64,000 nucleotides of DNA from Tenacibaculum dicentrarchi. GTDB taxonomy: Bacteria > Bacteroidota > Bacteroidia > Flavobacteriales > Flavobacteriaceae. The notes beneath the pieces are model-generated. The model had not been told where the DNA came from and did no database searches. It worked only from the letters and a program-made list of their open reading frames with translations. The position numbers and the translations under genes are program-made. The stretch covers positions 1,412,001-1,476,000 of the forward strand of contig NZ_OZ038524.1 in assembly GCF_964036635.1 (NCBI RefSeq), read 5' to 3'. Below are positions 1 through 64,000 of this stretch, piece by piece (the stretch's first letter is position 1; the number at the start of each line of letters is the position of its first letter).

Positions 1-390
1 GTTGCTCCTGAAGTAGTTTCGCATAATATGGAAACTGTACGCAGGTTAACACGTGAAGTTCGTATTCAAGCAAAATACGATAGAAGTTTAGGGGTGTTAA
101 AATACTTGAAAGAAAAAGGAATGCGTACTAAATCGGGAATTATGCTTGGTTTAGGCGAAAAGGAAGAGGAAGTTATTCAAACCATGAAAGATTTACGTGC
201 TGTTGGTTTAGATATTATTACTATTGGGCAGTACTTACAGCCTAGTAAAAAACACTTACCTGTTAAGCAATTTATTACCCCCGATCAATTTAAAAAATAC
301 GAAACTTTAGGTTTAGAAATGGGCTTTATGTATGTAGAAAGTGGTGCTTTGGTCCGTTCGTCTTACAAAGCACATAAACATGCTCAATAA
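1..390 (+). CDS. lipA: Lipoyl synthase, C-terminal part (5' end off window)
   Basis: The window opens inside this gene; 129 codons are read in frame from base 1 to TAA at 388-390. Lipoyl synthase is a cytosolic radical SAM enzyme that puts sulfur on C6 and C8 of octanoyl-lipoyl domains of 2-oxoacid dehydrogenases and the glycine cleavage H protein. The visible part has the LipA-typical stretches [28 protein letters not shown] and TIGQYLQPS, and near the C-terminus the RSSY motif whose serine ligates the auxiliary iron-sulfur cluster in this family. The cysteine motifs that bind the clusters lie upstream, outside the window. A strong hairpin terminator follows 187 bases downstream. Confidence 0.96.
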
Positions 391-576
391 TAATTAAGAA
401 TTTATTAACGTTTTAACCCCTTAAACAAGTCAATAGCGTTAAAAAAATGTCAAATAATTTATTTTTAAGCAACACCAATTGTTTAAGTTTTAATTTTGCA
501 GTGCCTTTAGTTAATAAATGCTTTAAAACAGCTTTGTAAACTGTTTTTCATAATTTAAATTATTTGAATTAATTTA

Positions 577-606
577 AAAAAGCCCACTCTTATGAGTGGG
601 CTTTTT
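577..606. terminator. Bidirectional intrinsic terminator between lipA and cbs
   Basis: A perfect 13-bp inverted repeat (AAAAAGCCCACTC at 577-589, GAGTGGGCTTTTT at 594-606) with a TTAT loop. A-run and T-run flank the GC core, so it can end transcription from both lipA (plus) and the convergent cystathionine beta-synthase gene (minus). Confidence 0.9.
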
Positions 607-634
607 AATTATTTTTACTTTTAAATAAAAAATA

Positions 635-1993
635 TTAAATAGCATTTATAATATCGTACTTGGTAATAATATGGTGTTTTCCATTTCCTAAATCAACTAA
701 AACTGCTTGATTTTCTTTTGTAATTAACTTAGAAACAGCATCAATTGAAGCGTCTAACTTTACCATAGGATACATAGCGCCCATTATATCTTTTATTGGC
801 GTATCGGCAATGTTTTTATCGGCAATATAACGGTGTAATAAATCTGCTTCGTCAATAGAACCTACAAAACCATTGGCATCTCTTACCGGGATTTGTGAAA
901 TTTTAAATGCACGCATTCTTTCAATAGCATGCGACACTAATTCTTCGGTTTGAACGCTTACTAAAGCTTTATCAAGGTGTCCTTTAATTAAATCTTCAGC
1001 GGTAGTTACTTCTTTATCTAAATAACCACGTTCACGCATCCAATCGTCATTAAACATTTTCCCTACGTATCTACTTCCGTGGTCATGAAAAATAACAACT
1101 ACTACATCGTCTTTTTTGAAATGTTCTTTTAATTGTAACATTCCTTTTATTGCTGATCCTGCTGAATTCCCAACAAAAATCCCTTCTTCTTTGGCTATTT
1201 TACGGGTATAAACGGCTGCATCTTTATCGGTAACTTTGGTAAAACCATCGATTACAGAAAAATCTACGTTTTTAGGCAAAATATCTTCTCCAATTCCTTC
1301 GGTGATATATGGATAAATTTCATTTTCATCAAAAACACCTGTTTCGTGAAATTTCTTAAACACAGAGCCGTAGGTATCAATTCCCCAAACTTTTATATTC
1401 GGGTTTTGCTCTTTTAAATACTTTGATGTTCCTGAAATAGTTCCTCCTGTTCCTACTCCAACTACTAAATGTGTAATTTTACCATCAGTTTGTTCCCAAA
1501 TTTCAGGTCCTGTTTGCTCGTAATGTGTTAAAGCATTCGATGGATTATCATATTGATTTACATACCATGAGTTTGGCGTTTCTGCTCCTAATCGCTTAGA
1601 AACTGAATAATATGAACGAGGGTCTTCTGGCTCTACATTTGTTGGGCAAACAATAACCTGTGCACCAACGGCACGTAAAATATCCATTTTTTCTTTAGAC
1701 TGCTTATCAGAAAGTACAAAAATACATTTATAGCCTTTTATAATTGCCGCTAAAGCCAATCCCATTCCTGTATTTCCTGAAGTTCCTTCAATAATAGTTC
1801 CTCCTGGTTTTAAACGACCGTCTGCCTCAGCATCTTCAATCATTTTTACTGCCATTCTATCTTTAATAGAGTTCCCTGGATTAAAGGTTTCTACTTTGGC
1901 TAAAACTAAAGCATCGATTTCTTTGGTTACAGAATTTAACTGAACTAATGGCGTGTTTCCAATAGTTTCTAAAATATTTTTTGCGTATTTCAT
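635..1993 (-). CDS. Cystathionine beta-synthase / cysteine synthase-type PLP enzyme with C-terminal CBS pair
   Basis: A 452-residue fold-type II PLP enzyme. The PLP-binding lysine is in NPGNSIKDR (K44), the substrate/PLP loop is GTSGNTG near residue 70, and the phosphate-binding glycine loop is GVGTGGTISG near residue 180. The last ~120 residues form a pair of CBS domains, the regulatory module that binds adenosyl ligands in cystathionine beta-synthases; there is no N-terminal heme domain. It condenses serine (or O-acetylserine) with homocysteine or sulfide in cytosolic transsulfuration or cysteine synthesis; the CBS tail favours cystathionine beta-synthase. It is a single-gene unit with its own promoter at 2012-2041 and the terminator at 577-606. 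Confidence 0.92.
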   Translation of the reverse strand: MKYAKNILETIGNTPLVQLNSVTKEIDALVLAKVETFNPGNSIKDRMAVKMIEDAEADGRLKPGGTIIEGTSGNTGMGLALAAIIKGYKCIFVLSDKQSKEKMDILRAVGAQVIVCPTNVEPEDPRSYYSVSKRLGAETPNSWYVNQYDNPSNALTHYEQTGPEIWEQTDGKITHLVVGVGTGGTISGTSKYLKEQNPNIKVWGIDTYGSVFKKFHETGVFDENEIYPYITEGIGEDILPKNVDFSVIDGFTKVTDKDAAVYTRKIAKEEGIFVGNSAGSAIKGMLQLKEHFKKDDVVVVIFHDHGSRYVGKMFNDDWMRERGYLDKEVTTAEDLIKGHLDKALVSVQTEELVSHAIERMRAFKISQIPVRDANGFVGSIDEADLLHRYIADKNIADTPIKDIMGAMYPMVKLDASIDAVSKLITKENQAVLVDLGNGKHHIITKYDIINAI

Positions 1994-2011
1994 TTCTTCG
2001 TTTTACAAAGG

Positions 2012-2041
2012 CAAAGGTAATTTTTTTTAAACGTTTTACAA
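2012..2041 (-). promoter_or_regulatory. Bacteroidota housekeeping promoter for the CBS gene
   Basis: On the minus strand TTG (2041-2039) is followed by 19 bases and TACCTTTG (2019-2012), matching the Bacteroidota -33/-7 pattern TTG-N19-TAnnTTTG. It ends 18 bases before the start codon at 1993. Confidence 0.65.
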
Positions 2042-2245
2042 GTATCCTATTTGTTTAGTATTTGTTATTAATAGCAAGAAAAATCGTAATATAATTACTA
2101 TATTTTCTGCTTTTAACACCTCAGATTATCAATCATACTAAAAGTAGTCGCTTATTTTTAAAATTTAAAAAACCATAACATTTTAAGGTTATGACTTTAT
2201 ATTTTTACTATTGTTATCGCTTGCTTATATACGCCTGACTTAGTA

Positions 2246-2869
2246 CTAAACTGCTAAAAGAGTTTGATCTCTATCAAAAGACCATTTATTGTCTTTTCTA
2301 GATAAATAAATTATGTGCTCACTATAACAACCATCTAAACAATCAAATTTTAACACAAAAAATGCTTTATTTTTTCTTTTATTGATGTAAACTCTTGAAA
2401 ACACATATCTAGCTACTGTAGCACTATCATAAGAAGAAAAAGATATATTTTTTGAAAGTTTAATCTCTTGTGTCGGATTAAAATTAATTTCTTCTTTAGA
2501 TTTCAAATCATAATCATCTATGTTCAAAACTAACTCTAGTGTCTTATTGTTGACAGAAGTTAATGTCTCATTTATAAAAACATTTAGTGTCTTTTTTATT
2601 TTTCTATTTTTCTTATATTCAACATAAAGACTATCAAAACCAATCTTTTCTAATTCATCTTCAGTATAAATTCTCTGTTTATAATCTCTAAAGCCTTCAA
2701 ATGAATAATCATTAATAAATAAATCGGAAAAAACATCATTAATCACATCTAAATCTTTAATATTTTCTTTTTTCAAATCACATGAAAACAATAATAAAAT
2801 TGCTATAAAAAAGATGGTAATAAAATTTTTGATATATAGAGCATGTTTAAAAATTAAATAAACTGTCAT
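2246..2869 (-). CDS. Hypothetical lipoprotein
   Basis: A 207-residue protein I do not recognise. Residues 1-30 hold a hydrophobic segment ending in LLLFSC, a lipobox, so it should be lipidated and anchored on the periplasmic side of a membrane. The mature part is charged and rich in Lys, Asp and Asn with no catalytic motif seen; it has a CxxxC pair (DCLDGC) near residue 180. The only ATG lies inside an inverted repeat (2863-2941), so the element may have supplied or replaced the native start; there is no other Met before the signal sequence. It stands alone, with no operon partner. Confidence 0.65.
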   Translation of the reverse strand: MTVYLIFKHALYIKNFITIFFIAILLLFSCDLKKENIKDLDVINDVFSDLFINDYSFEGFRDYKQRIYTEDELEKIGFDSLYVEYKKNRKIKKTLNVFINETLTSVNNKTLELVLNIDDYDLKSKEEINFNPTQEIKLSKNISFSSYDSATVARYVFSRVYINKRKNKAFFVLKFDCLDGCYSEHIIYLSRKDNKWSFDRDQTLLAV

Positions 2870-2941
2870 TTCGAGTGTTTTTTCCCTCCAAATTCCTTTT
2901 AGTCATTAAAATCACTCGAATTGACAAGAATTATCAAAAAA
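2863..2941. repeat. Dispersed inverted-repeat element, family B, copy 1
   Basis: Arms TGTCATTTCGAGTG (2864-2877) and CACTCGAATTGACA (2913-2926) are complementary except for one base, followed by AGAATTATC and an A-run. The right half is almost identical to 22498-22530, so this is a dispersed element. The left arm overlaps the start codon of the lipoprotein gene. Confidence 0.75.
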
Positions 2942-2964
2942 AAGCTAAAAACTATGATAAATTA

Positions 2965-2998
2965 GGATGCGAAACTGAAATAAATTCAGTTTGACGGA
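2965..2998. repeat. Short hairpin repeat, family C, copy 1
   Basis: Hairpin AAACTGAA (2972-2979) / TTCAGTTT (2985-2992) preceded by GATGCG and followed by GACGG. A related hairpin with the same flanks (GATGCTGAA...TTCAGCATAACGAC) occurs at 6031-6059. The 2870-3227 gap holds only this, the family B element and the family A element below. Confidence 0.5.
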
Positions 2999-3116
2999 TT
3001 CGATTTCTTATTTTTATCTTACAAAACTTTTTTAGATGAAATTTAAACAGGCTCATAGTATAGATAATTTTGATTGATTTTTACAAGGAAACTAATAGCT
3101 GTAAATTCCCTAAAAA

Positions 3117-3202
3117 TCCCTAGCCCCGATTGTAGCATTTGTTTGAGCTCTTTTTTGATTTTTCTTCAAAAAAAGCGAGTGCGGAAAGCGGGAAATAGCT
3201 CC
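3117..3202 (+). repeat. Structured intergenic repeat, family A, copy 1 (RNA-like)
   Basis: Contains TAGCCCCGATTG, then TTTGTTTGAGCTCTTTTTT, an A/T hairpin, AAAAAAAGCGAGT and GCGGAAAGCGGGAAATAGCT. Outer CCCG can pair with CGGG and the inner GAGCTC/T-run with A-run/GCGAG, giving a long hairpin. Nearly the same sequence is at 22215-22299 (opposite strand), and a relative at 23354-23446. It begins 26 bases past the stop of the minus-strand permease gene. It may be a structured RNA or 3'-end element; the Rfam Flavo-1 family is a candidate I cannot test. Confidence 0.7.
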
Positions 3203-3227
3203 AAAAAAAAAGTCTAAAAATAATTAT

Positions 3228-4463
3228 TTACGCAAATTTTATGGCTTTTGATGGGGCTATTTTTGTGATAATATATGAAGGGATTATCAGCATTAAAAAA
3301 CATAAAAATAGCGTTCCTAAACTTAGTGTGATAATCGCTAAAATACTGATATCAACAGGTACGGTTGCCACTGCATAGGTTGCGGGGTTTAGCTCGATTA
3401 TTTTAAAGTATTTTTGAATTAATAACAGCGATATCCCTATTAAATTACCCCAAAAAAGTCCTTTTAAAATTAAATAAGAGGCGTTGTATAAAAATATTTT
3501 TTGAATGCTCCAATTACTGCTTCCTAAGGCTTTTAAAATACCAACCATTTGTACACGCTCTAATATTAAAACCAGCAAGGCGGTTATCATATTAATTCCG
3601 GCTATTAAAATCATAATTCCAATGATAAACCATACGTTATTATCAAAAAGTTTAATCCAATCAAAAATTAATGGGTAATTTTCTACAATCGTCATGCTGT
3701 TTAAGGTAGATCCGATGTTGCTATAAATCTCGTTTCCTTTTTGGGTTAACTCCTCAAAATTATCAATTAAAACTTCAAAACCGCCTATTTGATCGGCTGT
3801 CCAACGGTTAATTTGTCGAACTTCTCGGATATCGCCAAGTAGCATAGTTTTATCAAATTGGGCAAAACCTGTATTGTAAATCCCTACAATAATTGGCTTT
3901 CGCATTTTATATTTCAGCTTGCTTTTGGTAGCGCTAAAAAGGGTTTGAATGGTGTCGTTTAATTTCAAATTTAACCTGCTGGCAATTGCCTGAGAAATTA
4001 GTATTTCTTTGTTTCGAGGCAACTCAAAATTTGGCAAGCGTCCTTCGACTAAATATTCTTTGAAAAATGAAAAATCATAATCGGAAGAAACACCTTTAAA
4101 AACAATGGCTTCAAAATCGGTTGGGGTTCTTATAATTCCGCCGATATTGGCAAAAACTTGCACGTTTTTAATGCCTTGAATATGTGTAAACTTCGGATAA
4201 AAATCTTGGGTTTTAGAAATCGGTACGGTAGAAATATCTGAGTTATTGGTATCGTAATTTACAATTTGAATATGCCCTTTAAAGCCCGTCATTTTATCGC
4301 TGATTTTTTTCTGAAAACCTGATGCGATTGCTACGGAAATTAACATAATTACAATACCTAAAGCAATAGCAATAGTCGCAATTTTAATAATAGGCGATGA
4401 AATACTGCTTTCACGTTCTTTTCCTGCAATAATTCGTTTGGCGATAAATAATTCGAAATTCAA
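3228..4463 (-). CDS. FtsX-like ABC permease, LolC/LolE family
   Basis: A 411-residue inner-membrane protein with the LolC/E architecture: a short amphipathic N-terminus (IAKRIIAGKERES), TM1 at about 28-50, a ~220-residue periplasmic domain, and three TM segments at about 280-300, 330-350 and 375-400 forming the FtsX domain. LolC/E work with ATPase LolD to extract lipoproteins from the inner membrane for the LolA carrier. No ATPase gene is adjacent, which is usual when lolD is elsewhere. A MacB-like role is less likely because the sequence starts directly with the permease. It is a single gene, divergent from the DUF1343 gene, followed by a family A repeat. Confidence 0.88.
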   Translation of the reverse strand: MNFELFIAKRIIAGKERESSISSPIIKIATIAIALGIVIMLISVAIASGFQKKISDKMTGFKGHIQIVNYDTNNSDISTVPISKTQDFYPKFTHIQGIKNVQVFANIGGIIRTPTDFEAIVFKGVSSDYDFSFFKEYLVEGRLPNFELPRNKEILISQAIASRLNLKLNDTIQTLFSATKSKLKYKMRKPIIVGIYNTGFAQFDKTMLLGDIREVRQINRWTADQIGGFEVLIDNFEELTQKGNEIYSNIGSTLNSMTIVENYPLIFDWIKLFDNNVWFIIGIMILIAGINMITALLVLILERVQMVGILKALGSSNWSIQKIFLYNASYLILKGLFWGNLIGISLLLIQKYFKIIELNPATYAVATVPVDISILAIITLSLGTLFLCFLMLIIPSYIITKIAPSKAIKFA

Positions 4464-4603
4464 AAGTTATATTTTTTTAGAGACTCAAAAGTACTTAATT
4501 ATTGCTTAATTTTAGGCGATGCTTAGTAGCAATTAAATTTTTAGTGGTTTTTATTCGTAAAAGGTTTTTAAGTAGTAATTTTATCTTTTTTAAAGATATT
4601 TAC

Positions 4604-5893
4604 ATGAAAAACAATTTTAGTTACTTTTTATTATTATTAATCTGTTTTAGTTTTCAATTTTCTTCTTGCGCTCAGCAACAGAAATCAATGCCTAAAAAGG
4701 TAGCAACAGCAACTACAACCCCTACAAAAACAACACTTCCTTTAAAAATTGGCGCTGATAGAACCAATTTATATCTACATAAATTAAAAGGAAAAAATAT
4801 CGCTATTGTAGCCAATCAAACTTCTGTTTTAAATGTTTTACAACGTGCCGAAGTAGCTCCTAATACAATGGGGTTAAAAACAGTACAATATCATTTAGTT
4901 GATTATTTACACGATTATAAAAACATCAACGTGCAAAAAGTTTTTGCACCCGAACATGGTTTTCGTGGTAAAGCAGATGCTGGCGAAACGGTTATTGACG
5001 GCGTTGATACTAAAACGCAATTACCGATTATTTCGTTGTACGGAAAAAATAAAAAGCCCTCGCAAGCGCAATTAAAAAATATCGATGCTGTAGTTTTTGA
5101 TATTCAAGATGTTGGCGCTCGTTTTTACACCTATATATCGTCATTGCATTATGTAATGGAGGCCTGTGCCCAGGCAAATATCCCTGTAATTATTTTGGAT
5201 AGACCCAACCCTAACGCTCATTATATTGATGGTCCTGTTTTGCAAATGACGCATACAAGTTTTGTAGGAATGCACCCTGTTCCCGTGGTTTATGGAATGA
5301 CAATTGGCGAGTATGGAAAAATGATAAATGGCGAAAATTGGCTTAAAAACACTTCAGGAAATGTAAAATCTAGTCTAAAATGTGATTTAACCGTAATTCC
5401 TTTAGAAAATTATACGCATAATACAAGTTATAATTTACCGATAAAACCATCGCCTAATTTACCCAATGAAATTTCTATAAACCTATACCCTAGCCTTTGT
5501 TTTTTTGAAGGTACAACGGTTTCGGCAGGTAGAGGAACTAACAAGCAGTTTCAAATTTATGGTGCGCCTTATTTGAAAAAAACGGCCTTTAGTTTTACCC
5601 CAAAAGCTAACGATGGTTCAAAATACCCAAAGTATAAAGGGAAATTATGCTATGGTGAAAACTTGCAAAAACAGCCAAAACTTTCGGGCTTAAACTTATC
5701 TTGGCTGATAAAAGCCTATAAAGAATCGCCTAAAAAATCTTTTTTCACCGTGTTTTTTACCAAACTTGCTGGAACAAAAAAATTACAGCAACAAATTCAA
5801 CAAGGTTTATCAGAAAAAGAGATTAAAAAATCATGGGAAAAAGACTTGTTTGAATTTAAGAAAATTAGAGCGAAATATTTGATTTATAAATAG
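4604..5893 (+). CDS. DUF1343 lipoprotein, NamZ-type exo-beta-N-acetylmuramidase family
   Basis: A 429-residue protein from ATG 4604; an upstream in-frame ATG at 4502 would bury the signal sequence, so 4604 is preferred. The N-terminus is a lipoprotein signal ending FQFSSC (C22). The DUF1343 signatures are all present: VANQTSV, FAPEHGFRG, DIQDVGARFYTYISSL, DRPNPN, GMTIGEYGKMINGE and FFEGTTVSAGRGT. Characterised family members (NamZ) release terminal N-acetylmuramic acid from peptidoglycan fragments, so a cell-wall turnover or recycling role at the membrane is inferred. Divergent from the LolC/E-type gene; no recycling genes are adjacent. Confidence 0.88.
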   Translation: MKNNFSYFLLLLICFSFQFSSCAQQQKSMPKKVATATTTPTKTTLPLKIGADRTNLYLHKLKGKNIAIVANQTSVLNVLQRAEVAPNTMGLKTVQYHLVDYLHDYKNINVQKVFAPEHGFRGKADAGETVIDGVDTKTQLPIISLYGKNKKPSQAQLKNIDAVVFDIQDVGARFYTYISSLHYVMEACAQANIPVIILDRPNPNAHYIDGPVLQMTHTSFVGMHPVPVVYGMTIGEYGKMINGENWLKNTSGNVKSSLKCDLTVIPLENYTHNTSYNLPIKPSPNLPNEISINLYPSLCFFEGTTVSAGRGTNKQFQIYGAPYLKKTAFSFTPKANDGSKYPKYKGKLCYGENLQKQPKLSGLNLSWLIKAYKESPKKSFFTVFFTKLAGTKKLQQQIQQGLSEKEIKKSWEKDLFEFKKIRAKYLIYK

Positions 5894-5930
5894 CATTTAA
5901 AATTAAACTAAGAAAGGCAAGGATAAAAGA

Positions 5931-5948
5931 AAGGGGTTGAAACCCCTT
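5931..5948. terminator. Probable bidirectional hairpin terminator
   Basis: AAGGGGTT (5931-5938) pairs with AACCCCTT (5941-5948) around a GA loop; GTTAAAAAG follows on the plus side and a T-rich run on the minus side. It lies between the convergent DUF1343 and methyltransferase genes. Confidence 0.5.
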
Positions 5949-6027
5949 GTTAAAAAGAGTATCAAATCGAACCTGTCAATATGTATTTATTTCAGATTCT
6001 CATCCTGATTTGCCGTAGTTCTACTCT

Positions 6028-6060
6028 GATGCGATGCTGAAAAAATTCAGCATAACGACA
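6028..6060. repeat. Short hairpin repeat, family C, copy 2
   Basis: Perfect 8-bp stem ATGCTGAA (6034-6041) / TTCAGCAT (6046-6053), flanked by GATGCG and AACGAC. It matches the hairpin at 2965-2998 in layout and flanks. Confidence 0.5.
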
Positions 6061-6083
6061 CAAAATAAAAGCATAAAAATCAC

Positions 6084-6761
6084 TTAAAAAATAGTGTAAA
6101 GTGTCGTTACAATTATGCCTTTTTTATCTTCTAAAACAACCGATAAAAGCTCTTTTTTCTCTTTCATTTGAAAATTAAAAGGAGCTTTTAAAATATTTAA
6201 TCCGCTTTTCTTTTTAAGTCGAATCCCCTGCCCTGAAATAATATCTTTATTTGGAATAAACTCTCCGTTTGGTAAATGTTCGGTTAAAATAACGTATTTA
6301 AAATCGGCTAATTTAGTTAGCACTTTTTGTACTTCATCGTTCGATAAATGTTGTAAAACTTGCCTTAAAATTATGCAATCGGCAGTTGGTAAGGTATCTT
6401 TTGCGATATCTAAGGTTTGAAAAGTTAAATTCGGATTTTTAAATTTTTCGGTGTTATATGTTATGAGTTCTGGCACAATATCTGCCGCAATATATTGCTT
6501 TGTATGTGTTACTAATTCTTTTCCGATATTAAAATCGCCACAGCCTAAATCGCAAACTATTAATGGTGTTTCAAAAGATTTTAAAAATGAACTTACCACC
6601 GATAAATAAGGCGCTACAATTTCAGCCTGGTGTGAACCCGCTCCCGAATAAAAAGCGCTGTTGTTATTTCCCCATAAATTCAGTTCATAAACCTGTTGCA
6701 TTGCCTCTTTTGTTGGCCATGGAGTTTTTGGAGGTTTAGGATTTGTCGTTAAATTATTCAT
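6084..6761 (-). CDS. Class I SAM-dependent methyltransferase, substrate unknown
   Basis: A 225-residue cytosolic protein with Rossmann-fold methyltransferase motifs: motif I VCDLGCGDFNIG near residue 70, acidic end of strand 2 in IAADIVPELI, motif II region FQTLDIAKDTLPTADCIILRQVLQHL, and motif III region KYVILTEHLPNGEF. The N-terminal stretch with KEAMQQVYELNLWG...FYSGAGSHQ is shared with a small-molecule/protein methyltransferase group whose substrate I cannot name. Single gene, convergent with the DUF1343 gene. Confidence 0.8.
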   Translation of the reverse strand: MNNLTTNPKPPKTPWPTKEAMQQVYELNLWGNNNSAFYSGAGSHQAEIVAPYLSVVSSFLKSFETPLIVCDLGCGDFNIGKELVTHTKQYIAADIVPELITYNTEKFKNPNLTFQTLDIAKDTLPTADCIILRQVLQHLSNDEVQKVLTKLADFKYVILTEHLPNGEFIPNKDIISGQGIRLKKKSGLNILKAPFNFQMKEKKELLSVVLEDKKGIIVTTLYTIF

Positions 6762-6892
6762 TTATAGATTATTATTTATAATAAATTAAAGCGATTATTA
6801 TTGAGGATAAATTAAGCTTCAAAAATAATAGAAAATAATAGAATTGTATCTTTATCCTCTTTTAAAATTATAAAAATTATTTATTAAAATAA

Positions 6893-7252
6893 ATGAAAGA
6901 CGCAAATATAGCATCCGCAAGTAAAACCAAAACTTACAATAAAGTTCAAAAAGAAATTAAAAAATGGATGCGTAAAAATTCTTTTTTAATTACAAAAAAC
7001 GCAAGATGGTACGTAGGAATTACCAACGATCCTAGCAGACGAAAAAGAGAACACAAAAATAAAAATAATATACAATGTCTGTATTGGAAAACGTGGAATA
7101 TGAAATCTGTTCGACTATCATTGGCCTTAGAAACTCATTTTCATAATAAAGGTTTATTGGATAAAGACCTAAAAGGTGGTTACGATAGAAAAACATCCAA
7201 ACATATTTATGTTTATAAGAAGTTTCCTACTTTGATTAATAAATTGAAGTAA
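6893..7252 (+). CDS. Degenerate GIY-YIG-like nuclease domain protein
   Basis: A 119-residue basic protein. WYVGITNDPSRRKREH near residues 42-57 matches the YIG half of a GIY-YIG domain followed by the conserved Arg and His, and ALETHFHNKG carries a glutamate in the position expected for the metal-binding Glu. The first GIY strand is not recognisable, so activity is uncertain. The N-terminal 40 residues are Lys-rich and may bind nucleic acid. It opens the accessory block that leads into the SMC cassette and is separated from it by 600 bases. GIY-YIG proteins are nucleases of repair, restriction and mobile elements. Confidence 0.6.
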   Translation: MKDANIASASKTKTYNKVQKEIKKWMRKNSFLITKNARWYVGITNDPSRRKREHKNKNNIQCLYWKTWNMKSVRLSLALETHFHNKGLLDKDLKGGYDRKTSKHIYVYKKFPTLINKLK

Positions 7253-7422
7253 CTTTATTAAATCATTTTATTTAGAAATATACCTAAAATATTGATGAAC
7301 GAGAAAATATAGGTATATCTGATTTTGATAAAATTAGACAAATAATCATTTTACTTGTTTATCTTTAATATTTACAGATGTTCAATAAATTAAAATTATC
7401 AAAATAATATATCCAAAAACTA

Positions 7423-7680
7423 ATGATTTTAAATAAAAACAAAATTCCAGTAGCTTTTTCTATTATACAACTATTATGTTTCGTTTTATATTATATTTTT
7501 GATACTCCTCTTGTACACCCTCATGTTATGATATCTATAGAAACATTCTTTTTTTTAATAATAAATACTTTTTTAATACTTCTATTTTCGATATTTTTTT
7601 TAATTAAAAAAAAACAAAATATTAGTATTTGGATTATCCCTTTTTTCTTGTTTATCTTTAATTTATATCAAACTACATAA
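7423..7680 (+). CDS. Small hypothetical membrane protein
   Basis: An 85-residue, strongly hydrophobic product with three likely membrane segments (about 10-25, 36-62 and 70-80) and a central KKKQ turn, beginning with ATG. I do not recognise it. It lies between the GIY-YIG-like gene and the SMC cassette on the same strand. In DNA this AT-rich a chance hydrophobic reading frame is possible, so its coding status is uncertain. Confidence 0.4.
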   Translation: MILNKNKIPVAFSIIQLLCFVLYYIFDTPLVHPHVMISIETFFFLIINTFLILLFSIFFLIKKKQNISIWIIPFFLFIFNLYQTT

Positions 7681-7811
7681 TATTTAAAAAATAGATAATA
7701 ATTTAAATAGGATTTATTTCAACATAATGATAATTTGGTTTAAAATAAAAATTAAACTAACATCAAACTATATTTCAAGTATTTAATCTTGATTTTTTTG
7801 TATTTTTATAG

Positions 7812-7842
7812 AACATCGCCAAGTATGAAATTTGGCGATGTT
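7812..7842. promoter_or_regulatory. 11-bp perfect inverted repeat at the head of the Jet cassette
   Basis: AACATCGCCAA (7812-7822) and TTGGCGATGTT (7832-7842) are exact reverse complements around a 9-base loop. It is the only GC-containing palindrome in a very AT-rich leader and ends 25 bases before the preferred jetA start; an earlier in-frame ATG (7838) lies inside its right arm. It could be an operator for a repressor or an mRNA hairpin that limits translation. It lacks a clean T-run, so a terminator is less likely. Confidence 0.55.
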
Positions 7843-7867
7843 TAAATTGCTGAAAAAAATTTGGTTT

Positions 7868-9064
7868 ATGAATACTTTTAAGAATATAAAAGAATTAGTA
7901 TCTATTCTTTATCGAGAAGAAAAATTGCTTTCTGAAATGTTTAGTAAACGAAAATTGCTTCATTATAAAAAAAGTTACGCTTTAGATATTGTTGATAATG
8001 ATGAATCGAAAATTAATTCCCTTTTAGAATTATCGGTACTTCGAGAGAATGATAATTGTTTAGAAATAGATGATGTATTTCTTGATTTTTTTGAAAAAAT
8101 ACTAGAAGTTAATGAAGAAATAAATGTTTCTTTTATTGATGAAAATATTACAGAAATAAAAGAACGAATAATTTATTATCTTGAAGTAAAGAATGAAAAA
8201 CAAAAAAATAATCATCTAAAATTCATCAAAAAAACCTTTCGTAAAATAGGCAATATCACGCTACGAAATGTAATCGATATACGACGAAATATCGAAAATA
8301 CCTTTAAAAATGAACCTAATTATAAAGTCAAAAAATTAAAATTAAAAAGCCTCGATGAAAAAAGAGACACTATTAAAAAATTAATTGACAAAACATTAAG
8401 CTTAATCAATACAGAAGAAATTACGTTTTTTGAACAAGCAAAAGACGAAGAATTAAATCAGATTCTTATCGATTTAAAATATAATTTAAGTGACTGTTCT
8501 CACAATCTTATTGCAATTCAAAAACAGATAATTAATTTCTTAAATCAAATAAAACATCAAGGCGAGTTTTTAGAAAAATTACGAAAAATAAAATATTTAA
8601 AAGACCAATTTCGAATTAAATCGGAAACCGATATTCAAAAAAATTTTTCCCTTAAAAATGACGTAATTTTTGAAAAACGTATTTCAGAACCGCTAAATTT
8701 ATCGATTGATTTTTTAAGAGATGATGAAAATGCTTTTACGATTATTAAAAAAATTGCAAGCAAAAACCTCGATAAACTACATTATAAACCGCTAATTGCC
8801 GATAGTATTTCTGATGAATATTTAGAAAATAGTATCGAACAAGAAGTGATGATAAATTTAGAGGAAATACGAAATGAATTTGTAGGAACAAGCGATAATC
8901 TTTTTAATTTCATTCTTAATTACGATTTTTTAAAAGAAGTTGATTTTAACGAGCGTGTTACTATTTTTTGTCAAGTAGCTTCACAATTTGAATTAGAGTT
9001 AAAATTCGAAAATGAATATCAAAAAAATAATGGGATTGAATATGCTTTAATTTATCCGAAATAG
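7868..9064 (+). CDS. Wadjet/Mks kleisin-like subunit (JetA/MksF-like)
   Basis: A 398-residue, mostly helical, charged protein, first in the cassette. Start ATG 7868 (MNTFKNIKEL) is preferred; ATG 7838 and TTG 7832 lie in a hairpin. Residues ~1-100 look like a winged-helix region, ~100-270 long helices that could form the kleisin neck and dimer contacts, and ~330-398 a second small winged-helix-like end. This matches the plan of MukF/MksF/JetA kleisins, which bridge SMC heads. Sequence identity to known JetA is not evident to me; the assignment rests on gene order with the MukB-like and TOPRIM genes. It should load onto DNA with the next three products to extrude and cleave small circular DNA. 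Confidence 0.65.
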   Translation: MNTFKNIKELVSILYREEKLLSEMFSKRKLLHYKKSYALDIVDNDESKINSLLELSVLRENDNCLEIDDVFLDFFEKILEVNEEINVSFIDENITEIKERIIYYLEVKNEKQKNNHLKFIKKTFRKIGNITLRNVIDIRRNIENTFKNEPNYKVKKLKLKSLDEKRDTIKKLIDKTLSLINTEEITFFEQAKDEELNQILIDLKYNLSDCSHNLIAIQKQIINFLNQIKHQGEFLEKLRKIKYLKDQFRIKSETDIQKNFSLKNDVIFEKRISEPLNLSIDFLRDDENAFTIIKKIASKNLDKLHYKPLIADSISDEYLENSIEQEVMINLEEIRNEFVGTSDNLFNFILNYDFLKEVDFNERVTIFCQVASQFELELKFENEYQKNNGIEYALIYPK

Positions 9065-9109
9065 AGAAAAATAAAAATTCAAAAAAAAGACTAAAAAAAA
9101 GACTAAAAA

Positions 9110-9691
9110 ATGCTATCAAAACACACCGCTACTATTTTTGAAACACTAAGAAAAGGACACTTTATAAGTTCAAATAGCCCGAATGAAAAAATAAAAACAT
9201 TGTATAAAATTTTAGACGATGAAGAAACTTTTGAGCAATTATACGAGTATTTTTATCCTATAAATTACATTTTAGAACAAGGCGATGACTATTTTTATTT
9301 TAGTCGTCCTGGTGAAAAAAACATTGATTTAGAACGGAAAATAAACAAAGCCTTTGAATGGATTGATATTTTAGATTTCTTTAAAACCTACGATTCTTCT
9401 TTTGATGTCGGTGTTCGATTTACAGCATCAGAAATTGATAGTCAATTAAAAAATAACGCCGATTTAAAAAATAAATTGAAAAACTTAAAAGGAATCGGTA
9501 AGGAAAATAAGGAAATAAAAACACTGGATAGCATTAAAAAAATAATCGACAAATTAGTAAAAGATAACTATATAAGTCTCGAAAATGAATTGACAGAAAC
9601 TTATAAAGTTCTTACTTCTTTCCACTATTTAAAAGACCTTATCGATAGTATTAATATTCCTCAAGAAACTGAAAATGAAATACCTGAATAA
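9110..9691 (+). CDS. Wadjet/Mks winged-helix subunit (JetB/MksE-like)
   Basis: A 193-residue protein, size and position of MksE/JetB (MukE-like, tandem winged helices that bind the kleisin). The first ~85 residues (TATIFETLRKGHFIS, ILDDEETFEQLYEYF, LEQGDDYFYFSR) resemble a winged-helix module, and the rest a second helical module. The region before the start has two copies of AAAAAAGACTA, an A-rich leader typical of ribosome binding here. The stop codon lies 17 bases inside the next gene, implying translational coupling with the SMC subunit. Function is inferred from context. Confidence 0.65.
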   Translation: MLSKHTATIFETLRKGHFISSNSPNEKIKTLYKILDDEETFEQLYEYFYPINYILEQGDDYFYFSRPGEKNIDLERKINKAFEWIDILDFFKTYDSSFDVGVRFTASEIDSQLKNNADLKNKLKNLKGIGKENKEIKTLDSIKKIIDKLVKDNYISLENELTETYKVLTSFHYLKDLIDSINIPQETENEIPE

Positions 9692-12600
9692 AATAATTTT
9701 TATAAATAGTGCCTCTGTAAAATATGCAGAAATAGGGCTCAACGGAAATGTACATTTAATAGGAACGCAAGGAGTTGGAAAAAGTACGCTTTTACGTGCT
9801 ATTTTATTTTTCTATAACGCCAACAAAAATAAATTAGGAATCCCTAGTAAAAAGAAACGTTTTGATGATTATTATTTTGAATATCAGAACTCTTACATTA
9901 TTTATGAAGTGATAAAAGACAACATTCCTTTTTCTATTTTAGCATATAAAGTAAATGGAAAAGTGGCGTTTCGTTTTTTTAAATCGGAATATAAAAGAAC
10001 ACTTTTTATCGACCAAAATGGAAAAGCTGAAAATTGGGAAGGAATTAGACGTAATTTCGGGAAAGATATTCATTACACTAAAATAATATCGAGCTATGAG
10101 GAATATCGAAAAATATTATATGGCGACAATAAAAGTTTAAATTCTGAATTTAAACAGTATGCTTTGATGGATAGCAAACAATATCAAAATATCCCTAGAA
10201 CCATACAAAACGTACTGCTAAACGCTAATTTAGAAGCCAAAGATATTAAAGATACGATTATTAGTTCTATTAGCGAAAATGAATTTAAAATAGATATTGA
10301 AAATTATTCCAAAACTCATTTAAAAGATTTTGAAACCCAAATAAAGGATATTAATCTTTGGTTTAAAAAAAATAGAAAAGGTGAAATAACGATTAGAAAT
10401 CAAGCAGATAAAATTATTAACACGTATCAAACACTAAATTATTTAAAAAAAGATACACTAAAATTAACCGTCAATTTAGCCAATAGATTGCAATATATTA
10501 AAAATGAAAACCCTAATTTATTTGTTAGTTTATCGAACGAAAAAAATACGCTGAGTATTTTATCGGATAAAACCGAAAATTTAAAAAATGTACACAAAAA
10601 AAGAGAACAAAATATAATTTCTGACATAAAAGTTCTTGACCAAAAAATAAAAGAAGCCAAACAAAAATTAATAAAATACGAAAATCAAAATATTTATACC
10701 TTAATTGAAAAAGTTGCCCAAAAAGATACGCTGACAAATGAAAAAGAAGCCAAAATAAATGAAAAACAACTTTTAACATCCCAATTTTCAGGAATAACAG
10801 AAAAGTATAAAAATTTAATTTCACAAAATAAAAATCAATATAAAGAATTTGAAAATGATAAAAATGCCGAAATTAACAAGGCTGAAAGTACTTTTTCAGA
10901 TGAAAAATTGGCAATTGATACTTTTTATAATGATGTAATCGCTAAAATAAAATTAGCGAATCAAGAAGAAATTACAAAAAACAATAATGAACTAAAATTG
11001 CTTATCGATAATGAAAATAACATCAAAAGAAAAAAAGCCGAATTAAAACATAAAATTTTCTTTGACGATGAAATAAAAAATTGCAAAAACGTAAAAACTA
11101 CATTAAAAAAAGAAATTTCAGATGCTAAAACTGAAATTTCTAACGCTAATAAAGAAATAAAAATTGTTCGTAAAGAATGGGAATTAGAAGAAGTAAAAAT
11201 TAACGAAAAAGTCAAAAATATTCTTGAAAAAAAACAAGAAAATCAACAAAAAAATTCAACTGAAATTACACAGATTCAAAACAATCTGAAAGAAAATAAA
11301 TCGTCTTTATATGGTTGGCTAAATGATACCATTCCTAACTGGGAAAATACCATTGGAAAAGTCATTGACGAAAAAAATGTACTTTTTCAAACCAATTTAA
11401 ACCCCAAAAAACTAGAATTAACCAAGAAGTTAGATGAAAATACCACTAATTTTTTTGGCATTGAACTGAATTTAAATGCTATTGATAATCGCATTAAAAC
11501 AGTTGAAGAATATCAGCAAGAAATAGAAAACTTAACACAAAAAAATGTCGATATTCAAAATGAAATTGATAAAATTAACGAAGAAAAAAACAACGATTTA
11601 AAGAATCTGAAAATAAAATTTAGGAAAAAATTAAGTATTTTAAATGATTCTATCTCAGAAAATGAATACATAATTTCTAAAAATAATCAAAAGTTAAAAA
11701 CGAATAAAATTACGCTAGATGAGTGGATAGAAAAATCTGCTTCAGAAAAAACAAAAATTCTCCAAGAAAAAGAAGAGTCTTTAGATAAAATTTATAGCGA
11801 AAAAGATACGTTTACCACAAATTTAGAACGCATCGAAAAAGCAATTGCTCGTGAAATATCGACCAAAAACAATAAAAAAAAGACCGAAATAGATAGCATT
11901 GAAAATATAAAAAACACAGCTATTCAAAAATATAAAAATTCGATTTCAAAAGAAAAAACAACCTCCGACAACAGAATTAAAGAACTTGAAAAACAACAAA
12001 ATTCGGAACTAGAAACCAAAGGAGCAGACAATAAAAGAGTATCAGAAATTGAAAAAAGAGTATCGGAAATTGAAAAAAAATTAACTTTTATCAAAGAAAA
12101 TGAAACATCGGTAATCGAATATCAAAAAGATAAACGAGAACTTTTTGATAAAGTTCCCGAATTTAAAATATCAAAAGCTGATTTCGTAAAAAAACAAGAT
12201 TCTTTAGTAAAAGAACAAAAAATTGAACAACATAAATTTGATAAAAAAGTTAAACATCAACAAGAAGAAGTTCAAATTATTGATGCTAAAATAAAAGAAT
12301 TTAATACTGATCTAGAAGCTTTCAAAGATTTTAAAACAACAGATGCTTTTTCAAGTATAGAAGATTATTTTTCAAAAGAAATTCAAAAAAACAATACAGA
12401 AACAAACACTTCTAAAACAGGTATTTCAGCCGTTTTAATTATAGAAGAATTAACTCAAAAATATTACGGAAGTATTCAGAAACTTAACGATTTAAAACAA
12501 AATATCAATTTATTTACAGGGAATTTTGAAGAACAAAATATTTTTAAATTTAAAATAAATCTTAATGAAGATACTGAATTTTATGATTTTGCAATCACAT

Positions 12601-13409
12601 TAAAAGAATTTATAAACGAAGATAAAATAAAAGAATTTGAAAAACGAGTGAATGAACACTTTGCCAGTATTGTTGAGCAAATCGCTAGAGATACCAAAGA
12701 AATTATATCGAAAGAAGCCGAAATTGAAAAAACTATCCGAAAAATAAATACTGATTTTAGAACTAAAAACTTTGTTGAAGCTATCAAAAACATGGAAATG
12801 AGAACTCAAGAAAGTTCGAATCCTATTGTAAAATTATTAATTGAAATCAAAAATTTTAATGATGAAAATAGTGATTTATTAGGCATAGAAAATTTATTTA
12901 CAACAAACGAATCGGGAAATAAAAACAATAAAGCCATCGATTTATTAAAACTATTAGTCAAAGAAATCAATAAATCAAAAAAATCAAGTTTAACACTTTC
13001 AGAATCTTTTGATTTACAATTCAGAATTGTTGAAAATGATAATGATTCTGGTTGGGTTGAAAAATTATCGAACGTAGGAAGTGAAGGAACAGATGTTTTA
13101 GCAAAAGCAATGATTAATATTTCTCTTTTAAATGTGTTTAAAAACAATGCGTCTAAAAAAGATGAAAGCTTTAAATTGCATTGTATGATGGACGAAATTG
13201 GTCGATTACATCCAAATAATATAAAAGGAATTTTAGGCTTTGCCAATCAAAGAAATATCTTGTTAATTAACGGCTCGCCAACAAGTCAAAACGCTACCAA
13301 TTATAAATATACCTATCGATTATCTAAAGAACAATCAAAAACTGACCGTAAAAAATACATCACAAAAATTACACAATTAGTAAAAGTAACCGCAAAAGTT
13401 CTTAATTAA
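9675..13409 (+). CDS. SMC/MukB-like ATPase of a Wadjet-type system (JetC/MksB-like)
   Basis: A 1244-residue SMC-like ATPase. Walker A is GTQGVGKST (residues 30-38); the ABC signature is GSEGT (1135-1139, in NVGSEGTDVLAKAMINIS); Walker B is CMMDEIGRL with D1173-E1174, followed by LLINGSPTS. Residues ~270-1000 are almost pure Lys/Glu/Asn coiled coil broken near the middle, with no CxxC zinc hook, so a MukB-type hinge rather than Rad50. The GSxGT signature is typical of the MukB/MksB/JetC branch. In Wadjet the SMC dimer extrudes DNA loops on plasmids. It overlaps jetB by 17 bases and is 11 bases before jetD. Confidence 0.82.
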   Translation: MKYLNKIIFINSASVKYAEIGLNGNVHLIGTQGVGKSTLLRAILFFYNANKNKLGIPSKKKRFDDYYFEYQNSYIIYEVIKDNIPFSILAYKVNGKVAFRFFKSEYKRTLFIDQNGKAENWEGIRRNFGKDIHYTKIISSYEEYRKILYGDNKSLNSEFKQYALMDSKQYQNIPRTIQNVLLNANLEAKDIKDTIISSISENEFKIDIENYSKTHLKDFETQIKDINLWFKKNRKGEITIRNQADKIINTYQTLNYLKKDTLKLTVNLANRLQYIKNENPNLFVSLSNEKNTLSILSDKTENLKNVHKKREQNIISDIKVLDQKIKEAKQKLIKYENQNIYTLIEKVAQKDTLTNEKEAKINEKQLLTSQFSGITEKYKNLISQNKNQYKEFENDKNAEINKAESTFSDEKLAIDTFYNDVIAKIKLANQEEITKNNNELKLLIDNENNIKRKKAELKHKIFFDDEIKNCKNVKTTLKKEISDAKTEISNANKEIKIVRKEWELEEVKINEKVKNILEKKQENQQKNSTEITQIQNNLKENKSSLYGWLNDTIPNWENTIGKVIDEKNVLFQTNLNPKKLELTKKLDENTTNFFGIELNLNAIDNRIKTVEEYQQEIENLTQKNVDIQNEIDKINEEKNNDLKNLKIKFRKKLSILNDSISENEYIISKNNQKLKTNKITLDEWIEKSASEKTKILQEKEESLDKIYSEKDTFTTNLERIEKAIAREISTKNNKKKTEIDSIENIKNTAIQKYKNSISKEKTTSDNRIKELEKQQNSELETKGADNKRVSEIEKRVSEIEKKLTFIKENETSVIEYQKDKRELFDKVPEFKISKADFVKKQDSLVKEQKIEQHKFDKKVKHQQEEVQIIDAKIKEFNTDLEAFKDFKTTDAFSSIEDYFSKEIQKNNTETNTSKTGISAVLIIEELTQKYYGSIQKLNDLKQNINLFTGNFEEQNIFKFKINLNEDTEFYDFAITLKEFINEDKIKEFEKRVNEHFASIVEQIARDTKEIISKEAEIEKTIRKINTDFRTKNFVEAIKNMEMRTQESSNPIVKLLIEIKNFNDENSDLLGIENLFTTNESGNKNNKAIDLLKLLVKEINKSKKSSLTLSESFDLQFRIVENDNDSGWVEKLSNVGSEGTDVLAKAMINISLLNVFKNNASKKDESFKLHCMMDEIGRLHPNNIKGILGFANQRNILLINGSPTSQNATNYKYTYRLSKEQSKTDRKKYITKITQLVKVTAKVLN

Positions 13410-13420
13410 TAATATAAAAA

Positions 13421-14269
13421 ATGAAATTAGCTCTTAAAACAGCAAAAATACTAATACGGCTAATTGCTGGTGAAAAAGTGACTGCAAGTTCTGCTAAAAG
13501 TAAATTAATCGACGATTTAATTGCTGAAAATATTCTATGGACAAAGGGAAAACATCATAAAACAATACACCTTAAAAATGAAAAAGCATTAATCACCTAT
13601 ATTTCAAATCAATTAGAAATTAATGATTTAGAAAATTATATTTCGGCTTCAGAAAACGAAAATACAACTCGTGCCGATTTTGTTAAAATTACTACGGATT
13701 CAAAAAACTCAAAAGAAAGAGCTTTTAAAGGTTTTTTAATCAATAGTTACACGCCTATTAAAGCCAAATTAAATAATCAAGAATTCATTATACATCCAAC
13801 AATTGGAAGTTTTATTTTTATCTCTGATTTTGAAACTTTTAAAATACCTAAAAACACGATTATTATTGGTGTTGAAAATTCTAGAAATTTTAGACATATT
13901 CACGAGCAAAAATATTTATTTAAAGATATAAATGCTCTTTTTATTTCTCGCTATCCACAAAATCAAAATAAAGATTTTATAAAATGGATGCAATCTATTC
14001 CTAATAATTACCTGCATTTTGGCGATTTTGATATTGCAGGTATTGGAATTTATATCAATGAGTATAAAAAACATCTTACTGAAAAAGCAACATTTTTTAT
14101 TCCTAAAAACATTCAAAAAGCAATACACGAAAACGGAAATAGAGACCGATATAATATTCAAAAAATGAATTTTGATATAAAAAATATTCAAGAAAATGAA
14201 TTATTAAAACTTATTCAAATTATTAATATCGAAAAAAAAGGTTTAGACCAAGAATTTTATATTCTTTAA
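13421..14269 (+). CDS. TOPRIM nuclease subunit of a Wadjet-type system (JetD/MksG-like)
   Basis: A 282-residue protein with a winged-helix-like N-terminus (LKTAKILIRLIAGEKVTAS...) and a C-terminal TOPRIM domain. The TOPRIM glutamate is E152 in IGVENSRNF and the DxD pair is D202/D204 in HFGDFDIAGIGIY; GLDQEFYIL near the end resembles the LEQE tail of JetD proteins. JetD is the topoisomerase VI-like subunit that cleaves DNA after loop extrusion stalls. At 282 residues it is about 100 shorter than the JetD proteins I know, mainly at the N-terminus. Last gene of the cassette; ends 72 bases before the convergent recG stop. Confidence 0.75.
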   Translation: MKLALKTAKILIRLIAGEKVTASSAKSKLIDDLIAENILWTKGKHHKTIHLKNEKALITYISNQLEINDLENYISASENENTTRADFVKITTDSKNSKERAFKGFLINSYTPIKAKLNNQEFIIHPTIGSFIFISDFETFKIPKNTIIIGVENSRNFRHIHEQKYLFKDINALFISRYPQNQNKDFIKWMQSIPNNYLHFGDFDIAGIGIYINEYKKHLTEKATFFIPKNIQKAIHENGNRDRYNIQKMNFDIKNIQENELLKLIQIINIEKKGLDQEFYIL

Positions 14270-14341
14270 AAAAACACCTCAACAAGGGGCTTTAACCTAT
14301 TGCCATTATTATTAATTCCTAAATTTTAATTTTTAAAAAAA

Positions 14342-16918
14342 CTAACTAATATTACTCCAAAGCCCGTTTGATTTTTGTAATTGCGTATAGACTTTCAATA
14401 GATTTGCATTTTCATGTTTCGAAAAAGTTGCATCATTTTCTAAAACAGCGATTGCGGTTTGACGGGCTTTTTGTAGGATTGCCGTATCTTTTACCACATC
14501 GGCAATTTTTAGGTTTAATACACCACTTTGTTGCGTTCCCATAATATTTCCAGGACCTCGAAGTTTTAAATCTACCTCAGCAATTTTAAAACCATCGGTG
14601 GTATCGACCATGGTTTGTAAACGGGTTTTACTATCGGATGACAATTTAAAACTCGATAATAAAATACAATAACTTTGCGAAGCTCCACGCCCTACTCTAC
14701 CTCGCAATTGATGCAATTGACTCAAGCCAAAACGCTCGGCACTTTCAATAACCATTACCGAGGCATTTGGTACATTTACGCCAACTTCAATTACCGTTGT
14801 TGCTACCATTATTTGAGTTTCGCCTTTTATAAAACGATTCATTTCAAATTCTTTATCGGCAGGTTTCATTTTTCCGTGAACGATACTTATTTGATATTTT
14901 GACGATGGAAAATCTCTCGAAATACTTTCGTAGCCGTCCATTAAATCTTTATAATCCATCGCTTCCGATTCTTCAATTAACGGATACACCACATACGCCT
15001 GTCGCCCTTTGTTTATCTCATCTTTCAAAAATTTAAAAACCGATAAACGATTACTATCATACCGATGCACCGTTTTAATTTCCTTACGCCCTGGCGGTAA
15101 TTCATCAATTACAGAAATATCTAAATCACCATAAACCGACATGGCTAAAGTTCGTGGAATTGGTGTTGCTGTCATCACCAAAACGTGTGGTGGAATTGAT
15201 TTTTTTACTGCAACGGTAGGCAAACTATTTAAAGTTGCAATGATTCTTTTTATTGTTTTATCTAGTATATTTTCAAAATTATTTTCAAGGTTATTTTTTA
15301 AGCTATTTTCAGGCGAATTTAAAATTTGATTTTCATCTAACCGAACCACTTTATAACCGAATGCAGTTAGAATTTCGGTACGCAAATTCATGGCTTCTTG
15401 CTGTTTTTCGGTCGTGTGATATTTTCCTATAACCTCTATAATCAGTTTTTTTTCTAGGCAGATAAAATCAATTAAAAAATCTTCAATAAGATAATATCTT
15501 CGGAATTTAAAACCCGTTTGTTTATTTTTTAAAACTTCCCACAAAGCTCTTTCTGCTTTCGATGTTCTGTTTTTTCGTTTAAAGGCAATTTCTTTAATTA
15601 ATTGATACGAATCTGAATTTTCATCCTTATATTTTTGATGAATATTTCTACCTTTTTCATTCAGAATTACAGGCGGTTGATTTTTCTGCCATAATTTAGA
15701 ACGCTGTGCTACCCCAAAGCGATGTTGCTCATCAATAATAGCGATTCCTAAATTTTTAAATAATACTTTATCTTCTAAAACAGCGTGTGTTCCTACCAAA
15801 ATATGTATTGATTTATCTTCTAAACCTGTATGAATTTCACGTCTTTTTCTAATTCGGGTTGAACCTGTTAATAATTCAACTTTTATCGTTGTTCCTTCTA
15901 AAAGCTCCGTAATTCCGTTATAATGCTGAATCGCTAAAATTTCAGTTGGCGCCATAATTGTTGCCTGATAGCCGTTATCAATTGCAATTAACATACTTAA
16001 CAACGCTACAATTGTTTTTCCTGACCCCACATCGCCTTGCAATAAACGATTCATGTGTTTTCCTGAACCCACATCTATTCTGATTTCTTTTAACACTCTT
16101 TTTTGAGCATTTGTTAATTCAAAAGGTAATTTATTAGTGTAAAAATCGGTGAAATTCTCGCCTATTTTTTCAAAAACAGCACCTTTTATTTTTGATTTTC
16201 GGATGCGTTTTTTCTGTAATAATTGAATTTGAATAAAAAATAATTCTTCAAATTTTAAGCGATATTGTGCTTTTGCTAATAATTCTTGATTCTTAGGAAA
16301 GTGAATATTTAATAAGGCTTCTTTTTTAGCTAATAAATTATTTTCTTCGGATACATAATCAGGTAATGTTTCTTCTATTTGCTGAATTATTTCTTTGAAA
16401 AGTTCTTGAATAAAACCACGCAAAATTTTATTGGTAATTCCTTTATTTGCTAATTTTTCTGTCGATGGATATACAGGTTGCATCGCCGTTTGAAGCTTAC
16501 TTTTATACTCTTTTAAAGTTTCCATTTCAGGATGTGGCATATTTGCCCGACCGTTATACCAATTTAATTTTCCATAAATCACATACGGAACATCGGTTTT
16601 TAAGCTGTTTTTTATCCATTTAGCACCTTTAAACCACACCAAATCTAAAAAACCTGTGCCGTCAGAAAAAGTTGCCACTAGCCTACTTCCTCGTTTTTGT
16701 TCAATTTCTTTAACGGCTGTTATTTTACCAACTATTTGAACCTCAGCAGCGTTTTGTACTAATTGATTAATCGGATAAAACTGGGTTTTATCAATATAAC
16801 GAAACGGAAAAAGATGTAATAATTCATTACAAGTTTTTATCCCTAATTCAGTAAATAATAATTCTGCTCTAGCTACACTAACGCCTTTTATATATGTTAT
16901 CGGATGATTTAAATTCAT
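14342..16918 (-). CDS. recG: ATP-dependent DNA helicase RecG with an inserted DUF559 domain
   Basis: RecG remodels stalled replication forks and branch-migrates junctions. Seen: N-terminal wedge/OB region (residues ~1-250), Walker A GDVGSGKT (295-302), DEQH box (396-399), then MTATPIPRT and HQLRGRVGRG in the second helicase domain. Length is 858 rather than ~700: about 155 residues (417-574) interrupt the core between QRSKLWQKN and IPPHVLVMTATP. The insert holds a DUF559/Vsr-like nuclease domain (E456 in SKAERALW, D484 in LIDFICLE, E495 in IIEVIGKYH, later RTEILTAFGYKVVRLDE). The usual IEVDG aspartate is Ile497. Without the insert the protein is a normal RecG. It is 10 bases downstream of the SH3 gene. 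Confidence 0.93.
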   Translation of the reverse strand: MNLNHPITYIKGVSVARAELLFTELGIKTCNELLHLFPFRYIDKTQFYPINQLVQNAAEVQIVGKITAVKEIEQKRGSRLVATFSDGTGFLDLVWFKGAKWIKNSLKTDVPYVIYGKLNWYNGRANMPHPEMETLKEYKSKLQTAMQPVYPSTEKLANKGITNKILRGFIQELFKEIIQQIEETLPDYVSEENNLLAKKEALLNIHFPKNQELLAKAQYRLKFEELFFIQIQLLQKKRIRKSKIKGAVFEKIGENFTDFYTNKLPFELTNAQKRVLKEIRIDVGSGKHMNRLLQGDVGSGKTIVALLSMLIAIDNGYQATIMAPTEILAIQHYNGITELLEGTTIKVELLTGSTRIRKRREIHTGLEDKSIHILVGTHAVLEDKVLFKNLGIAIIDEQHRFGVAQRSKLWQKNQPPVILNEKGRNIHQKYKDENSDSYQLIKEIAFKRKNRTSKAERALWEVLKNKQTGFKFRRYYLIEDFLIDFICLEKKLIIEVIGKYHTTEKQQEAMNLRTEILTAFGYKVVRLDENQILNSPENSLKNNLENNFENILDKTIKRIIATLNSLPTVAVKKSIPPHVLVMTATPIPRTLAMSVYGDLDISVIDELPPGRKEIKTVHRYDSNRLSVFKFLKDEINKGRQAYVVYPLIEESEAMDYKDLMDGYESISRDFPSSKYQISIVHGKMKPADKEFEMNRFIKGETQIMVATTVIEVGVNVPNASVMVIESAERFGLSQLHQLRGRVGRGASQSYCILLSSFKLSSDSKTRLQTMVDTTDGFKIAEVDLKLRGPGNIMGTQQSGVLNLKIADVVKDTAILQKARQTAIAVLENDATFSKHENANLLKVYTQLQKSNGLWSNIS

Positions 16919-16928
16919 TAAATACTAA

Positions 16929-17723
16929 CTAATCTTTATTTTGAATAAATGTTTTTCCTTTCCAAACTAACTCTTTTTTTTCTATAATTATTTTGGTATG
17001 GTTTGTTTTTTCGTCTAAAATCTCTCCTATTTCTTTTTCATATAAAATTACTCCATCCTTACCATTTTTATTTCTTGGAAAAATTAATTCCTCTCCAAAC
17101 CAATTTCCTCCATCTCCTATTTGAGTTAATTCTATTGCTTTTTTTAATGTGCTTCCATCATTAAACAAATAATAACCTCCGCCGTTAAAACCACATGATT
17201 CTACTATAAAATCAATATAAGCCATATTTTCTATCGACGTTACACCCTGACTATCAAAAGTTTTCATTGAAAAACCCTGTTCAACCCCTAATAAAGATGA
17301 ATTTTCTAAATACGGTTTATCTTCATTAACAACTCTTACTATTATATAATATGCTGAATTTTCTTTTTTCAAAGAAAGTAAATATTTAGAATTATCAACT
17401 TCTTTTTTATCTAAAGAAATAAGCCCACCTAAAATAAAACCTGTTGAATTTTTATATGCTACTTTATACCAATAACTGTTAATTCCATTATAAAATAAAA
17501 AATTAGCTGTTTTTTCTAAAACAGTAATTTCAGCACCTATTTTTAATAATAAAATCACTTTAGAATTTACATCTGAAGCTTCTCTTAATTTTACATTATC
17601 ACCAAAAACATATCTTATTTCATTCGCTGGAAATTCATTTTCTTTTCCAAATATGTTTTCTTGAGCTGTTACATTAAAAAAAACAGCTAAAAACAGTATT
17701 AAAGTTAGTATCAATTGTTTCAT
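16929..17723 (-). CDS. Exported SH3-domain protein of unknown function
   Basis: A 264-residue protein with a cleavable signal peptide (hydrophobic 4-18, VTAQE cleavage region). Residues ~35-105 form a bacterial SH3 domain: VFGDNVKLREASDVNSKVI, then GAEITVLEKT and WYKVAYKNSTGFILGGLIS. The remainder has a beta-rich domain with NGGGYYLFNDGSTLKKAIEL and no catalytic motif that I recognise. SH3b domains usually bind cell-wall peptides or metals. It precedes recG by 10 bases on the same strand, so the two may share a transcript, though no functional link is evident. Confidence 0.75.
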   Translation of the reverse strand: MKQLILTLILFLAVFFNVTAQENIFGKENEFPANEIRYVFGDNVKLREASDVNSKVILLLKIGAEITVLEKTANFLFYNGINSYWYKVAYKNSTGFILGGLISLDKKEVDNSKYLLSLKKENSAYYIIVRVVNEDKPYLENSSLLGVEQGFSMKTFDSQGVTSIENMAYIDFIVESCGFNGGGYYLFNDGSTLKKAIELTQIGDGGNWFGEELIFPRNKNGKDGVILYEKEIGEILDEKTNHTKIIIEKKELVWKGKTFIQNKD

Positions 17724-17786
17724 TTATTACTTTTTTAGCATGATTTTTTACTCAAAACGAAAGTACAAAAAACCATTAAAATCCAC

Positions 17787-17794
17787 TATCTTTG
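17787..17794 (+). promoter_or_regulatory. Likely -7 box for the RsmB-family gene
   Basis: TATCTTTG fits the Bacteroidota -7 consensus TAnnTTTG and lies 18 bases before the ATG at 17813. No TTG is seen 19 bases upstream. Confidence 0.4.
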
Positions 17795-17812
17795 CACCCA
17801 TAAATTCACCAA

Positions 17813-19024
17813 ATGAGATTACATAGAAATTTAGTTTACGCAGTTATTGACAGTTTACGTGACGTTTTTAATGATGACGTATATGCCGATAAAGCTGTTG
17901 AAAAGGCATTAAAAAGAGATAAAAGATGGGGCGCACGTGATAGAAAATTTGTTGCCGAAACTATTTATGACATCGTACGATGGAAGCGTTTATACGCCGA
18001 AATTGCAGATGTGAAAACTCCATATTCACGACCAGATTTATGGCGTTTGCTAGTAGTTTGGTGTGTATTAAAAGGAATTAAATTACCAGACTGGAATCAG
18101 ATTGAAGAAACGCCTACAAGACGAATCAAAGGACGTTTCGATGAACTTTCTCAAATTAGAAAATACAGAGAATCTATTCCTGATTGGATTGATGAATTAG
18201 GAATCAAAGAATTAGGTGAAACTGTTTGGACAAAAGAAATGGCGGCATTAAACAAACGTGCCGATGTTATTTTACGTACCAATACATTAAACGTAACAAA
18301 AGAACATTTACAAAAAGATTTACAACAAGAAGGTATCGAAACGGAGTTTGTAAACGGTTGTGATGATGCCTTGCGTTTAGTAGAACGTGCCAATGTTTTT
18401 AAAACAGAAGCATTTCACAAAGGATTTTTTGAAGTTCAAGATGCTTCTTCGCAATTAGTAGCGGCTTATTTAGATGTTGCTCCAGGAATGAAAGTTATTG
18501 ATACCTGTGCGGGTGCTGGAGGTAAAACATTACATTTAGCGGCATTAATGAAAAATAAAGGGCAAATTGTTGCCATGGATATTTACGAAAGTAAATTGAG
18601 AAAGTTAAAAATTAGAGCTCGTAGAAACGGTGTTAGTAATATCAATTTAAAAGTAATTGATTCTACCAAAGTAATTAAAAAATTATACGGAAAAGCCGAT
18701 AGAGTTTTAATTGATGCTCCTTGTTCTGGTTTGGGTGTTTTACGTAGAAACCCTGATAGTAAATGGAAATTACAGCCTGAATTTATTGATAATATCAAAG
18801 AAATTCAGCAAGATGTTTTACAAAGATATTCTAGGATGGTTAAACCAGGTGGTAAATTAGTATATGCTACCTGTTCTGTGTTGCCTTCAGAAAATCAAGA
18901 ACAAGTTGAACTGTTTTTAGCCTCGGAAGATGGAAAAGATTTTACCTTTGTAAAAGACCATAAAGTATTAGCCCATGAATTTGGATTTGATGGTTTTTAC
19001 ATGGCTCAATTAGTAAGAAAATAA
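17813..19024 (+). CDS. RsmB/NOL1/NOP2-family RNA cytosine-5 methyltransferase
   Basis: A 403-residue enzyme that methylates C5 of a cytosine in rRNA. The N-terminal ~140 residues resemble the NusB-like RNA-binding domain of RsmB (RDRKFVAETIYDIVRWKRL). The catalytic domain has motif I VIDTCAGAGGKTLHLA, motif IV DAPCSGLGVLRRNPD with C304, and motif VI YATCSVLPSENQ with C354, the family's nucleophile. The exact target base (C967-type 16S site or another) cannot be read from sequence. Single gene with a strong terminator at 19048-19083. Confidence 0.9.
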   Translation: MRLHRNLVYAVIDSLRDVFNDDVYADKAVEKALKRDKRWGARDRKFVAETIYDIVRWKRLYAEIADVKTPYSRPDLWRLLVVWCVLKGIKLPDWNQIEETPTRRIKGRFDELSQIRKYRESIPDWIDELGIKELGETVWTKEMAALNKRADVILRTNTLNVTKEHLQKDLQQEGIETEFVNGCDDALRLVERANVFKTEAFHKGFFEVQDASSQLVAAYLDVAPGMKVIDTCAGAGGKTLHLAALMKNKGQIVAMDIYESKLRKLKIRARRNGVSNINLKVIDSTKVIKKLYGKADRVLIDAPCSGLGVLRRNPDSKWKLQPEFIDNIKEIQQDVLQRYSRMVKPGGKLVYATCSVLPSENQEQVELFLASEDGKDFTFVKDHKVLAHEFGFDGFYMAQLVRK

Positions 19025-19047
19025 TTTTTTGCGACATTTCATATATT

Positions 19048-19083
19048 AAAAAAGCTCGAAACTTTAAAGTTTCGAGCTTTTTT
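19048..19083. terminator. Strong bidirectional terminator
   Basis: Perfect 18-bp inverted repeat: the arm 19048-19065 (A-run, GCTCGAAACTTT) is complementary to 19066-19083 (AAAGTTTCGAGC, T-run). It separates the convergent RsmB-family and LysM genes. Confidence 0.9.
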
Positions 19084-19100
19084 TAATGTATAAAGAATTA

Positions 19101-19886
19101 TTATTTTATTTTCAACTTTTGTCCAATAGCAATCGTATTATTTTTAATATTATTTAATTCTTTTAATTTTTTTACAGCTATTTTATATTTAGAAGCTATT
19201 CCGTATAAAGTTTCTGTTGCTGTAACAGTATGATATTTAACTACCGCTTTTTTACCTGTAACAACAGCTACTTTTTTTGCTATAACTTTCTTTTCAACAA
19301 CAGGATCTTTTTCTACAATAAGCGCAAAACGTTTTGCATATTCTTTATTTAAAGCCGTTTTAGTTTTAGGGGTATCTTTAGAACTCGTTTTAGTTTTTGT
19401 TTCAGCTTTAGCCTTAGCTTTGTTTGCTATTATTACTTTATTTTTAGCAATTGGTTTATCTAAAGGTTTAGGCGTGGTTTTTATTTGAGTTTTAGAGTTT
19501 ACTTTCTTAAAAAAAGCAGTTTTTTCCGCCTTACTTTGCCCATAACCAATTACAACTTCTTGCCCTATTTTTAAGGTATCAAAATTAGTCATGCTATTTA
19601 ATCGGTATAACCTGGATAGTTTTACATCATATTTTCTTGAAATAGTACTTAATGTTTCTCCTTTTTTTACCTTATGGCTAATTGTTGGGTCAAAGGCTAG
19701 CTTTCCCGAAGGTTTTACCGCGGCTTTTGTAGGATATTTTTTAGAAATACTTCCTGTAATTAAATTCATATAGGCTGTTTTATTATCTAAACTAATAATA
19801 TCCCATCCTGCTGGTAATTTTTTTTCTTGTGAAAAAACAGTTATACTTATAAACAATAAAAACACTAAACTAAATTCTTTCTTCAT
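19101..19886 (-). CDS. Exported protein with two LysM domains
   Basis: A 261-residue protein from ATG 19886 (MKKEFSLVFLLF); a longer frame from 19955 would hide the signal peptide and overlap the upstream gene. After the signal peptide (cleavage near VFSQEKK) there is a short region, then a LysM domain at about residues 70-112 (VKKGETLSTISRKYDVKLS), a Lys/Ala/Thr-rich linker, and a C-terminal LysM (TATETLYGIASKYKIAVKKL). LysM binds N-acetylglucosamine in peptidoglycan, so it probably sits on the cell wall in the periplasm. No hydrolase domain is present. Lies 46 bases downstream of the TRIC-like gene. Confidence 0.85.
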   Translation of the reverse strand: MKKEFSLVFLLFISITVFSQEKKLPAGWDIISLDNKTAYMNLITGSISKKYPTKAAVKPSGKLAFDPTISHKVKKGETLSTISRKYDVKLSRLYRLNSMTNFDTLKIGQEVVIGYGQSKAEKTAFFKKVNSKTQIKTTPKPLDKPIAKNKVIIANKAKAKAETKTKTSSKDTPKTKTALNKEYAKRFALIVEKDPVVEKKVIAKKVAVVTGKKAVVKYHTVTATETLYGIASKYKIAVKKLKELNNIKNNTIAIGQKLKIK

Positions 19887-19932
19887 CTCGTTTTTTTTTA
19901 AATTTTGATAAAATATCTTTTTTTCTATAAAA

Positions 19933-20559
19933 CTAACCCAATTCACCCAAAGCATCGGATTTTATCTTTGGTAATTCTAATTTATATTTTACTACAATTG
20001 ATCGTATTAAAAACACAACCAGTGTTGGTATTACAAACTGAAGGTCTTTATTTATATTAAATTCTTCTAAAATAAGATATACCACTCCACCTGCCAAGCA
20101 AGCGGATGCGTATATTTCTTTTTTAAATATTAAAGGAACTTTTCGGGTGAGTACATCTCTAAGAACACCTCCAAAAACAGCAGAAACCATTCCCATAACC
20201 AAGGCTACAAAAGGATGTAAATCATACGATAAACCTTTTTCTAAACCCAATAAAGTAAACACACTAATTCCAATAGTATCAAATAAAAACATGGTTTTAC
20301 GTAGTGGCGCTATTTTACTTCTAAATAAAAAAGTAAAACCAACGGCAGTTAAAATTGTCCAAATATAATTAAGGTCGCTAATCCAATTTATGGGGTGTGC
20401 GTTAATTAAAACATCTCGAATCATACCACCACCCACAGCGGTAACAAAGGCGATAATAACAACACCAAATACATCAAATTGTTTTTTCATTGCCACCAAA
20501 GCACCACTAATGGCAAAAGCAAATGTTCCTGCAATATCAAGGGCGTAAATAATATCCAC
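19933..20559 (-). CDS. TRIC-like / UPF0126 membrane channel family protein
   Basis: A 208-residue inner-membrane protein with about seven TM segments arranged as two homologous halves. Each half has the family glycine/Arg-Asp signature: AVGGGMIRDVLI (about 42-53) and AVFGGVLRDVLT (about 127-138). This is the bacterial trimeric intracellular cation channel fold (UPF0126); prokaryotic members conduct potassium in vitro. The C-terminal ~15 residues are a charged tail. It starts 12 bases after the stop of the upstream DEAD-box helicase gene, so they are probably cotranscribed. Confidence 0.88.
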   Translation of the reverse strand: MDIIYALDIAGTFAFAISGALVAMKKQFDVFGVVIIAFVTAVGGGMIRDVLINAHPINWISDLNYIWTILTAVGFTFLFRSKIAPLRKTMFLFDTIGISVFTLLGLEKGLSYDLHPFVALVMGMVSAVFGGVLRDVLTRKVPLIFKKEIYASACLAGGVVYLILEEFNINKDLQFVIPTLVVFLIRSIVVKYKLELPKIKSDALGELG

Positions 20560-20571
20560 TGAAAATACTAA

Positions 20572-21690
20572 TTAAATATTAATTTCTGAAAACTTTATCT
20601 GCAAAGTTCTTTCTACCTCTTTAATATTATTTCTTTCGTTATTTAAAATCAATACTAAAGAAACACCTTTTTTTCCTGCTCGGGCAGTTCTTCCGCTTCG
20701 GTGTGTGTAATATTCTAATTGTTCTGGTAATTGGTGGTGTACTACAAAACCTAAATCTCGTACATCAATACCTCTTGCGGCAACATCTGTAGAAACTAAA
20801 ATTTGAAGACTCTCGTTTTTAAAAGCTCGCATTACCTTTTCACGATCTCTTTGCTGCATATCACCTTCTAAAGCGGCAACCGAAAAACCATCATCTTGTA
20901 ACAATTTTGTTAATTTTTGCACACCTGCTTTTGTTCTAGCAAAAATGATGCCTCTTTCTGAAGGTTTTTTTTCTAAAAATTTTACAATTACATCTACTTT
21001 TTCAGGAATAGTCGTTTGTATAAACTGATGCGTAATATTAGCATTTACCAACGAATTTTTATTCACCTCCACTTGTTTTGCCGATGAATCCATGTATTTT
21101 TTGATGATATTTCTAATTTCATCGGGCATTGTTGCCGAAAATAACCATGTTTTTCTAGTACCTGAAGTGTATTTTAAAATACGATTTAAGTCTAACTTAA
21201 ACCCCATACTTAGCATTTCATCTGCCTCGTCAAGTACCAAAGTATTGATATCTTTTAAATTTACTTCACCTCTTTCAATCAAATCGATTAAACGCCCTGG
21301 AGTAGCTACAATTACGTGGGTCGTTCTTTTTAAGTTATTTATTTGACGGTCTATTTTTTCACCACCATAAACAGCTTCTACAAAAATTTTATCATCTACA
21401 TATTTTGTAAACTTAAATAATTGTTTTTTTATTTGCTGTACCAATTCTCTTGTTGGTGATAAAATTAAAGCCTGAACTGTATCTTTTGAAGCGTCAATTT
21501 TATGTAAAACAGGCAGTCCATAAGCCGCAGTTTTACCCGTTCCTGTTTGTGCTAACCCAATAAAATCAGCATTATTTTTCAATAAATATGGTATTGCCGC
21601 TTCTTGCACTTCAGTAGGTTTTGTAATCCCTAATTCCTTCAGTCCTTCAACGTATTGTTTTTGTACTCCTAACCCTTTAAATGTTGTCAT
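20572..21690 (-). CDS. DEAD-box RNA helicase, minimal form
   Basis: A 372-residue RNA helicase with all core motifs: AQTGTGKTAAYGLP (I), PTRELVQQ (Ia), TPGRLIDL (Ib), VLDEADEML (II), FSATMP (III), GIIFARTKAG (IV), VSTDVAARGIDV (V) and HRSGRTARAGKKG (VI). It stops about 20 residues after motif VI, so it lacks the basic C-terminal tails of most RhlE/DeaD proteins. Likely role: RNA remodelling in ribosome assembly or mRNA decay in the cytosol. It follows the thioesterase gene by 29 bases, but a -7 box at 21708-21715 suggests its own promoter. Confidence 0.92.
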   Translation of the reverse strand: MTTFKGLGVQKQYVEGLKELGITKPTEVQEAAIPYLLKNNADFIGLAQTGTGKTAAYGLPVLHKIDASKDTVQALILSPTRELVQQIKKQLFKFTKYVDDKIFVEAVYGGEKIDRQINNLKRTTHVIVATPGRLIDLIERGEVNLKDINTLVLDEADEMLSMGFKLDLNRILKYTSGTRKTWLFSATMPDEIRNIIKKYMDSSAKQVEVNKNSLVNANITHQFIQTTIPEKVDVIVKFLEKKPSERGIIFARTKAGVQKLTKLLQDDGFSVAALEGDMQQRDREKVMRAFKNESLQILVSTDVAARGIDVRDLGFVVHHQLPEQLEYYTHRSGRTARAGKKGVSLVLILNNERNNIKEVERTLQIKFSEINI

Positions 21691-21707
21691 TTTCTATATA
21701 TAATGTG

Positions 21708-21715
21708 CAAATATA
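21708..21715 (-). promoter_or_regulatory. Likely -7 box for the DEAD-box helicase gene
   Basis: TATATTTG on the minus strand matches TAnnTTTG and ends 17 bases before the start at 21690. The -33 region would fall inside the end of the thioesterase gene and is not obvious. Confidence 0.4.
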
Positions 21716-21719
21716 TTGC

Positions 21720-22112
21720 TTATTTTTTTTTTAAAAGTACGTTTGTAACTTCTTTAGTTATTCTTTTTGGTTTTTTAGTTTTTGCGTCTAATAAACAAAA
21801 GGTCGTTTCCGATTTTACTAATAAATCAGTGCCTTTGTGTATTTCAAAATGACGAACAGAACGGATTCCTTCGGTTTTACCAACCCATGTTTTTACACTT
21901 ATTTCATCGCCTAGAACTGCTTGTTTTTTGTAATCAATTTCATGACGAATTACAAACCAAACATAATCAGGTTTAGCAATATCTTTTATTAGCAATAACC
22001 AGTGTGCGGCAGATACTTCTTGCATCCACTGTACATACACCACATTGTTTACGTGCTGATACTCATCAATTTCGTTTGTGGTAACAGTATATTTTTTTTC
22101 ATAAAAATTCAT
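21720..22112 (-). CDS. Acyl-CoA thioesterase, 4HBT hotdog family
   Basis: A 130-residue hotdog-fold protein. The N-terminal YTVTTNEIDEYQHVNNVVYVQWMQE resembles the 4-hydroxybenzoyl-CoA thioesterase signature (D/E..xHVNN..Y..W.E); the usual catalytic region is recognisable but the substrate is not. It probably hydrolyses acyl-CoA or acyl-ACP thioesters in the cytosol. YbgC/FadM-type enzymes have this size. The first gene of a minus-strand group with the DEAD-box helicase, TRIC-like and LysM genes downstream. Confidence 0.82.
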   Translation of the reverse strand: MNFYEKKYTVTTNEIDEYQHVNNVVYVQWMQEVSAAHWLLLIKDIAKPDYVWFVIRHEIDYKKQAVLGDEISVKTWVGKTEGIRSVRHFEIHKGTDLLVKSETTFCLLDAKTKKPKRITKEVTNVLLKKK

Positions 22113-22214
22113 ATAACAAAACTACATGAATGTTACTTAAAATACCACTTAATTTTCTTTCTAATTACATTTTTATTTCAGTAACATTATAACCGAGGCA
22201 AATTATTTTTTTTT

Positions 22215-22299
22215 GAAGCAATTTCCCGCTTTCCGCACTCGCTTTTTTTGTTTGAAAAAAACAAAAAAGAGCTCAAACAAAGCTTCAATCGGGGCTAGG
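22215..22299 (-). repeat. Structured intergenic repeat, family A, copy 2
   Basis: Minus-strand copy of the 3117-3202 element: read on minus it has CTAGCCCCGATTG, TTTGTTTGAGCTCTTTTTT, an inner A/T hairpin, AAAAAAAGCGAGT and GCGGAAAGCGGGAAAT. It lies about 100 bases upstream of the thioesterase start. The 22113-22611 gap otherwise holds the family B element and a hairpin. Confidence 0.72.
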
Positions 22300-22403
22300 C
22301 ATTTGTACTAATTTCAAACCATTCGATTCTTTTGATTGTAACCTGTAACTCTTTTAAATTCTGTTTAAATTCTTACATTCTATTATAAAAACTCAAAACA
22401 ACC

Positions 22404-22517
22404 TGTCAGTTCGAGTTATTTTTTATTCTTCAAAAAAATTATATCGAGAACTTTTTTAGCATAAAAATTCTCGATACTTTTAATTCTTTTTAGTTATTAA
22501 AATCACTCGAATTGACA
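22404..22517. repeat. Dispersed inverted-repeat element, family B, copy 2
   Basis: Arms TGTCAGTTCGAGT (22404-22416) and CACTCGAATTGACA (22504-22517) enclose a second perfect hairpin TATCGAGAA (22442-22450) / TTCTCGATA (22468-22476). The right end is nearly identical to that of the copy at 2863-2941. Confidence 0.75.
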
Positions 22518-22562
22518 AAAATTATCAAAAAAAAATCGTAGAAAAAATTTAAACAAGCTCCT

Positions 22563-22595
22563 AGACCTCACGGGTTTTAAAAACCTGTGAGGTCT
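22563..22595. terminator. Long hairpin, probable terminator downstream of DUF2461 gene
   Basis: AGACCTCACGGGTTTT (22563-22578) pairs with AAAACCTGTGAGGTCT (22580-22595) with one G-T wobble. It is 17 bases past the stop of the minus-strand DUF2461 gene. The T-run is modest on either side, so it may equally be a stabilising 3' hairpin or repeat. Confidence 0.55.
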
Positions 22596-22611
22596 GTTTC
22601 TTTTGAGGATT

Positions 22612-23283
22612 TTAAAGTAAACTTTCACCGTTTAAATTGGTTGTTAATACCTCGCTCATCAAATTAAAAAAAGGTCGTAAAGCTTTATAAGAAATATCAA
22701 TTTCTGATAAAAAATTATTAGAGAACACTTCTTTGTCGCTAAAATTACGCACAGCGATAAATCCTTTTTTACGCAATAAATCAATATCAGGATGATTTTT
22801 ATCAAAACCTCTTGGCACGGTTTTTACTTCATCGCCTTCAAATTTAGTTCCGAAATTTTTCACAAACTCAGGATTCTCTAAAATTTCTCTAAACTCAGAA
22901 GCATCGAGTTCAATTTCTTTTCTAATACGTAGTAAATCTTCTTTATTAGGCTGCCAAAATCCACCGGCTAGAAAACTGTTTCCTGGTTCAATTTGTAAAT
23001 AATAACCACCTCTTAAATGACTTCCTTTTCGTGAAAATGACCCTGAAAAATGTGTTTTATACGGCGTTTTATCTTTTGAAAAACGAACATCTCTATAAAT
23101 TCGGAATAATTTAAAGTTATCAATAACATCGTGTATTTCTAGGTTTTCGCCTACTTTTCCATAAAACTCTTTTACGCTTTTTTGAACCTCAACAAAACGT
23201 GGTTTTTGATCGGTAAACCAATCTCTATTGTTATTTTGTTTTAAATTTTCTAAATATTGAAATATTGATTTATCTACTTGCAT
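22612..23283 (-). CDS. DUF2461 domain-containing protein
   Basis: A 223-residue cytosolic protein matching the DUF2461 (TIGR02453-type) family along its whole length: FQYLENLKQNNNRDWF, FRIYRDVRFSKDKTPYKTHF, GGYYLQIEPG, GGFWQP and RVKG-like VPRGFDKNHPDIDLLRKKGF. The function of this family is not established. It lies downstream of ychF but beyond that gene's terminator, so it is probably transcribed separately. Confidence 0.9.
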   Translation of the reverse strand: MQVDKSIFQYLENLKQNNNRDWFTDQKPRFVEVQKSVKEFYGKVGENLEIHDVIDNFKLFRIYRDVRFSKDKTPYKTHFSGSFSRKGSHLRGGYYLQIEPGNSFLAGGFWQPNKEDLLRIRKEIELDASEFREILENPEFVKNFGTKFEGDEVKTVPRGFDKNHPDIDLLRKKGFIAVRNFSDKEVFSNNFLSEIDISYKALRPFFNLMSEVLTTNLNGESLL

Positions 23284-23314
23284 ATTTATTAACGCTATTT
23301 TATTTTGATAAGAT

Positions 23315-23347
23315 ACAAAAAAACGCTGTAGAATAATCTACAGCGTT
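23315..23347 (-). terminator. Intrinsic terminator downstream of ychF
   Basis: AACGCTGTAGA (23322-23332) and TCTACAGCGTT (23337-23347) form a perfect 11-bp stem with a 4-base loop; read on the minus strand it is followed by seven Ts. Confidence 0.85.
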
Positions 23348-23353
23348 CTGGTT

Positions 23354-23446
23354 TTGCGTTAGGGATTGAACGGCTTGTTTGAGCTCTTTTTTAAATTTTT
23401 TCTATTTAAAAAAAGCGAGTAGTGAAAGCCCGCCCGAACGCCCTAA
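23354..23446 (+). repeat. Structured intergenic repeat, family A variant, copy 3
   Basis: Shares the core TTGTTTGAGCTCTTTTTT and AAAAAAAGCGAGT with the other two copies but has different outer arms: GCGTTAGGGATTG on the left and CGCCCGAACGCCCTAA on the right, where TTAGGG pairs with CCCTAA. It sits 24 bases past the ychF stop and before its terminator, so on the minus strand it would be part of the ychF 3' UTR. Confidence 0.65.
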
Positions 23447-23469
23447 TTATTATTTTAAAAATTAAAAAA

Positions 23470-24561
23470 TTAAACGTTAAATCTGAAGTTCATAATATCG
23501 CCATCTTGTACAATATATTCCTTTCCTTCAACCCCTAATTTCCCTGCTTCTTTTACTTTTTGCTCACCACCTAAAGTAATGTAGTCGTTGTATTTTGTAA
23601 CCTCAGCTCTAATAAATCCTTTTTCGAAATCGGTATGAATAACACCTGCTGCTTGTGGTGCAGTATCGCCAATATTAATGGTCCAAGCACGCACCTCTTT
23701 TACTCCTACAGTAAAATAAGTTTGTAGGTTTAATAACCTGTAAGCGGCTCTAATTAAAACCGATGCTCCTGCTTCTTTTAAACCGATATCGGCTAAAAAC
23801 ATTTCACGTTCTTCGTAGTCGTCTAACTCGGTAATATCAGCTTCGGTACCTACAGCTAAGACAATTACTTGTGCGTTTTCGTCTTTTACTGCTTCTCTTA
23901 CTTTGGCTACATAATCGTTTCCGTTTACTGCCGATCCTTCATCAACATTACAAACGTATAACACTGGTTTTGCCGTAATAAATTGTAATCCTGTTACAAT
24001 TTCTTGGTCTTTTTCTGAAAAATCGATGGCTCTTACTGATACTCCTTGTAATAAAGTTTCTTCAATTTTTAATAAAACCTCTAATTCTATTTGCGCTTCT
24101 TTATTACCAGTTTTAGCCGTTCTTTTTACACGCTCTAAACGTTTTTGAACAGTTTCTAAATCTTTTAATTGTAACTCAATATCAATGGTTTCTTTGTCTC
24201 TAATAGGATCAATAGAAGCATCAACGTGAATAATATTTTCATTATCAAAACAACGTAATACGTGAATAATTGCATCTGTTTCTCTAATATTTGCTAAAAA
24301 TTGGTTTCCTAAACCTTCTCCTTTACTTGCTCCTTTTACTAAACCAGCAATATCTACAATTTCTACAGTTGCAGGCATTACTCTCTCTGGGTTTACCATA
24401 CCTTCTAAAACCTGAATTCGTGGGTCTGGCACATTTACTACACCAATATTAGGTTCTATCGTACAAAACGGAAAGTTAGCACTTTGCGCTTTTGCGTTTG
24501 ATAAACAGTTAAATAATGTTGATTTTCCTACGTTTGGTAATCCTACAATTCCAGCTTTCAT
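23470..24561 (-). CDS. ychF: Redox-regulated ATPase YchF (Obg-family)
   Basis: A 363-residue OLA1/YchF-type P-loop protein. G1 is GLPNVGKST (residues 6-14), switch region NFPFCTIEPNIGVV, G3 DIAGLVKGASKGEGLGN, and the noncanonical G4 of YchF (NVDEGS) that explains ATP preference. The C-terminal TGS-like domain ends with VQDGDIMNFRFNV. It binds the ribosome and affects translation and stress responses. Single gene with a TATATTTG box upstream and a family A repeat plus terminator downstream. Confidence 0.96.
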   Translation of the reverse strand: MKAGIVGLPNVGKSTLFNCLSNAKAQSANFPFCTIEPNIGVVNVPDPRIQVLEGMVNPERVMPATVEIVDIAGLVKGASKGEGLGNQFLANIRETDAIIHVLRCFDNENIIHVDASIDPIRDKETIDIELQLKDLETVQKRLERVKRTAKTGNKEAQIELEVLLKIEETLLQGVSVRAIDFSEKDQEIVTGLQFITAKPVLYVCNVDEGSAVNGNDYVAKVREAVKDENAQVIVLAVGTEADITELDDYEEREMFLADIGLKEAGASVLIRAAYRLLNLQTYFTVGVKEVRAWTINIGDTAPQAAGVIHTDFEKGFIRAEVTKYNDYITLGGEQKVKEAGKLGVEGKEYIVQDGDIMNFRFNV

Positions 24562-24590
24562 TCTATCTTTTTATTGAAAATTTGCGTTTG

Positions 24591-24598
24591 CAAATATA
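24591..24598 (-). promoter_or_regulatory. Likely -7 box for ychF
   Basis: TATATTTG on the minus strand, 29 bases before the ychF start, matches TAnnTTTG. No TTG at the expected 19-base spacing. Confidence 0.4.
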
Positions 24599-24725
24599 CT
24601 TGTTTGCTTTCAATTTTAAGGATTTATTTAAAGCTCTATTAACTTTTTTAAAAAAAGAATGAAAAATGATTAAAATATTTTTCACTACATTTAAAACGTA
24701 TTAACCTAAATATCAACCCTTCTTT

Positions 24726-25292
24726 ATGAAAAAACTATCTGACGAAATTTTATGGAAATCATTAAAAGAAGGTGATTTAATTGCTTTTGAAGCACTTTTT
24801 AAAAACTATTACGAGCCTTTATTTAAATACGGTTTAAAAATTTCAAGAAATAAAATAATTACCGAAGACTCACTTCAAGATTTTTTTATGTATGTATATG
24901 AACATCGTGAAAACTTAAGCGATTTAACCAAAATTACGCCTTATCTATTTGTTTCTTACCGACGTTTTTTAATTAAAATTATTCAAAAAAATCAAAAAAA
25001 CAAACTTCTTGGAGATATAAACCAGCCTATTGTTGATATTCACTTTACACCTGAAGAGTTTCTTACAAATCAAGAATCAATAGCTTTTAGAAATAAAAAT
25101 TTAACAGCTTCGTTAAATAAACTTTCTAAAAAACAACGAGAAGTGTTGTATTTAAAATATAATTGCAACCTAAAAACACCTGAAATAGCCGAAATTATGG
25201 AGATTAACTACCAAAGTGTACTTAATCATATTCATAAAGCTATAAAACGATTGCGTGAAGATGTTTTAATTTTACAATTATTTAATGCCTAA
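24726..25292 (+). CDS. ECF-type RNA polymerase sigma factor
   Basis: A 188-residue sigma-70 family protein. Region 2 spans about residues 20-85 (AFEALFKNYYEPLFKYGLKI...TEDSLQDFFMYVYEHRENL) and region 4 about 125-180 with LSKKQREVLYLKYNCNLKTPEIAEIM and a helix-turn-helix NYQSVLNHIHKAIKRLRE. This is the group that usually pairs with FecR-like anti-sigma factors and controls SusC/SusD-type outer-membrane uptake genes in Bacteroidota. Followed after 75 bases by an anti-sigma-like gene, but no SusC/SusD genes are adjacent, so its regulon is unknown. Confidence 0.9.
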   Translation: MKKLSDEILWKSLKEGDLIAFEALFKNYYEPLFKYGLKISRNKIITEDSLQDFFMYVYEHRENLSDLTKITPYLFVSYRRFLIKIIQKNQKNKLLGDINQPIVDIHFTPEEFLTNQESIAFRNKNLTASLNKLSKKQREVLYLKYNCNLKTPEIAEIMEINYQSVLNHIHKAIKRLREDVLILQLFNA

Positions 25293-25367
25293 ATTTGCAG
25301 TCTTAAAAAGAGTATATATTTTTAGTAAATTACTTTTAATAGTATACTTCTGTTTGGCACTTGCAAA

Positions 25368-25721
25368 ATGACACACAAAACATACCATAACATTGCTGAT
25401 TTTTTAAAAGATACTTCCTTTAAAAATTGGGCTTTAAATTCAAACCTAAGCGATGTTTCTTTTTGGGAGTATTGGTTAAGTAATAATATCGATAAAAAAG
25501 AATTCGCCCAAGAAGCTAAAGCAATTATTATAGGGCTTCAATTTAAAGAAAACCCTATTGATTCCAAACAAATAAACCTTGCTTGGAATACTTTTGAAGC
25601 TAAAATTTTAGAAAAACAACAGAAAACTAATAAAAATACTACTGTTAATAAACTATTGTGGGTTGGTATTTTTAGTGCTACGTTTTTGATAAGTTTAATA
25701 ATATTTTTACTCTTTTATTAA
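25368..25721 (+). CDS. Minimal FecR-like anti-sigma factor
   Basis: A 117-residue protein with a cytosolic N-terminus resembling the FecR/anti-sigma N-terminal domain (FLKDTSFKNWALNSN, SFWEYWLSNNIDKKEFAQEAKAI) and one TM helix at about 96-115, ending five residues later. Usual FecR-type partners continue for ~200 more residues in the periplasm to contact an outer-membrane receptor; that domain is absent and no downstream frame restores it. It probably holds the preceding sigma factor at the membrane. The signal that releases it is unknown. Confidence 0.72.
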   Translation: MTHKTYHNIADFLKDTSFKNWALNSNLSDVSFWEYWLSNNIDKKEFAQEAKAIIIGLQFKENPIDSKQINLAWNTFEAKILEKQQKTNKNTTVNKLLWVGIFSATFLISLIIFLLFY

Positions 25722-25864
25722 ATTACCACAAGCCTTTGCCTCTAAAAAAATAGAAATTAAAACAAGATTCGCTATAAATGCTATTTTAATTAAAAAAAAG
25801 CAACAAATTGAACAAAATCAAACAAACTGCTCTTAAAAAACCACAGTCCTTACAACTAAATTAT

Positions 25865-25872
25865 TATATTTG
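25865..25872 (+). promoter_or_regulatory. Likely -7 box for ffh
   Basis: TATATTTG matches TAnnTTTG and lies 24 bases before the ffh ATG. No clear -33 TTG. Confidence 0.45.
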
Positions 25873-25896
25873 TAGCTCTAAAAATGATGCCGATAC

Positions 25897-27225
25897 ATGT
25901 TTAATAATTTAAGTGAAAAGTTAGATAAAGCGTTACACACGCTTAAAGGACACGGAAAGATTACCGAAGTTAACGTTGCTGAAACTCTAAAAGAAGTTCG
26001 TAGAGCTTTATTAGATGCCGATGTTAACTTTAAAATCGCCAAAGAATTTACTAAAAGAGTACAGCAAAAAGCCATAGGACAAGACGTATTAACTACGTTA
26101 AACCCAGGACAATTAATGGTTAAATTAGTTAAAGATGAATTGACCGATTTAATGGGTGGCGACACTGTTGGTATTAATTTAGGAGGTTCAATGAGCGTTA
26201 TCCTAATGTCTGGTTTACAAGGGTCTGGTAAAACTACTTTTTCAGGTAAATTAGCAAACTTCTTGAAAAATAAAAAATCGAAAGAAGTATTATTAGTTGG
26301 TTGTGATGTGTATCGTCCTGCGGCTATTAATCAGTTACAAGTTGTTGGTGAGCAAATTGGTGTAGAAGTTTATGCCGAGGTTGACAATAAAAACCCAGTT
26401 GAAATTTCTCAAAATGCTATTAAGCATGCAAAAGCAACAGGGAAAAATGTAGTAATTATTGATACCGCTGGTCGTTTAGCTGTTGATACAGAAATGATGG
26501 ATGAAATTTCAAACATTCATAAAGCTATTAATCCGCAGGAAACTTTATTTGTTGTCGATTCTATGACAGGGCAAGATGCTGTAAATACCGCAAAAGCCTT
26601 TAACGATATTTTAAATTTTGATGGTGTTGTACTAACAAAATTAGATGGTGATACTCGTGGTGGAGCTGCTTTATCAATAAAATCGGTAGTAAATAAACCG
26701 ATTAAGTTTATCGGTACTGGTGAAAAGATGGATGCTATTGATATTTTTCACCCCGATCGTATGGCAGATCGTATTTTAGGAATGGGAGATGTTATCTCAT
26801 TAGTAGAACGTGCCCAAGAACAATACGATGAAGACGAAGCTAGAAAACTTCAGAAAAAAATTGCAAAAGATCAATTTGGTTTTGATGACTTTTTAAGTCA
26901 AATTCAACAAATCAAAAAGATGGGTAGCATGAAAGATTTAGTTGGAATGATTCCTGGGGCGGGTAAAGCCTTAAAAGATGTTGAAATTGATGAAGGCGCT
27001 TTTACAGGGATTGAAGCAATTATTCAATCAATGACTCCGCTAGAAAGAAGTACTCCTTCAACTATTAATGCGAGTCGTAAAAAACGAATTGCAAAAGGTT
27101 CTGGAACATCAATTCAAGAAATAAACCAATTGATGAAGCAGTTTAACCAAATGAGTAAAATGATGAAAATGATGCAAGGTGGCGGCGGAAAAAAGATGAT
27201 GCAAATGATGCAAAACATGAAATAA
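25897..27225 (+). CDS. ffh: Signal recognition particle protein Ffh
   Basis: A 442-residue SRP54 GTPase that, with 4.5S RNA, delivers nascent membrane proteins to FtsY. N domain at residues 1-90 (FNNLSEKLDKALHTLKGHGKITE, near-invariant); G domain with P-loop GLQGSGKT (106-113), CDVYRPAAINQL, VIIDTAGRLAVD and TKLDGDTRGGAALS; M domain from ~300 with the RNA-binding GSGTSIQEINQLMKQF and a methionine-rich C-terminus (MMKMMQGGGGKKMMQMMQ). Length is normal. A strong terminator follows at 27243-27270. Confidence 0.98.
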   Translation: MFNNLSEKLDKALHTLKGHGKITEVNVAETLKEVRRALLDADVNFKIAKEFTKRVQQKAIGQDVLTTLNPGQLMVKLVKDELTDLMGGDTVGINLGGSMSVILMSGLQGSGKTTFSGKLANFLKNKKSKEVLLVGCDVYRPAAINQLQVVGEQIGVEVYAEVDNKNPVEISQNAIKHAKATGKNVVIIDTAGRLAVDTEMMDEISNIHKAINPQETLFVVDSMTGQDAVNTAKAFNDILNFDGVVLTKLDGDTRGGAALSIKSVVNKPIKFIGTGEKMDAIDIFHPDRMADRILGMGDVISLVERAQEQYDEDEARKLQKKIAKDQFGFDDFLSQIQQIKKMGSMKDLVGMIPGAGKALKDVEIDEGAFTGIEAIIQSMTPLERSTPSTINASRKKRIAKGSGTSIQEINQLMKQFNQMSKMMKMMQGGGGKKMMQMMQNMK

Positions 27226-27242
27226 TTAAAATAAAATATATT

Positions 27243-27270
27243 AAAAAGAGAAGCCGTGGCTTCTCTTTTT
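27243..27270 (+). terminator. Intrinsic terminator after ffh
   Basis: AAAAAGAGAAGCC (27243-27255) is complementary to GGCTTCTCTTTTT (27258-27270); the stem runs into five Ts. Confidence 0.88.
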
Positions 27271-27306
27271 ATTTAGATATAATTATTAACAACAACACCC
27301 TACAAA

Positions 27307-28182
27307 ATGATTTTACTAGACGGTAAGAAAACATCAGCAGATATTAAAGAAGAAATTGCTATTGATGTATTAGATTTAAAAAATCAGGATAAAAAAACAC
27401 CTCATTTAGCTGCTATTATAGTTGGTAACGATGGTGCAAGTTTAACATATGTTAATGCAAAGGTAAAAGCCTGTGATCGTGTCGGTTTTGAATCTTCTTT
27501 AATTCGGTTATCGCAAGATATCACAGAGGAAGAATTATTAAATGAAATTGCTATTTTAAACATTGATAATGATATTGATGGTTTTATAGTGCAATTACCT
27601 CTACCCGATCATATTAATGAACAAAAAATATTAATGGCAATAAATCCCGACAAAGATGTTGATGGTTTTCACCCAACAAATGTTGGTAAAATGGCATTAA
27701 ATTTACCTACTTTTATTTCAGCAACTCCTTTCGGAATTTTAGAATTATTAGACCGATATAAGGTAGAAACTTCGGGTAAACATGTAGTGGTTATTGGACG
27801 TAGCCATATTGTTGGTAGCCCAATGAGTATTTTATTATCTCAAAAAAGAACTGTTGGAAATGCGACTGTTACTTTAACACATAGTAGAACTAAAAATTTA
27901 AAAGAAATTACCTTACAGGCTGATATTATTATTGCAGCTTTAGGAATACCCGAATTTTTAAAGGCAGATATGGTAAAAGAAGATGTAACGGTAATTGATG
28001 TAGGTATTACCCGTGTTGCCGATTCGTCTAAAAAGAATGGTTTCCGTTTGGTTGGTGATGTTGCTTTTGATGAAGTTTCAAAAAAATCAGCATTTATAAC
28101 GCCTGTTCCTGGCGGAGTTGGCCCTATGACTATTGCAATGTTATTAAAAAACACCTTGTTAGCTTGTCATAGAAATTCATAA
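27307..28182 (+). CDS. folD: Methylenetetrahydrofolate dehydrogenase / cyclohydrolase FolD
   Basis: A 291-residue bifunctional one-carbon enzyme that interconverts 5,10-methylene-, methenyl- and 10-formyl-tetrahydrofolate in the cytosol. Signatures: [14 protein letters not shown] with the catalytic lysine in the YxxxK motif (Y51-K55), [28 protein letters not shown], the NADP-binding [14 protein letters not shown] and the C-terminal [18 protein letters not shown]. Its formyl donor is used by Fmt (44813-45757) and purine synthesis. Single gene between two hairpin terminators. Confidence 0.97.
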
Positions 28183-28205
28183 AATAAAAAACAAATTATA
28201 TAAAT

Positions 28206-28237
28206 AAAAAGGAGGTCAAATTGACCTCCTTTTTTTA
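28206..28237. terminator. Bidirectional terminator between folD and the cytolysin-like gene
   Basis: AAAAAGGAGGTCAA (28206-28219) pairs with TTGACCTCCTTTTT (28221-28234), flanked by an A-run and a seven-T run. Confidence 0.88.
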
Positions 28238-28252
28238 AAACTATTATTATTG

Positions 28253-29980
28253 TTAATTCAAAAAATAGATACTATATTTCAAAGATATTTTATCATATTC
28301 TCCACCGTAGTACCCATCAATAGCATTTAAAAATTCAAATGAATTACCATTGTTATTTTTTGGTACAGAAATTAATTTATTACGGCTATCATAACCTATC
28401 CATTCTTTTTTTTCTGCATTATACTCATATATAATAGCAGCAGTACCTCCATCTTCTTGAACTACATAATGATCATCAGCTTCACCAGCAACAGATACTA
28501 GTCTAAATCGCTCACCATTTACTTGATCTACATCAAAATCAATAAATTTACTGCGATTCCAAATATTTTTTGTGGTATCAAATTTGTAAAAATCCCTTAC
28601 TACGTGCTCATTACTAAACCCCCAATTAATAGAAGATCCTATACTATACCAACTATTTGTAGCTTTATTAAATTTTTGTACACTTAATTTTCCAAATAAT
28701 TCTAAACCAGAAGTACCATGATCGTACCCCCAATAATTAGTAGAAACAGTTAATGGGTTAAATCGTACTTTTTTTCTACTTACAAGTTCACAATCTCTTT
28801 GCACATACTTAACATTGCTTACAACCTTAAAAGGAGAGTTATTAGATACGTAATTTACTTTATACGAAATAGGATATCCTGGATTTGTTCTAGATACATT
28901 TGCTCCTTCTTTTAAGAAAGTATTTATAGCTTTCAAATCACCCGATACCGCACTTAAACCTGCAGTTATTCCTGGTTGTGCATCTCCACCAATTTGCTTT
29001 ACTTTTACTGTAGTATTCTGTAATGTTTGATTATATTTTGTAGAAACATCAGCTTTAACAGAACCTATAGCGCCTTTATATGCAAAATTTAATGCAGCCG
29101 AGACATCTTTAGCACTCTCTGAAGATTCATAAATCAAAGAAAATAATCTACCATATGTTATAGATTCGATATAAGAAGCTGGATTCATATTAACATTTGA
29201 AACATTTTCCTTATAATCAGTTACATAATTAGTAAGATTTTCAGGAGTTACACTATTATTAAACCATCCTCTATCACCTATTAATTCAGCCTTAGGCGTT
29301 ACTGTTGCAGTAAAAAAACGTTGTTTTAATGAAACTACATAACGTGTTTTTTTATCACTAAAATTAATTCCTAATTGACCAGCAACATCAACTCCTGAAC
29401 CTGAGTAACCAGCTTTTAAAGCAAATTGTAAATCACTTGAGTTATGAACTCTTTCTATAGATACTTCAAATGCTGCTGGAAAACGAGCTCCTGAATCATA
29501 GTAGTTTCCTAAAATTCTATTCAACTCATTTCTCACAGAACCGGGTGTTGGGTTCGGAATAATTGTAGATGTAGATGCAGATGTACCTGAAATAACATCT
29601 AAACCTATCTCAATTGAATTTCTATCTCTACCATAAAATGGAACAGATGTTGGTGATCCATCTTGAATAGACCTTGCTCCGACTAAGTTACCTGGCCATA
29701 ACAAGCTTCCATTTGGATTAATTAGAAAAAAATCTGAATCTGTTTTATCAAAACTTACTTCTTTCTCTTCACAATTTGTTTCAACCTCAGATCTTAAACC
29801 TCTATTGTATTTGGTAATATCTTTAATCACTAAATTACTAATTCCATCTGGAATATCTTCATTTAAAAATTGACTTTTAGATGCTTTTAAATTTTTACCA
29901 TCAAAAGTCTCTTCTTCATTACAAGATACTAGCATAGTTAAACATAATGCAAGTACTGTAAACCCTCTATATTTCTTCAT
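28253..29980 (-). CDS. Thiol-activated cytolysin-like pore-forming lipoprotein
   Basis: A 575-residue protein with a lipoprotein signal (LTMLVSC, C20). From ~80 to ~400 it follows cholesterol-dependent cytolysin domains 1-3 block by block: LLWPGNLVGARSI...SPTSV, IEIGLDVISG, LQFALKAGYSG...LGINFSDKKTRYVVSLKQRFFTATV, SYIESITYGRLFSLIYESS, DVSAALNFAYKG, then YPISYKVNYVSNNSPFKVV. The C-terminal ~170 residues do not show the cholesterol-binding undecapeptide (ECTGLAWEWWR in classic members) and look like a different beta domain (TNYWGYDHGTSGLELFGKL). These toxins oligomerise and pierce membranes. Target membrane and receptor here are unknown; the lipid anchor is unusual. Single gene with a 594-base upstream gap. 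Confidence 0.82.
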   Translation of the reverse strand: MKKYRGFTVLALCLTMLVSCNEEETFDGKNLKASKSQFLNEDIPDGISNLVIKDITKYNRGLRSEVETNCEEKEVSFDKTDSDFFLINPNGSLLWPGNLVGARSIQDGSPTSVPFYGRDRNSIEIGLDVISGTSASTSTIIPNPTPGSVRNELNRILGNYYDSGARFPAAFEVSIERVHNSSDLQFALKAGYSGSGVDVAGQLGINFSDKKTRYVVSLKQRFFTATVTPKAELIGDRGWFNNSVTPENLTNYVTDYKENVSNVNMNPASYIESITYGRLFSLIYESSESAKDVSAALNFAYKGAIGSVKADVSTKYNQTLQNTTVKVKQIGGDAQPGITAGLSAVSGDLKAINTFLKEGANVSRTNPGYPISYKVNYVSNNSPFKVVSNVKYVQRDCELVSRKKVRFNPLTVSTNYWGYDHGTSGLELFGKLSVQKFNKATNSWYSIGSSINWGFSNEHVVRDFYKFDTTKNIWNRSKFIDFDVDQVNGERFRLVSVAGEADDHYVVQEDGGTAAIIYEYNAEKKEWIGYDSRNKLISVPKNNNGNSFEFLNAIDGYYGGEYDKISLKYSIYFLN

Positions 29981-30574
29981 TTTTAAAATATATTTATGTG
30001 TTAATTATAATTTATTTAAAATAAGGAAACAAATCAGATTAACCGATTGTTTTTTGAACAGTATCACACCAAAGAAGTCACTCCTTATTTTCATATCTCT
30101 TATTATGAAATATAAATATAGGATTTTAAACAGCTATAATGACATATTACAAAAGTAATTTGTCACGCAGTTCGATTGCACTCGGGGGATATGCCATCTC
30201 TTATTTCTAGTAAAAAGACCATTAATTACAAATGACTAGTATATCATATTAAGGTTAAATTACATACTGGCAATTTACACTTTCATCATTAATAAACTAT
30301 TAATAATCATTATAAATTATAACAAAAATGAAAACACTCATATTCAAGTAGATACATATAGTGAAATTATAAAAATCCCTTAATATCAAAATTATAAGAG
30401 TTTAATTTTACAATTTTTATAGAATAAAACGGCTGGTAAATTTTATTTAATAACAATTTTGTAACTATTTTTTAATCATAAATACTTAATAATTATAATT
30501 ATTTTTCGTTTAGATAACTCACTCTTTATTTTTATTAACAGATGATGAGTAACCTACACAAAACAAGTCTCTAT
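29981..30574. other. 594-base intergenic region without a supported gene
   Basis: AT-rich DNA between the cytolysin-like gene (reads away to the left) and the end of msrAB. It should hold the cytolysin promoter; no TAnnTTTG box at good spacing was found. A short GC-richer patch near 30163-30190 weakly recalls family B repeats. No open frame or tRNA is convincing. Confidence 0.5.
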
Positions 30575-31633
30575 TTATTTATCTAACAGATAAAGAAATT
30601 TTTTATACTTCCCTCTTTTCATTTCTTCTTTAGAAATAAAACGTAAAGAGGCACTATTAATACAATATCTTAAACCTCCTTTATCAGCAGGGCCATCATT
30701 AAATACATGTCCTAAGTGAGAATTTCCTGTTTTACTACGTATTTCAGTACGAAGCATACCTAATGTTTTATCTGTTTTCTCATAAACTGATGATTTACTT
30801 AAAGGTTTTGAAAAACTTGGCCATCCACAACCAGACTCAAATTTATCCGTAGATATAAATAATGGTTCACCTGTTGTAATATCTACATAAATCCCCTCTC
30901 TAAATTCATTCCAATATTCATTTTTAAAGGGCACTTCTGTAGCATTTTTTTGTGTTACTTCGTATTGTAAATTACTTAATTTATTTTTAAGCGCTGTATC
31001 ACTTTGTTTTTTATAAATCTGATTGTTTGAATCTGATATTCGATTAGCCTCTTTCGCCATTTGAAAAAAGAATTTAGGAATATGACAATATCCTGAAGGA
31101 TTTTTATCTAAATACTTTTGATGATACTGTTCTGCTCGATAATAATTTTGTAATATATTAGATTCTACCACAATAGGGTTATCATATAATTTAGTAAGTT
31201 CGTTTAAAGTTAACTTTACAATAGCTTCATCTATTTTTTCAGTATAATATATACCTGTTCGATACTGTGTACCTATATCATTTCCTTGTTGATTAAGTTT
31301 TGTTGGATCAATAATTTTAAAAAATAATTTTAAAAGTTTTTTTAATGTAATTTGAGCTGGATTATATTCTACTTTCACTGTTTCCACAAAACCTGTTTCC
31401 GTAGTAGATATAATTTTATAAGTCGGATTTATAATTTTTCCATTAGCATACCCAACCTCGGTATTTATAACACCTCCGATTTGTTGTAAAAAATGCTCTA
31501 TTCCCCAAAAACAACCTCCTGCGAGATAAATTTCCTTATTTTTTATCATTATTTTTTCTGATACTTGAGCATTTAAACACTGTGTAATTACAGTAAATGC
31601 AAACAAAAACATTAAAAAATTTATTTTTTTCAT
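30575..31633 (-). CDS. msrAB: Exported bifunctional methionine sulfoxide reductase MsrA-MsrB
   Basis: A 352-residue fusion with a signal sequence (residues 1-23, ending LNAQ), so it acts in the periplasm. MsrA domain ~28-190 with catalytic GGCFWG, EVGYANG and [14 protein letters not shown]; MsrB domain ~215-345 with [21 protein letters not shown] and the catalytic cysteine in [13 protein letters not shown]. One of the two CxxC zinc pairs common in MsrB is not seen. It reduces S- and R-methionine sulfoxide in oxidised exported proteins. It lies 85 bases after an ECF sigma/anti-sigma pair on the same strand, an arrangement that suggests control by that sigma factor. Confidence 0.95.
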
Positions 31634-31718
31634 ATTTATTAATTTTTACAAAAAAGATACTTTGGTGACCTTTATATATATAGTCGAAAAATTTTATAAA
31701 TACTGACAAAAAATAAAA

Positions 31719-32003
31719 TTAAATATTTATTTTATTTTTAATTAAACCCTTAAACTCCTGTATATCAGATTTATTTATTTTTATTTTTTTATTCTCTTCT
31801 ATCATTTTTTTTGATAGAAGAGAATCTATTTTTTCAAATTTACGTTTATAAGAAGCACATGATATACATACGTATAAATGAAAACTAAGCCATTTTTCAT
31901 TGATAAATGAAAGATTTCCTGTATTTTGTTTTTCTATTAAAATTGGAATTTTTTCACATGGCTTAATAATAAAATGAATTAACTTATTAATCGTTGTTTT
32001 CAT
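31719..32003 (-). CDS. Zinc-finger (ZAS-type) anti-sigma factor, soluble
   Basis: A 94-residue protein without a TM helix. It has the zinc anti-sigma layout: an early H10...C16 and then H42-x3-C46-x2-C49 in FHLYVCISC, followed by helical SYKRKFEKIDSLLSKKM. ZAS proteins bind ECF sigma factors and release them when the zinc thiolates are oxidised. Its start overlaps the stop of the sigma gene by 4 bases (ATGA-type), the classic arrangement for a coupled sigma/anti-sigma pair. With msrAB directly downstream, a redox-sensing role is likely. Confidence 0.78.
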   Translation of the reverse strand: MKTTINKLIHFIIKPCEKIPILIEKQNTGNLSFINEKWLSFHLYVCISCASYKRKFEKIDSLLSKKMIEENKKIKINKSDIQEFKGLIKNKINI

Positions 32004-32554
32004 AATTTTTCAAACCAATTTAATTCTATACATTTCCTTAATTGCATACGACTTCGTTGAAGTATTTTCCACAAGTTATTTAGGGAAATATTCAATTCAC
32101 TGCAAACCTCATTGTTCTTTTTTTCTTTTAAATAATAAAGTTTTACAACAAGTAACCATTGAGCAGGTAAATCTTCAATACATTTATCTAATGTACTATG
32201 TAGTGAATTTTGATTTTCTTGTTCATTTAAATTTTGATCCCAATCATTAAGAATTGAATTATCTGTCCAAGAACCTGTTTTCGAATCAAAAAAATTTACT
32301 ATATTAATGCTTTTAGTATTACGATATTTTTTTCGATAAAAATCGGCAACTTTATTTTTAAGAATAGTTTGTAACCAAGTAAGTGGAGTACTTTCTTCTT
32401 TAAAATGATGATACGCTTGTACTGCAGAAACAAAAACTTCTTGTACTAAATCTTTCGCATCATCTCTATTTTCTAGTAAAAATATAGCTCTTTTAAGTAA
32501 TGGTTCTGAATAAAGATCTACCCATTGGTTAATTACTATTTCTTTATCTTTCAT
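32000..32554 (-). CDS. ECF-type RNA polymerase sigma factor controlling the Msr operon (inferred)
   Basis: A ~184-residue sigma factor from ATG 32554 (MKDKEIVINQWVDLY); an ATG five codons earlier at 32569 is possible. Region 2: LYSEPLLKRAIFLLENRDDAKDLVQEVFVSAVQAYHHF, with promoter-melting TPLTWLQTILKNKVADFYRK; region 4: LPAQWLLVVKLYYLKEKKNNEVCSELNISLNNLWKILQRSRMQLRKCI. It overlaps the anti-sigma gene by 4 bases. Known parallels exist of ECF sigma plus ZAS anti-sigma governing MsrA/B (for example in Neisseria). Preceded 39 bases upstream by pepE on the same strand. Confidence 0.9.
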   Translation of the reverse strand: MKDKEIVINQWVDLYSEPLLKRAIFLLENRDDAKDLVQEVFVSAVQAYHHFKEESTPLTWLQTILKNKVADFYRKKYRNTKSINIVNFFDSKTGSWTDNSILNDWDQNLNEQENQNSLHSTLDKCIEDLPAQWLLVVKLYYLKEKKNNEVCSELNISLNNLWKILQRSRMQLRKCIELNWFEKL

Positions 32555-32593
32555 ATTTAAAGTACACATCTAAAATGAATAAAAAGTGATTTA

Positions 32594-33307
32594 TTAAAAT
32601 AAATTCATTCTATGAATCTTTGTGTTTGTATTTAATTCTATTGGTTCTTTATCTTTTTGAAACAAGCGTGCTGATAAATTTCCTTTTAAAATAATTTCAT
32701 TTCCTATTACCGCTAACCAGCTTCCTTCTCTCAATCCTAAAACGGGTGTTTCATTAAAAACATGGTATTCTTTGATACGAGTTTCACGAGTTTCGCCCAT
32801 ATGAGTTGAGTTTTTCAGAGGATCTAAATAATGAGCATTAATATTAAAAGGAATCAAATTTAAGGTATTAAAACTCGGCGGATATACAATAGGCATATCG
32901 TTGGTATTCATCATTGTTACGCCACAAATATTACTTCCTGCGCTGGTTCCTAAATAAGCTGTTCCCTTTTCTACAACATTTTTTAAAGTATCAATTATAT
33001 CGTTTTTATATAATTGATTTACCAATTCAAAGGTATTTCCTCCTCCTGTAAAAATTCCTTTTGCTGCTTTTAAAGCTTCCTTCGGATTTTCAAATTCATG
33101 GATTCCTTTTACTTTTTTATCAAGCTTTGCAAAATATTTTTTGGCAATATCGGTATATTGGTCATAAGTAATTCCACCAGGGCGTGCGTAAGGAATAAAT
33201 AAAATAGTATCGGTATCTTTAAATAAATTAATAAGGGCTGGTGTTATATATTCTAGGTATCCACTTGCGTGAACAGTCGATGTGCTTGCTATTATCATGT
33301 TTTTCAT
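32594..33307 (-). CDS. pepE: Dipeptidase PepE (peptidase family S51)
   Basis: A 237-residue cytosolic serine peptidase that cleaves N-terminal Asp-X dipeptides. The family's catalytic serine is in GTSAGSN (about residue 120), with FTGGGNTFELVN before it and INAHYLDP after it containing the catalytic histidine. Length matches the family. It is the first gene of a minus-strand series with the ECF sigma, anti-sigma and msrAB genes; whether it belongs to the same transcript is unclear. Confidence 0.9.
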   Translation of the reverse strand: MKNMIIASTSTVHASGYLEYITPALINLFKDTDTILFIPYARPGGITYDQYTDIAKKYFAKLDKKVKGIHEFENPKEALKAAKGIFTGGGNTFELVNQLYKNDIIDTLKNVVEKGTAYLGTSAGSNICGVTMMNTNDMPIVYPPSFNTLNLIPFNINAHYLDPLKNSTHMGETRETRIKEYHVFNETPVLGLREGSWLAVIGNEIILKGNLSARLFQKDKEPIELNTNTKIHRMNLF

Positions 33308-33433
33308 AAGTCAAATTAACAAAAATTTACCATAGCATTACAACATTTTTAAGACAATTAGGTAGTTTATTTGTAATATGAAGTGTTTTTGATGATTTTT
33401 AAAGATAAAAATAACCAGTGTTCAAAAAGATAT

Positions 33434-34267
33434 ATGAAAAAAAAATACCTGTTAATTTTATTCCTTTTTAGTGTTATTAAAGTTGCTGTTTCTCAAGAAC
33501 AGCAAAAAACAGTTCGAAAATTTTTATACGGAAACCTTAAAGATGCTATTGGAAACCTATATAATGCGCACATCATCAATTTAACCACAAAACAAGGAAC
33601 TTTTACCAACCAAGCTGGTGAATTTAGAGTTTTAGCAAGCGTAAATGATTCTTTAAAAATATCGTTTGTTGGTTATAAATCAATCCGTATTAAAGTGAGC
33701 GCAAATCATTTTGGGATTCAAAAAAACAGCTTTATTTTAAGTAAAGAAACTTTTGAACTAGACGAAGTTACCTTAAAAAGACATCAATTAAAAGGGCGTT
33801 TATTTAGCGATTTAAAAGAAATCCCTACAAATTTTGAGGCGATAAAATCAAAAAAAGCAGTAGATTTTTCAATGATTGATTTTAACCAAATTGTTATTTC
33901 AAAAATTGATGCAACAGCGCGTATCAAAGCGCCTGACATGAGAAAGCAAGTTGATCCTACAGCAAGGTTTGAAGGTGTTTCTACTAAATCAGGAGCAGGA
34001 ATTGACCAATATGCCGCCGAAAAAAGAAGACTTCGAAAAGAAATTCAATTTAAAGAGCATTTCCCTAAAATATTGCTATCGGAATTTGGTGAAAAATTCT
34101 TTTTTATCGAGTTGAAAATCCCCAAAGAAAAATACCATCACTTTTTAAATTATTGCAATTATTTAGGTATTGAAGAATTATACAAAAAAGGCAGGATTTT
34201 AGAAATGCTTAAAATACTTCAACAACAAAGTGACAATTATTTAATAATTTTAAATTCAGCAGAATGA
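33434..34267 (+). CDS. Exported protein with carboxypeptidase-like regulatory domain (paralogue 1)
   Basis: A 277-residue product from ATG 33434 (MKKKYLLILF); the longer frame from 33383 hides the signal peptide. After the signal (cleavage near VAVSQEQQ) residues ~28-115 form a CarboxypepD_reg-like beta sandwich: GNLKDAIGNLYNAHIINLTTKQGTFTN (typical start of this fold), LKISFVGYKSIRI, ELDEVTLKR. The rest is Lys-rich, without a known domain. Such domains appear at the N-terminus of TonB receptors, but no receptor follows. Overlaps the next, paralogous gene by 4 bases (ATGA). Confidence 0.8.
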   Translation: MKKKYLLILFLFSVIKVAVSQEQQKTVRKFLYGNLKDAIGNLYNAHIINLTTKQGTFTNQAGEFRVLASVNDSLKISFVGYKSIRIKVSANHFGIQKNSFILSKETFELDEVTLKRHQLKGRLFSDLKEIPTNFEAIKSKKAVDFSMIDFNQIVISKIDATARIKAPDMRKQVDPTARFEGVSTKSGAGIDQYAAEKRRLRKEIQFKEHFPKILLSEFGEKFFFIELKIPKEKYHHFLNYCNYLGIEELYKKGRILEMLKILQQQSDNYLIILNSAE

Positions 34268-35076
34268 AAAAAATCGTTTATATCTTGTTTTTAGTACTTT
34301 TTTGTTTAAAAATACAGGCGCAAAAACAACAAATACCTCGAAAATTTTTATACGGAAGCGTGAACGATAAAATTACCACTATTTATAATGCGCACATCAT
34401 CAATTTAACCACAAAACAAGGAACTTTTAGCAATCAATCGGGGGAGTTTAGAATTTTAGCTAAAGTAAATGATTCTTTAAAAATATCGTTTGTTGGCTAT
34501 AAATCAATCCATATTAAAGTGAAAACAAATCATTTCGGGATTCAAAAAAACAGCTTTAAACTACATAAACAAGCCTATGAACTAGATGAAATAACACTTA
34601 AAAAAAATGATTTGCTAGGCTTTTTATCCTCCGATATTAAAAATATAAAAACAACAGCTCAAATAAATGCGACAACATTAAACCTGCCTTATGCGGGCTC
34701 TAAACAACTAACACCCGCCGAAAGAACGCTGCAAACAGCTATGGGAGGAAGTAAGCCTTTTACCTTTGGTTTGGCGAATGTAATTTCGTTAGACTACATT
34801 ATAAACACCGCTTCTGGCAGAATAAAAAAGCTTAAAAAACTAAAAGCCATCGAAAGTTTAGAGGTAAAAGTAAATAAGATAAAAAACAACTATTCGGCGG
34901 CTATTGTACAAGAATACAAGATAAAAAAAACAGACATTTATAAATTTATTTATTATTGTACTTCGGATGAAAAATTTGAAGAAACCTATCACGCTGGCGA
35001 AATAAATATGATTTTATTTTTAAAAAAGAAGGCCGAAAAATTTAAAAAATTAAACTTAAACGATTACAAAGAGTAA
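34264..35076 (+). CDS. Exported protein with carboxypeptidase-like regulatory domain (paralogue 2)
   Basis: A 270-residue tandem paralogue of the preceding gene. Signal peptide at 1-19 (FCLKIQAQ), then the same CarboxypepD_reg domain with NAHIINLTTKQGTFSN and LKISFVGYKSIHIKV, and a divergent C-terminal region. At DNA level the first ~240 bases of the mature part are almost identical to paralogue 1, including a 45-base exact match, while the second halves differ, which points to a tandem duplication with later gene conversion or selection. The pair and DUF6702 downstream probably form one transcript. Confidence 0.8.
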   Translation: MKKIVYILFLVLFCLKIQAQKQQIPRKFLYGSVNDKITTIYNAHIINLTTKQGTFSNQSGEFRILAKVNDSLKISFVGYKSIHIKVKTNHFGIQKNSFKLHKQAYELDEITLKKNDLLGFLSSDIKNIKTTAQINATTLNLPYAGSKQLTPAERTLQTAMGGSKPFTFGLANVISLDYIINTASGRIKKLKKLKAIESLEVKVNKIKNNYSAAIVQEYKIKKTDIYKFIYYCTSDEKFEETYHAGEINMILFLKKKAEKFKKLNLNDYKE

Positions 35077-35138
35077 AAAAGAGTAATTTGGCGCATTTAT
35101 CAGTATAAAAACATCAAAAAATAAACTTAAAAAGATAC

Positions 35139-35642
35139 ATGAATAAAAATATCATAAAAATAAGCCTGCTTTTTTTTATCCTTCCACTACTCGCTTTTAG
35201 CCTTCATAAATACTATATTTCATTAACTGAAATTAGCTATCAAGAAGAAACAAAATCAGTACAAATGATTATGAATGTTTTTATGGACGACATAGAAACA
35301 GCTATAAACAAAGATTATAATGTCGATTTACAATTAACATCAAACAATGAGTTAAAAAATGTTGACTCGCTTTTTGTTAACTATTTAACAAAAAATTTTA
35401 AGATTAAAATTAACAAAAAACAGGTTACTTATAATTTTATTGGTAAAGAATACGATGGTGATATTGTATATTTTTATTTAGAAACAGAACATATAACAAG
35501 TATAAATACTATTGAAATAGAAAATAACATGTTAGTTAAGTATTTTCCTGAACAACAAAATTTAATAAAAGCTTCTGTAAAAAAAGAACGTAAAAGTTTA
35601 TTTTTAGATAAAAAAAACAATAAAGGCTTATTAAAATTTTAA
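35139..35642 (+). CDS. DUF6702 family exported protein
   Basis: A 167-residue protein with signal sequence (LLFFILPLLAFSLHKYYI) and the DUF6702 pattern: HKYYISLTEISYQEETKSVQM, IMNVFMDDIETAINK, LTKNFKIKINKKQV, FIGKEYDGDIVYFYLE. In Flavobacteriaceae these genes commonly sit directly before an M1 metallopeptidase, as here. Its function is not established. Confidence 0.85.
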   Translation: MNKNIIKISLLFFILPLLAFSLHKYYISLTEISYQEETKSVQMIMNVFMDDIETAINKDYNVDLQLTSNNELKNVDSLFVNYLTKNFKIKINKKQVTYNFIGKEYDGDIVYFYLETEHITSINTIEIENNMLVKYFPEQQNLIKASVKKERKSLFLDKKNNKGLLKF

Positions 35643-35856
35643 GATTATTTTTAGTATTTGACTTAAATTTAGTTATTTATAGCTTGATTTTAATAATCTA
35701 AATATTTTATACGGATAAAAAACAAATAATCATCTTTTATATACAAATTAAACAGGCTATAAAAGGTTTGTTAAAGTTTTAAAACTAATTTTCCTACTAC
35801 TCAAATTTCAGTAACTTACCGCGATAATTTAAAATTTAATAATTTAAAAAAAGAAA

Positions 35857-38082
35857 ATGAAAAAATATTCTACACTACTATTTTCAGCTCTTTTTGTATC
35901 TGCATCACTATTTGCACAAACAACAAATAAAGAGCCTCAAAAAGGTCATATTGATCAGAACAAATTTCGTCAATTAAAAAACGTATTAGCTACACCAAAC
36001 GACCAACACACAGCATCAGGAGCTCCTGGACATCAATATACCCAGCAAAAAGTTGACTATGTAATGAACTTACATTTAGACGAAGCTGCTAATAAATTAT
36101 ATGGCGATCAAACAATTACCTACCATAACAATTCTAAAGATAATTTAGACTATTTATGGGTGCAATTAGATCAAAATATGCGTGCTCCAGATTCTAAAAG
36201 TCCGCTTTCGGAGTCTAAAAGAGCAAGTATTTTTCAAACTCCTGAAAAATTTGTAGCAAAAAACTTAGAAATTTCTAAAGATTTTGGATTCAAAATAGAA
36301 GAAGTAAAAAATGAAAATGGCAATGATTTATCATACACTATTAATCGTACAATGATGCGTATTAATTTACCAAAAGCATTAAAATCGGGCGAAGTTTTTA
36401 CTTTTAAAATAAAATGGAACTACCTAATTAATAATTCTGTTGATGACGGTGGGCGTTCTGGTTTTGAATTATTTCCTGACGGAAACAAAAACTATACTAT
36501 TGCGCAATTTTTTCCTCGTTTAGCGGTTTATGACAACGTTGAAGGTTGGCAAAACATGCAATTTTGGGGCCGTAGTGAATGGGCACTAGAATTTGGCGAT
36601 TACGACGTTAAATTAACCGTTCCTGCCGATCATATTGTAGATGCTACTGGTCAATTACAAAATGAAAAAGAGGTGCTAACCAAAGAACAACGTAAGCGTT
36701 TTACAAAGGCTAGAAAATCGTATAAAAACCCTGTTTTTATTGTTACCCAAAAAGAAGCGGAAGCAAACGAAAAAGGAAGATCTACCAAAACAAAAACATG
36801 GCACTTTAAGGCAAATAACGTACGTGATTACGCTTTTGCTTCTTCAAGAAAATATATTTGGGATGCCATGGCTGTAAAAATAAATGGTAAAAATATTATG
36901 GCGGTTTCTTTGTATCCAAAAGAAGGAAACCCTTTATGGGAGCAACATTCAACAAGAGTTGTGGCCAATACTTTAGAAGAGTATTCTAAAATGACTTTTG
37001 ATTATCCGTATTCAAAAGCAATTTCTGTTCATGCAAAAAAACAAGGAATGGAATACCCGATGATTTGTTTTAACTACGGACGTCCTAATGCCGACGGAAC
37101 CTATTCTGATAGAGTTAAAAACGGAATGATTGGTGTTATTACCCACGAAGTTGGGCATAACTTTTTCCCGATGATTGTAAATTCTGATGAACGTCAATGG
37201 ACTTGGATGGACGAAGGTTTAAATTCTTTTGTTGAAACCTTAGCCGAATTAGACTACGACCCAAACTTCAATACGGGTAATTTACCCAAAGACATTGTGC
37301 GTTATATGAGTTTAGATCAAAGCAGATTATCGCCAATTATGTCGCAGGGTGATTACGTAAAAAACTTCGGTCCAAACGCTTATACAAAGCCTGCCGCTGG
37401 TTTATATATGTTACGTCATACCATTATGGGACCTGAATTATTTGATTATGCTTTTAGAACCTACGCTAAAAGATGGATGTTTAAACACCCTACGCCTGCT
37501 GATTTCTTTAGAACTATGGAAGACGCTTCTGGTATGGATTTAGACTGGTTTTGGAGAGGTTGGTTTTATTCAACAGATTATACTGATATTGCAATAAAAG
37601 AAGTAAAATCGTTGTTTTTATCAAACAAACCAAACGAAAAAACGAAAAAACTACAAGAAAAATATCCTTCTTACTTTGCAGGCTTAGGTAAATTAGTTTT
37701 TTTAACTACCGATAAAAAAACTGCAAATTCATCGGAAGTAGAAAACTATATTAATAGTTTATCTGCCGATAAAAAAGCACGTTTAAAAGCATTACCAAAG
37801 TATATGTATCAGGTTGAATTTGAAAAGCCAGGAGGTTTACCAATGCCAATTATTATCGAATTAACATACGCTGATGGCAGTAAAAAAAGAGAAACTTTTC
37901 CTGCTCAAATTTGGATGAATAATGATCAAAAAGCATTCCGTGTTTTTTCTTCGGATAAAGAAATAAAAAGCTTTGTAATAGATCCTGATTTAGAGACTGC
38001 TGATATTGACACTACAAATAACAGCTGGCCTAAGAAAAAAACAAGTAAATTTAACCGCTTTAAAAATAAGGCTAAAAAATAA
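35857..38082 (+). CDS. M1 family zinc metallopeptidase, exported
   Basis: A 741-residue periplasmic or outer-surface aminopeptidase-like enzyme. Signal peptide MKKYSTLLFSALFVSASLFAQ; N-terminal beta domain to ~330; catalytic domain with the zinc motif HEVGH (H430, E431, H434) and the third ligand E453 in WTWMDEGLNSFVE. The GxMEN-type exopeptidase motif appears as GMEYPMICF. The last ~120 residues are a Lys-rich helical tail. Length and architecture fit the Bacteroidota M1 group found beside DUF6702. Terminator at 38114-38140. Confidence 0.92.
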   Translation: MKKYSTLLFSALFVSASLFAQTTNKEPQKGHIDQNKFRQLKNVLATPNDQHTASGAPGHQYTQQKVDYVMNLHLDEAANKLYGDQTITYHNNSKDNLDYLWVQLDQNMRAPDSKSPLSESKRASIFQTPEKFVAKNLEISKDFGFKIEEVKNENGNDLSYTINRTMMRINLPKALKSGEVFTFKIKWNYLINNSVDDGGRSGFELFPDGNKNYTIAQFFPRLAVYDNVEGWQNMQFWGRSEWALEFGDYDVKLTVPADHIVDATGQLQNEKEVLTKEQRKRFTKARKSYKNPVFIVTQKEAEANEKGRSTKTKTWHFKANNVRDYAFASSRKYIWDAMAVKINGKNIMAVSLYPKEGNPLWEQHSTRVVANTLEEYSKMTFDYPYSKAISVHAKKQGMEYPMICFNYGRPNADGTYSDRVKNGMIGVITHEVGHNFFPMIVNSDERQWTWMDEGLNSFVETLAELDYDPNFNTGNLPKDIVRYMSLDQSRLSPIMSQGDYVKNFGPNAYTKPAAGLYMLRHTIMGPELFDYAFRTYAKRWMFKHPTPADFFRTMEDASGMDLDWFWRGWFYSTDYTDIAIKEVKSLFLSNKPNEKTKKLQEKYPSYFAGLGKLVFLTTDKKTANSSEVENYINSLSADKKARLKALPKYMYQVEFEKPGGLPMPIIIELTYADGSKKRETFPAQIWMNNDQKAFRVFSSDKEIKSFVIDPDLETADIDTTNNSWPKKKTSKFNRFKNKAKK

Positions 38083-38113
38083 TTTTGATATTTTTCTTAA
38101 ATATTATAAAATT

Positions 38114-38140
38114 AAAAACCCGCTTTTAAAGCGGGTTTTT
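38114..38140. terminator. Bidirectional terminator after the M1 peptidase
   Basis: AAAAACCCGCTTT (38114-38126) pairs with TAAAGCGGGTTTTT (38127-38140). Serves also the convergent DUF4440-like gene. Confidence 0.88.
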
Positions 38141-38162
38141 AATTTTATAAATAGCTAATTTA

Positions 38163-38597
38163 TTAACAAGAAGTATCTGCTATAATTTTCCATTGATTTT
38201 TTATCTTCTTAAAAATAATCATAAAAACACCCTTGGCATTCCCTACTTTTCGGGTTAAATGGTATTCGCCCATTACAAAATAAGCACCGTTGGCTATTTT
38301 TGAAATATCATTTACTTTAAATTTTAAAACTCCTGAATGCGCTTTTGTTGGATAGCCTTTTTTATAGTTCGATAGGGTTTTGTTCCACCCATAAGTAAGC
38401 CCGTTACTGCCGTAAAATTTTAGAGAATCACTTTTCCAATAACCCTGCATATAGCCTTCTAAATTATGGTTTGACCAAGCGGTTTCTTGGGCTTTCATAA
38501 CGGCTAAAATTGCTTTTTTTTCTACTTTTTCTGACACTTCCTTTTTACAAGAAAAACTAATCAGTAATAACAGTGTTGCTATAAGTACTTTTTTCAT
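38163..38597 (-). CDS. NTF2/DUF4440-like lipoprotein
   Basis: A 144-residue lipoprotein: signal MKKVLIATLLLLISFSC with lipobox cysteine at 17. The mature part matches the NTF2-like DUF4440 fold: ILAVMKAQETAWSNHNLEGYMQGYWKSDSLKFYG, then VMGEYHLTRK and FKKIKNQWKIIADTSC. DUF4440 proteins bind or convert small ligands, but no activity can be assigned. Starts one base before the MoxR gene stop, so the two are cotranscribed. Confidence 0.82.
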   Translation of the reverse strand: MKKVLIATLLLLISFSCKKEVSEKVEKKAILAVMKAQETAWSNHNLEGYMQGYWKSDSLKFYGSNGLTYGWNKTLSNYKKGYPTKAHSGVLKFKVNDISKIANGAYFVMGEYHLTRKVGNAKGVFMIIFKKIKNQWKIIADTSC

Positions 38598-38598
38598 C

Positions 38599-39552
38599 TT
38601 AAAATAATGATTTTATAATTTGTTCAATAGTAATTCCTTCGGCTTCGGCTTTGTAATTTTTAACAATTCTGTGCGATAATATTGGTACTGAAACTGCTTG
38701 AACATCTTCAATATCGGGCGAAAACTTACCTTTTATAGCTGCGTATGCTTTAGCGGCTAATATTAAATTTTGTGAAGCTCTTGGTCCTGCTCCCCAATCG
38801 ATATATTTTTTAACTAATGGCATTGCTTTTTCCGATTTCGGGCGTGTTTTAGCCACCAAACCAACGGCATATTCAATAACATTATCGGCTACTGGAATTT
38901 TTCGAATTAAGTGTTGCATTTCAATAATTTCTTGAGAAGAAAGAATCGAATTTACGGTTGGTTTATTTGTTGATGTGGTATTTTTTACCACCTGAACCTC
39001 TTCTTCAAATGTAGGATATTCTAAATGAATAGAAAACATAAACCTATCTAGTTGGGCTTCTGGCAACGGGTATGTTCCTTCTTGCTCTATCGGGTTTTGG
39101 GTGGCTAACACAAAAAATGGCAGGTCTAATTTATAGTGATTTCCAGAAATAGTTACTGATTTTTCTTGCATTGCCTCTAATAAAGCTGCTTGAGTTTTAG
39201 GCGGTGTACGGTTAATTTCATCAGCTAAAATAATATTAGAAAAAATAGGTCCTTTTATAAATTTAAACTGACGGTTTTCATCTAAAATTTCGCTTCCTAA
39301 AATATCCGAAGGCATTAAATCGGGTGTAAACTGAATACGACTAAACTGTAAACCCAATACTTCCGATATGGTATTTACTAACAGTGTTTTTGCCAATCCT
39401 GGCACACCTATTAAAAGAGAATGACCTCCACAAAAAACAGATAATAGCGTATAATCAACAGCGGTTTGCTGCCCAACGATAACCTTACCTATTTCTTGTT
39501 GTAATTGACTGAATTTTTTAACTAAATTATTTACAGCGGCTACATCTGACAT
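38599..39552 (-). CDS. MoxR-type AAA+ ATPase
   Basis: A 317-residue AAA+ chaperone-like ATPase. Walker A GVPGLAKT (about 46-53), Walker B LADEINRTPPKTQAALLEAMQE, sensor 1 ATQNPIEQEGTYPLPEAQLDRF (MoxR hallmark), and sensor 2 WGAGPRASQNLI. MoxR proteins help assemble or activate partner proteins, often VWA-domain proteins of Bat operons; no Bat genes are adjacent. It is followed by the NTF2-like lipoprotein gene. Confidence 0.93.
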   Translation of the reverse strand: MSDVAAVNNLVKKFSQLQQEIGKVIVGQQTAVDYTLLSVFCGGHSLLIGVPGLAKTLLVNTISEVLGLQFSRIQFTPDLMPSDILGSEILDENRQFKFIKGPIFSNIILADEINRTPPKTQAALLEAMQEKSVTISGNHYKLDLPFFVLATQNPIEQEGTYPLPEAQLDRFMFSIHLEYPTFEEEVQVVKNTTSTNKPTVNSILSSQEIIEMQHLIRKIPVADNVIEYAVGLVAKTRPKSEKAMPLVKKYIDWGAGPRASQNLILAAKAYAAIKGKFSPDIEDVQAVSVPILSHRIVKNYKAEAEGITIEQIIKSLF

Positions 39553-39607
39553 AGAATAAATTTTTAATTTACGTATTTCAAAAATAGTGTTTTAGAAACT
39601 ATTAAAA

Positions 39608-39640
39608 AACAAGAATCCCGCTAAAGGCGGGATTCTTGTT
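39608..39640 (-). terminator. Terminator after the surA-like gene
   Basis: AACAAGAATCCCGC (39608-39621) and GCGGGATTCTTGTT (39627-39640) form a perfect 14-bp stem with a 5-base loop; T-run on the minus strand. Confidence 0.88.
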
Positions 39641-39659
39641 TTACTAAAATTAATAGGGA

Positions 39660-41039
39660 TTATTTATGTTCTTTTTTCCAATCTTTTTTAAAGACACACT
39701 TTTTATAATCACCTGATAATTTGATATAGGTTTCTTGTATTTTTTCTTTAGACCACTTGGTAATTTTTTCTTCTTTTTTCTTCGCCAAGGCAAATTCTTG
39801 TAGTTTTACATAGTCATCTACTAGATTTGCTTTATGTGTTTGTGTTTTTGTTTTTAATAAAATCACTTTATACATTTTTTTACCCTCACGAGTTTCATCA
39901 TAATGAATATCTGATAAATCTCCTTGATTAAGCTCGCTAATTCTACCAAATAATTCTGGTGCCATTCTAGTTAATTCAAAAGTAGTTTCTTGTGTATATG
40001 GATTAATTAATAACCCGCCATTGTTTTTAGTTTCTTCTTCTTCTGAATATTTTTTCACAGCATCTTCAAAAGTTATTTTCTTTTCTTTAATATCTTTTAC
40101 AATATTTTGAATAGCTTGTTTTGTTTCTTTTAATTTTTCATCAGCAATTTCTGGCTGTAGTAATATATGAGAAACCTCACGTCCGTTACCTCTTATTTTA
40201 TTTAGTAAAATAATATGATATCCAAAAGGTGATTTAAAAGGTGCTGATATTTGTCCTTCTTCTAATGAAAAAGCTACTTCTTTAAATTCTTTTACAAAGT
40301 TAGTTTCTTTGGTAATAACCCCCATGTTTCCGCTGTTTTGAGCAGCACTTGGGTCTTCAGAATTTATAATTGCTTTTAATTTAAAACTAGCACCGTTTTC
40401 AACTTGCTTTTTAATTTCATTAAGCTTATTAATAACGCGTTCTATTTCTTGCGGTGTTGGTTCTGCATTTAAAACTAATTGCGCTATGGATACTTGCGCA
40501 GGAATTTCTGGCAATTCATTTTTATCATTTAATCCTTTAAAATAAACACGTATTTCTTCTGGAGTTACATCTACTTTTTCAGTAATCTTTAACTGCTCCT
40601 TTTCAATAAGAATATTTTCTTTTTGTACCCTAGCTAATTCTTTTTTAAGGTCTTCTATATCGTTAAAACCATAGGCTTTAATTACCTTTTCTTCACTTCC
40701 GTATTGGTTGGTAAAATAAGAAATACTTCGGGCTACTTTACTATCAACATCTGATTGAGCAACGACAACACTATCAATAACTCCATGGTGAGCTAATAAT
40801 TTTTGTTGCATTAATTCCTCTAACATTTCACAGTTAGAAATTTTTATCTTCCCTTCACTTCTAACCTCAACTTCTTGTTTAAATTTATCAATATCAGAAT
40901 CTAAAACAATGTTTTTACCAACAACGACAGCCACACCATCAACTTTGTTTTGTTGTGCATTTACAGTTCCTAAACCTACCAAGAAAAAGGTAAATAATAG
41001 ACTAGTATTCTTTAAAGTTTTTATTTTGAATTGCATCAT
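39660..41039 (-). CDS. SurA-type periplasmic peptidylprolyl isomerase
   Basis: A 459-residue protein with a signal peptide (to NAQQNK), an N-terminal SurA chaperone region (DGVAVVVGKNIVLDSDIDKFK) and two parvulin (PpiC) rotamase domains at roughly 175-285 and 288-395 (VSHILLQPE marks the second; FKSPFGYHIILLNK ends the first). SurA escorts outer-membrane proteins through the periplasm. The start overlaps the upstream SurA-N-like lipoprotein gene by 38 bases, so the two are translationally coupled. Confidence 0.92.
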   Translation of the reverse strand: MMQFKIKTLKNTSLLFTFFLVGLGTVNAQQNKVDGVAVVVGKNIVLDSDIDKFKQEVEVRSEGKIKISNCEMLEELMQQKLLAHHGVIDSVVVAQSDVDSKVARSISYFTNQYGSEEKVIKAYGFNDIEDLKKELARVQKENILIEKEQLKITEKVDVTPEEIRVYFKGLNDKNELPEIPAQVSIAQLVLNAEPTPQEIERVINKLNEIKKQVENGASFKLKAIINSEDPSAAQNSGNMGVITKETNFVKEFKEVAFSLEEGQISAPFKSPFGYHIILLNKIRGNGREVSHILLQPEIADEKLKETKQAIQNIVKDIKEKKITFEDAVKKYSEEEETKNNGGLLINPYTQETTFELTRMAPELFGRISELNQGDLSDIHYDETREGKKMYKVILLKTKTQTHKANLVDDYVKLQEFALAKKKEEKITKWSKEKIQETYIKLSGDYKKCVFKKDWKKEHK

Positions 41040-41889
41040 TTATCAAGGTTTTTTCTATCTCTCTAATTAATTCTAATTTTCTTTTGTGTAAAATTATTTG
41101 CTTAATCCTAGGACTTACAAATATTAAAGGGGCACTCGCATTTTTTGGCAACCTCTTTTTTACAGCCACCAAATATACTCCTAAACTATCTTCTTTTTGT
41201 ATGTATTTTGAAATTTTTAACAAACTTTGCTTAGTTTGCAACTGAAAAGGAGGTATTATTTTAGGTAAATATGAAAAAGGCACCCACGTTGAGTCTTGTA
41301 ATCGATATGATTTAAAGTTTAACAAATAACGCTCTAATTCTTCTCGGTCTGCTTGTTTTGATGATTTAAAATTTTTAATAACTTCTGATTTATCTAAAAA
41401 ATCTTTTCCGAAGTTAATATATTCAAACTGTAAAATTTCTTCATCTAATTTAAAATTATCTTTATTTTTATAATAGTACGATTCTATTTCATTCATAGCT
41501 ACAACAGTATCTAACTGTTGTTTTATTAAACGCTCTTTATATCCATTTATATATAGGCTATTTTTATAATTATGAACTAAAATGGCTATTTTTTTACTAT
41601 TTAGTTCCGATATATTTTCTTCTGCCTTAGCGAGTAATAGTTGTTCTTTTGCCCATGAATAAATAAACCCTCGTGCCATAACAACACTATCTTTAGGGTT
41701 TATATCTTTTGGTAATAACTCTTCAATATCTTTTTTATAAATATTTTTATTGTAAACCGTTGCTATAGGTTTATACTCTTGTGATGCCTTTTTTGTTTTT
41801 AAACTAATAAAATCACAAGAAACAATAAATAAAGCTATAAAAAAAAATAGCATTATTTTTTTACTGATTATATATTTTTTAAAACTCAC
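41002..41889 (-). CDS. SurA-N-like periplasmic lipoprotein (chaperone partner)
   Basis: A 295-residue lipoprotein (signal MLFFFIALFIVSC; lipobox cysteine near residue 25). The mature part resembles the SurA N-terminal chaperone arm: IATVYNKNIYKKDIEELLP, GFIYSWAKEQLLLAKAEENI, IESYYYKNKDNFKLDEEILQFEYINFG, and ends with ISPRIKQIILHKRKLELIREIEKTL. No catalytic parvulin domain is complete. It is probably a membrane-bound chaperone acting with the overlapping SurA gene in outer-membrane protein assembly; this is inferred from fold and context. Confidence 0.75.
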   Translation of the reverse strand: MSFKKYIISKKIMLFFFIALFIVSCDFISLKTKKASQEYKPIATVYNKNIYKKDIEELLPKDINPKDSVVMARGFIYSWAKEQLLLAKAEENISELNSKKIAILVHNYKNSLYINGYKERLIKQQLDTVVAMNEIESYYYKNKDNFKLDEEILQFEYINFGKDFLDKSEVIKNFKSSKQADREELERYLLNFKSYRLQDSTWVPFSYLPKIIPPFQLQTKQSLLKISKYIQKEDSLGVYLVAVKKRLPKNASAPLIFVSPRIKQIILHKRKLELIREIEKTLINDAIQNKNFKEY

Positions 41890-41974
41890 TTAAATACACT
41901 TACTTTTATTTTTACTTATTTTACGATTTGCAACAATTTATTGCCTTAAATTCTTAAACGCTTATTTTTTTATA

Positions 41975-42256
41975 TTATAATGAAATTATACCTTTAATTA
42001 TGTCTGCTTTTTTATAATAAGCTATTACCTCTTCGGCACTTTCAACATTTAAAAAAATAGAAAGACTGTTATACTTACCTGTCTTTGACTGTTTCGTTTT
42101 AATTACTGCACCGCCTTTATTAAATACTTCTTTTACTTCTTCAGCCTGATTTTCATCTGTAGGTACAATAAATTTGAATAAATATTTATTCGGAAATGTT
42201 GTTGTGTCTTCTAATTGTCCTTTCAATTTAATATAGAATGCTTCTCTATCTGACAT
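41975..42256 (-). CDS. DUF493 (YbeD-like) family protein
   Basis: A 93-residue cytosolic protein matching DUF493: FPNKYLFKFIVPTDENQAEEVKEVF, VIKTKQSKTGKYNSLSIFLNVESAEEVIAYYKKADIIKGI. YbeD has an ACT-like fold; in enterobacteria it lies near lipoate genes, but lipA here is at the far end of the window. Function unproven. Divergent from the ATPase gene at 42368. Confidence 0.88.
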   Translation of the reverse strand: MSDREAFYIKLKGQLEDTTTFPNKYLFKFIVPTDENQAEEVKEVFNKGGAVIKTKQSKTGKYNSLSIFLNVESAEEVIAYYKKADIIKGIISL

Positions 42257-42355
42257 AATACTTAACTTTTATAGTTTTTAAAATTAATTTTTCATCATTT
42301 AAAAATGATATGGCACAAAATTACACTATTTATTACATTTATAAATTGAAACTTA

Positions 42356-42363
42356 TATTTTTG
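42356..42363 (+). promoter_or_regulatory. -7 box implying a leaderless start for the NadR-like ATPase gene
   Basis: TATTTTTG matches TAnnTTTG and ends only 4 bases before the ATG at 42368, so transcription would begin at or next to the start codon. Confidence 0.4.
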
Positions 42364-42367
42364 CACC

Positions 42368-42898
42368 ATGCAACAAAAAATAGTTTTAATAGGTGGTCCT
42401 GGTACAGGCAAGTCTTCAATTTTAAACGAGTTTATAAATCTCGGTTATAATTGTATGCCTGAAATTTCGAGAGAAGTAACGCTAAGGGCCAAAAAAGAAG
42501 GAATAGAGCAATTGTTTTTAGAACAACCTTTGCTTTTTAGTGAAATGCTACTACAAGGTAGAGAACAACAATATTTAGATGCTGAAAAGAATGATGCAGA
42601 TGTCATTTTTTTTGACAGAGGAATACCAGATGTGCATGCGTACATGAATTATTTAGGAAGTGAATATCCGCCTATTTTCAAACAAAAAAGTGGTCAGTAT
42701 TTATATACTAAAGTATTTATGTGCCCACCATGGAAAAGTATTTATAAATCTGATAATGAAAGATATGAAACCTTTGAACAAGCAGTCGAGATTGATGAAT
42801 TTTTAAAAAAATCATACCTAGAAATTGGTTATGAAATTATAACTGTTCCTTTTGGAACTGTAAAAGAACGCTGCGATTTTATTTTACAATCGATTTAA
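42368..42898 (+). CDS. AAA_28-type (NadR-like) ATP-binding protein
   Basis: A 176-residue P-loop protein: Walker A GGPGTGKS (residues 9-16), acidic motif VIFFDRGIPDVHAYM, and the lid region MCPPWKSIYKSDNERYETFEQA, all shared with the AAA_28 group that resembles NadR and kinases. A nucleotide or nucleoside kinase activity is possible but substrate is not known. Three bases separate it from recQ, so they form an operon. Confidence 0.85.
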   Translation: MQQKIVLIGGPGTGKSSILNEFINLGYNCMPEISREVTLRAKKEGIEQLFLEQPLLFSEMLLQGREQQYLDAEKNDADVIFFDRGIPDVHAYMNYLGSEYPPIFKQKSGQYLYTKVFMCPPWKSIYKSDNERYETFEQAVEIDEFLKKSYLEIGYEIITVPFGTVKERCDFILQSI

Positions 42899-42901
42899 AA
42901 A

Positions 42902-44788
42902 ATGTATGAAAAATCGATAGAAATATTAACGCATTACTGGAAGCATAAATCTTTCAGAACACCTCAACAAGAAATTATAACGGCTGTTTTAAACAGCAAA
43001 GATACCATCGCCTTGTTACCTACGGGCGGTGGAAAATCTATCTGTTTTCAAATTCCTGCATTAATTAACGATGGGGTTTGCATTGTTATTTCGCCACTAA
43101 TTGCCCTAATGCAAGACCAGGTAGATAGCCTTGTTAACAAAGGTATAAAAGCTACAATAATTCCTTCAGGAAGTTCTCAAAACGAAATAATTACACTTTT
43201 TGACAATATTCGCTTCGGAAAAATGAAATTTTTATACATTTCTCCCGAACGTTTACAGTCGCGTTTTATTCAAGAAAAGATAAAACAACTAGATGTTAAT
43301 TTAATTGCCATTGATGAGGCGCATTGTATTTCAGAATGGGGACACGATTTTCGTCCTTCGTATCAAAATATTGCTATTTTAAAAGAACTACAACCAAAAG
43401 TTCCTTTTATCGCCTTAACAGCAACGGCAACTAAAAAAGTGGTGAACGATATTATTGTTTCGTTAAAACTTGATACCCCTAAAATTTTCAAAAAATCATT
43501 TTACCGAAAAAATTTAGCCTATCAAATTTTTCAAACCGATGATAAACTTCGCAAACTAAATCAGATTTTTACCAAAACAAAAGGCTCGGCAATTATTTAT
43601 GTAAACTCAAGAGCCAAAACAAAAAATATTGCCAACTATTTAAATGCAAAAGGATTTAAGAGTTCTTTTTATCATGCAGGCTTAACAATTCAAGAAAAAG
43701 AACGTGCTTTTGATAATTGGATGACCGAAAAAACACCCATTATAGTTGCCACAAATGCCTTTGGAATGGGAATAGACAAGCCAAATGTTCGGGTGGTAAT
43801 TCACTTAAACCTTCCTGGATCTATCGAAAATTATATTCAAGAAGCTGGACGTGGCGGGCGTGACGGAAACAAAGCTTTTTCAGTGGTTTTAAACAATCTG
43901 AATGACATCAAAAAAAGCACTGATTTATTAAAAAAATCACTTCCTAATATTGCTGATATAAAATTGGTTCATCGAAAATTATATCAGCATTTTCAAATTA
44001 CAAAAGGCGAACTGATTGAAACACCTTTCGATTTTAATTTTCTAGAATTTTGTACAAAATATACATTTACTGCCACTAAAACATATACTATTTTACAAAT
44101 ATTAAATAGCAATGGCATTATTGAATTAAATACTAATTTTCAAAAGAAATCAAGCATTTATTTTATCGTTTCAAGCAAACAGGTAGTTTTATATTTGCAA
44201 CAAAATCCATCAGCAAAAAAATTCGTACAAACGCTTTTGCGTTTATACGGCGGAGTTTTTGAAAACCCTGTAAAAATTAATGAATTTTATATCGCCAAAA
44301 AAATAGGTATTACCTCTGAGCAAGTTATTAAAGAATTAGAACGAATGCTTGAAAAAAATATACTTGAATATAAAAAAGCAAGTGATAATTCTGAATTATT
44401 TTTCTTACAGCCAAGAGAAGATGATAAAACAATTAACAGAGTTTTAAAAAATATTGAGCTGTATTTAGTTCAGAAAAAGAAAAAACAGCAAGATTTAATT
44501 CATTTTTTAAAAAATAATGACCTTTGCAGAAGCGTACAACTATTAAATTATTTTAATGAAGACGCAACCAATAAGTGTGGTATTTGCGATGTTTGTCTGC
44601 AACATAAACAAACGTTTTATATTAATCCGAAGCAAATTATAAACTTATTAAACAAAAAAGATGCTTTAACTGTTAATGAAATAGCTACAGCGCTGTATGA
44701 AAAAGAAGCTAACATTTTAATACTTTTACGAACGCTTTTATCCGAAGAAAAAATTAGCGTTACTAACAACAAATATTTTTTACTATAA
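42902..44788 (+). CDS. recQ: ATP-dependent DNA helicase RecQ
   Basis: A 628-residue 3'-5' DNA helicase of recombination repair. Motifs: RTPQQEII (0), LLPTGGGKSICFQ (I), IDEAHCISEWGHDFRPSY (II and aromatic loop), ALTATAT (III), IIYVNSRAKT (IV), ATNAFGMGIDKPNVR (V) and QEAGRGGRDG (VI). After them is a zinc-binding/RQC region with C-x16-C-x2-C-x2-C (CRSVQLL...KCGICDVC). It ends without a clear HRDC domain, so it is a shorter RecQ than the E. coli type. Starts 3 bases after the ATPase gene; fmt follows after 24 bases. Confidence 0.94.
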   Translation: MYEKSIEILTHYWKHKSFRTPQQEIITAVLNSKDTIALLPTGGGKSICFQIPALINDGVCIVISPLIALMQDQVDSLVNKGIKATIIPSGSSQNEIITLFDNIRFGKMKFLYISPERLQSRFIQEKIKQLDVNLIAIDEAHCISEWGHDFRPSYQNIAILKELQPKVPFIALTATATKKVVNDIIVSLKLDTPKIFKKSFYRKNLAYQIFQTDDKLRKLNQIFTKTKGSAIIYVNSRAKTKNIANYLNAKGFKSSFYHAGLTIQEKERAFDNWMTEKTPIIVATNAFGMGIDKPNVRVVIHLNLPGSIENYIQEAGRGGRDGNKAFSVVLNNLNDIKKSTDLLKKSLPNIADIKLVHRKLYQHFQITKGELIETPFDFNFLEFCTKYTFTATKTYTILQILNSNGIIELNTNFQKKSSIYFIVSSKQVVLYLQQNPSAKKFVQTLLRLYGGVFENPVKINEFYIAKKIGITSEQVIKELERMLEKNILEYKKASDNSELFFLQPREDDKTINRVLKNIELYLVQKKKKQQDLIHFLKNNDLCRSVQLLNYFNEDATNKCGICDVCLQHKQTFYINPKQIINLLNKKDALTVNEIATALYEKEANILILLRTLLSEEKISVTNNKYFLL

Positions 44789-44812
44789 TTTTCACTATAA
44801 ACTTGACTATAA

Positions 44813-45757
44813 ATGAGAGATTTACGCATCGTTTTTATGGGAACGCCTGATTTTGCGGTAACCATTTTAAAACACCTTATCGAAAATGATTATAATGTAG
44901 TTGGCGTAATTACTGCAGCAGATAAACCTGCTGGTAGAGGTCGTAAACTAAACCAATCTGCTGTTAAAAAATATGCACTTTCTCAAGAGCTTCCTATTTT
45001 ACAGCCTACAAATTTAAAAGATGAAGCCTTTCAGGCTGATTTAAAAAAATGGAATGCTAATTTACAGATTGTCGTTGCTTTTAGAATGTTGCCAAAAACA
45101 GTTTGGGCAATGCCTGAATTTGGTACTTTTAACCTACACGCTTCTTTATTACCTGATTATCGTGGCGCCGCTCCTATTAATTGGGCTATTATTAATGGCG
45201 AAACAACCACAGGTGTTACTACTTTTTTTATTGATGATAAAATAGATACAGGTGAAGTTATTTTACAAAAATCGGTAGCTATTAAAGATGATGAAATTGT
45301 TGGACAGCTACATGACCGATTGATGAATTTAGGTGCTGGTTTAGTTGCTGAAACCCTAGATTTAATTGCCACAGGAAATGTTCCTACTACAAAACAACCC
45401 GAATTAGAAGAAAAGCCCGCACATAAACTGTTTCCTGATAACTGTAAAATAGATTGGTCTAAATCTTTAAATGATATTTACAATCATATCCGTGGATTAA
45501 ACCCATATCCTGCCGCTTGGACAAACATAAAAAATGGCGATACTGAAATTTTAACTAAAATATACGGAACAACAAAAGAATTTGCCGAGCATAATTTAGC
45601 CAATGGAACTCTTGTTTCTTCTAAAAAAGAATTAAAAATTGCTGTAAAAGATGGGTATCTTATTATTAATGAAATTAAAATTTCAGGTAAAAAATTAATG
45701 GATGCTAAAAGTTTATTAAATGGTTTTCAATTTTCTGAAGATGCAAAAGCGCTGTAA
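44813..45757 (+). CDS. fmt: Methionyl-tRNA formyltransferase
   Basis: A 314-residue enzyme that formylates initiator Met-tRNA using 10-formyl-tetrahydrofolate. Signatures: RIVFMGTPDFAVTIL, the folate-binding/catalytic NLHASLLPDYRGAAPINWAI with catalytic Asn-His, TGVTTFFIDDKIDTGEV, and C-terminal OB-like domain with HIRGLNPYPAAWT. Normal length. Follows recQ by 24 bases. FolD (27307-28182) supplies its cofactor precursors. Confidence 0.97.
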   Translation: MRDLRIVFMGTPDFAVTILKHLIENDYNVVGVITAADKPAGRGRKLNQSAVKKYALSQELPILQPTNLKDEAFQADLKKWNANLQIVVAFRMLPKTVWAMPEFGTFNLHASLLPDYRGAAPINWAIINGETTTGVTTFFIDDKIDTGEVILQKSVAIKDDEIVGQLHDRLMNLGAGLVAETLDLIATGNVPTTKQPELEEKPAHKLFPDNCKIDWSKSLNDIYNHIRGLNPYPAAWTNIKNGDTEILTKIYGTTKEFAEHNLANGTLVSSKKELKIAVKDGYLIINEIKISGKKLMDAKSLLNGFQFSEDAKAL

Positions 45758-45860
45758 GCCTTTATACATAGGCTTTAGCCATTTTTAACGAAAAATAAGT
45801 AGGGTTATTAACAATTTAAGGAATGTTATTAACAATCGACTGTTTTTTTACTCTAAAAAC

Positions 45861-45890
45861 TTGCAAGGAACTGCATTCCTACTATATTTG
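45861..45890 (+). promoter_or_regulatory. Consensus Bacteroidota promoter for the HU gene
   Basis: TTG (45861-45863), 19 bases, then TATATTTG (45883-45890), an exact match to the TTG-N19-TAnnTTTG pattern. The start codon is at 45941, leaving a ~45-base leader. Confidence 0.75.
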
Positions 45891-45940
45891 TTGAGCTATT
45901 AAGCGAAAAACAAAAATTAATTTTTAAAAATATTAAAATT

Positions 45941-46216
45941 ATGAACAAATCAGATTTAATTGATGCAATGGCTGCTGATGCAGGAATTTCTAAAGCTTCT
46001 GCTAAACTTGCATTAGACTCTTTAACTTCTAACGTTACTACTTCTTTAAAAGCTGGAGAAAAAGTTGCTTTAGTTGGATGGGGAACTTGGTCTGTTTCTG
46101 AAAGAGCTGCTAGAACTGGTAGAAACCCTCAAACAGGAAAAGAAATTCAAATTGCTGCTAAAAATGTAGTGAAATTTAAGGCAGGTGCTGGTTTAAGCGA
46201 TTCTGTAAACAACTAA
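45941..46216 (+). CDS. HU family DNA-binding protein
   Basis: A 91-residue nucleoid protein. It has the HU fold: helical N-terminus ([28 protein letters not shown] kept in two helices), [25 protein letters not shown] with the DNA-intercalating arm RNPQTG, and [17 protein letters not shown]. It bends and compacts DNA. Well-expressed: it has the best promoter in the window, a separate leader and a strong terminator. Confidence 0.96.
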
Positions 46217-46238
46217 GAATTTTTCTTAAATATATTTT

Positions 46239-46274
46239 AAAACAGCATTTAGGCAACTAAATGCTGTTTTTTTT
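46239..46274 (+). terminator. Intrinsic terminator after the HU gene
   Basis: AAAACAGCATTTAG (46239-46252) and CTAAATGCTGTTTT (46257-46270) form a perfect 14-bp stem with GCAA loop, followed by more Ts. Confidence 0.9.
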
Positions 46275-46311
46275 GTTATTGATTTTTATACTTTAGTATT
46301 ATTCTAAAACA

Positions 46312-46896
46312 ATGATCATGAAACATGTTTTAATTATTAACGGACACCCAGATAAACAGAGTTATAATTACGCATTATCAGAAGCTTATTTAAAAGGTGC
46401 TAGTAAAACAACGGCGGTTTTATCTCAAATTAATATTGCAGATTTAGATTTTAACCCGAATTTAGCCTTTGGATATCGTAAAAGAACCGAACTAGAGCCC
46501 GATTTATTAATCGCTATTGATAAAATAAAAAAAGCAAGCCATATCGTATGGATATTCCCGATGTGGTGGCAAGGCGCTCCTGCTATTATGAAAGGATTTA
46601 TTGACCGTACATTTTTGCCTGGTATTACCTATCAACCTATAGAAGGAAAACCATTTCCTGAAAAATTGTTAAAAGGAAAATCGGCAAGAATAATTATTAC
46701 AACCGATACGCCTCGATGGTATGATTTTTTAGTGATGAAAAGCCCTGCACTACGTCAATTTAAAAAAGGAACTTTAGAATTTTGTGGTATTAGCCCTGTT
46801 AAAATAACCTATATTTCACCCATTAAAAATGCAAGTATTTCGTTTAGAAAAAAATGGCTAGAAAAAATAACCCTGTTAGGTGAAAATCTAAAATAA
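46312..46896 (+). CDS. NAD(P)H-dependent oxidoreductase, flavodoxin-like fold
   Basis: A 194-residue flavoprotein of the NAD(P)H quinone reductase (KefF/MdaB) type. FMN-binding features: HVLIINGHPDKQSYNYALSEAY at the N-terminus, IVWIFPMWWQGAPAIMKGFIDRTFLPG (the PxWW..P motif contacting the flavin), and IIITTDTPRWY. Second in-frame ATG at 46318 is equally possible. Probably reduces quinones or xenobiotics in the cytosol. Single gene. Confidence 0.9.
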   Translation: MIMKHVLIINGHPDKQSYNYALSEAYLKGASKTTAVLSQINIADLDFNPNLAFGYRKRTELEPDLLIAIDKIKKASHIVWIFPMWWQGAPAIMKGFIDRTFLPGITYQPIEGKPFPEKLLKGKSARIIITTDTPRWYDFLVMKSPALRQFKKGTLEFCGISPVKITYISPIKNASISFRKKWLEKITLLGENLK

Positions 46897-46926
46897 AAAA
46901 TCCGAAGTAAAATTACTTCGGATTTT
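46897..46926. terminator. Bidirectional terminator
   Basis: AAAATCCGAAGTAA (46897-46910) pairs with TTACTTCGGATTTT (46913-46926); it separates the convergent oxidoreductase and THUMP methyltransferase genes. Confidence 0.88.
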
Positions 46927-46941
46927 ATTTATTATATAATA

Positions 46942-48120
46942 TTAAGCTTCTCTTTCAGAATCAAAATCATTTTTAATTCTTTTACTTCCTTCATAAAGTT
47001 CGTACTTTACAAAACGACAATCTAAATCGGCATTTTTAAGCGGTATTCTTTTTGAAGTTCGTAAACCAACATGTTTTAATGCTTGTATATCTGAAGTAAT
47101 TAACCATGCCATTGAGCCTGGATAATTATGCTTTAAAGTATCTCCAATTTTCTTATAAAACTCCTCTGTATCAATATTTAAACGTTCTCCATAAGGAGGA
47201 TTAAATAAAATAGTAGTGTTTCCAAATACCTCTTTCTTAGAATTGAAAAAGTTTACGTGGTGAATTCCTATAAATTCTTCTAAATTGGCATTAATAACGT
47301 TCTGTTTTGCTTTGGTAACTGCTGAAGGTGCTTTGTCAAACCCCATTATTTTAAAATGAGAACTTGTAATTTTTTTCAACAAAGCATCTTGAATTACAAA
47401 ATATAAATCTTCATCGTAATCTTTCCAGTTTTCAAAAGCAAAATGCTTACGATTAATATTTGCAGGAATGTTATTAGCAATCATTGCTGCTTCAATTAAA
47501 ATAGTCCCCGAACCACACATTGGGTCAATAAAGTTTTCATCACCTTTATACCCCGATAACAATACTAATCCTGCTGCTAAAACCTCGTTTATTGGCGCAA
47601 TATTGGTAGCACTTCTATATCCTCTTTTGTGTAATGAATCACCAGAAGAATCTAACGAAATTGTTAACCATTCGTTATGAATATGTATGTGAATTTTAAC
47701 ATCAGGATGTTTTAAATCTACATTCGGACGCTTTTTATATTTATTCACAAAATAATCAGCAATCGCATCTTTCGATTTTAAACTAATATAATGTGAATTT
47801 GTTGTAAAATTCCTAGAATTTACAACTGCTCCAATAGCAAAAGTTCCATCAACATCAATATATTTATCCCATTTTACACGCTGAATTGCCTCGTATAAAT
47901 CTTCCTCATCAAAAATTTTACTTTTTTTAATTGGTTTTAAAATACGAATTGCTGTACGCAACGCAATATTTGCTTTGTACATAAACCCTGTGTCTCCTTT
48001 AAAAGAAACATTACGTATTCCTTCTTTAACGTCTTGGGCACCAAGCTTTCTTAGTTCATCTGCTAGTACACCTTCTAAACCTGCCATTGTAACGGCAGTC
48101 ATTTTAAAATCTTTCTCCAT
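46942..48120 (-). CDS. THUMP-domain class I RNA methyltransferase (RlmL N-domain type)
   Basis: A 392-residue protein equal to the N-terminal methyltransferase half of E. coli RlmL, which makes m2G2445 in 23S rRNA. THUMP domain ~1-160 (TMAGLEGVLADELRKLGAQ, AIGAVVNSRNFTTNSHYISLKSKDAIADYF), SAM site FIDPMCGSGTILIEAA near 215, and catalytic NPPYGERL near 310. The second, RlmK-like half is absent. Target site is inferred from the family. A TACTTTTG box lies upstream at 48141-48148. Confidence 0.92.
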   Translation of the reverse strand: MEKDFKMTAVTMAGLEGVLADELRKLGAQDVKEGIRNVSFKGDTGFMYKANIALRTAIRILKPIKKSKIFDEEDLYEAIQRVKWDKYIDVDGTFAIGAVVNSRNFTTNSHYISLKSKDAIADYFVNKYKKRPNVDLKHPDVKIHIHIHNEWLTISLDSSGDSLHKRGYRSATNIAPINEVLAAGLVLLSGYKGDENFIDPMCGSGTILIEAAMIANNIPANINRKHFAFENWKDYDEDLYFVIQDALLKKITSSHFKIMGFDKAPSAVTKAKQNVINANLEEFIGIHHVNFFNSKKEVFGNTTILFNPPYGERLNIDTEEFYKKIGDTLKHNYPGSMAWLITSDIQALKHVGLRTSKRIPLKNADLDCRFVKYELYEGSKRIKNDFDSEREA

Positions 48121-48232
48121 ATAATTGTAAAATTTCGGTACAAAAGTACAGCTAATTTTGGGTTGATAGGAATCTTTTCTTGTTTCAATCTAAAAAACAT
48201 AAGATTTATGTATTTTTGCAGACTTTATACTT

Positions 48233-48958
48233 ATGAAAACAACAGACTGGTTTACTTCTTGGTTCGACACAACTTATTATCACACATTATACAAGCACAG
48301 AAACGATGCCGATGCACAGTTTTTTATGCGCAATATAACAACATTTTTACAACTCCCTAAAACAAGCCATATTGCTGATTTAGCTTGTGGTAAAGGACGA
48401 CATTCGGTTTATTTAAACTCGCTTAATTACAAAGTAACAGGTGGTGATTTAAGTAAAAATAGTATTGAATACGCCAAACAGTTTGAAAATGAAACACTCA
48501 ATTTTGAAGTTTGGGATATGCGTGATACTCTAGAACACAAATACGACGCTATTTTTAATTTATTTACCAGTTTTGGCTATTTTGATGACGACATGCAAGA
48601 TATTGCTATTTTAAAAAGTGTTAAAAATGGCTTAAAGAAGCAAGGTGTATTCGTTTTAGACTTTTTAAATGTTGAAAAAGTAAAAAAATCATTGGTTAGT
48701 GCAGAGGTAAAAACCATTGATGGCATTGAATTCAATATTAAAAGAGAAATTAAAGATGGTTTTATTTTAAAACATATTTCTTTTATTGCTGATAAAAAAC
48801 AACACCACTACACCGAGCAGGTAAAATTTTTAACCCTTGATAAAATGGAACTGTATTTTAAAGAAGCTGGCTTAAAATTAAAGCATGTTTTTGGTGATTA
48901 TGCTTTAAATAAATTTGATAAAAACACTTCGGATAGATTAATTTTGATTGGAGAATAG
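48233..48958 (+). CDS. Class I SAM-dependent methyltransferase, substrate unknown
   Basis: A 241-residue cytosolic methyltransferase: WFDTTYYHTLYKHRND at the N-terminus, motif I IADLACGKGRHSVYL, strand-2 GGDLSKNSIEYAKQF, motif II region WDMRDTLEHKYDAIFNLFTSFGYF. This is the pattern of a common Bacteroidota family of unknown substrate. TAG is followed by C and the ATG of the ZIP transporter gene, so they are cotranscribed. Confidence 0.85.
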   Translation: MKTTDWFTSWFDTTYYHTLYKHRNDADAQFFMRNITTFLQLPKTSHIADLACGKGRHSVYLNSLNYKVTGGDLSKNSIEYAKQFENETLNFEVWDMRDTLEHKYDAIFNLFTSFGYFDDDMQDIAILKSVKNGLKKQGVFVLDFLNVEKVKKSLVSAEVKTIDGIEFNIKREIKDGFILKHISFIADKKQHHYTEQVKFLTLDKMELYFKEAGLKLKHVFGDYALNKFDKNTSDRLILIGE

Positions 48959-48959
48959 C

Positions 48960-49637
48960 ATGAGTTATATATTATTAATTATTGCCGTTTTAATTGGCGC
49001 TTTACTCGTTTTAATATTAAAACCAAACAATAAACACGTTCGATTATTACTTGCCTTTAGTGGTGCTTATTTATTGTCGGTAACTATTTTACATTTACTT
49101 CCCGAGGTTTATATGCACACGCACAATGCTAAAAAAATTGGAATTTTAATTTTGGTTGGAATTGTTATTCAATCGATATTGGAATCTTTTTCAAAAGGAG
49201 CAGAACATGGGCATATTCATGTACATTCCGATAAATCACAATTTCCGTGGTTGTTGTTTATTAGTTTATGTATTCACGCATTTTCGGAAGGTTTGCCGAT
49301 ACATCATGCTGGCGATAATTTACTTGGGGCAATTATTGTACATAAAATTCCGATTGCTATTGTTTTAACAACTTTTTTATTACAAACAAATTATAGTAAA
49401 AAAACAATTATTTTCTTTTTAAGTATTTTTGCTTTTATGAGCCCTTTAGGTGTTTTAGTTTCTGATAAAGTAGCTGTTTTTAGCGATTATCACACAGAAA
49501 TTACCGCTTTAATTATTGGGGTTTTTCTTCATATTTCAACTATCATACTTTTTGAAAGTTCTGAGAATCATAAATTTAACATAAAGAAATTTACAGCAAT
49601 TATTTTAGGTGTTTTACTTACTATTTTTACACTTTAA
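48960..49637 (+). CDS. ZIP family divalent metal transporter
   Basis: A 225-residue inner-membrane protein with about eight TM segments. Start ATG 48960 is chosen over an upstream TTG at 48948 inside the previous gene. Metal-site motifs: HLLPEVYMH in an early helix, a His-rich loop (EHGHIHVHSDK), and HAFSEGLPIHHAGDNLLGAIIVHKIP, the ZIP HxxxE-type TM4/TM5 site. It imports zinc or a similar metal. One base after the methyltransferase gene; terminator at 49654-49689. Confidence 0.88.
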   Translation: MSYILLIIAVLIGALLVLILKPNNKHVRLLLAFSGAYLLSVTILHLLPEVYMHTHNAKKIGILILVGIVIQSILESFSKGAEHGHIHVHSDKSQFPWLLFISLCIHAFSEGLPIHHAGDNLLGAIIVHKIPIAIVLTTFLLQTNYSKKTIIFFLSIFAFMSPLGVLVSDKVAVFSDYHTEITALIIGVFLHISTIILFESSENHKFNIKKFTAIILGVLLTIFTL

Positions 49638-49653
49638 TTCTGATTTCATATAT

Positions 49654-49689
49654 AAAAGTAGAGATGCGATAAATCGCATCTCTACTTTT
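49654..49689. terminator. 17-bp perfect hairpin terminator
   Basis: The arms 49654-49670 (AAAAGTAGAGATGCGAT) and 49673-49689 are exact reverse complements with a 2-base loop. It lies between convergent genes and has A- and T-runs, so it can act on both strands; its core also resembles a hairpin repeat of other bacteria. Confidence 0.85.
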
Positions 49690-49696
49690 TATGTTT

Positions 49697-50257
49697 TTAA
49701 TTAAACCAGATTGTAAATGATTTAATTTTTGCTAAATCAGGTATTTGTTCAATACTTACTTTTTGAGTACTAAAATCTTTTAAACCTAAATCTTCCTTAT
49801 CTAAAGAAATTGTAGCGTTTAAATCATCAATAAATAAGGTTACTGATAAAAATGAAGATTCTACTTTACTAATAGTATTATTTGCATTAATTTCTTGAAA
49901 AGATGAATTTACATTTAGGTCAGTAGCGGTTTTAAATCGTTTATCAAAAACCTCAATACTTTTAATTGTTGATACTGAATCTAACTGTTCTTTTGGTACA
50001 ATTGTTAATAAATGCTTCCCGCCTTTTTCAAAAATTAAATATTTATCATCTTCTTGAAAAAAGTCGCTTCCCTTTGCTCCTTCGCTTAAAACTTTTACGA
50101 TAGAATCATTTTTAAAAATTTCATCTACCTCTTTCATGGTTGTTTTGGTGGTTAATTCACCTACTTTTCCTTTAGAAATATCATATTTATTATTTTCGCA
50201 CTGTATAAATATTACTGATATTAAAGCGATTATTAATGGTTTGATTATACTTTTCAT
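49697..50257 (-). CDS. Hypothetical lipoprotein
   Basis: A 186-residue lipoprotein with signal MKSIIKPLIIALISVIFIQC and lipobox cysteine at residue 20. Mature part is mixed alpha/beta with STIKSIEVFDKRFKTATDLNVNSSFQEI and a final KIKSFTIWFN; no known domain recognised. Single gene between the hairpin at 49654-49689 and a divergent queE. Confidence 0.7.
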   Translation of the reverse strand: MKSIIKPLIIALISVIFIQCENNKYDISKGKVGELTTKTTMKEVDEIFKNDSIVKVLSEGAKGSDFFQEDDKYLIFEKGGKHLLTIVPKEQLDSVSTIKSIEVFDKRFKTATDLNVNSSFQEINANNTISKVESSFLSVTLFIDDLNATISLDKEDLGLKDFSTQKVSIEQIPDLAKIKSFTIWFN

Positions 50258-50361
50258 CTAGTTTTTGTTAATTTTTAAAGTTAAAAGTTAGGTTTCCTTA
50301 TTTTTTTATTGATAAATAACGTAAAAGTAACAAAAATGATCCATAAAATTTTAATGTTAAC

Positions 50362-50369
50362 TATCTTTG
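50362..50369 (+). promoter_or_regulatory. -7 box for queE with almost no leader
   Basis: TATCTTTG matches TAnnTTTG and ends 7 bases before the queE ATG at 50377. No preQ1-type riboswitch fold is visible upstream. Confidence 0.4.
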
Positions 50370-50376
50370 CATCCTT

Positions 50377-51009
50377 ATGTTGAAAAAAGAAGTACAAGAG
50401 TTAATTGATAAAGGACAAATGCTTCCATTAATGGAGGAATTTTATACTATTCAAGGAGAAGGATCGCACACAGGTACTGCGGCTTATTTTATTAGAATCG
50501 GAGGTTGTGATGTGGGTTGCCACTGGTGCGACGTTAAAGAAAGTTGGGATGCTAATTTGCATCCGCCAACCAAAACCGATATTATTGTTTCAAACGCTAA
50601 AAAACTAGCTAAAACCGTAGTAATTACTGGTGGTGAGCCTTTAATGTGGAGTTTAGATTATATTACAAAACAACTACAGGATCAGGGCATGAAAACACAT
50701 ATCGAAACCTCAGGAGCCTATGCTTTTTCGGGGGTTTGGGATTGGTTTTGCTTATCTCCTAAAAAAACAAAATTACCTACAAAACAATGCTACAAAGAAG
50801 CCGATGAGTTAAAAATGATTATTCATAATAAGAATGATTTTAAATTTGCGGAAGAACAAGCTGATAAGGTTGGAAAAAAATGCCAATTATTTTTACAGCC
50901 TGAATGGAGTAAAAAAGAAGCAATGACTCCGTTAATTATTGATTATGTAATGAAAAATCCAAAATGGCGTATTTCGTTACAAACGCATAAATTTTTAAAC
51001 ATTCCTTAA
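50377..51009 (+). CDS. queE: 7-carboxy-7-deazaguanine synthase QueE
   Basis: A 210-residue radical SAM enzyme that contracts the pterin ring to 7-carboxy-7-deazaguanine in queuosine synthesis. FYTIQGEGSHTGTAAYFIRIGGCDVGCHWCD carries the CxxxCxxC iron-sulfur motif (written here in part), VVITGGEPLMW is the GGEP motif, and HIETSGAY the next conserved strand. Size fits the short QueE group. Tgt at 54114-55244 acts at the end of the same pathway, but queC, queD and queF are not in the window. Confidence 0.94.
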   Translation: MLKKEVQELIDKGQMLPLMEEFYTIQGEGSHTGTAAYFIRIGGCDVGCHWCDVKESWDANLHPPTKTDIIVSNAKKLAKTVVITGGEPLMWSLDYITKQLQDQGMKTHIETSGAYAFSGVWDWFCLSPKKTKLPTKQCYKEADELKMIIHNKNDFKFAEEQADKVGKKCQLFLQPEWSKKEAMTPLIIDYVMKNPKWRISLQTHKFLNIP

Positions 51010-51027
51010 ATAATTAATAAAAACAAT

Positions 51028-51058
51028 AAAAAAAGCAACCTTAATAGGTTGCTTTTTT
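51028..51058. terminator. Bidirectional terminator between queE and accA
   Basis: A-run plus AGCAACC (51028-51040) pairs with GGTTGCTTTTTT (51047-51058) around TTAATA. Confidence 0.88.
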
Positions 51059-51083
51059 ATTATAATAACTAAAAAACAGATTT

Positions 51084-52040
51084 TTATTTCTCATTATAAA
51101 CTCCCATATCTTCGTATTTTTCCATACGTTGGGTAATTAATTCTGCTTCGCTTAAATCTTTTAATTCATCAAAAGCACTTACTATTTGTGCTTGTACAGC
51201 TTTAAAAGTACCTTCTCTATTTACGTGTGCTCCTCCTAATGGTTCTTCAATAATTCCGTCGATTAATTCTAATCGCTTCATGTCTTCTCCTGTTAACTTT
51301 AACGCTTCGGCAGCTTTTTGCTTATACTCCCAACTACGCCATAAAATAGAAGAACATGATTCTGGTGAAATTACCGTGTACCAAGTATTTTCCATCATAT
51401 AAACCCTATTTCCTACACCAATACCTACGGCACCTCCTGAGGCTCCTTCACCAATAACAATGGTAATAACAGGCACTTTTAAACGTGTCATTTCTAAAAT
51501 ATTACGAGCAATAGCCTCTCCTTGCCCACGTTCTTCAGCTTCTAAACCAGGATATGCTCCTGGAGTATCTACTAAAGTAACTACAGGAATACCAAATTTC
51601 TCTGCCATTTTCATTAAACGCAACGCTTTACGATATCCTTCAGGGTTTGCCATACCAAAATTACGATACTGACGTGTTTTGGTGTTATATCCTTTTTGCT
51701 GACCAATAAACATAAACGACTGATCGCCTATTTTACCTAAACCACCAATCATCGCTTTATCATCTTTAACATTACGGTCACCGTGTAATTCCATAAAAGT
51801 ATCGCCACAAATAGCCTTAATATAATCTAAGGTATAAGGACGATTAGGATGGCGTGATAATTGTACACGCTGCCAAGGGGTTATATTTTTATATATCTCT
51901 TTTTTAGTTTCTGCTAATTTTAGTTCAATCTTATTAGACGTTTCTGTAACATCAACATCGCTTTCTTCTCCTAAAGCAATACATTTTGCTAACTGATCTT
52001 CTAGTTCTTTTATAGGTAGTTCAAAATCTAAATATTCCAT
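51084..52040 (-). CDS. accA: Acetyl-CoA carboxylase carboxyltransferase subunit alpha
   Basis: A 318-residue protein from ATG 52040 ([14 protein letters not shown]); the frame extends to 52082 but the extension is not conserved in AccA. It carries [35 protein letters not shown], the oxyanion/CoA-binding glycine strings [20 protein letters not shown] and [16 protein letters not shown], and [12 protein letters not shown]. With AccD it transfers carboxyl from biotin to acetyl-CoA for fatty acid synthesis; AccD is not in the window. A TATGTTTG box lies upstream at 52080-52087. Confidence 0.97.
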
Positions 52041-52130
52041 TATATATAGTTTGATTATATTTTTTGTTGTTTGTAAAAGCAAACATACTAAAAAATTGTA
52101 ATTTTTAGCTTTTTACTTTTTTTAAAAAGA

Positions 52131-53030
52131 TTATTTTTTAGTGAGTTTCTTTTTTACTTCACTCCTGTTTTTTAAAATTCCGTTGGCTAAAACAATTAGT
52201 AAAATAACCACTGCTCCGTAATAAAAAGCAGCACTCATTTGTTCTTTTTCACCAAATATTATTAAGGCTAAAATAATAGCGTAAACAGGTTCTAAATTTA
52301 TGGTTAACATCACCGTATAAGGCGTTATATATTTCATCACTTTTACCGATGCAATAAAGGCATACGCCGTGCAAACACTACTTAAAAGTATTAAATACAG
52401 CCAGTCGTTTGTTGGTATCTGAAAAAAATCAATAGTAAATTCCTGGGTAAAAATCAAATATAAAGTGATGGCTAAAGCTCCAAATAATAATTGATAAAAT
52501 GAAATAATATTTGCTTCATATTTTTTGATAAAAATGCCATTTAAAACCGCAAATAATGCCGATAAGAAAGCAGATATCAAGGCGTATATAATTCCTAAGG
52601 TATATTGACTTTCAAAATTAAAAATTAGGTATAAACCACCTATAATTAATAAGCCTAATACAATTTCAAGAATTGCTATTTTTCTTTTAAAAAATAAGGG
52701 TTCAATCAGTGCTGCAAAAAAAGCGCCTGTACTCATAGTTACTAAGGCTACTGATACATTTGAAACCTTTATAGCTTCAAAAAAAGTAACCCAATGAACG
52801 GCAATAATTACGCCTGAAATAGCAAATTTTAAAAGTCCTTTTTTATCAACTTTAAAGGATATGTTCTGAAAAAAAAAATAAATAGCTATAAAAACCACCG
52901 CCAAACACATTCGATACCAAACTAAGGGTATTGAATCTATTGAAATTAACGCACCAAGTATGGCGGTAAAACCCCAAATAAATACAATGAAGTGTAAATG
53001 AAGATAGTTTTTTAACTTATTTTCTTCCAT
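52131..53030 (-). CDS. EamA/DMT family transporter
   Basis: A 299-residue inner-membrane protein with ten TM segments in two EamA halves: LHFIVFIWGFTAILGALIS at the start, LVWYRMCLAVVFIAIYFFF, and the second half with YALISAFLSALFAVLNGIF and TPYTVMLTINLEPVYAIILALIIFGE, the typical conserved end of the fold. Substrate unknown. Its start overlaps the end of the LptF/G-type gene by 14 bases, so the two are coupled. Confidence 0.9.
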   Translation of the reverse strand: MEENKLKNYLHLHFIVFIWGFTAILGALISIDSIPLVWYRMCLAVVFIAIYFFFQNISFKVDKKGLLKFAISGVIIAVHWVTFFEAIKVSNVSVALVTMSTGAFFAALIEPLFFKRKIAILEIVLGLLIIGGLYLIFNFESQYTLGIIYALISAFLSALFAVLNGIFIKKYEANIISFYQLLFGALAITLYLIFTQEFTIDFFQIPTNDWLYLILLSSVCTAYAFIASVKVMKYITPYTVMLTINLEPVYAIILALIIFGEKEQMSAAFYYGAVVILLIVLANGILKNRSEVKKKLTKK

Positions 53031-54102
53031 TCAAATATAAATAAAGTGAATACGCACCAAAAACCATATTTGGTACCCACACATTTAGTAAGGCGTTTGC
53101 TCCTGCCACTGCTCCTAGTACCTCTGCGACCTTTAAAAAGAATACATAAAGAAACATTAACGAAATACCTAATGCTAAATTAGCCCCTATTCCTCCTCGA
53201 GTTTTCTTGTATGCCAAGCCTACCGCAATTAAGGTTAAAATATAACAGGCTATTGGTAAACTGGTACGTTTATACAGTTCAACCAAATACATATTTAAGT
53301 TTTTAATACCTCTATTTTTAGACATTTCTATAAATTCTATTAGTTCTGGCGTTCGCATTTCTTGAGCCATTACATTTTTATAGTTAAAGTCTTTAGGTGT
53401 AAAAGTAAAGGTGGTATCTACATTGTTTCCTGAAAAAATACTATCACGATCTTTAAATATTTTTCTTAACTTCCAGTTATAAAGTTTAAAAGTACTGTCT
53501 TTTTCACTCCAATTAATATTATCAGCCGACAGTTGCTGTTTTAATTTAATACCATCGTAAATTTCAGTGGTAAAGTTATAACCTGTATTTCTTTTTAAAT
53601 CAAAACTTTGAAGATAAATATACGTACTATCGTTTAACTGTAAGCTAAACTCTCTAATAGTATGATCGGAATATTTTCGTTTTTTTAAATAGGTTCTTTC
53701 AAACTTCTTTCTAGTTTTACTACTCGATGGCACAAAAAAATGATTCATCAATAAAGCCACCGAACACACAATTGTTGCTCCTATAAAATAAGGATATAAA
53801 AATCGGGTAAAAGATACTTGTGATCCATTTATAGCGACAATTTCGGTGTTGTTTGCTAGTTTTGAGGTAAATAATATTACCGCAATAAATAATGCCAAGG
53901 GCATAAATGTATTGGCATAGTAAATAATAAAATTTACATAATATTCATTTACAACCTCAAAAAATGTTAAGGTTTCTTCTCGTAAAAACTTGTCTATTTT
54001 CTCGGCAATATCAATAGCTACCGCAATAGGTATTAATATTAATAAGGTGAATAGAAATGTTGCCAAAAAACGCTTTAATATGTACCAATCAAGTATCTTC
54101 AA
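53017..54102 (-). CDS. LptF/LptG-type LPS export permease
   Basis: A 361-residue inner-membrane protein of the YjgP/YjgQ family: DWYILKRFLATFLFTLLILIP with the usual N-terminal TM, three N-terminal TM segments, a periplasmic beta-jellyroll (about 130-275, YSDHTIREFSLQLNDSTYIYLQSFD), then three C-terminal TM segments. LptF/G with LptB extract lipopolysaccharide from the inner membrane toward the LptC/A bridge. Whether it is LptF or LptG cannot be decided. It starts 11 bases after tgt. Confidence 0.92.
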   Translation of the reverse strand: MKILDWYILKRFLATFLFTLLILIPIAVAIDIAEKIDKFLREETLTFFEVVNEYYVNFIIYYANTFMPLALFIAVILFTSKLANNTEIVAINGSQVSFTRFLYPYFIGATIVCSVALLMNHFFVPSSSKTRKKFERTYLKKRKYSDHTIREFSLQLNDSTYIYLQSFDLKRNTGYNFTTEIYDGIKLKQQLSADNINWSEKDSTFKLYNWKLRKIFKDRDSIFSGNNVDTTFTFTPKDFNYKNVMAQEMRTPELIEFIEMSKNRGIKNLNMYLVELYKRTSLPIACYILTLIAVGLAYKKTRGGIGANLALGISLMFLYVFFLKVAEVLGAVAGANALLNVWVPNMVFGAYSLYLYLNGRK

Positions 54103-54113
54103 AAAAAAATATT

Positions 54114-55244
54114 TTATAAACGGTTATCCATTTGTTTGATCATTTTATCTTTCCATTGTACAAAATCACCAGCAATAATATGCTTTCTAGCTTCTCTTGT
54201 TAACCATAGATAAAACCCTAAATTATGAATAGACGCAATTTGCTTTCCTAGCATTTCTTTTGCCGCAAATAAGTGACGTAAATACGCTTTAGAATACATA
54301 GTATCTACATAGGTAATTCCCATATCATCAATAGGAGAAAAATCATTTTCCCATTTTTTATTTTTAATATTGATAGACCCATGTGCAGTAAATAACATTC
54401 CATTACGAGCGTTACGTGTTGGCATCACACAGTCAAACATATCAATACCTAGTGCGATATTTTCTAAAATATTAATTGGCGTACCAACTCCCATTAAATA
54501 ACGAGGCTTATCTTCAGGTAAAATAGCAGTTACAACTTCGGTCATTGCGTATAACTCTTCGGCTGGTTCGCCTACTGATAATCCTCCAATGGCATTTCCT
54601 TCTGCTCCTACGGATGCGATATATTCTGCAGATTGTTTTCTTAAATCTTTATAGGTACTTCCTTGAACAATCGGGAAAAATGCTTGTTTATACCCGTATT
54701 TAAAAGGTAGTTTTTCTAGATGATTTACACAACGTGTTAACCAACGGTGTGTCATGTGCATTGAACGTTTTGCGTAGTTATAATCGCAAGGATATGGTGT
54801 ACATTCATCAAAAGCCATGATTATATCAGCACCAATAGTACGCTGAGTTTCCATAACATTTTCAGGTGTAAAAAAGTGCATTGAACCATCAATATGGCTT
54901 TTGAACTTTACACCTTCTTCATTTATTTTTCTTCTTCCAGATAATGAATATACTTGATATCCACCACTATCAGTTAGAATATTTCGATCCCAATTCATAA
55001 ACTTATGCAAACCACCTGCGGCTTCTAAAGTTTTTAATTTTGGGCGTAAATATAAATGGTACGTATTCCCTAAAATTATATCGGGGTTTATTTCATCTTT
55101 TAATTCAGATTGATGTACACCTTTTACTGTACCAACAGTTCCTACTGGCATAAAAATTGGTGTTTCAATTGTTCCGTGATCGGTAGTAATAACTCCTGCG
55201 CGGGCTTTACTTTTTGGGTCTGTTATTTTTAAGTCGAATTGCAT
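54114..55244 (-). CDS. tgt: tRNA-guanine transglycosylase lacking the zinc cysteines
   Basis: A 376-residue enzyme from ATG 55244; the frame from TTG 55253 lies in the -7 box. It exchanges G34 of tRNAs for a queuosine precursor. Catalytic regions are intact: LTDSGGYQVYSLSGRRK, GGLSVGEPAEELY, GVGTPINILE and MFDCVMPTRNARNG (the family's nucleophilic Asp in FDCV). Where bacterial Tgt has a CxCxxC zinc site before SRAYLRHL, this protein reads DFSPIDDMGITYVDTMYSKAYLRHL (in two parts) with no cysteine, while the later IHNL histidine remains. Cotranscribed with the lptF/G-type gene. Confidence 0.96.
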   Translation of the reverse strand: MQFDLKITDPKSKARAGVITTDHGTIETPIFMPVGTVGTVKGVHQSELKDEINPDIILGNTYHLYLRPKLKTLEAAGGLHKFMNWDRNILTDSGGYQVYSLSGRRKINEEGVKFKSHIDGSMHFFTPENVMETQRTIGADIIMAFDECTPYPCDYNYAKRSMHMTHRWLTRCVNHLEKLPFKYGYKQAFFPIVQGSTYKDLRKQSAEYIASVGAEGNAIGGLSVGEPAEELYAMTEVVTAILPEDKPRYLMGVGTPINILENIALGIDMFDCVMPTRNARNGMLFTAHGSINIKNKKWENDFSPIDDMGITYVDTMYSKAYLRHLFAAKEMLGKQIASIHNLGFYLWLTREARKHIIAGDFVQWKDKMIKQMDNRL

Positions 55245-55250
55245 AGGCGG

Positions 55251-55258
55251 CAAATATA
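55251..55258 (-). promoter_or_regulatory. -7 box for tgt, nearly leaderless
   Basis: TATATTTG on the minus strand ends 7 bases before the tgt ATG (55244). It overlaps the apparent upstream TTG start codon at 55253, arguing against that start. Confidence 0.45.
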
Positions 55259-55282
55259 CGTTTATTTACTAAAAAATAAACG
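55259..55282. promoter_or_regulatory. Inverted repeat directly upstream of the tgt -7 box
   Basis: CGTTTATTT (55259-55267) and AAATAAACG (55274-55282) are exact reverse complements around ACTAAA. It lies in the space between -33 and -7 of the tgt promoter, where an operator would act; a weak terminator of rluF is the alternative. Confidence 0.4.
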
Positions 55283-55337
55283 TGTAAGGTCTTTTTAGGT
55301 TTTTTTTAGCTATTATTTTTTATTTATAAAACAGGCT

Positions 55338-56321
55338 TTATTTACGTCTTCTTGCTGCTGATTTAGCCCTTGCATGTGCTTTTGCAGTTCGTATGGTTTT
55401 TGGCGATTTTTTTCTAAAAGCAGCACTTTTTTTATTAACTTGCTCTTTATTATCTGTTTGTTTTGCTTTTTTCGCTTGTTTTACCTGTCCTTTTTGACCT
55501 GATTTATTTGCTTGACCTACTTGATTTTCTTCCCTTGCCCGCTTGCTTTGTTTCAACTTATTCCTCTTAAAATCAGAAGCTTCTTCAGTTTTTGATGAAC
55601 TAGAAATCATTTGATTAATTTCGTTCATTTCCTTTTCGGTTAACTCACGCCAATCTCCAGATTTTAAATTTCCTAAAGAAACATTCATAATACGATTACG
55701 CTTTAATTTAGTTACCTCGTACTCTAAATATTCACACATTCTACGGATTTGACGATTTAATCCTTGGGTTAAGGTAATTTGAAATATAAAATCTGTTATT
55801 TTTTCAACCTTACATTTTTGAGTTACCGTTCCTAACATCGGTATTCCGTTACTCATTTTAGCAATAAATTCATCTGTAATTTTTTTATCAACAGTCACAA
55901 TATATTCCTTTTCATGATTGTTTCCTGCTCTTAGTATTTTATTAACGATATCGCCATCGTTGGTTAAAAAAATTAACCCTTCCGATGGTTTGTCTAAACG
56001 ACCAATTGGAAATAACCTGTCAGGATGCCCTACAAACTTTACTATATTATCTTTTTCTCGACTATCGGTAGTACAAACAATGCCTACGGGTTTATTTAAA
56101 GCGATATAAAGTGTTGTTTCTTTAACTATTAAACGTCGACCATCAACCCGAACATCATCTCCTTTAGAAACTCTATTACCTAATTGTGCTACATTTTTAT
56201 TGATTGTAACTCTACCTGCGTTAATAAATTTTTCAGCATCTCTACGAGAACAAATCCCTGTACTACTTATAAATTTATTAAGATTTACTGAAACTTTATT
56301 GTTTTTTTTTTGATTTTCCAT
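55338..56321 (-). CDS. rluF: 23S rRNA pseudouridine synthase RluF-type (RsuA family) with long basic tail
   Basis: A 327-residue enzyme from ATG 56321 ([14 protein letters not shown]); an ATG nine codons earlier overlaps the previous gene's terminator. S4 domain at ~8-65 ([28 protein letters not shown]), catalytic domain with the Asp in [21 protein letters not shown] and [19 protein letters not shown]. RluF modifies U2604 in 23S rRNA; related RluB/E differ. Residues ~240-327 are an unusual Lys/Ala/Gln-rich basic tail ending ARRRK, likely disordered and RNA-binding. Confidence 0.9.
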
Positions 56322-56340
56322 TATTGCAAAGAAAAAGAAA

Positions 56341-56364
56341 ATCCTCAAGTTTTAGCTTGAGGAT
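56341..56364 (-). terminator. Terminator after the PorP/SprF gene
   Basis: ATCCTCAAG (56341-56349) pairs with CTTGAGGAT (56356-56364); a T-rich run follows on the minus strand. Its position supports the shorter rluF start. Confidence 0.75.
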
Positions 56365-56386
56365 GTTCAATTATTATTTTATTTTT

Positions 56387-57334
56387 TTAAAAAATAATCA
56401 TTTTTTGGGTACATCTTGCTAAACTTGGACGTCTATCGTAATCAAAACCAAGTGTTATCATATGACTTCCATAATTAAAATTCTGTGTTTTATTTAAATC
56501 GATACTAAAACCGTACGACATATATAAATTATTCTTTTTTAACCCTACTAAAGGTGCAAGAGCATGTGGTTTAAATAGTTGATCATTTAATGAGGTATAA
56601 CTTAAACCTGCCCAAACATAACCATCATAAATACCTTTTCTCACTTTTACATTCAAATCTGTTCTTGATCTTTTGTCAGATTCATAATATTCTACAAATA
56701 TAGACGGCTCTATTTCTATTTTATTGCTAATTCTAGCTAAAACATAAGAAGTATAAACAGTGTAACGCCCTAAATCTTCTGGCTCACTTGTTAATAAATT
56801 CTCTATTTTTTTATCTAAAATATTATTTGCGTTTACACTAATACTAAAACGTTCGTAACGGTACAACAGTCCTACATCAAAATTAGAATTTGTTTCCGAT
56901 TTATTAGATACTATTTGTCCTGAATTATTTTGAGAAGTATCAATCCCAAACTGTACAAAATTATAGGTCAATCCGAAGGATAAAAAACTATCGTGAAATT
57001 GACTTAGCGTTAAGTGACTTGCCAATGATAATTTAATTCCTTTTTGACTTGTAAACCCATTTTTATCATTAAAAACAGTTAGCCCACCTCCAAAACGCTC
57101 TGCCAAACGAGCATCTATAATTAACGATTGTGTATCAGGAGATTCTTTAACCCCAATCCACTGACTTACACCATTTAATCGAACCTTAAATTCCGAGCCA
57201 ATACCAGCATAACTTGGCGATATCAAAAAAGGATTATCTGCCATATGGCTTACATATTGTGGTAAGTTAATTTCCTGAGCCACTAATTTTACGCTACAAA
57301 TTAGAATACTTATTGTTATGAATATTTTTCTCAT
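56387..57334 (-). CDS. PorP/SprF family type IX secretion outer-membrane protein
   Basis: A 315-residue outer-membrane beta-barrel-like protein with a signal peptide (KLVAQ) and the PorP/SprF hallmark at the N-terminus: INLPQYVSHMADNPFLISPSYAGIG, then VRLNGVSQWIGVKESPDTQSLIIDA. SprF-type proteins are needed for secretion or surface retention of specific type IX cargo, notably SprB in gliding flavobacteria. It is only 3 bases downstream of the giant adhesin's stop codon, so it is surely cotranscribed and is probably that adhesin's dedicated partner. Confidence 0.92.
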   Translation of the reverse strand: MRKIFITISILICSVKLVAQEINLPQYVSHMADNPFLISPSYAGIGSEFKVRLNGVSQWIGVKESPDTQSLIIDARLAERFGGGLTVFNDKNGFTSQKGIKLSLASHLTLSQFHDSFLSFGLTYNFVQFGIDTSQNNSGQIVSNKSETNSNFDVGLLYRYERFSISVNANNILDKKIENLLTSEPEDLGRYTVYTSYVLARISNKIEIEPSIFVEYYESDKRSRTDLNVKVRKGIYDGYVWAGLSYTSLNDQLFKPHALAPLVGLKKNNLYMSYGFSIDLNKTQNFNYGSHMITLGFDYDRRPSLARCTQKMIIF

Positions 57335-57337
57335 TTT

Positions 57338-60300
57338 TTATCTGTATAAAGTAAAGTGCCCCATTAATTTTTTCTCTTCACCTGATAATTCATTGTAATA
57401 AATGGTGTACCAATAATCTCCTGCTGGTAATGGTTTCCCTTGGTAAGTTCCGTCCCATCCTTGAGTTAATCCTTGGTAGTTTTGAATTTTACGAGCATAT
57501 CTGTCATAGATATACACTTTTATATTGTGATAATTTTCTACTTCTAAAGGATACCAGAAATCGTTAATTCCGTCACCATCAGGGGTAAATAAATTCAATA
57601 CGCTTATACTTACATATTTTCCTGTTACAAGTAGCATTACCTCACAACCTCTAGCATCGGTTACTTTAATTTCATATTCTTTGGTTTGTAAAATGGTAAA
57701 CTCATTGTCTTGTCCATAATCTACTCCGTCAAGAGTAAAGTTATATGGCGGTAAACCAAAATTAACATTGGCTATTAATTTATTTTTCTTAGAATCGTCA
57801 ATAGTCATTGCTAATGCTTGAATGTCTTGAATATCAAATTCATCCGTAGAAGTTTCTGTACAAGTAGAAGCAGTATGCGTTGCCGTTACTTTATAACTAT
57901 CGCCTGATGTTACATCTATAAACTCACCTGTTGTATTGGTTAAAGGAGCATTTATACCGTTATCTAAAGTAAAAATTACATCGTCTTTATATTTATCAGC
58001 AACCATTGCTTTAACAATGTTTCCTGATTCACAAACATATTCAAAATCGACGGTTACTTGTAAATCAATAGCTTCTGTTGTTGTTTGTGTACCTAACCTT
58101 GCTACTGAACAACCTTTATCTTTTCCTCGAACGCTAATCGAATACTTTTTTCCTGCTTTAATTCCTTCATTTGCTCCTAAGGTAATTTGATTTAGAAAAT
58201 ATGGAACTAGCAATTCATCATTGTTTATACTGATGTAATATGGCTGTGTTCCTCCTGTAACATTAACTGTTATTGTTGGTGTTGCATCATTAATACAAAC
58301 TTGTTGAGTTATCGCTACTGCGGTTATATCTATATTATTTGGTTGTTTAACAGTTACCTCTATAGCTGCTTGTGTACAACCTCTAACATCTTTTACAGTT
58401 ACATAATATGTACCTGCTTTTAAGTTTGTAAATACGCCATCTTGAACAAATTTATTTGCAGGATATTCAAAACTTGCGGGATCTGAAACAATATTATATT
58501 CATAGTGTTTAGTTCCACCTGTTGCCGATGCTGTAATAATACCTGTACTTCCACCATTACAGGTTACATGCTGTGTAACCTTTACATCAGGAATTAAAAT
58601 TTTTGGTTCTTCTATTTTGTGCTTATTTGTGGTTTCCATTTCACAAACTTCACCAAACCTATTGGTACTTCTTACCTTAATTTTATAGGTTGCTGGTGTT
58701 AAGCCTGAAAAAGTATTTGAGGTTTGCCAAACTCCTGTAATTGCTACACCATTTCCTGCTAATAACTGATATTCATAATTTCCAAAACCACCTGTTACTG
58801 TTGCCGATAACACTCCGTTGCTATCATCTTTACAAGTAATAAAACCTAAATCTACATTTAAAGTTGCTTTTAAAGGCACATATTCAGCAATTGTAGCGGT
58901 TGTTGTTGTTACACACTGCTCAGTATCTTTTACATAAAATGTATTTACCCCTGGGTTAAGCCCTGTAAAAGTATAAGTAGTACTTGCTGATGCTGTATAA
59001 TTAATTCCATCGGTACTAAATTCGTAAGGTGCTTTTCCACCACCTGCTGTAACCTCAACGCTTGCTGTTGGAATATCACAAGTAATATCTTCTGTAATAT
59101 TTACAGATGATATTGTTACTTTATTAGGATCTTTAATTTCAACCTTAACATTTTCTAAAGGTCCTGTAGCACAACCGTATTTATTATCAATCACTCTTAT
59201 TTGATAATTTCCTGCTTGTAAGCCTGTAAAAATATTTGAGGTTTGCTCTAATTCTAATCCACCTAATTCAGTCGGATATTTTAAAATATAACTGTAAATT
59301 CTTATTGAAGTATCTTGCGTTTGCCCGCCACCAGTTACGTTTACTTCAATACTCGCATTTTTTTCACCTTCACAAACATTATTTTTAACTTCAGTTTTCA
59401 CAGTTAATTGTACTCCTTTCACTAATACAAAACTACGAGTTGCTTCACAGTTATTAATATCTCTTACCGTTGCAGTATAGTTTCCTTCTTCTAATTTCTC
59501 AAATTTATTATTTTTACTAAAAGGTTTTACTATACCTGCTGTTGCTTCTTCTAATTGATATTCATAATTACCCCAACCGCCATCGGCTTTTAAAATAATA
59601 CCTCCTTTGCCAGAATTACAACTGATAAACGTTACAATACTACTGTCTAAGTTTAATTCAGGTTGCGTTGGTGGTTCGTTTATGGTAAAATCTTTAGATA
59701 AAACATCACATCCAGGAGCATCGGTCATCGTTACTTTTACTTTATAAGTTCCTGCAGTTAAGCCTGAAATCATATTTTGAACTCCGCCTGTTCCGTTTCC
59801 TGTAGAATAAACATTTCCTGTTGTTCCATTTACATCTACAACTTCATAAGTATAAGCGCCTGTATAATCAGCATCTGCAATAATAGTTTCAATATCTAAA
59901 GTTACTGTTGCTGTTGCTGCATCTGCTGCTGCATCAAAACAAGTTCTTCGAGTATCGCCAATTTTGATATTAAATGTTGGTTTATCTTTTACAGTATGAC
60001 TTGTTGTGAATATACAATCTGTTGCTGGGTTTGTAATTGTTATGGTATAAACATCAGGATCTAAACCTGTAAATGTTGCAATACCTGTTGTTTTTGTATC
60101 AGTATAAGTTGTGTTCGTTCCTTTTATCGTATAAGTTAAGTTTGCGATATTAGGGTTTGCTTTTACAGTAATTGTTTCTTTATTGGTACAATCTAATTTT
60201 TGAATTATTTTAATTTCTGCATCTCCTATTTTTTGAAAAGCATCAATAGGAACTGTTGTTGTTGCTGATGAACAATTTTGTGCATCGTAAACCGTAATTG

Positions 60301-63300
60301 TAACAGTTCCTGCTTTAATATCGTTATTATTATTAACAATATTAAAGGTCAAATCATTTTCATCTTGTTCAATATCATCCGTAGCATCTAAAGGTGTTCC
60401 GTTATCATACACAAATACGATTCTGTTAATATTTTGAACTCCTCCAGGAACTGTTCCGCCATTAATTGCATCTGTAACAGTTACCGTTGCCATATTTGTT
60501 TGGTTAGTTCCTGTTGTACAAGCAAATTGCGTTACCGATATTTTATTGATATCAATAGTAATTTCTGATTTTTCAACAATCGTTACATCTTTATTTTTTA
60601 TACAGCCGTTTGTTCCTTTTCCTGTAATAGTATAATTTCCTGCCGATAATCCTTCAAATTTATTTGTTGTTGGATTGAAAGTTCCACTATATGCAATTGC
60701 ATTAGTAGGATCCGATGTTATCGTATATGTTAAAGGATTAGCTCCGTTTGGAATATAAATAACACCATCAGAACTTCCGTTACAAATATTATTTACAAGT
60801 ATTTTTGGTTCAAAATCTGGTACTAATTTATCATAAACTATAAAATCTTTTGTAATTGAATTACAGGTACTTTCTGCTTTATTGTCTGTAATTTTCAGAA
60901 TATACGTTCCTGCATCTGCGATGCTAAAAGTTGGGGGCGTTGTTTTTATAACTGCAACTATGTTAGTCGCATCATTTTTATCAACAACTGAATAATCGAA
61001 ATCACCACTTCCGCCTGTTACATTTATGATATACTCTGCATTTTCAGTAGTTGTTCCATCAGGTTGACAGGTTAATTTACCCGGCGTTAAATAAAACTCA
61101 AGTTCAGGATAAACTGTTACGACATCTGCATTTACTATTTCAGGAGTTCCGACACATCCTTTTACATCATTTACGCTTACCGTATAATCTTCGTTATTAT
61201 TTACAGATAAATTTTCAAAAGTATGTGTTAAAGAAGTTGTTTTAATACTTTCTTCGATTCCTGCACTATCTTTTAATGTATAAATATATTCCCCTGAACC
61301 TCCTTGTGCGGTTACTTTAATTGCTGGTTTTGTATCTGAACAAATATTTGCAATCATTTCTGTTTTAAAAGTAACTGGTTTTGGGTTTACTATAATTTGC
61401 TCTTTAGAATATACGTTGTCACATCCTAAAACATCTTTTACCTGAACTTTATAAGTTCCCTCAGGTAAGTTTTTAAAGATGTTATTGCCTTTATTATTTG
61501 CAAAATTAATATCAACTGATGAGGCATCTTTTACAACTTCATAAATATTTGTTGTCGTATTTTTTATTTCTAATTGATATTCATAATTACTTCCCCAACC
61601 GCCTGTTGCTGTTGCAGTAATTGTTGCATTGTTATCGTTATTACAAGTTATTTCTGATGAAATTTCTGCTGTTACTTTTAATTCTCCTGCTGGAGCATCT
61701 TCAATTTTAAATACTGCGGATGTAAAACTACACGCTGTAGCATTATCAATATCTGTAATTTTCACAACGTAACTTCCCGCTTTTAAACCTGAAATTGTAA
61801 GCGGGTTTGTTGTTCCTGTTGCTGGTTGTACATTTCCTGATTTTACAGGTGTTAATGAATTTCCAATCGAGTTGAAAACTTCATAATCATACTTTCCTAT
61901 ATAAAATGCTGATGTAAATGCGTTTCCTTTTTGAACATCTATAACCACGCTTCCTGTTGCCGAACCTACACAAGTTGTGTTTTCAACATCAGAATAAAGA
62001 ACATTATAAACTGGTTCTTTAATTGTATAGGTTTTCGTTATTATACAGTTTGTTATTGGATGTGTAATTGAAACTTCATAATCTCCTAAAGGTAATTTAT
62101 CAAAAACTACTCCACTACCATCTTGTGGTCTTGGTAATTTTTTAGACAAAATACTTCCATCAAGCTTTGTTATTTCAATAAAAATAACAGGAGCTATTGA
62201 AGCGTCTAAATTATCTAATTTAACAGTAACACTTTGCTTATCAACTTCACAAGTTGGTGTATGTGATATTTGAATATCGCTTGGTAGTATCGGTGCAAAA
62301 GCAGGGATAGTAACTGTTTTTATATCTGAATCACAACCTTGGTCATCTGTAACTTTAATTTTAACTGTTCCTCCTAAAACATTATCTGTAGTAAATGTAG
62401 AATCTAAAATTGGTGCTTCTGCTGTTCCGCCTGTTGGCGTAAATATAAATTCTACATTGTAATTTTTATTTACATCTCCGTTTCCGCCTGAAATTTGATT
62501 TTTATCAACAGTTATCGTTGCCTTTGGGTTTGCTACATCACAATTATAAGTAACGTTCTGTATTGCATTTACTCCAATTGTAACTTTATCTAATTGCTCA
62601 ATTTTTACATCTTTAGATGTCGGACATTCGTTATCTCCTTTTGCTGTTATTGTATAAGTTCCTTTTGGTAAACCTGTGAAAGTTCTTTTTGCTGTATTAA
62701 AAGTTTCTTGAGCAGAAGTTAACGTTCCGCCATTTAAACTTATTGTATAAGTTACAGGATTCACTTCTGCTATAAAAACTTCATTAACCGTAATTACGCC
62801 ATCAGAACTACCAAAACAAATATTATTTGTTGTTGCTTTTAGATTAAAATCTGGCTGTGCAGGTTCATTAACAGTAAACGTTCTTGTTATTGGATTTAAA
62901 CAATTACCTATTGCTCCTGTATCTGTAATAGTTACAGTATATGTTCCTGCTTCGTTTGTTTTAAATATTTTTGGACTCGTAAAAGTTGTTGTTGCTAGCT
63001 CTTCAATATCTCCAGATACTTCATTTTTAACAATTCCATAGGTAAAAGTTCCACTTCCTCCGCTTGCAACGATATTAAACGTTACCTCATCTGTACTAAC
63101 ACATGTTAATAAATCTGTAGAGGTTGGTGTTGGGAAATCAATATTTTCAAAAATTTCTAGTGTATCATTTCCTGATGTTTTTACAGTTCCGTTACACTGG
63201 TTTGTATCTTTTACTGTTACCGTATAATTTGCTGCTGGTAAATTTGTAAATGTGTAATCTGCTGTAACTCCTGTTTGTGTTCTTACTATTGCAGGAATTG

Positions 63301-64000
63301 TATCATCTGTTAAAACATAGGTATAAGTTCCTGTTCCGCCAGAACCTGTTACTGTAATTTCTCCACCGATTTTATTATCACAAGCAGTATCATCTTTTGA
63401 TACTGTAAATTCTACTTTCTTTGGATTTTCTACTTCTACCTCATCAACAGATTCAACATCACAACCTAAAGCATCTTTTACTTGAACTTTATAAGTTCCT
63501 GCAGGTAAGTTTTTAAAGATGTTGTTGCTTCCGTTATTTGCAAAATCATAAATAACATCAGCTCCTAAAGCATCTTTTACTGTAATAGCAGTTCCCAAAT
63601 TATCTTCCAATTGATATTCATAAGAACTATTCCAACCGCCTGTTGCTGTTGCAGTAATTGTTCCATCTTCTTGCCCAATACAACTTACTTTTGTTGGTGT
63701 TCCTGTTACACTTAAATCATCTGTTGGTTCTTTAATTTCAAAGACTTTATATATTGGCAAACAATTTGGAGAATCCGTCATCGTAATTTTAACGGTGTAA
63801 TTCCCTGCTTTTAAATTTGAAATTGTTTGCTCTCCATTAACTCCTGTTACTTTTATTGGAGGATTAAATGAATTTTTTGATTCATCCAATACTTCATAAT
63901 CATAAGCACCTGTATAAGGTAATGCTAATCCTGTTTCTTGAATATTTAAAATTGCAGTTCCTCTACCTCCTTTACAAGATACATTTACAGGGTTTGTAAT
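57338..64000 (-). CDS. Giant SprB-like adhesin with T9SS type B sorting domain (N-terminal part off window)
   Basis: The visible 2220 residues are the C-terminal part of a larger surface protein; the frame is open to base 64000 with no start. It consists of about 21 SprB-like beta-sandwich repeats of 85-105 residues, each starting with a Cys and carrying patterns such as GxITATATGGWxSxYEYQL and F..L.AGTYKVQVKDxxGC. The last ~90 residues (LFTPDGDGINDFWYP, IYDRYARKI, GWDGTYQGKPLPAGDYWYTIYY, GHFTLYR) are the type B sorting domain/gliding-associated C-terminal domain that sends the protein through the type IX system. Likely a cell-surface adhesin moving with the gliding apparatus. Next gene: PorP/SprF. 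Confidence 0.94.
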   Translation of the reverse strand: MTNPVNVSCKGGRGTAILNIQETGLALPYTGAYDYEVLDESKNSFNPPIKVTGVNGEQTISNLKAGNYTVKITMTDSPNCLPIYKVFEIKEPTDDLSVTGTPTKVSCIGQEDGTITATATGGWNSSYEYQLEDNLGTAITVKDALGADVIYDFANNGSNNIFKNLPAGTYKVQVKDALGCDVESVDEVEVENPKKVEFTVSKDDTACDNKIGGEITVTGSGGTGTYTYVLTDDTIPAIVRTQTGVTADYTFTNLPAANYTVTVKDTNQCNGTVKTSGNDTLEIFENIDFPTPTSTDLLTCVSTDEVTFNIVASGGSGTFTYGIVKNEVSGDIEELATTTFTSPKIFKTNEAGTYTVTITDTGAIGNCLNPITRTFTVNEPAQPDFNLKATTNNICFGSSDGVITVNEVFIAEVNPVTYTISLNGGTLTSAQETFNTAKRTFTGLPKGTYTITAKGDNECPTSKDVKIEQLDKVTIGVNAIQNVTYNCDVANPKATITVDKNQISGGNGDVNKNYNVEFIFTPTGGTAEAPILDSTFTTDNVLGGTVKIKVTDDQGCDSDIKTVTIPAFAPILPSDIQISHTPTCEVDKQSVTVKLDNLDASIAPVIFIEITKLDGSILSKKLPRPQDGSGVVFDKLPLGDYEVSITHPITNCIITKTYTIKEPVYNVLYSDVENTTCVGSATGSVVIDVQKGNAFTSAFYIGKYDYEVFNSIGNSLTPVKSGNVQPATGTTNPLTISGLKAGSYVVKITDIDNATACSFTSAVFKIEDAPAGELKVTAEISSEITCNNDNNATITATATGGWGSNYEYQLEIKNTTTNIYEVVKDASSVDINFANNKGNNIFKNLPEGTYKVQVKDVLGCDNVYSKEQIIVNPKPVTFKTEMIANICSDTKPAIKVTAQGGSGEYIYTLKDSAGIEESIKTTSLTHTFENLSVNNNEDYTVSVNDVKGCVGTPEIVNADVVTVYPELEFYLTPGKLTCQPDGTTTENAEYIINVTGGSGDFDYSVVDKNDATNIVAVIKTTPPTFSIADAGTYILKITDNKAESTCNSITKDFIVYDKLVPDFEPKILVNNICNGSSDGVIYIPNGANPLTYTITSDPTNAIAYSGTFNPTTNKFEGLSAGNYTITGKGTNGCIKNKDVTIVEKSEITIDINKISVTQFACTTGTNQTNMATVTVTDAINGGTVPGGVQNINRIVFVYDNGTPLDATDDIEQDENDLTFNIVNNNNDIKAGTVTITVYDAQNCSSATTTVPIDAFQKIGDAEIKIIQKLDCTNKETITVKANPNIANLTYTIKGTNTTYTDTKTTGIATFTGLDPDVYTITITNPATDCIFTTSHTVKDKPTFNIKIGDTRRTCFDAAADAATATVTLDIETIIADADYTGAYTYEVVDVNGTTGNVYSTGNGTGGVQNMISGLTAGTYKVKVTMTDAPGCDVLSKDFTINEPPTQPELNLDSSIVTFISCNSGKGGIILKADGGWGNYEYQLEEATAGIVKPFSKNNKFEKLEEGNYTATVRDINNCEATRSFVLVKGVQLTVKTEVKNNVCEGEKNASIEVNVTGGGQTQDTSIRIYSYILKYPTELGGLELEQTSNIFTGLQAGNYQIRVIDNKYGCATGPLENVKVEIKDPNKVTISSVNITEDITCDIPTASVEVTAGGGKAPYEFSTDGINYTASASTTYTFTGLNPGVNTFYVKDTEQCVTTTTATIAEYVPLKATLNVDLGFITCKDDSNGVLSATVTGGFGNYEYQLLAGNGVAITGVWQTSNTFSGLTPATYKIKVRSTNRFGEVCEMETTNKHKIEEPKILIPDVKVTQHVTCNGGSTGIITASATGGTKHYEYNIVSDPASFEYPANKFVQDGVFTNLKAGTYYVTVKDVRGCTQAAIEVTVKQPNNIDITAVAITQQVCINDATPTITVNVTGGTQPYYISINNDELLVPYFLNQITLGANEGIKAGKKYSISVRGKDKGCSVARLGTQTTTEAIDLQVTVDFEYVCESGNIVKAMVADKYKDDVIFTLDNGINAPLTNTTGEFIDVTSGDSYKVTATHTASTCTETSTDEFDIQDIQALAMTIDDSKKNKLIANVNFGLPPYNFTLDGVDYGQDNEFTILQTKEYEIKVTDARGCEVMLLVTGKYVSISVLNLFTPDGDGINDFWYPLEVENYHNIKVYIYDRYARKIQNYQGLTQGWDGTYQGKPLPAGDYWYTIYYNELSGEEKKLMGHFTLYR
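59621..61645 (-). repeat. Seven-domain super-repeat of the adhesin, copy 2
   Basis: From Cys of CNNDNNATITATATGG to Cys of CNSGKGGIILKADGG (59618-59620), 2025 bases, 675 codons. Domain order repeats that of copy 1 (for example CFGSSDGVITV and CNGSSDGVIYI as fourth domains). A third, partial copy begins at 59620. Confidence 0.75.
61646..63682 (-). repeat. Seven-domain super-repeat of the adhesin, copy 1
   Basis: Runs from the Cys of CIGQEDGTITATATGG (codon 63680-63682) to the equivalent Cys of the next copy (61643-61645), 2037 bases, 679 codons. It holds seven SprB-like domains in a fixed order; the last has GKYDYEVF, which pairs with GAYTYEVV in copy 2. Confidence 0.75.

Follow-up and report, generated by a model that had tools for sequence, protein, structure and literature searches.

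An in-frame DUF559 domain in RecG of Tenacibaculum dicentrarchi is probably an old copy of a palindrome-bounded nuclease element

The window, the whole stretch of 64,000 nucleotides of Tenacibaculum dicentrarchi DNA that was analysed, contains a recG gene whose single open frame is longer than that of most recG genes of the genus by one internal segment (Table 1). Both the RecG profiles and 1gm5, the structure of T. maritima RecG, align with the protein on either side of this segment and skip the middle (for 1gm5, 3-413 and 579-821). The segment lies in frame between helicase motifs II and III, and without it RecG has 697 residues. The first-pass annotation had recognised a real in-frame insert between these motifs, which stands; its extent of 15195-15661, about 155 residues within a RecG of ~704, is revised to the boundaries of Table 1, 161 residues and 697. 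It had also made no mention of a second copy in leucyl-tRNA synthetase (LeuRS), of the REP-like palindromes that end young copies, of dispersed solo palindromes or of the old, immobile look of the copy in the window. The same RecG insert is present in proteins named Tenacibaculum dicentrarchi and T. piscium, and RecG of Aequorivita todarodis carries an insert at the identical site. Because all three carry it, the insert is neither a chance event nor a misassembly.

Table 1. The recG gene of the window, its insert and the parts of the insert (positions in the window)
Feature	Position	Strand	Basis
recG gene with in-frame insert, 858 aa	14342..16918	-	
RecG residues 1-413: wedge, OB fold, helicase motifs up to II	15680..16918	-	
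Insert, residues 414-574	15197..15679	-	alignment with uninserted recG genes of the genus
DUF559 (PF04480) match, residues 447-543	15290..15580	-	profile and predicted fold
E495-V496-I497, Ile replacing a nearly invariant Asp of the family's active-site region	15428..15436	-	
Left end QPPVILNEKGRN, where young inserts (those whose palindromes can still be recognised) have their left palindrome; palindrome lost	15644..15679	-	
Right end SLPTVAVKKS, where young inserts have their right palindrome (SLPSGEVGGA); palindrome lost	15197..15226	-	
RecG residues 575-858, motif III MTATP onward	14342..15196	-	

Elsewhere in the window, an operon-like run adjoins recG on the plus strand (7832-14269). It comprises a 410-aa protein without a Pfam match, MksE (PF21980), a DUF3584 SMC-like protein with a weak JetC match and a DUF7281 protein, and is perhaps an MksBEF/Wadjet-like plasmid-defence locus. 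Two Flavo-1 RNA matches (RF01705) score above the gathering threshold (22218-22300, minus strand; 3118-3199, plus strand), and 57338-63889 on the minus strand encodes a protein of 2183 aa that combines SprB repeats with a CHU_C type IX secretion signal domain.

The core of the insert matches Pfam DUF559 with an E-value of 1.5e-22 (80 bits against a cut-off of 20.6). The predicted fold of the insert domain is most similar to the DUF559 protein 3hrl, to the catalytic domain of the homing endonuclease I-Bth0305I and to Vsr, and as predicted it is of the PD-(D/E)xK/Vsr-like type. I-Bth0305I is reportedly an EDxHD homing endonuclease, described by Taylor and colleagues in 2011 (structure 3r3p). For the whole of RecG, the matches listed by fold searches were all of helicase type, from a weak model (pLDDT 73, pTM 0.44). 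In an alignment of 50 family sequences the columns of D484 and E495 are invariant and that of E456 is conserved to at least 90%, so that the three DUF559 pattern residues had been read correctly in the first-pass annotation; all three are retained in the window's insert, as is H501. An Asp column conserved to at least 90% in the same alignment corresponds to Ile497, which leaves the nearly invariant acidic set of the window's copy incomplete.

The window's genome (2.8 Mb, one contig) has two DUF559 matches, one in RecG and the other in LeuRS, where the domain directly precedes the motif TTRPDT, again in frame, and EFSG replaces E-x-D-G. Searching this genome with the LeuRS editing family returned the DUF559-bearing LeuRS frame and one weak match in an 883-aa frame, which from its length we take to be ValRS. 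LeuRS thus looks single copy and must therefore work with the domain inside. Among 20 LeuRS without DUF559, 16 have a short loop at this place (e.g. SFDVDGHDAKIDVFTT), two have six extra residues and two have longer peptides, and filled LeuRS genes are without part of the loop that is present in empty ones. Since this loop tolerates many insertions, a shared site alone is no proof of target recognition. The comparison suggests that permissive loops account for part of the site choice, and it may be they, not target recognition, that explain the repeated sites. The longer loop peptides of L263 and L273 (LeuRS of G015 and G028) appear repeat-like by eye, similar to the products of other repeats. 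DUF559 matches of 62-88 bits, mostly in a frame of LeuRS-like length (e.g. L003 4824-8141), occur in 47 of the 97 genomes of the genus; these are perhaps an old decayed insert, with the host confirmed for the window's own genome only.

DUF559 was detected in 65 of the 97 genus genomes. The 89 genus matches of at least 62 bits fall into frames of at least 598 aa in 86 cases and into frames below 170 aa in three. In a sample of the phylum, 171 of 296 genomes have the domain, with long and short frames among the matches listed. Three protein searches yielded 275 domain-bearing proteins (39 of 39 in one, the best 120 of 210 in each of the other two). Among the proteins listed, Pfam and blastp to representatives assigned the hosts as chorismate synthase (97), LeuRS (72), RecG (27), Lhr-type helicase (25), MetH (14), ValRS (13), guanylate kinase (9), methylmalonyl-CoA mutase (4), MetRS (3), IleRS, TsaB and aminotransferase (2 each) and PriA, DnaE, a UvrD-type protein, an AddB-like protein and a PF20473 protein (1 each); these counts are no census because both length and resemblance to the query restricted the candidates. 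At least two DUF559 domains are present in 12 of the 275 proteins listed, and one RecG (P0035) has its insert at a different site. P0040, a MetH-type protein of 1702 aa, contains three DUF559 domains. Further hosts, at loci in named genomes, are HsdM, an Eco57I-type enzyme, an ABC-F-like protein, an EPSP synthase/NUDIX frame, HisF and PriA. The records come from Alphaproteobacteria, Methylomonas, Omnitrophota, Gracilibacteria and Gastranaerophilales as well as Bacteroidota. Where DUF559 lies near the N terminus, in guanylate kinase and HisF, it may be a fusion. Another host, judged by its motifs, is presumably HsdR (site WHTQGSGKS). The survey of RecG and other proteins that the first-pass annotation had proposed thus found in-frame DUF559 in recG genes of the genus, in LeuRS and in roughly twenty other protein families. 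Its idea that a nuclease gene invades essential genes in frame, at conserved sites, finds good support at the sequence level, from the copies in LeuRS, ValRS, MetH and chorismate synthase and from the patchiness in recG.

The recG set comprised 86 genes of the 97 genus genomes; 11 genomes, some with fragmentary matches, lie outside it. The insert is present in 24 of the 86 genes, all at one spot, and absent from 62, of which 46 have the minimal junction KLWxK-N-x-x-PH and 16 a longer one. A recG tree built with the insert cut out requires 16 insert changes, at least 12 of them on starred branches, and clean empty sites adjoin filled ones (G034/G037, G052/G087 and G079/G004). AU tests reject the recG topology for the inserts (p 1e-5 and 2e-4), although the deep splits agree. 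In one clade the synonymous divergence of the insert is about four-fold below that of its own recG; G027 differs from G017, G022 and G078 by an insert dS of 0.21-0.23 and a host dS of 0.81-0.88. Between G022 and G027 the drop in dS is limited to the insert, and the low-divergence stretch stops at the insert edges. Given this patchiness, the 16 changes and an insert dS below that of the host, the RecG insert is not a fusion simply handed down. Presence in all RecG of the family by vertical descent, named in the first-pass annotation as the contrary outcome, is not what the genus holds.

Patchy at one site and spread horizontally apart from their host, the RecG inserts of the genus behave in a homing-like manner; those of the window's own clade, with a host-like dS, do not. 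Textbook homing co-converts flanking tracts, whereas no co-conversion tract was seen in the recG flanks of the recent transfer. No 6-bp end hairpin is present in G027, which is the clearest recent receiver. By eye, the junction of G029 compared with the empty G043 reveals neither loss nor target duplication, and at other RecG junctions there are differences of a few codons. Uninserted recG genes whose junction is longer (16) are not significantly nearer to inserted ones than the 46 clean ones (p 0.12), and therefore only single cases look like remnants, namely G006, with a right-hand palindrome left over, and G055. On a tree of 159 domains, which drew 9 of the 27 RecG proteins and leaves P0035 outside, inserts that share a host site cluster (37 changes, compared with 119.8 when labels are shuffled). 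The 25 rows of RecG stand on one side of a branch with support 92, and LeuRS and MetH rows are scattered over several groups.

Young inserts have an AGCCC(A/C)...TTCCCAAAGGGAA-type start and the inverse end ...CCTCCCCTTAGGGGAGGTTGGAGGGGCT. We compared the two 260-base flanks of 84 DUF559 domains from 80 named-genome loci, with L201, L238 and L242 counted more than once. The inverted flank match beat all 200 shuffles for 45 of 57 domains in frames below 250 aa and for 14 of 27 in longer frames, against 2 of 128 random control positions (loci above 5 kb). In a separate shuffle test 16 of 48 loci beat all 200 shuffles, 13 of 61 loci having been skipped because the motif missed them. The short-frame DUF559 genes bracketed by inverted palindromes come from many phyla.

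Palindromes are also dispersed. Of the 97 genus genomes, 36 contain the pattern CCYYCCCNNNGGGRRGG, with up to 18 copies each; its backward control occurs in none, and the window's genome has no copy. At 24 of 30 CCYYCCCNNNGGGRRGG loci (one per genome, four of them at RecG inserts) one side bears a AGCCCATCCTAACC-like tail, compared with 0 of 30 random draws. Judged from sequence, a hairpin palindrome with a one-sided tail of this kind has the architecture of REP elements. Genomes with strong DUF559, which we set at 105 bits or more, contain the pattern in 24 of 26 cases, and other genomes in 12 of 71 (p 8e-12). This link survives a control for relatedness (median p 0.004, range 0.001-0.07), mostly via the inserts' own ends; palindromes beyond two per DUF559 are linked before correction (p 7e-5) and not significantly so once relatedness is controlled (median p 0.45). 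Single genomes depart from the rule, G015 having eight palindromes and no DUF559, and G025 and G057 a strong DUF559 and no pattern match. L167 has two palindromes 191 bases apart (positions 1500 and 1691), the first of them in frame as SPSLTLPKGKG in what by eye is a methylmalonyl-CoA mutase-like frame; the pair is possibly a small non-autonomous insert.

Among the RecG inserts, 15 of 24 have an end hairpin of at least 6 bp and 8 of 24 pass a strict end-to-end inverted-repeat test. The strict test is not linked to retention of the Asp (p 0.35). The hairpin measure, chosen after the strict test and including non-family hairpins (G093, G004), is linked to it: the Asp is kept in 15 of 15 inserts with the hairpin and 3 of 9 without (p 6e-4, a value that ignores relatedness). 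This fits the first-pass reading of Ile497 as a sign of weakening. The replacement is Ile in the window's clade of three, Asn in G081 and G012 and Glu in G087. At the ends of the window's RecG copy there are no translated palindromes, and the longest stems measure 3 and 4 bp. Within its clade (G000, G018 and G008) the insert dS of 0.18-0.30 is close to the host dS of 0.27-0.33, which therefore points to vertical descent there. Insert w is 0.14-0.26 against 0.08-0.10 for the host, so the insert is under purifying selection. With its palindromes gone and its Asp lost, yet under such selection, the copy looks like an old, immobile fossil.

Taking together the reading frame, predicted fold, host range, inverted repeats, patchiness, discordance between insert and host, and decay, all established by comparison, we consider it likely that the RecG insert is an old copy, no longer mobile, of a nuclease element bounded by palindromes, which resides in host genes without being spliced and whose spread is homing-like. 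The element would consist of a small PD-(D/E)xK (Vsr/I-Bth0305I-like) nuclease frame bounded by inverted REP-like hairpin repeats. Active copies would lie in frame in loops of housekeeping proteins, be translated with the host protein and not be spliced out, persisting because the loop tolerates a compact extra domain. Spread would occur mainly between alleles of one gene across species, with new genes rarely entered; we infer that the nuclease cuts the empty allele and that repair then copies the element in. In the window's lineage the RecG and LeuRS copies would have become immobile as their palindromes eroded and the active-site Asp was lost, and purifying selection maintains what is left of the RecG insert, perhaps since RecG is by now adapted to its presence.

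A site adjoining conserved motifs is intein-like, and the predicted nuclease fold resembles an intron-type homing enzyme, which might point to an intein or intron whose insert is removed from the protein or from RNA. A Pfam search of RecG at E 0.1 matched no Hint or intein family, in keeping with the first-pass finding of no intein signature; no Rfam family reached its gathering score in recG, all 24 genus inserts read through in frame, and the amino acids of the insert are under purifying selection in the window's clade. On these grounds we rejected excision, after translation or from RNA, as wholly improbable. The insert would then stay in the protein in the cell, and the host enzymes would presumably work normally with it. 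A functional helicase-nuclease fusion, with the domain as a fork-processing partner of RecG, would agree with purifying selection on the insert in the window's clade and with its retention in several named isolates. However, the insert is patchy at its one site, the same domain resides in metabolic and translation enzymes without a DNA role (LeuRS, ValRS, MetH and chorismate synthase among them), and the active-site Asp is lost in exactly the window's clade. The fusion, which the first-pass annotation had offered as its alternative, is thus unsupported; we rejected it and regard it as very unlikely.

Somewhat more room, though still little, is left for palindromes that are REP/MITE-like and moved by another enzyme such as a Y1/RAYT transposase, with DUF559 as cargo and the inserts spreading through ordinary homologous recombination of recG alleles. 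Palindromes are indeed also found away from DUF559, intragenic REPs have been described in repair genes and tRNA synthetases (PMC3733652), and 46 of the 97 genus genomes have Y1_Tnp matches. However, palindromes do not follow these matches, which 21 of the 36 palindrome-bearing genomes and 25 of the 61 others possess (p 0.14); G001, G021 and G029, though rich in palindromes, have none. In the 51 genomes lacking Y1, the palindromes follow strong DUF559 (p 2e-7, inserts' own ends included). The bracketing of short-frame DUF559 genes in many phyla also speaks against cargo, and passive recombination would be expected to carry flanks, whereas the low-divergence stretch stops at the insert. For want of association across the 97 genomes we rejected Y1/RAYT as the mover, Y1 being the transposase searched for. 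Extending the preferred reading, a palindrome-bounded nuclease element, we hold it an evenly balanced question whether the DUF559 nucleases that end in REP-like inverted hairpins make up a mobile class spread throughout bacteria. They would be the autonomous partners of dispersed in-frame palindromic repeats, colonising loops of essential proteins splice-free and homing between alleles, with RecG and LeuRS here as domesticated fossils.

According to a review, homing endonucleases owe their freedom to invade highly conserved host genes to an association with self-splicing sequences (PMC3943268). The nuclease genes described here appear to have settled in conserved, often essential genes without splicing, at the price of a domain left in the protein. 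If so, they represent a further mode of protein evolution via domain insertion and a candidate autonomous enzyme for orphan palindromic repeats, would explain oddly long housekeeping enzymes named after DUF559 in databases, and make the mover of in-frame palindromic repeats a directly testable question. The accessible open-licence literature on DUF559 yielded no report of in-frame insertion into host genes, and earlier reports may exist elsewhere. In its accessible part it assigns one DUF559 gene to the EDxHD homing family (PMC9403480).

Several known systems share features with the element, as they are portrayed in the accessible portions of the papers cited. I-Bth0305I is a long multi-domain enzyme among group I intron homing endonucleases (PMC3943268), whereas the RecG inserts have 147-163 residues, no splicing partner was seen with them and they are read through into the host protein. 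The Caulobacter VsrA is likewise a DUF559/Vsr-like endonuclease, but has its own gene and a proposed role in mismatch repair, and no host-gene insertion is described in that account (PMC12907096). Rickettsia palindromic elements are selfish-looking palindromic DNA that is translated in frame in unrelated genes; they differ in being ~150 bp long with a conserved peptide, with no nuclease mentioned in that portion (PMC10969869), whereas the DUF559 palindromes bracket a nuclease frame. REPs, REPINs and RAYT REPtrons share short hairpins tagged on one side, inverted pairs and a bracketed enzyme gene (PMC3733652, PMC3116915). REPs are reported within replication, repair and tRNA-synthetase genes, the intragenic copies in the latter two being a further likeness (PMC3733652). 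The enzyme of RAYT REPtrons is an HUH tyrosine transposase, of which the window's genome has no Y1_Tnp match, and that of the DUF559 element a PD-(D/E)xK nuclease; the tail is GTAG in RAYT-type REPs (PMC3733652, PMC3116915) and AGCCCATCCTAACC-like in the DUF559-linked palindromes.
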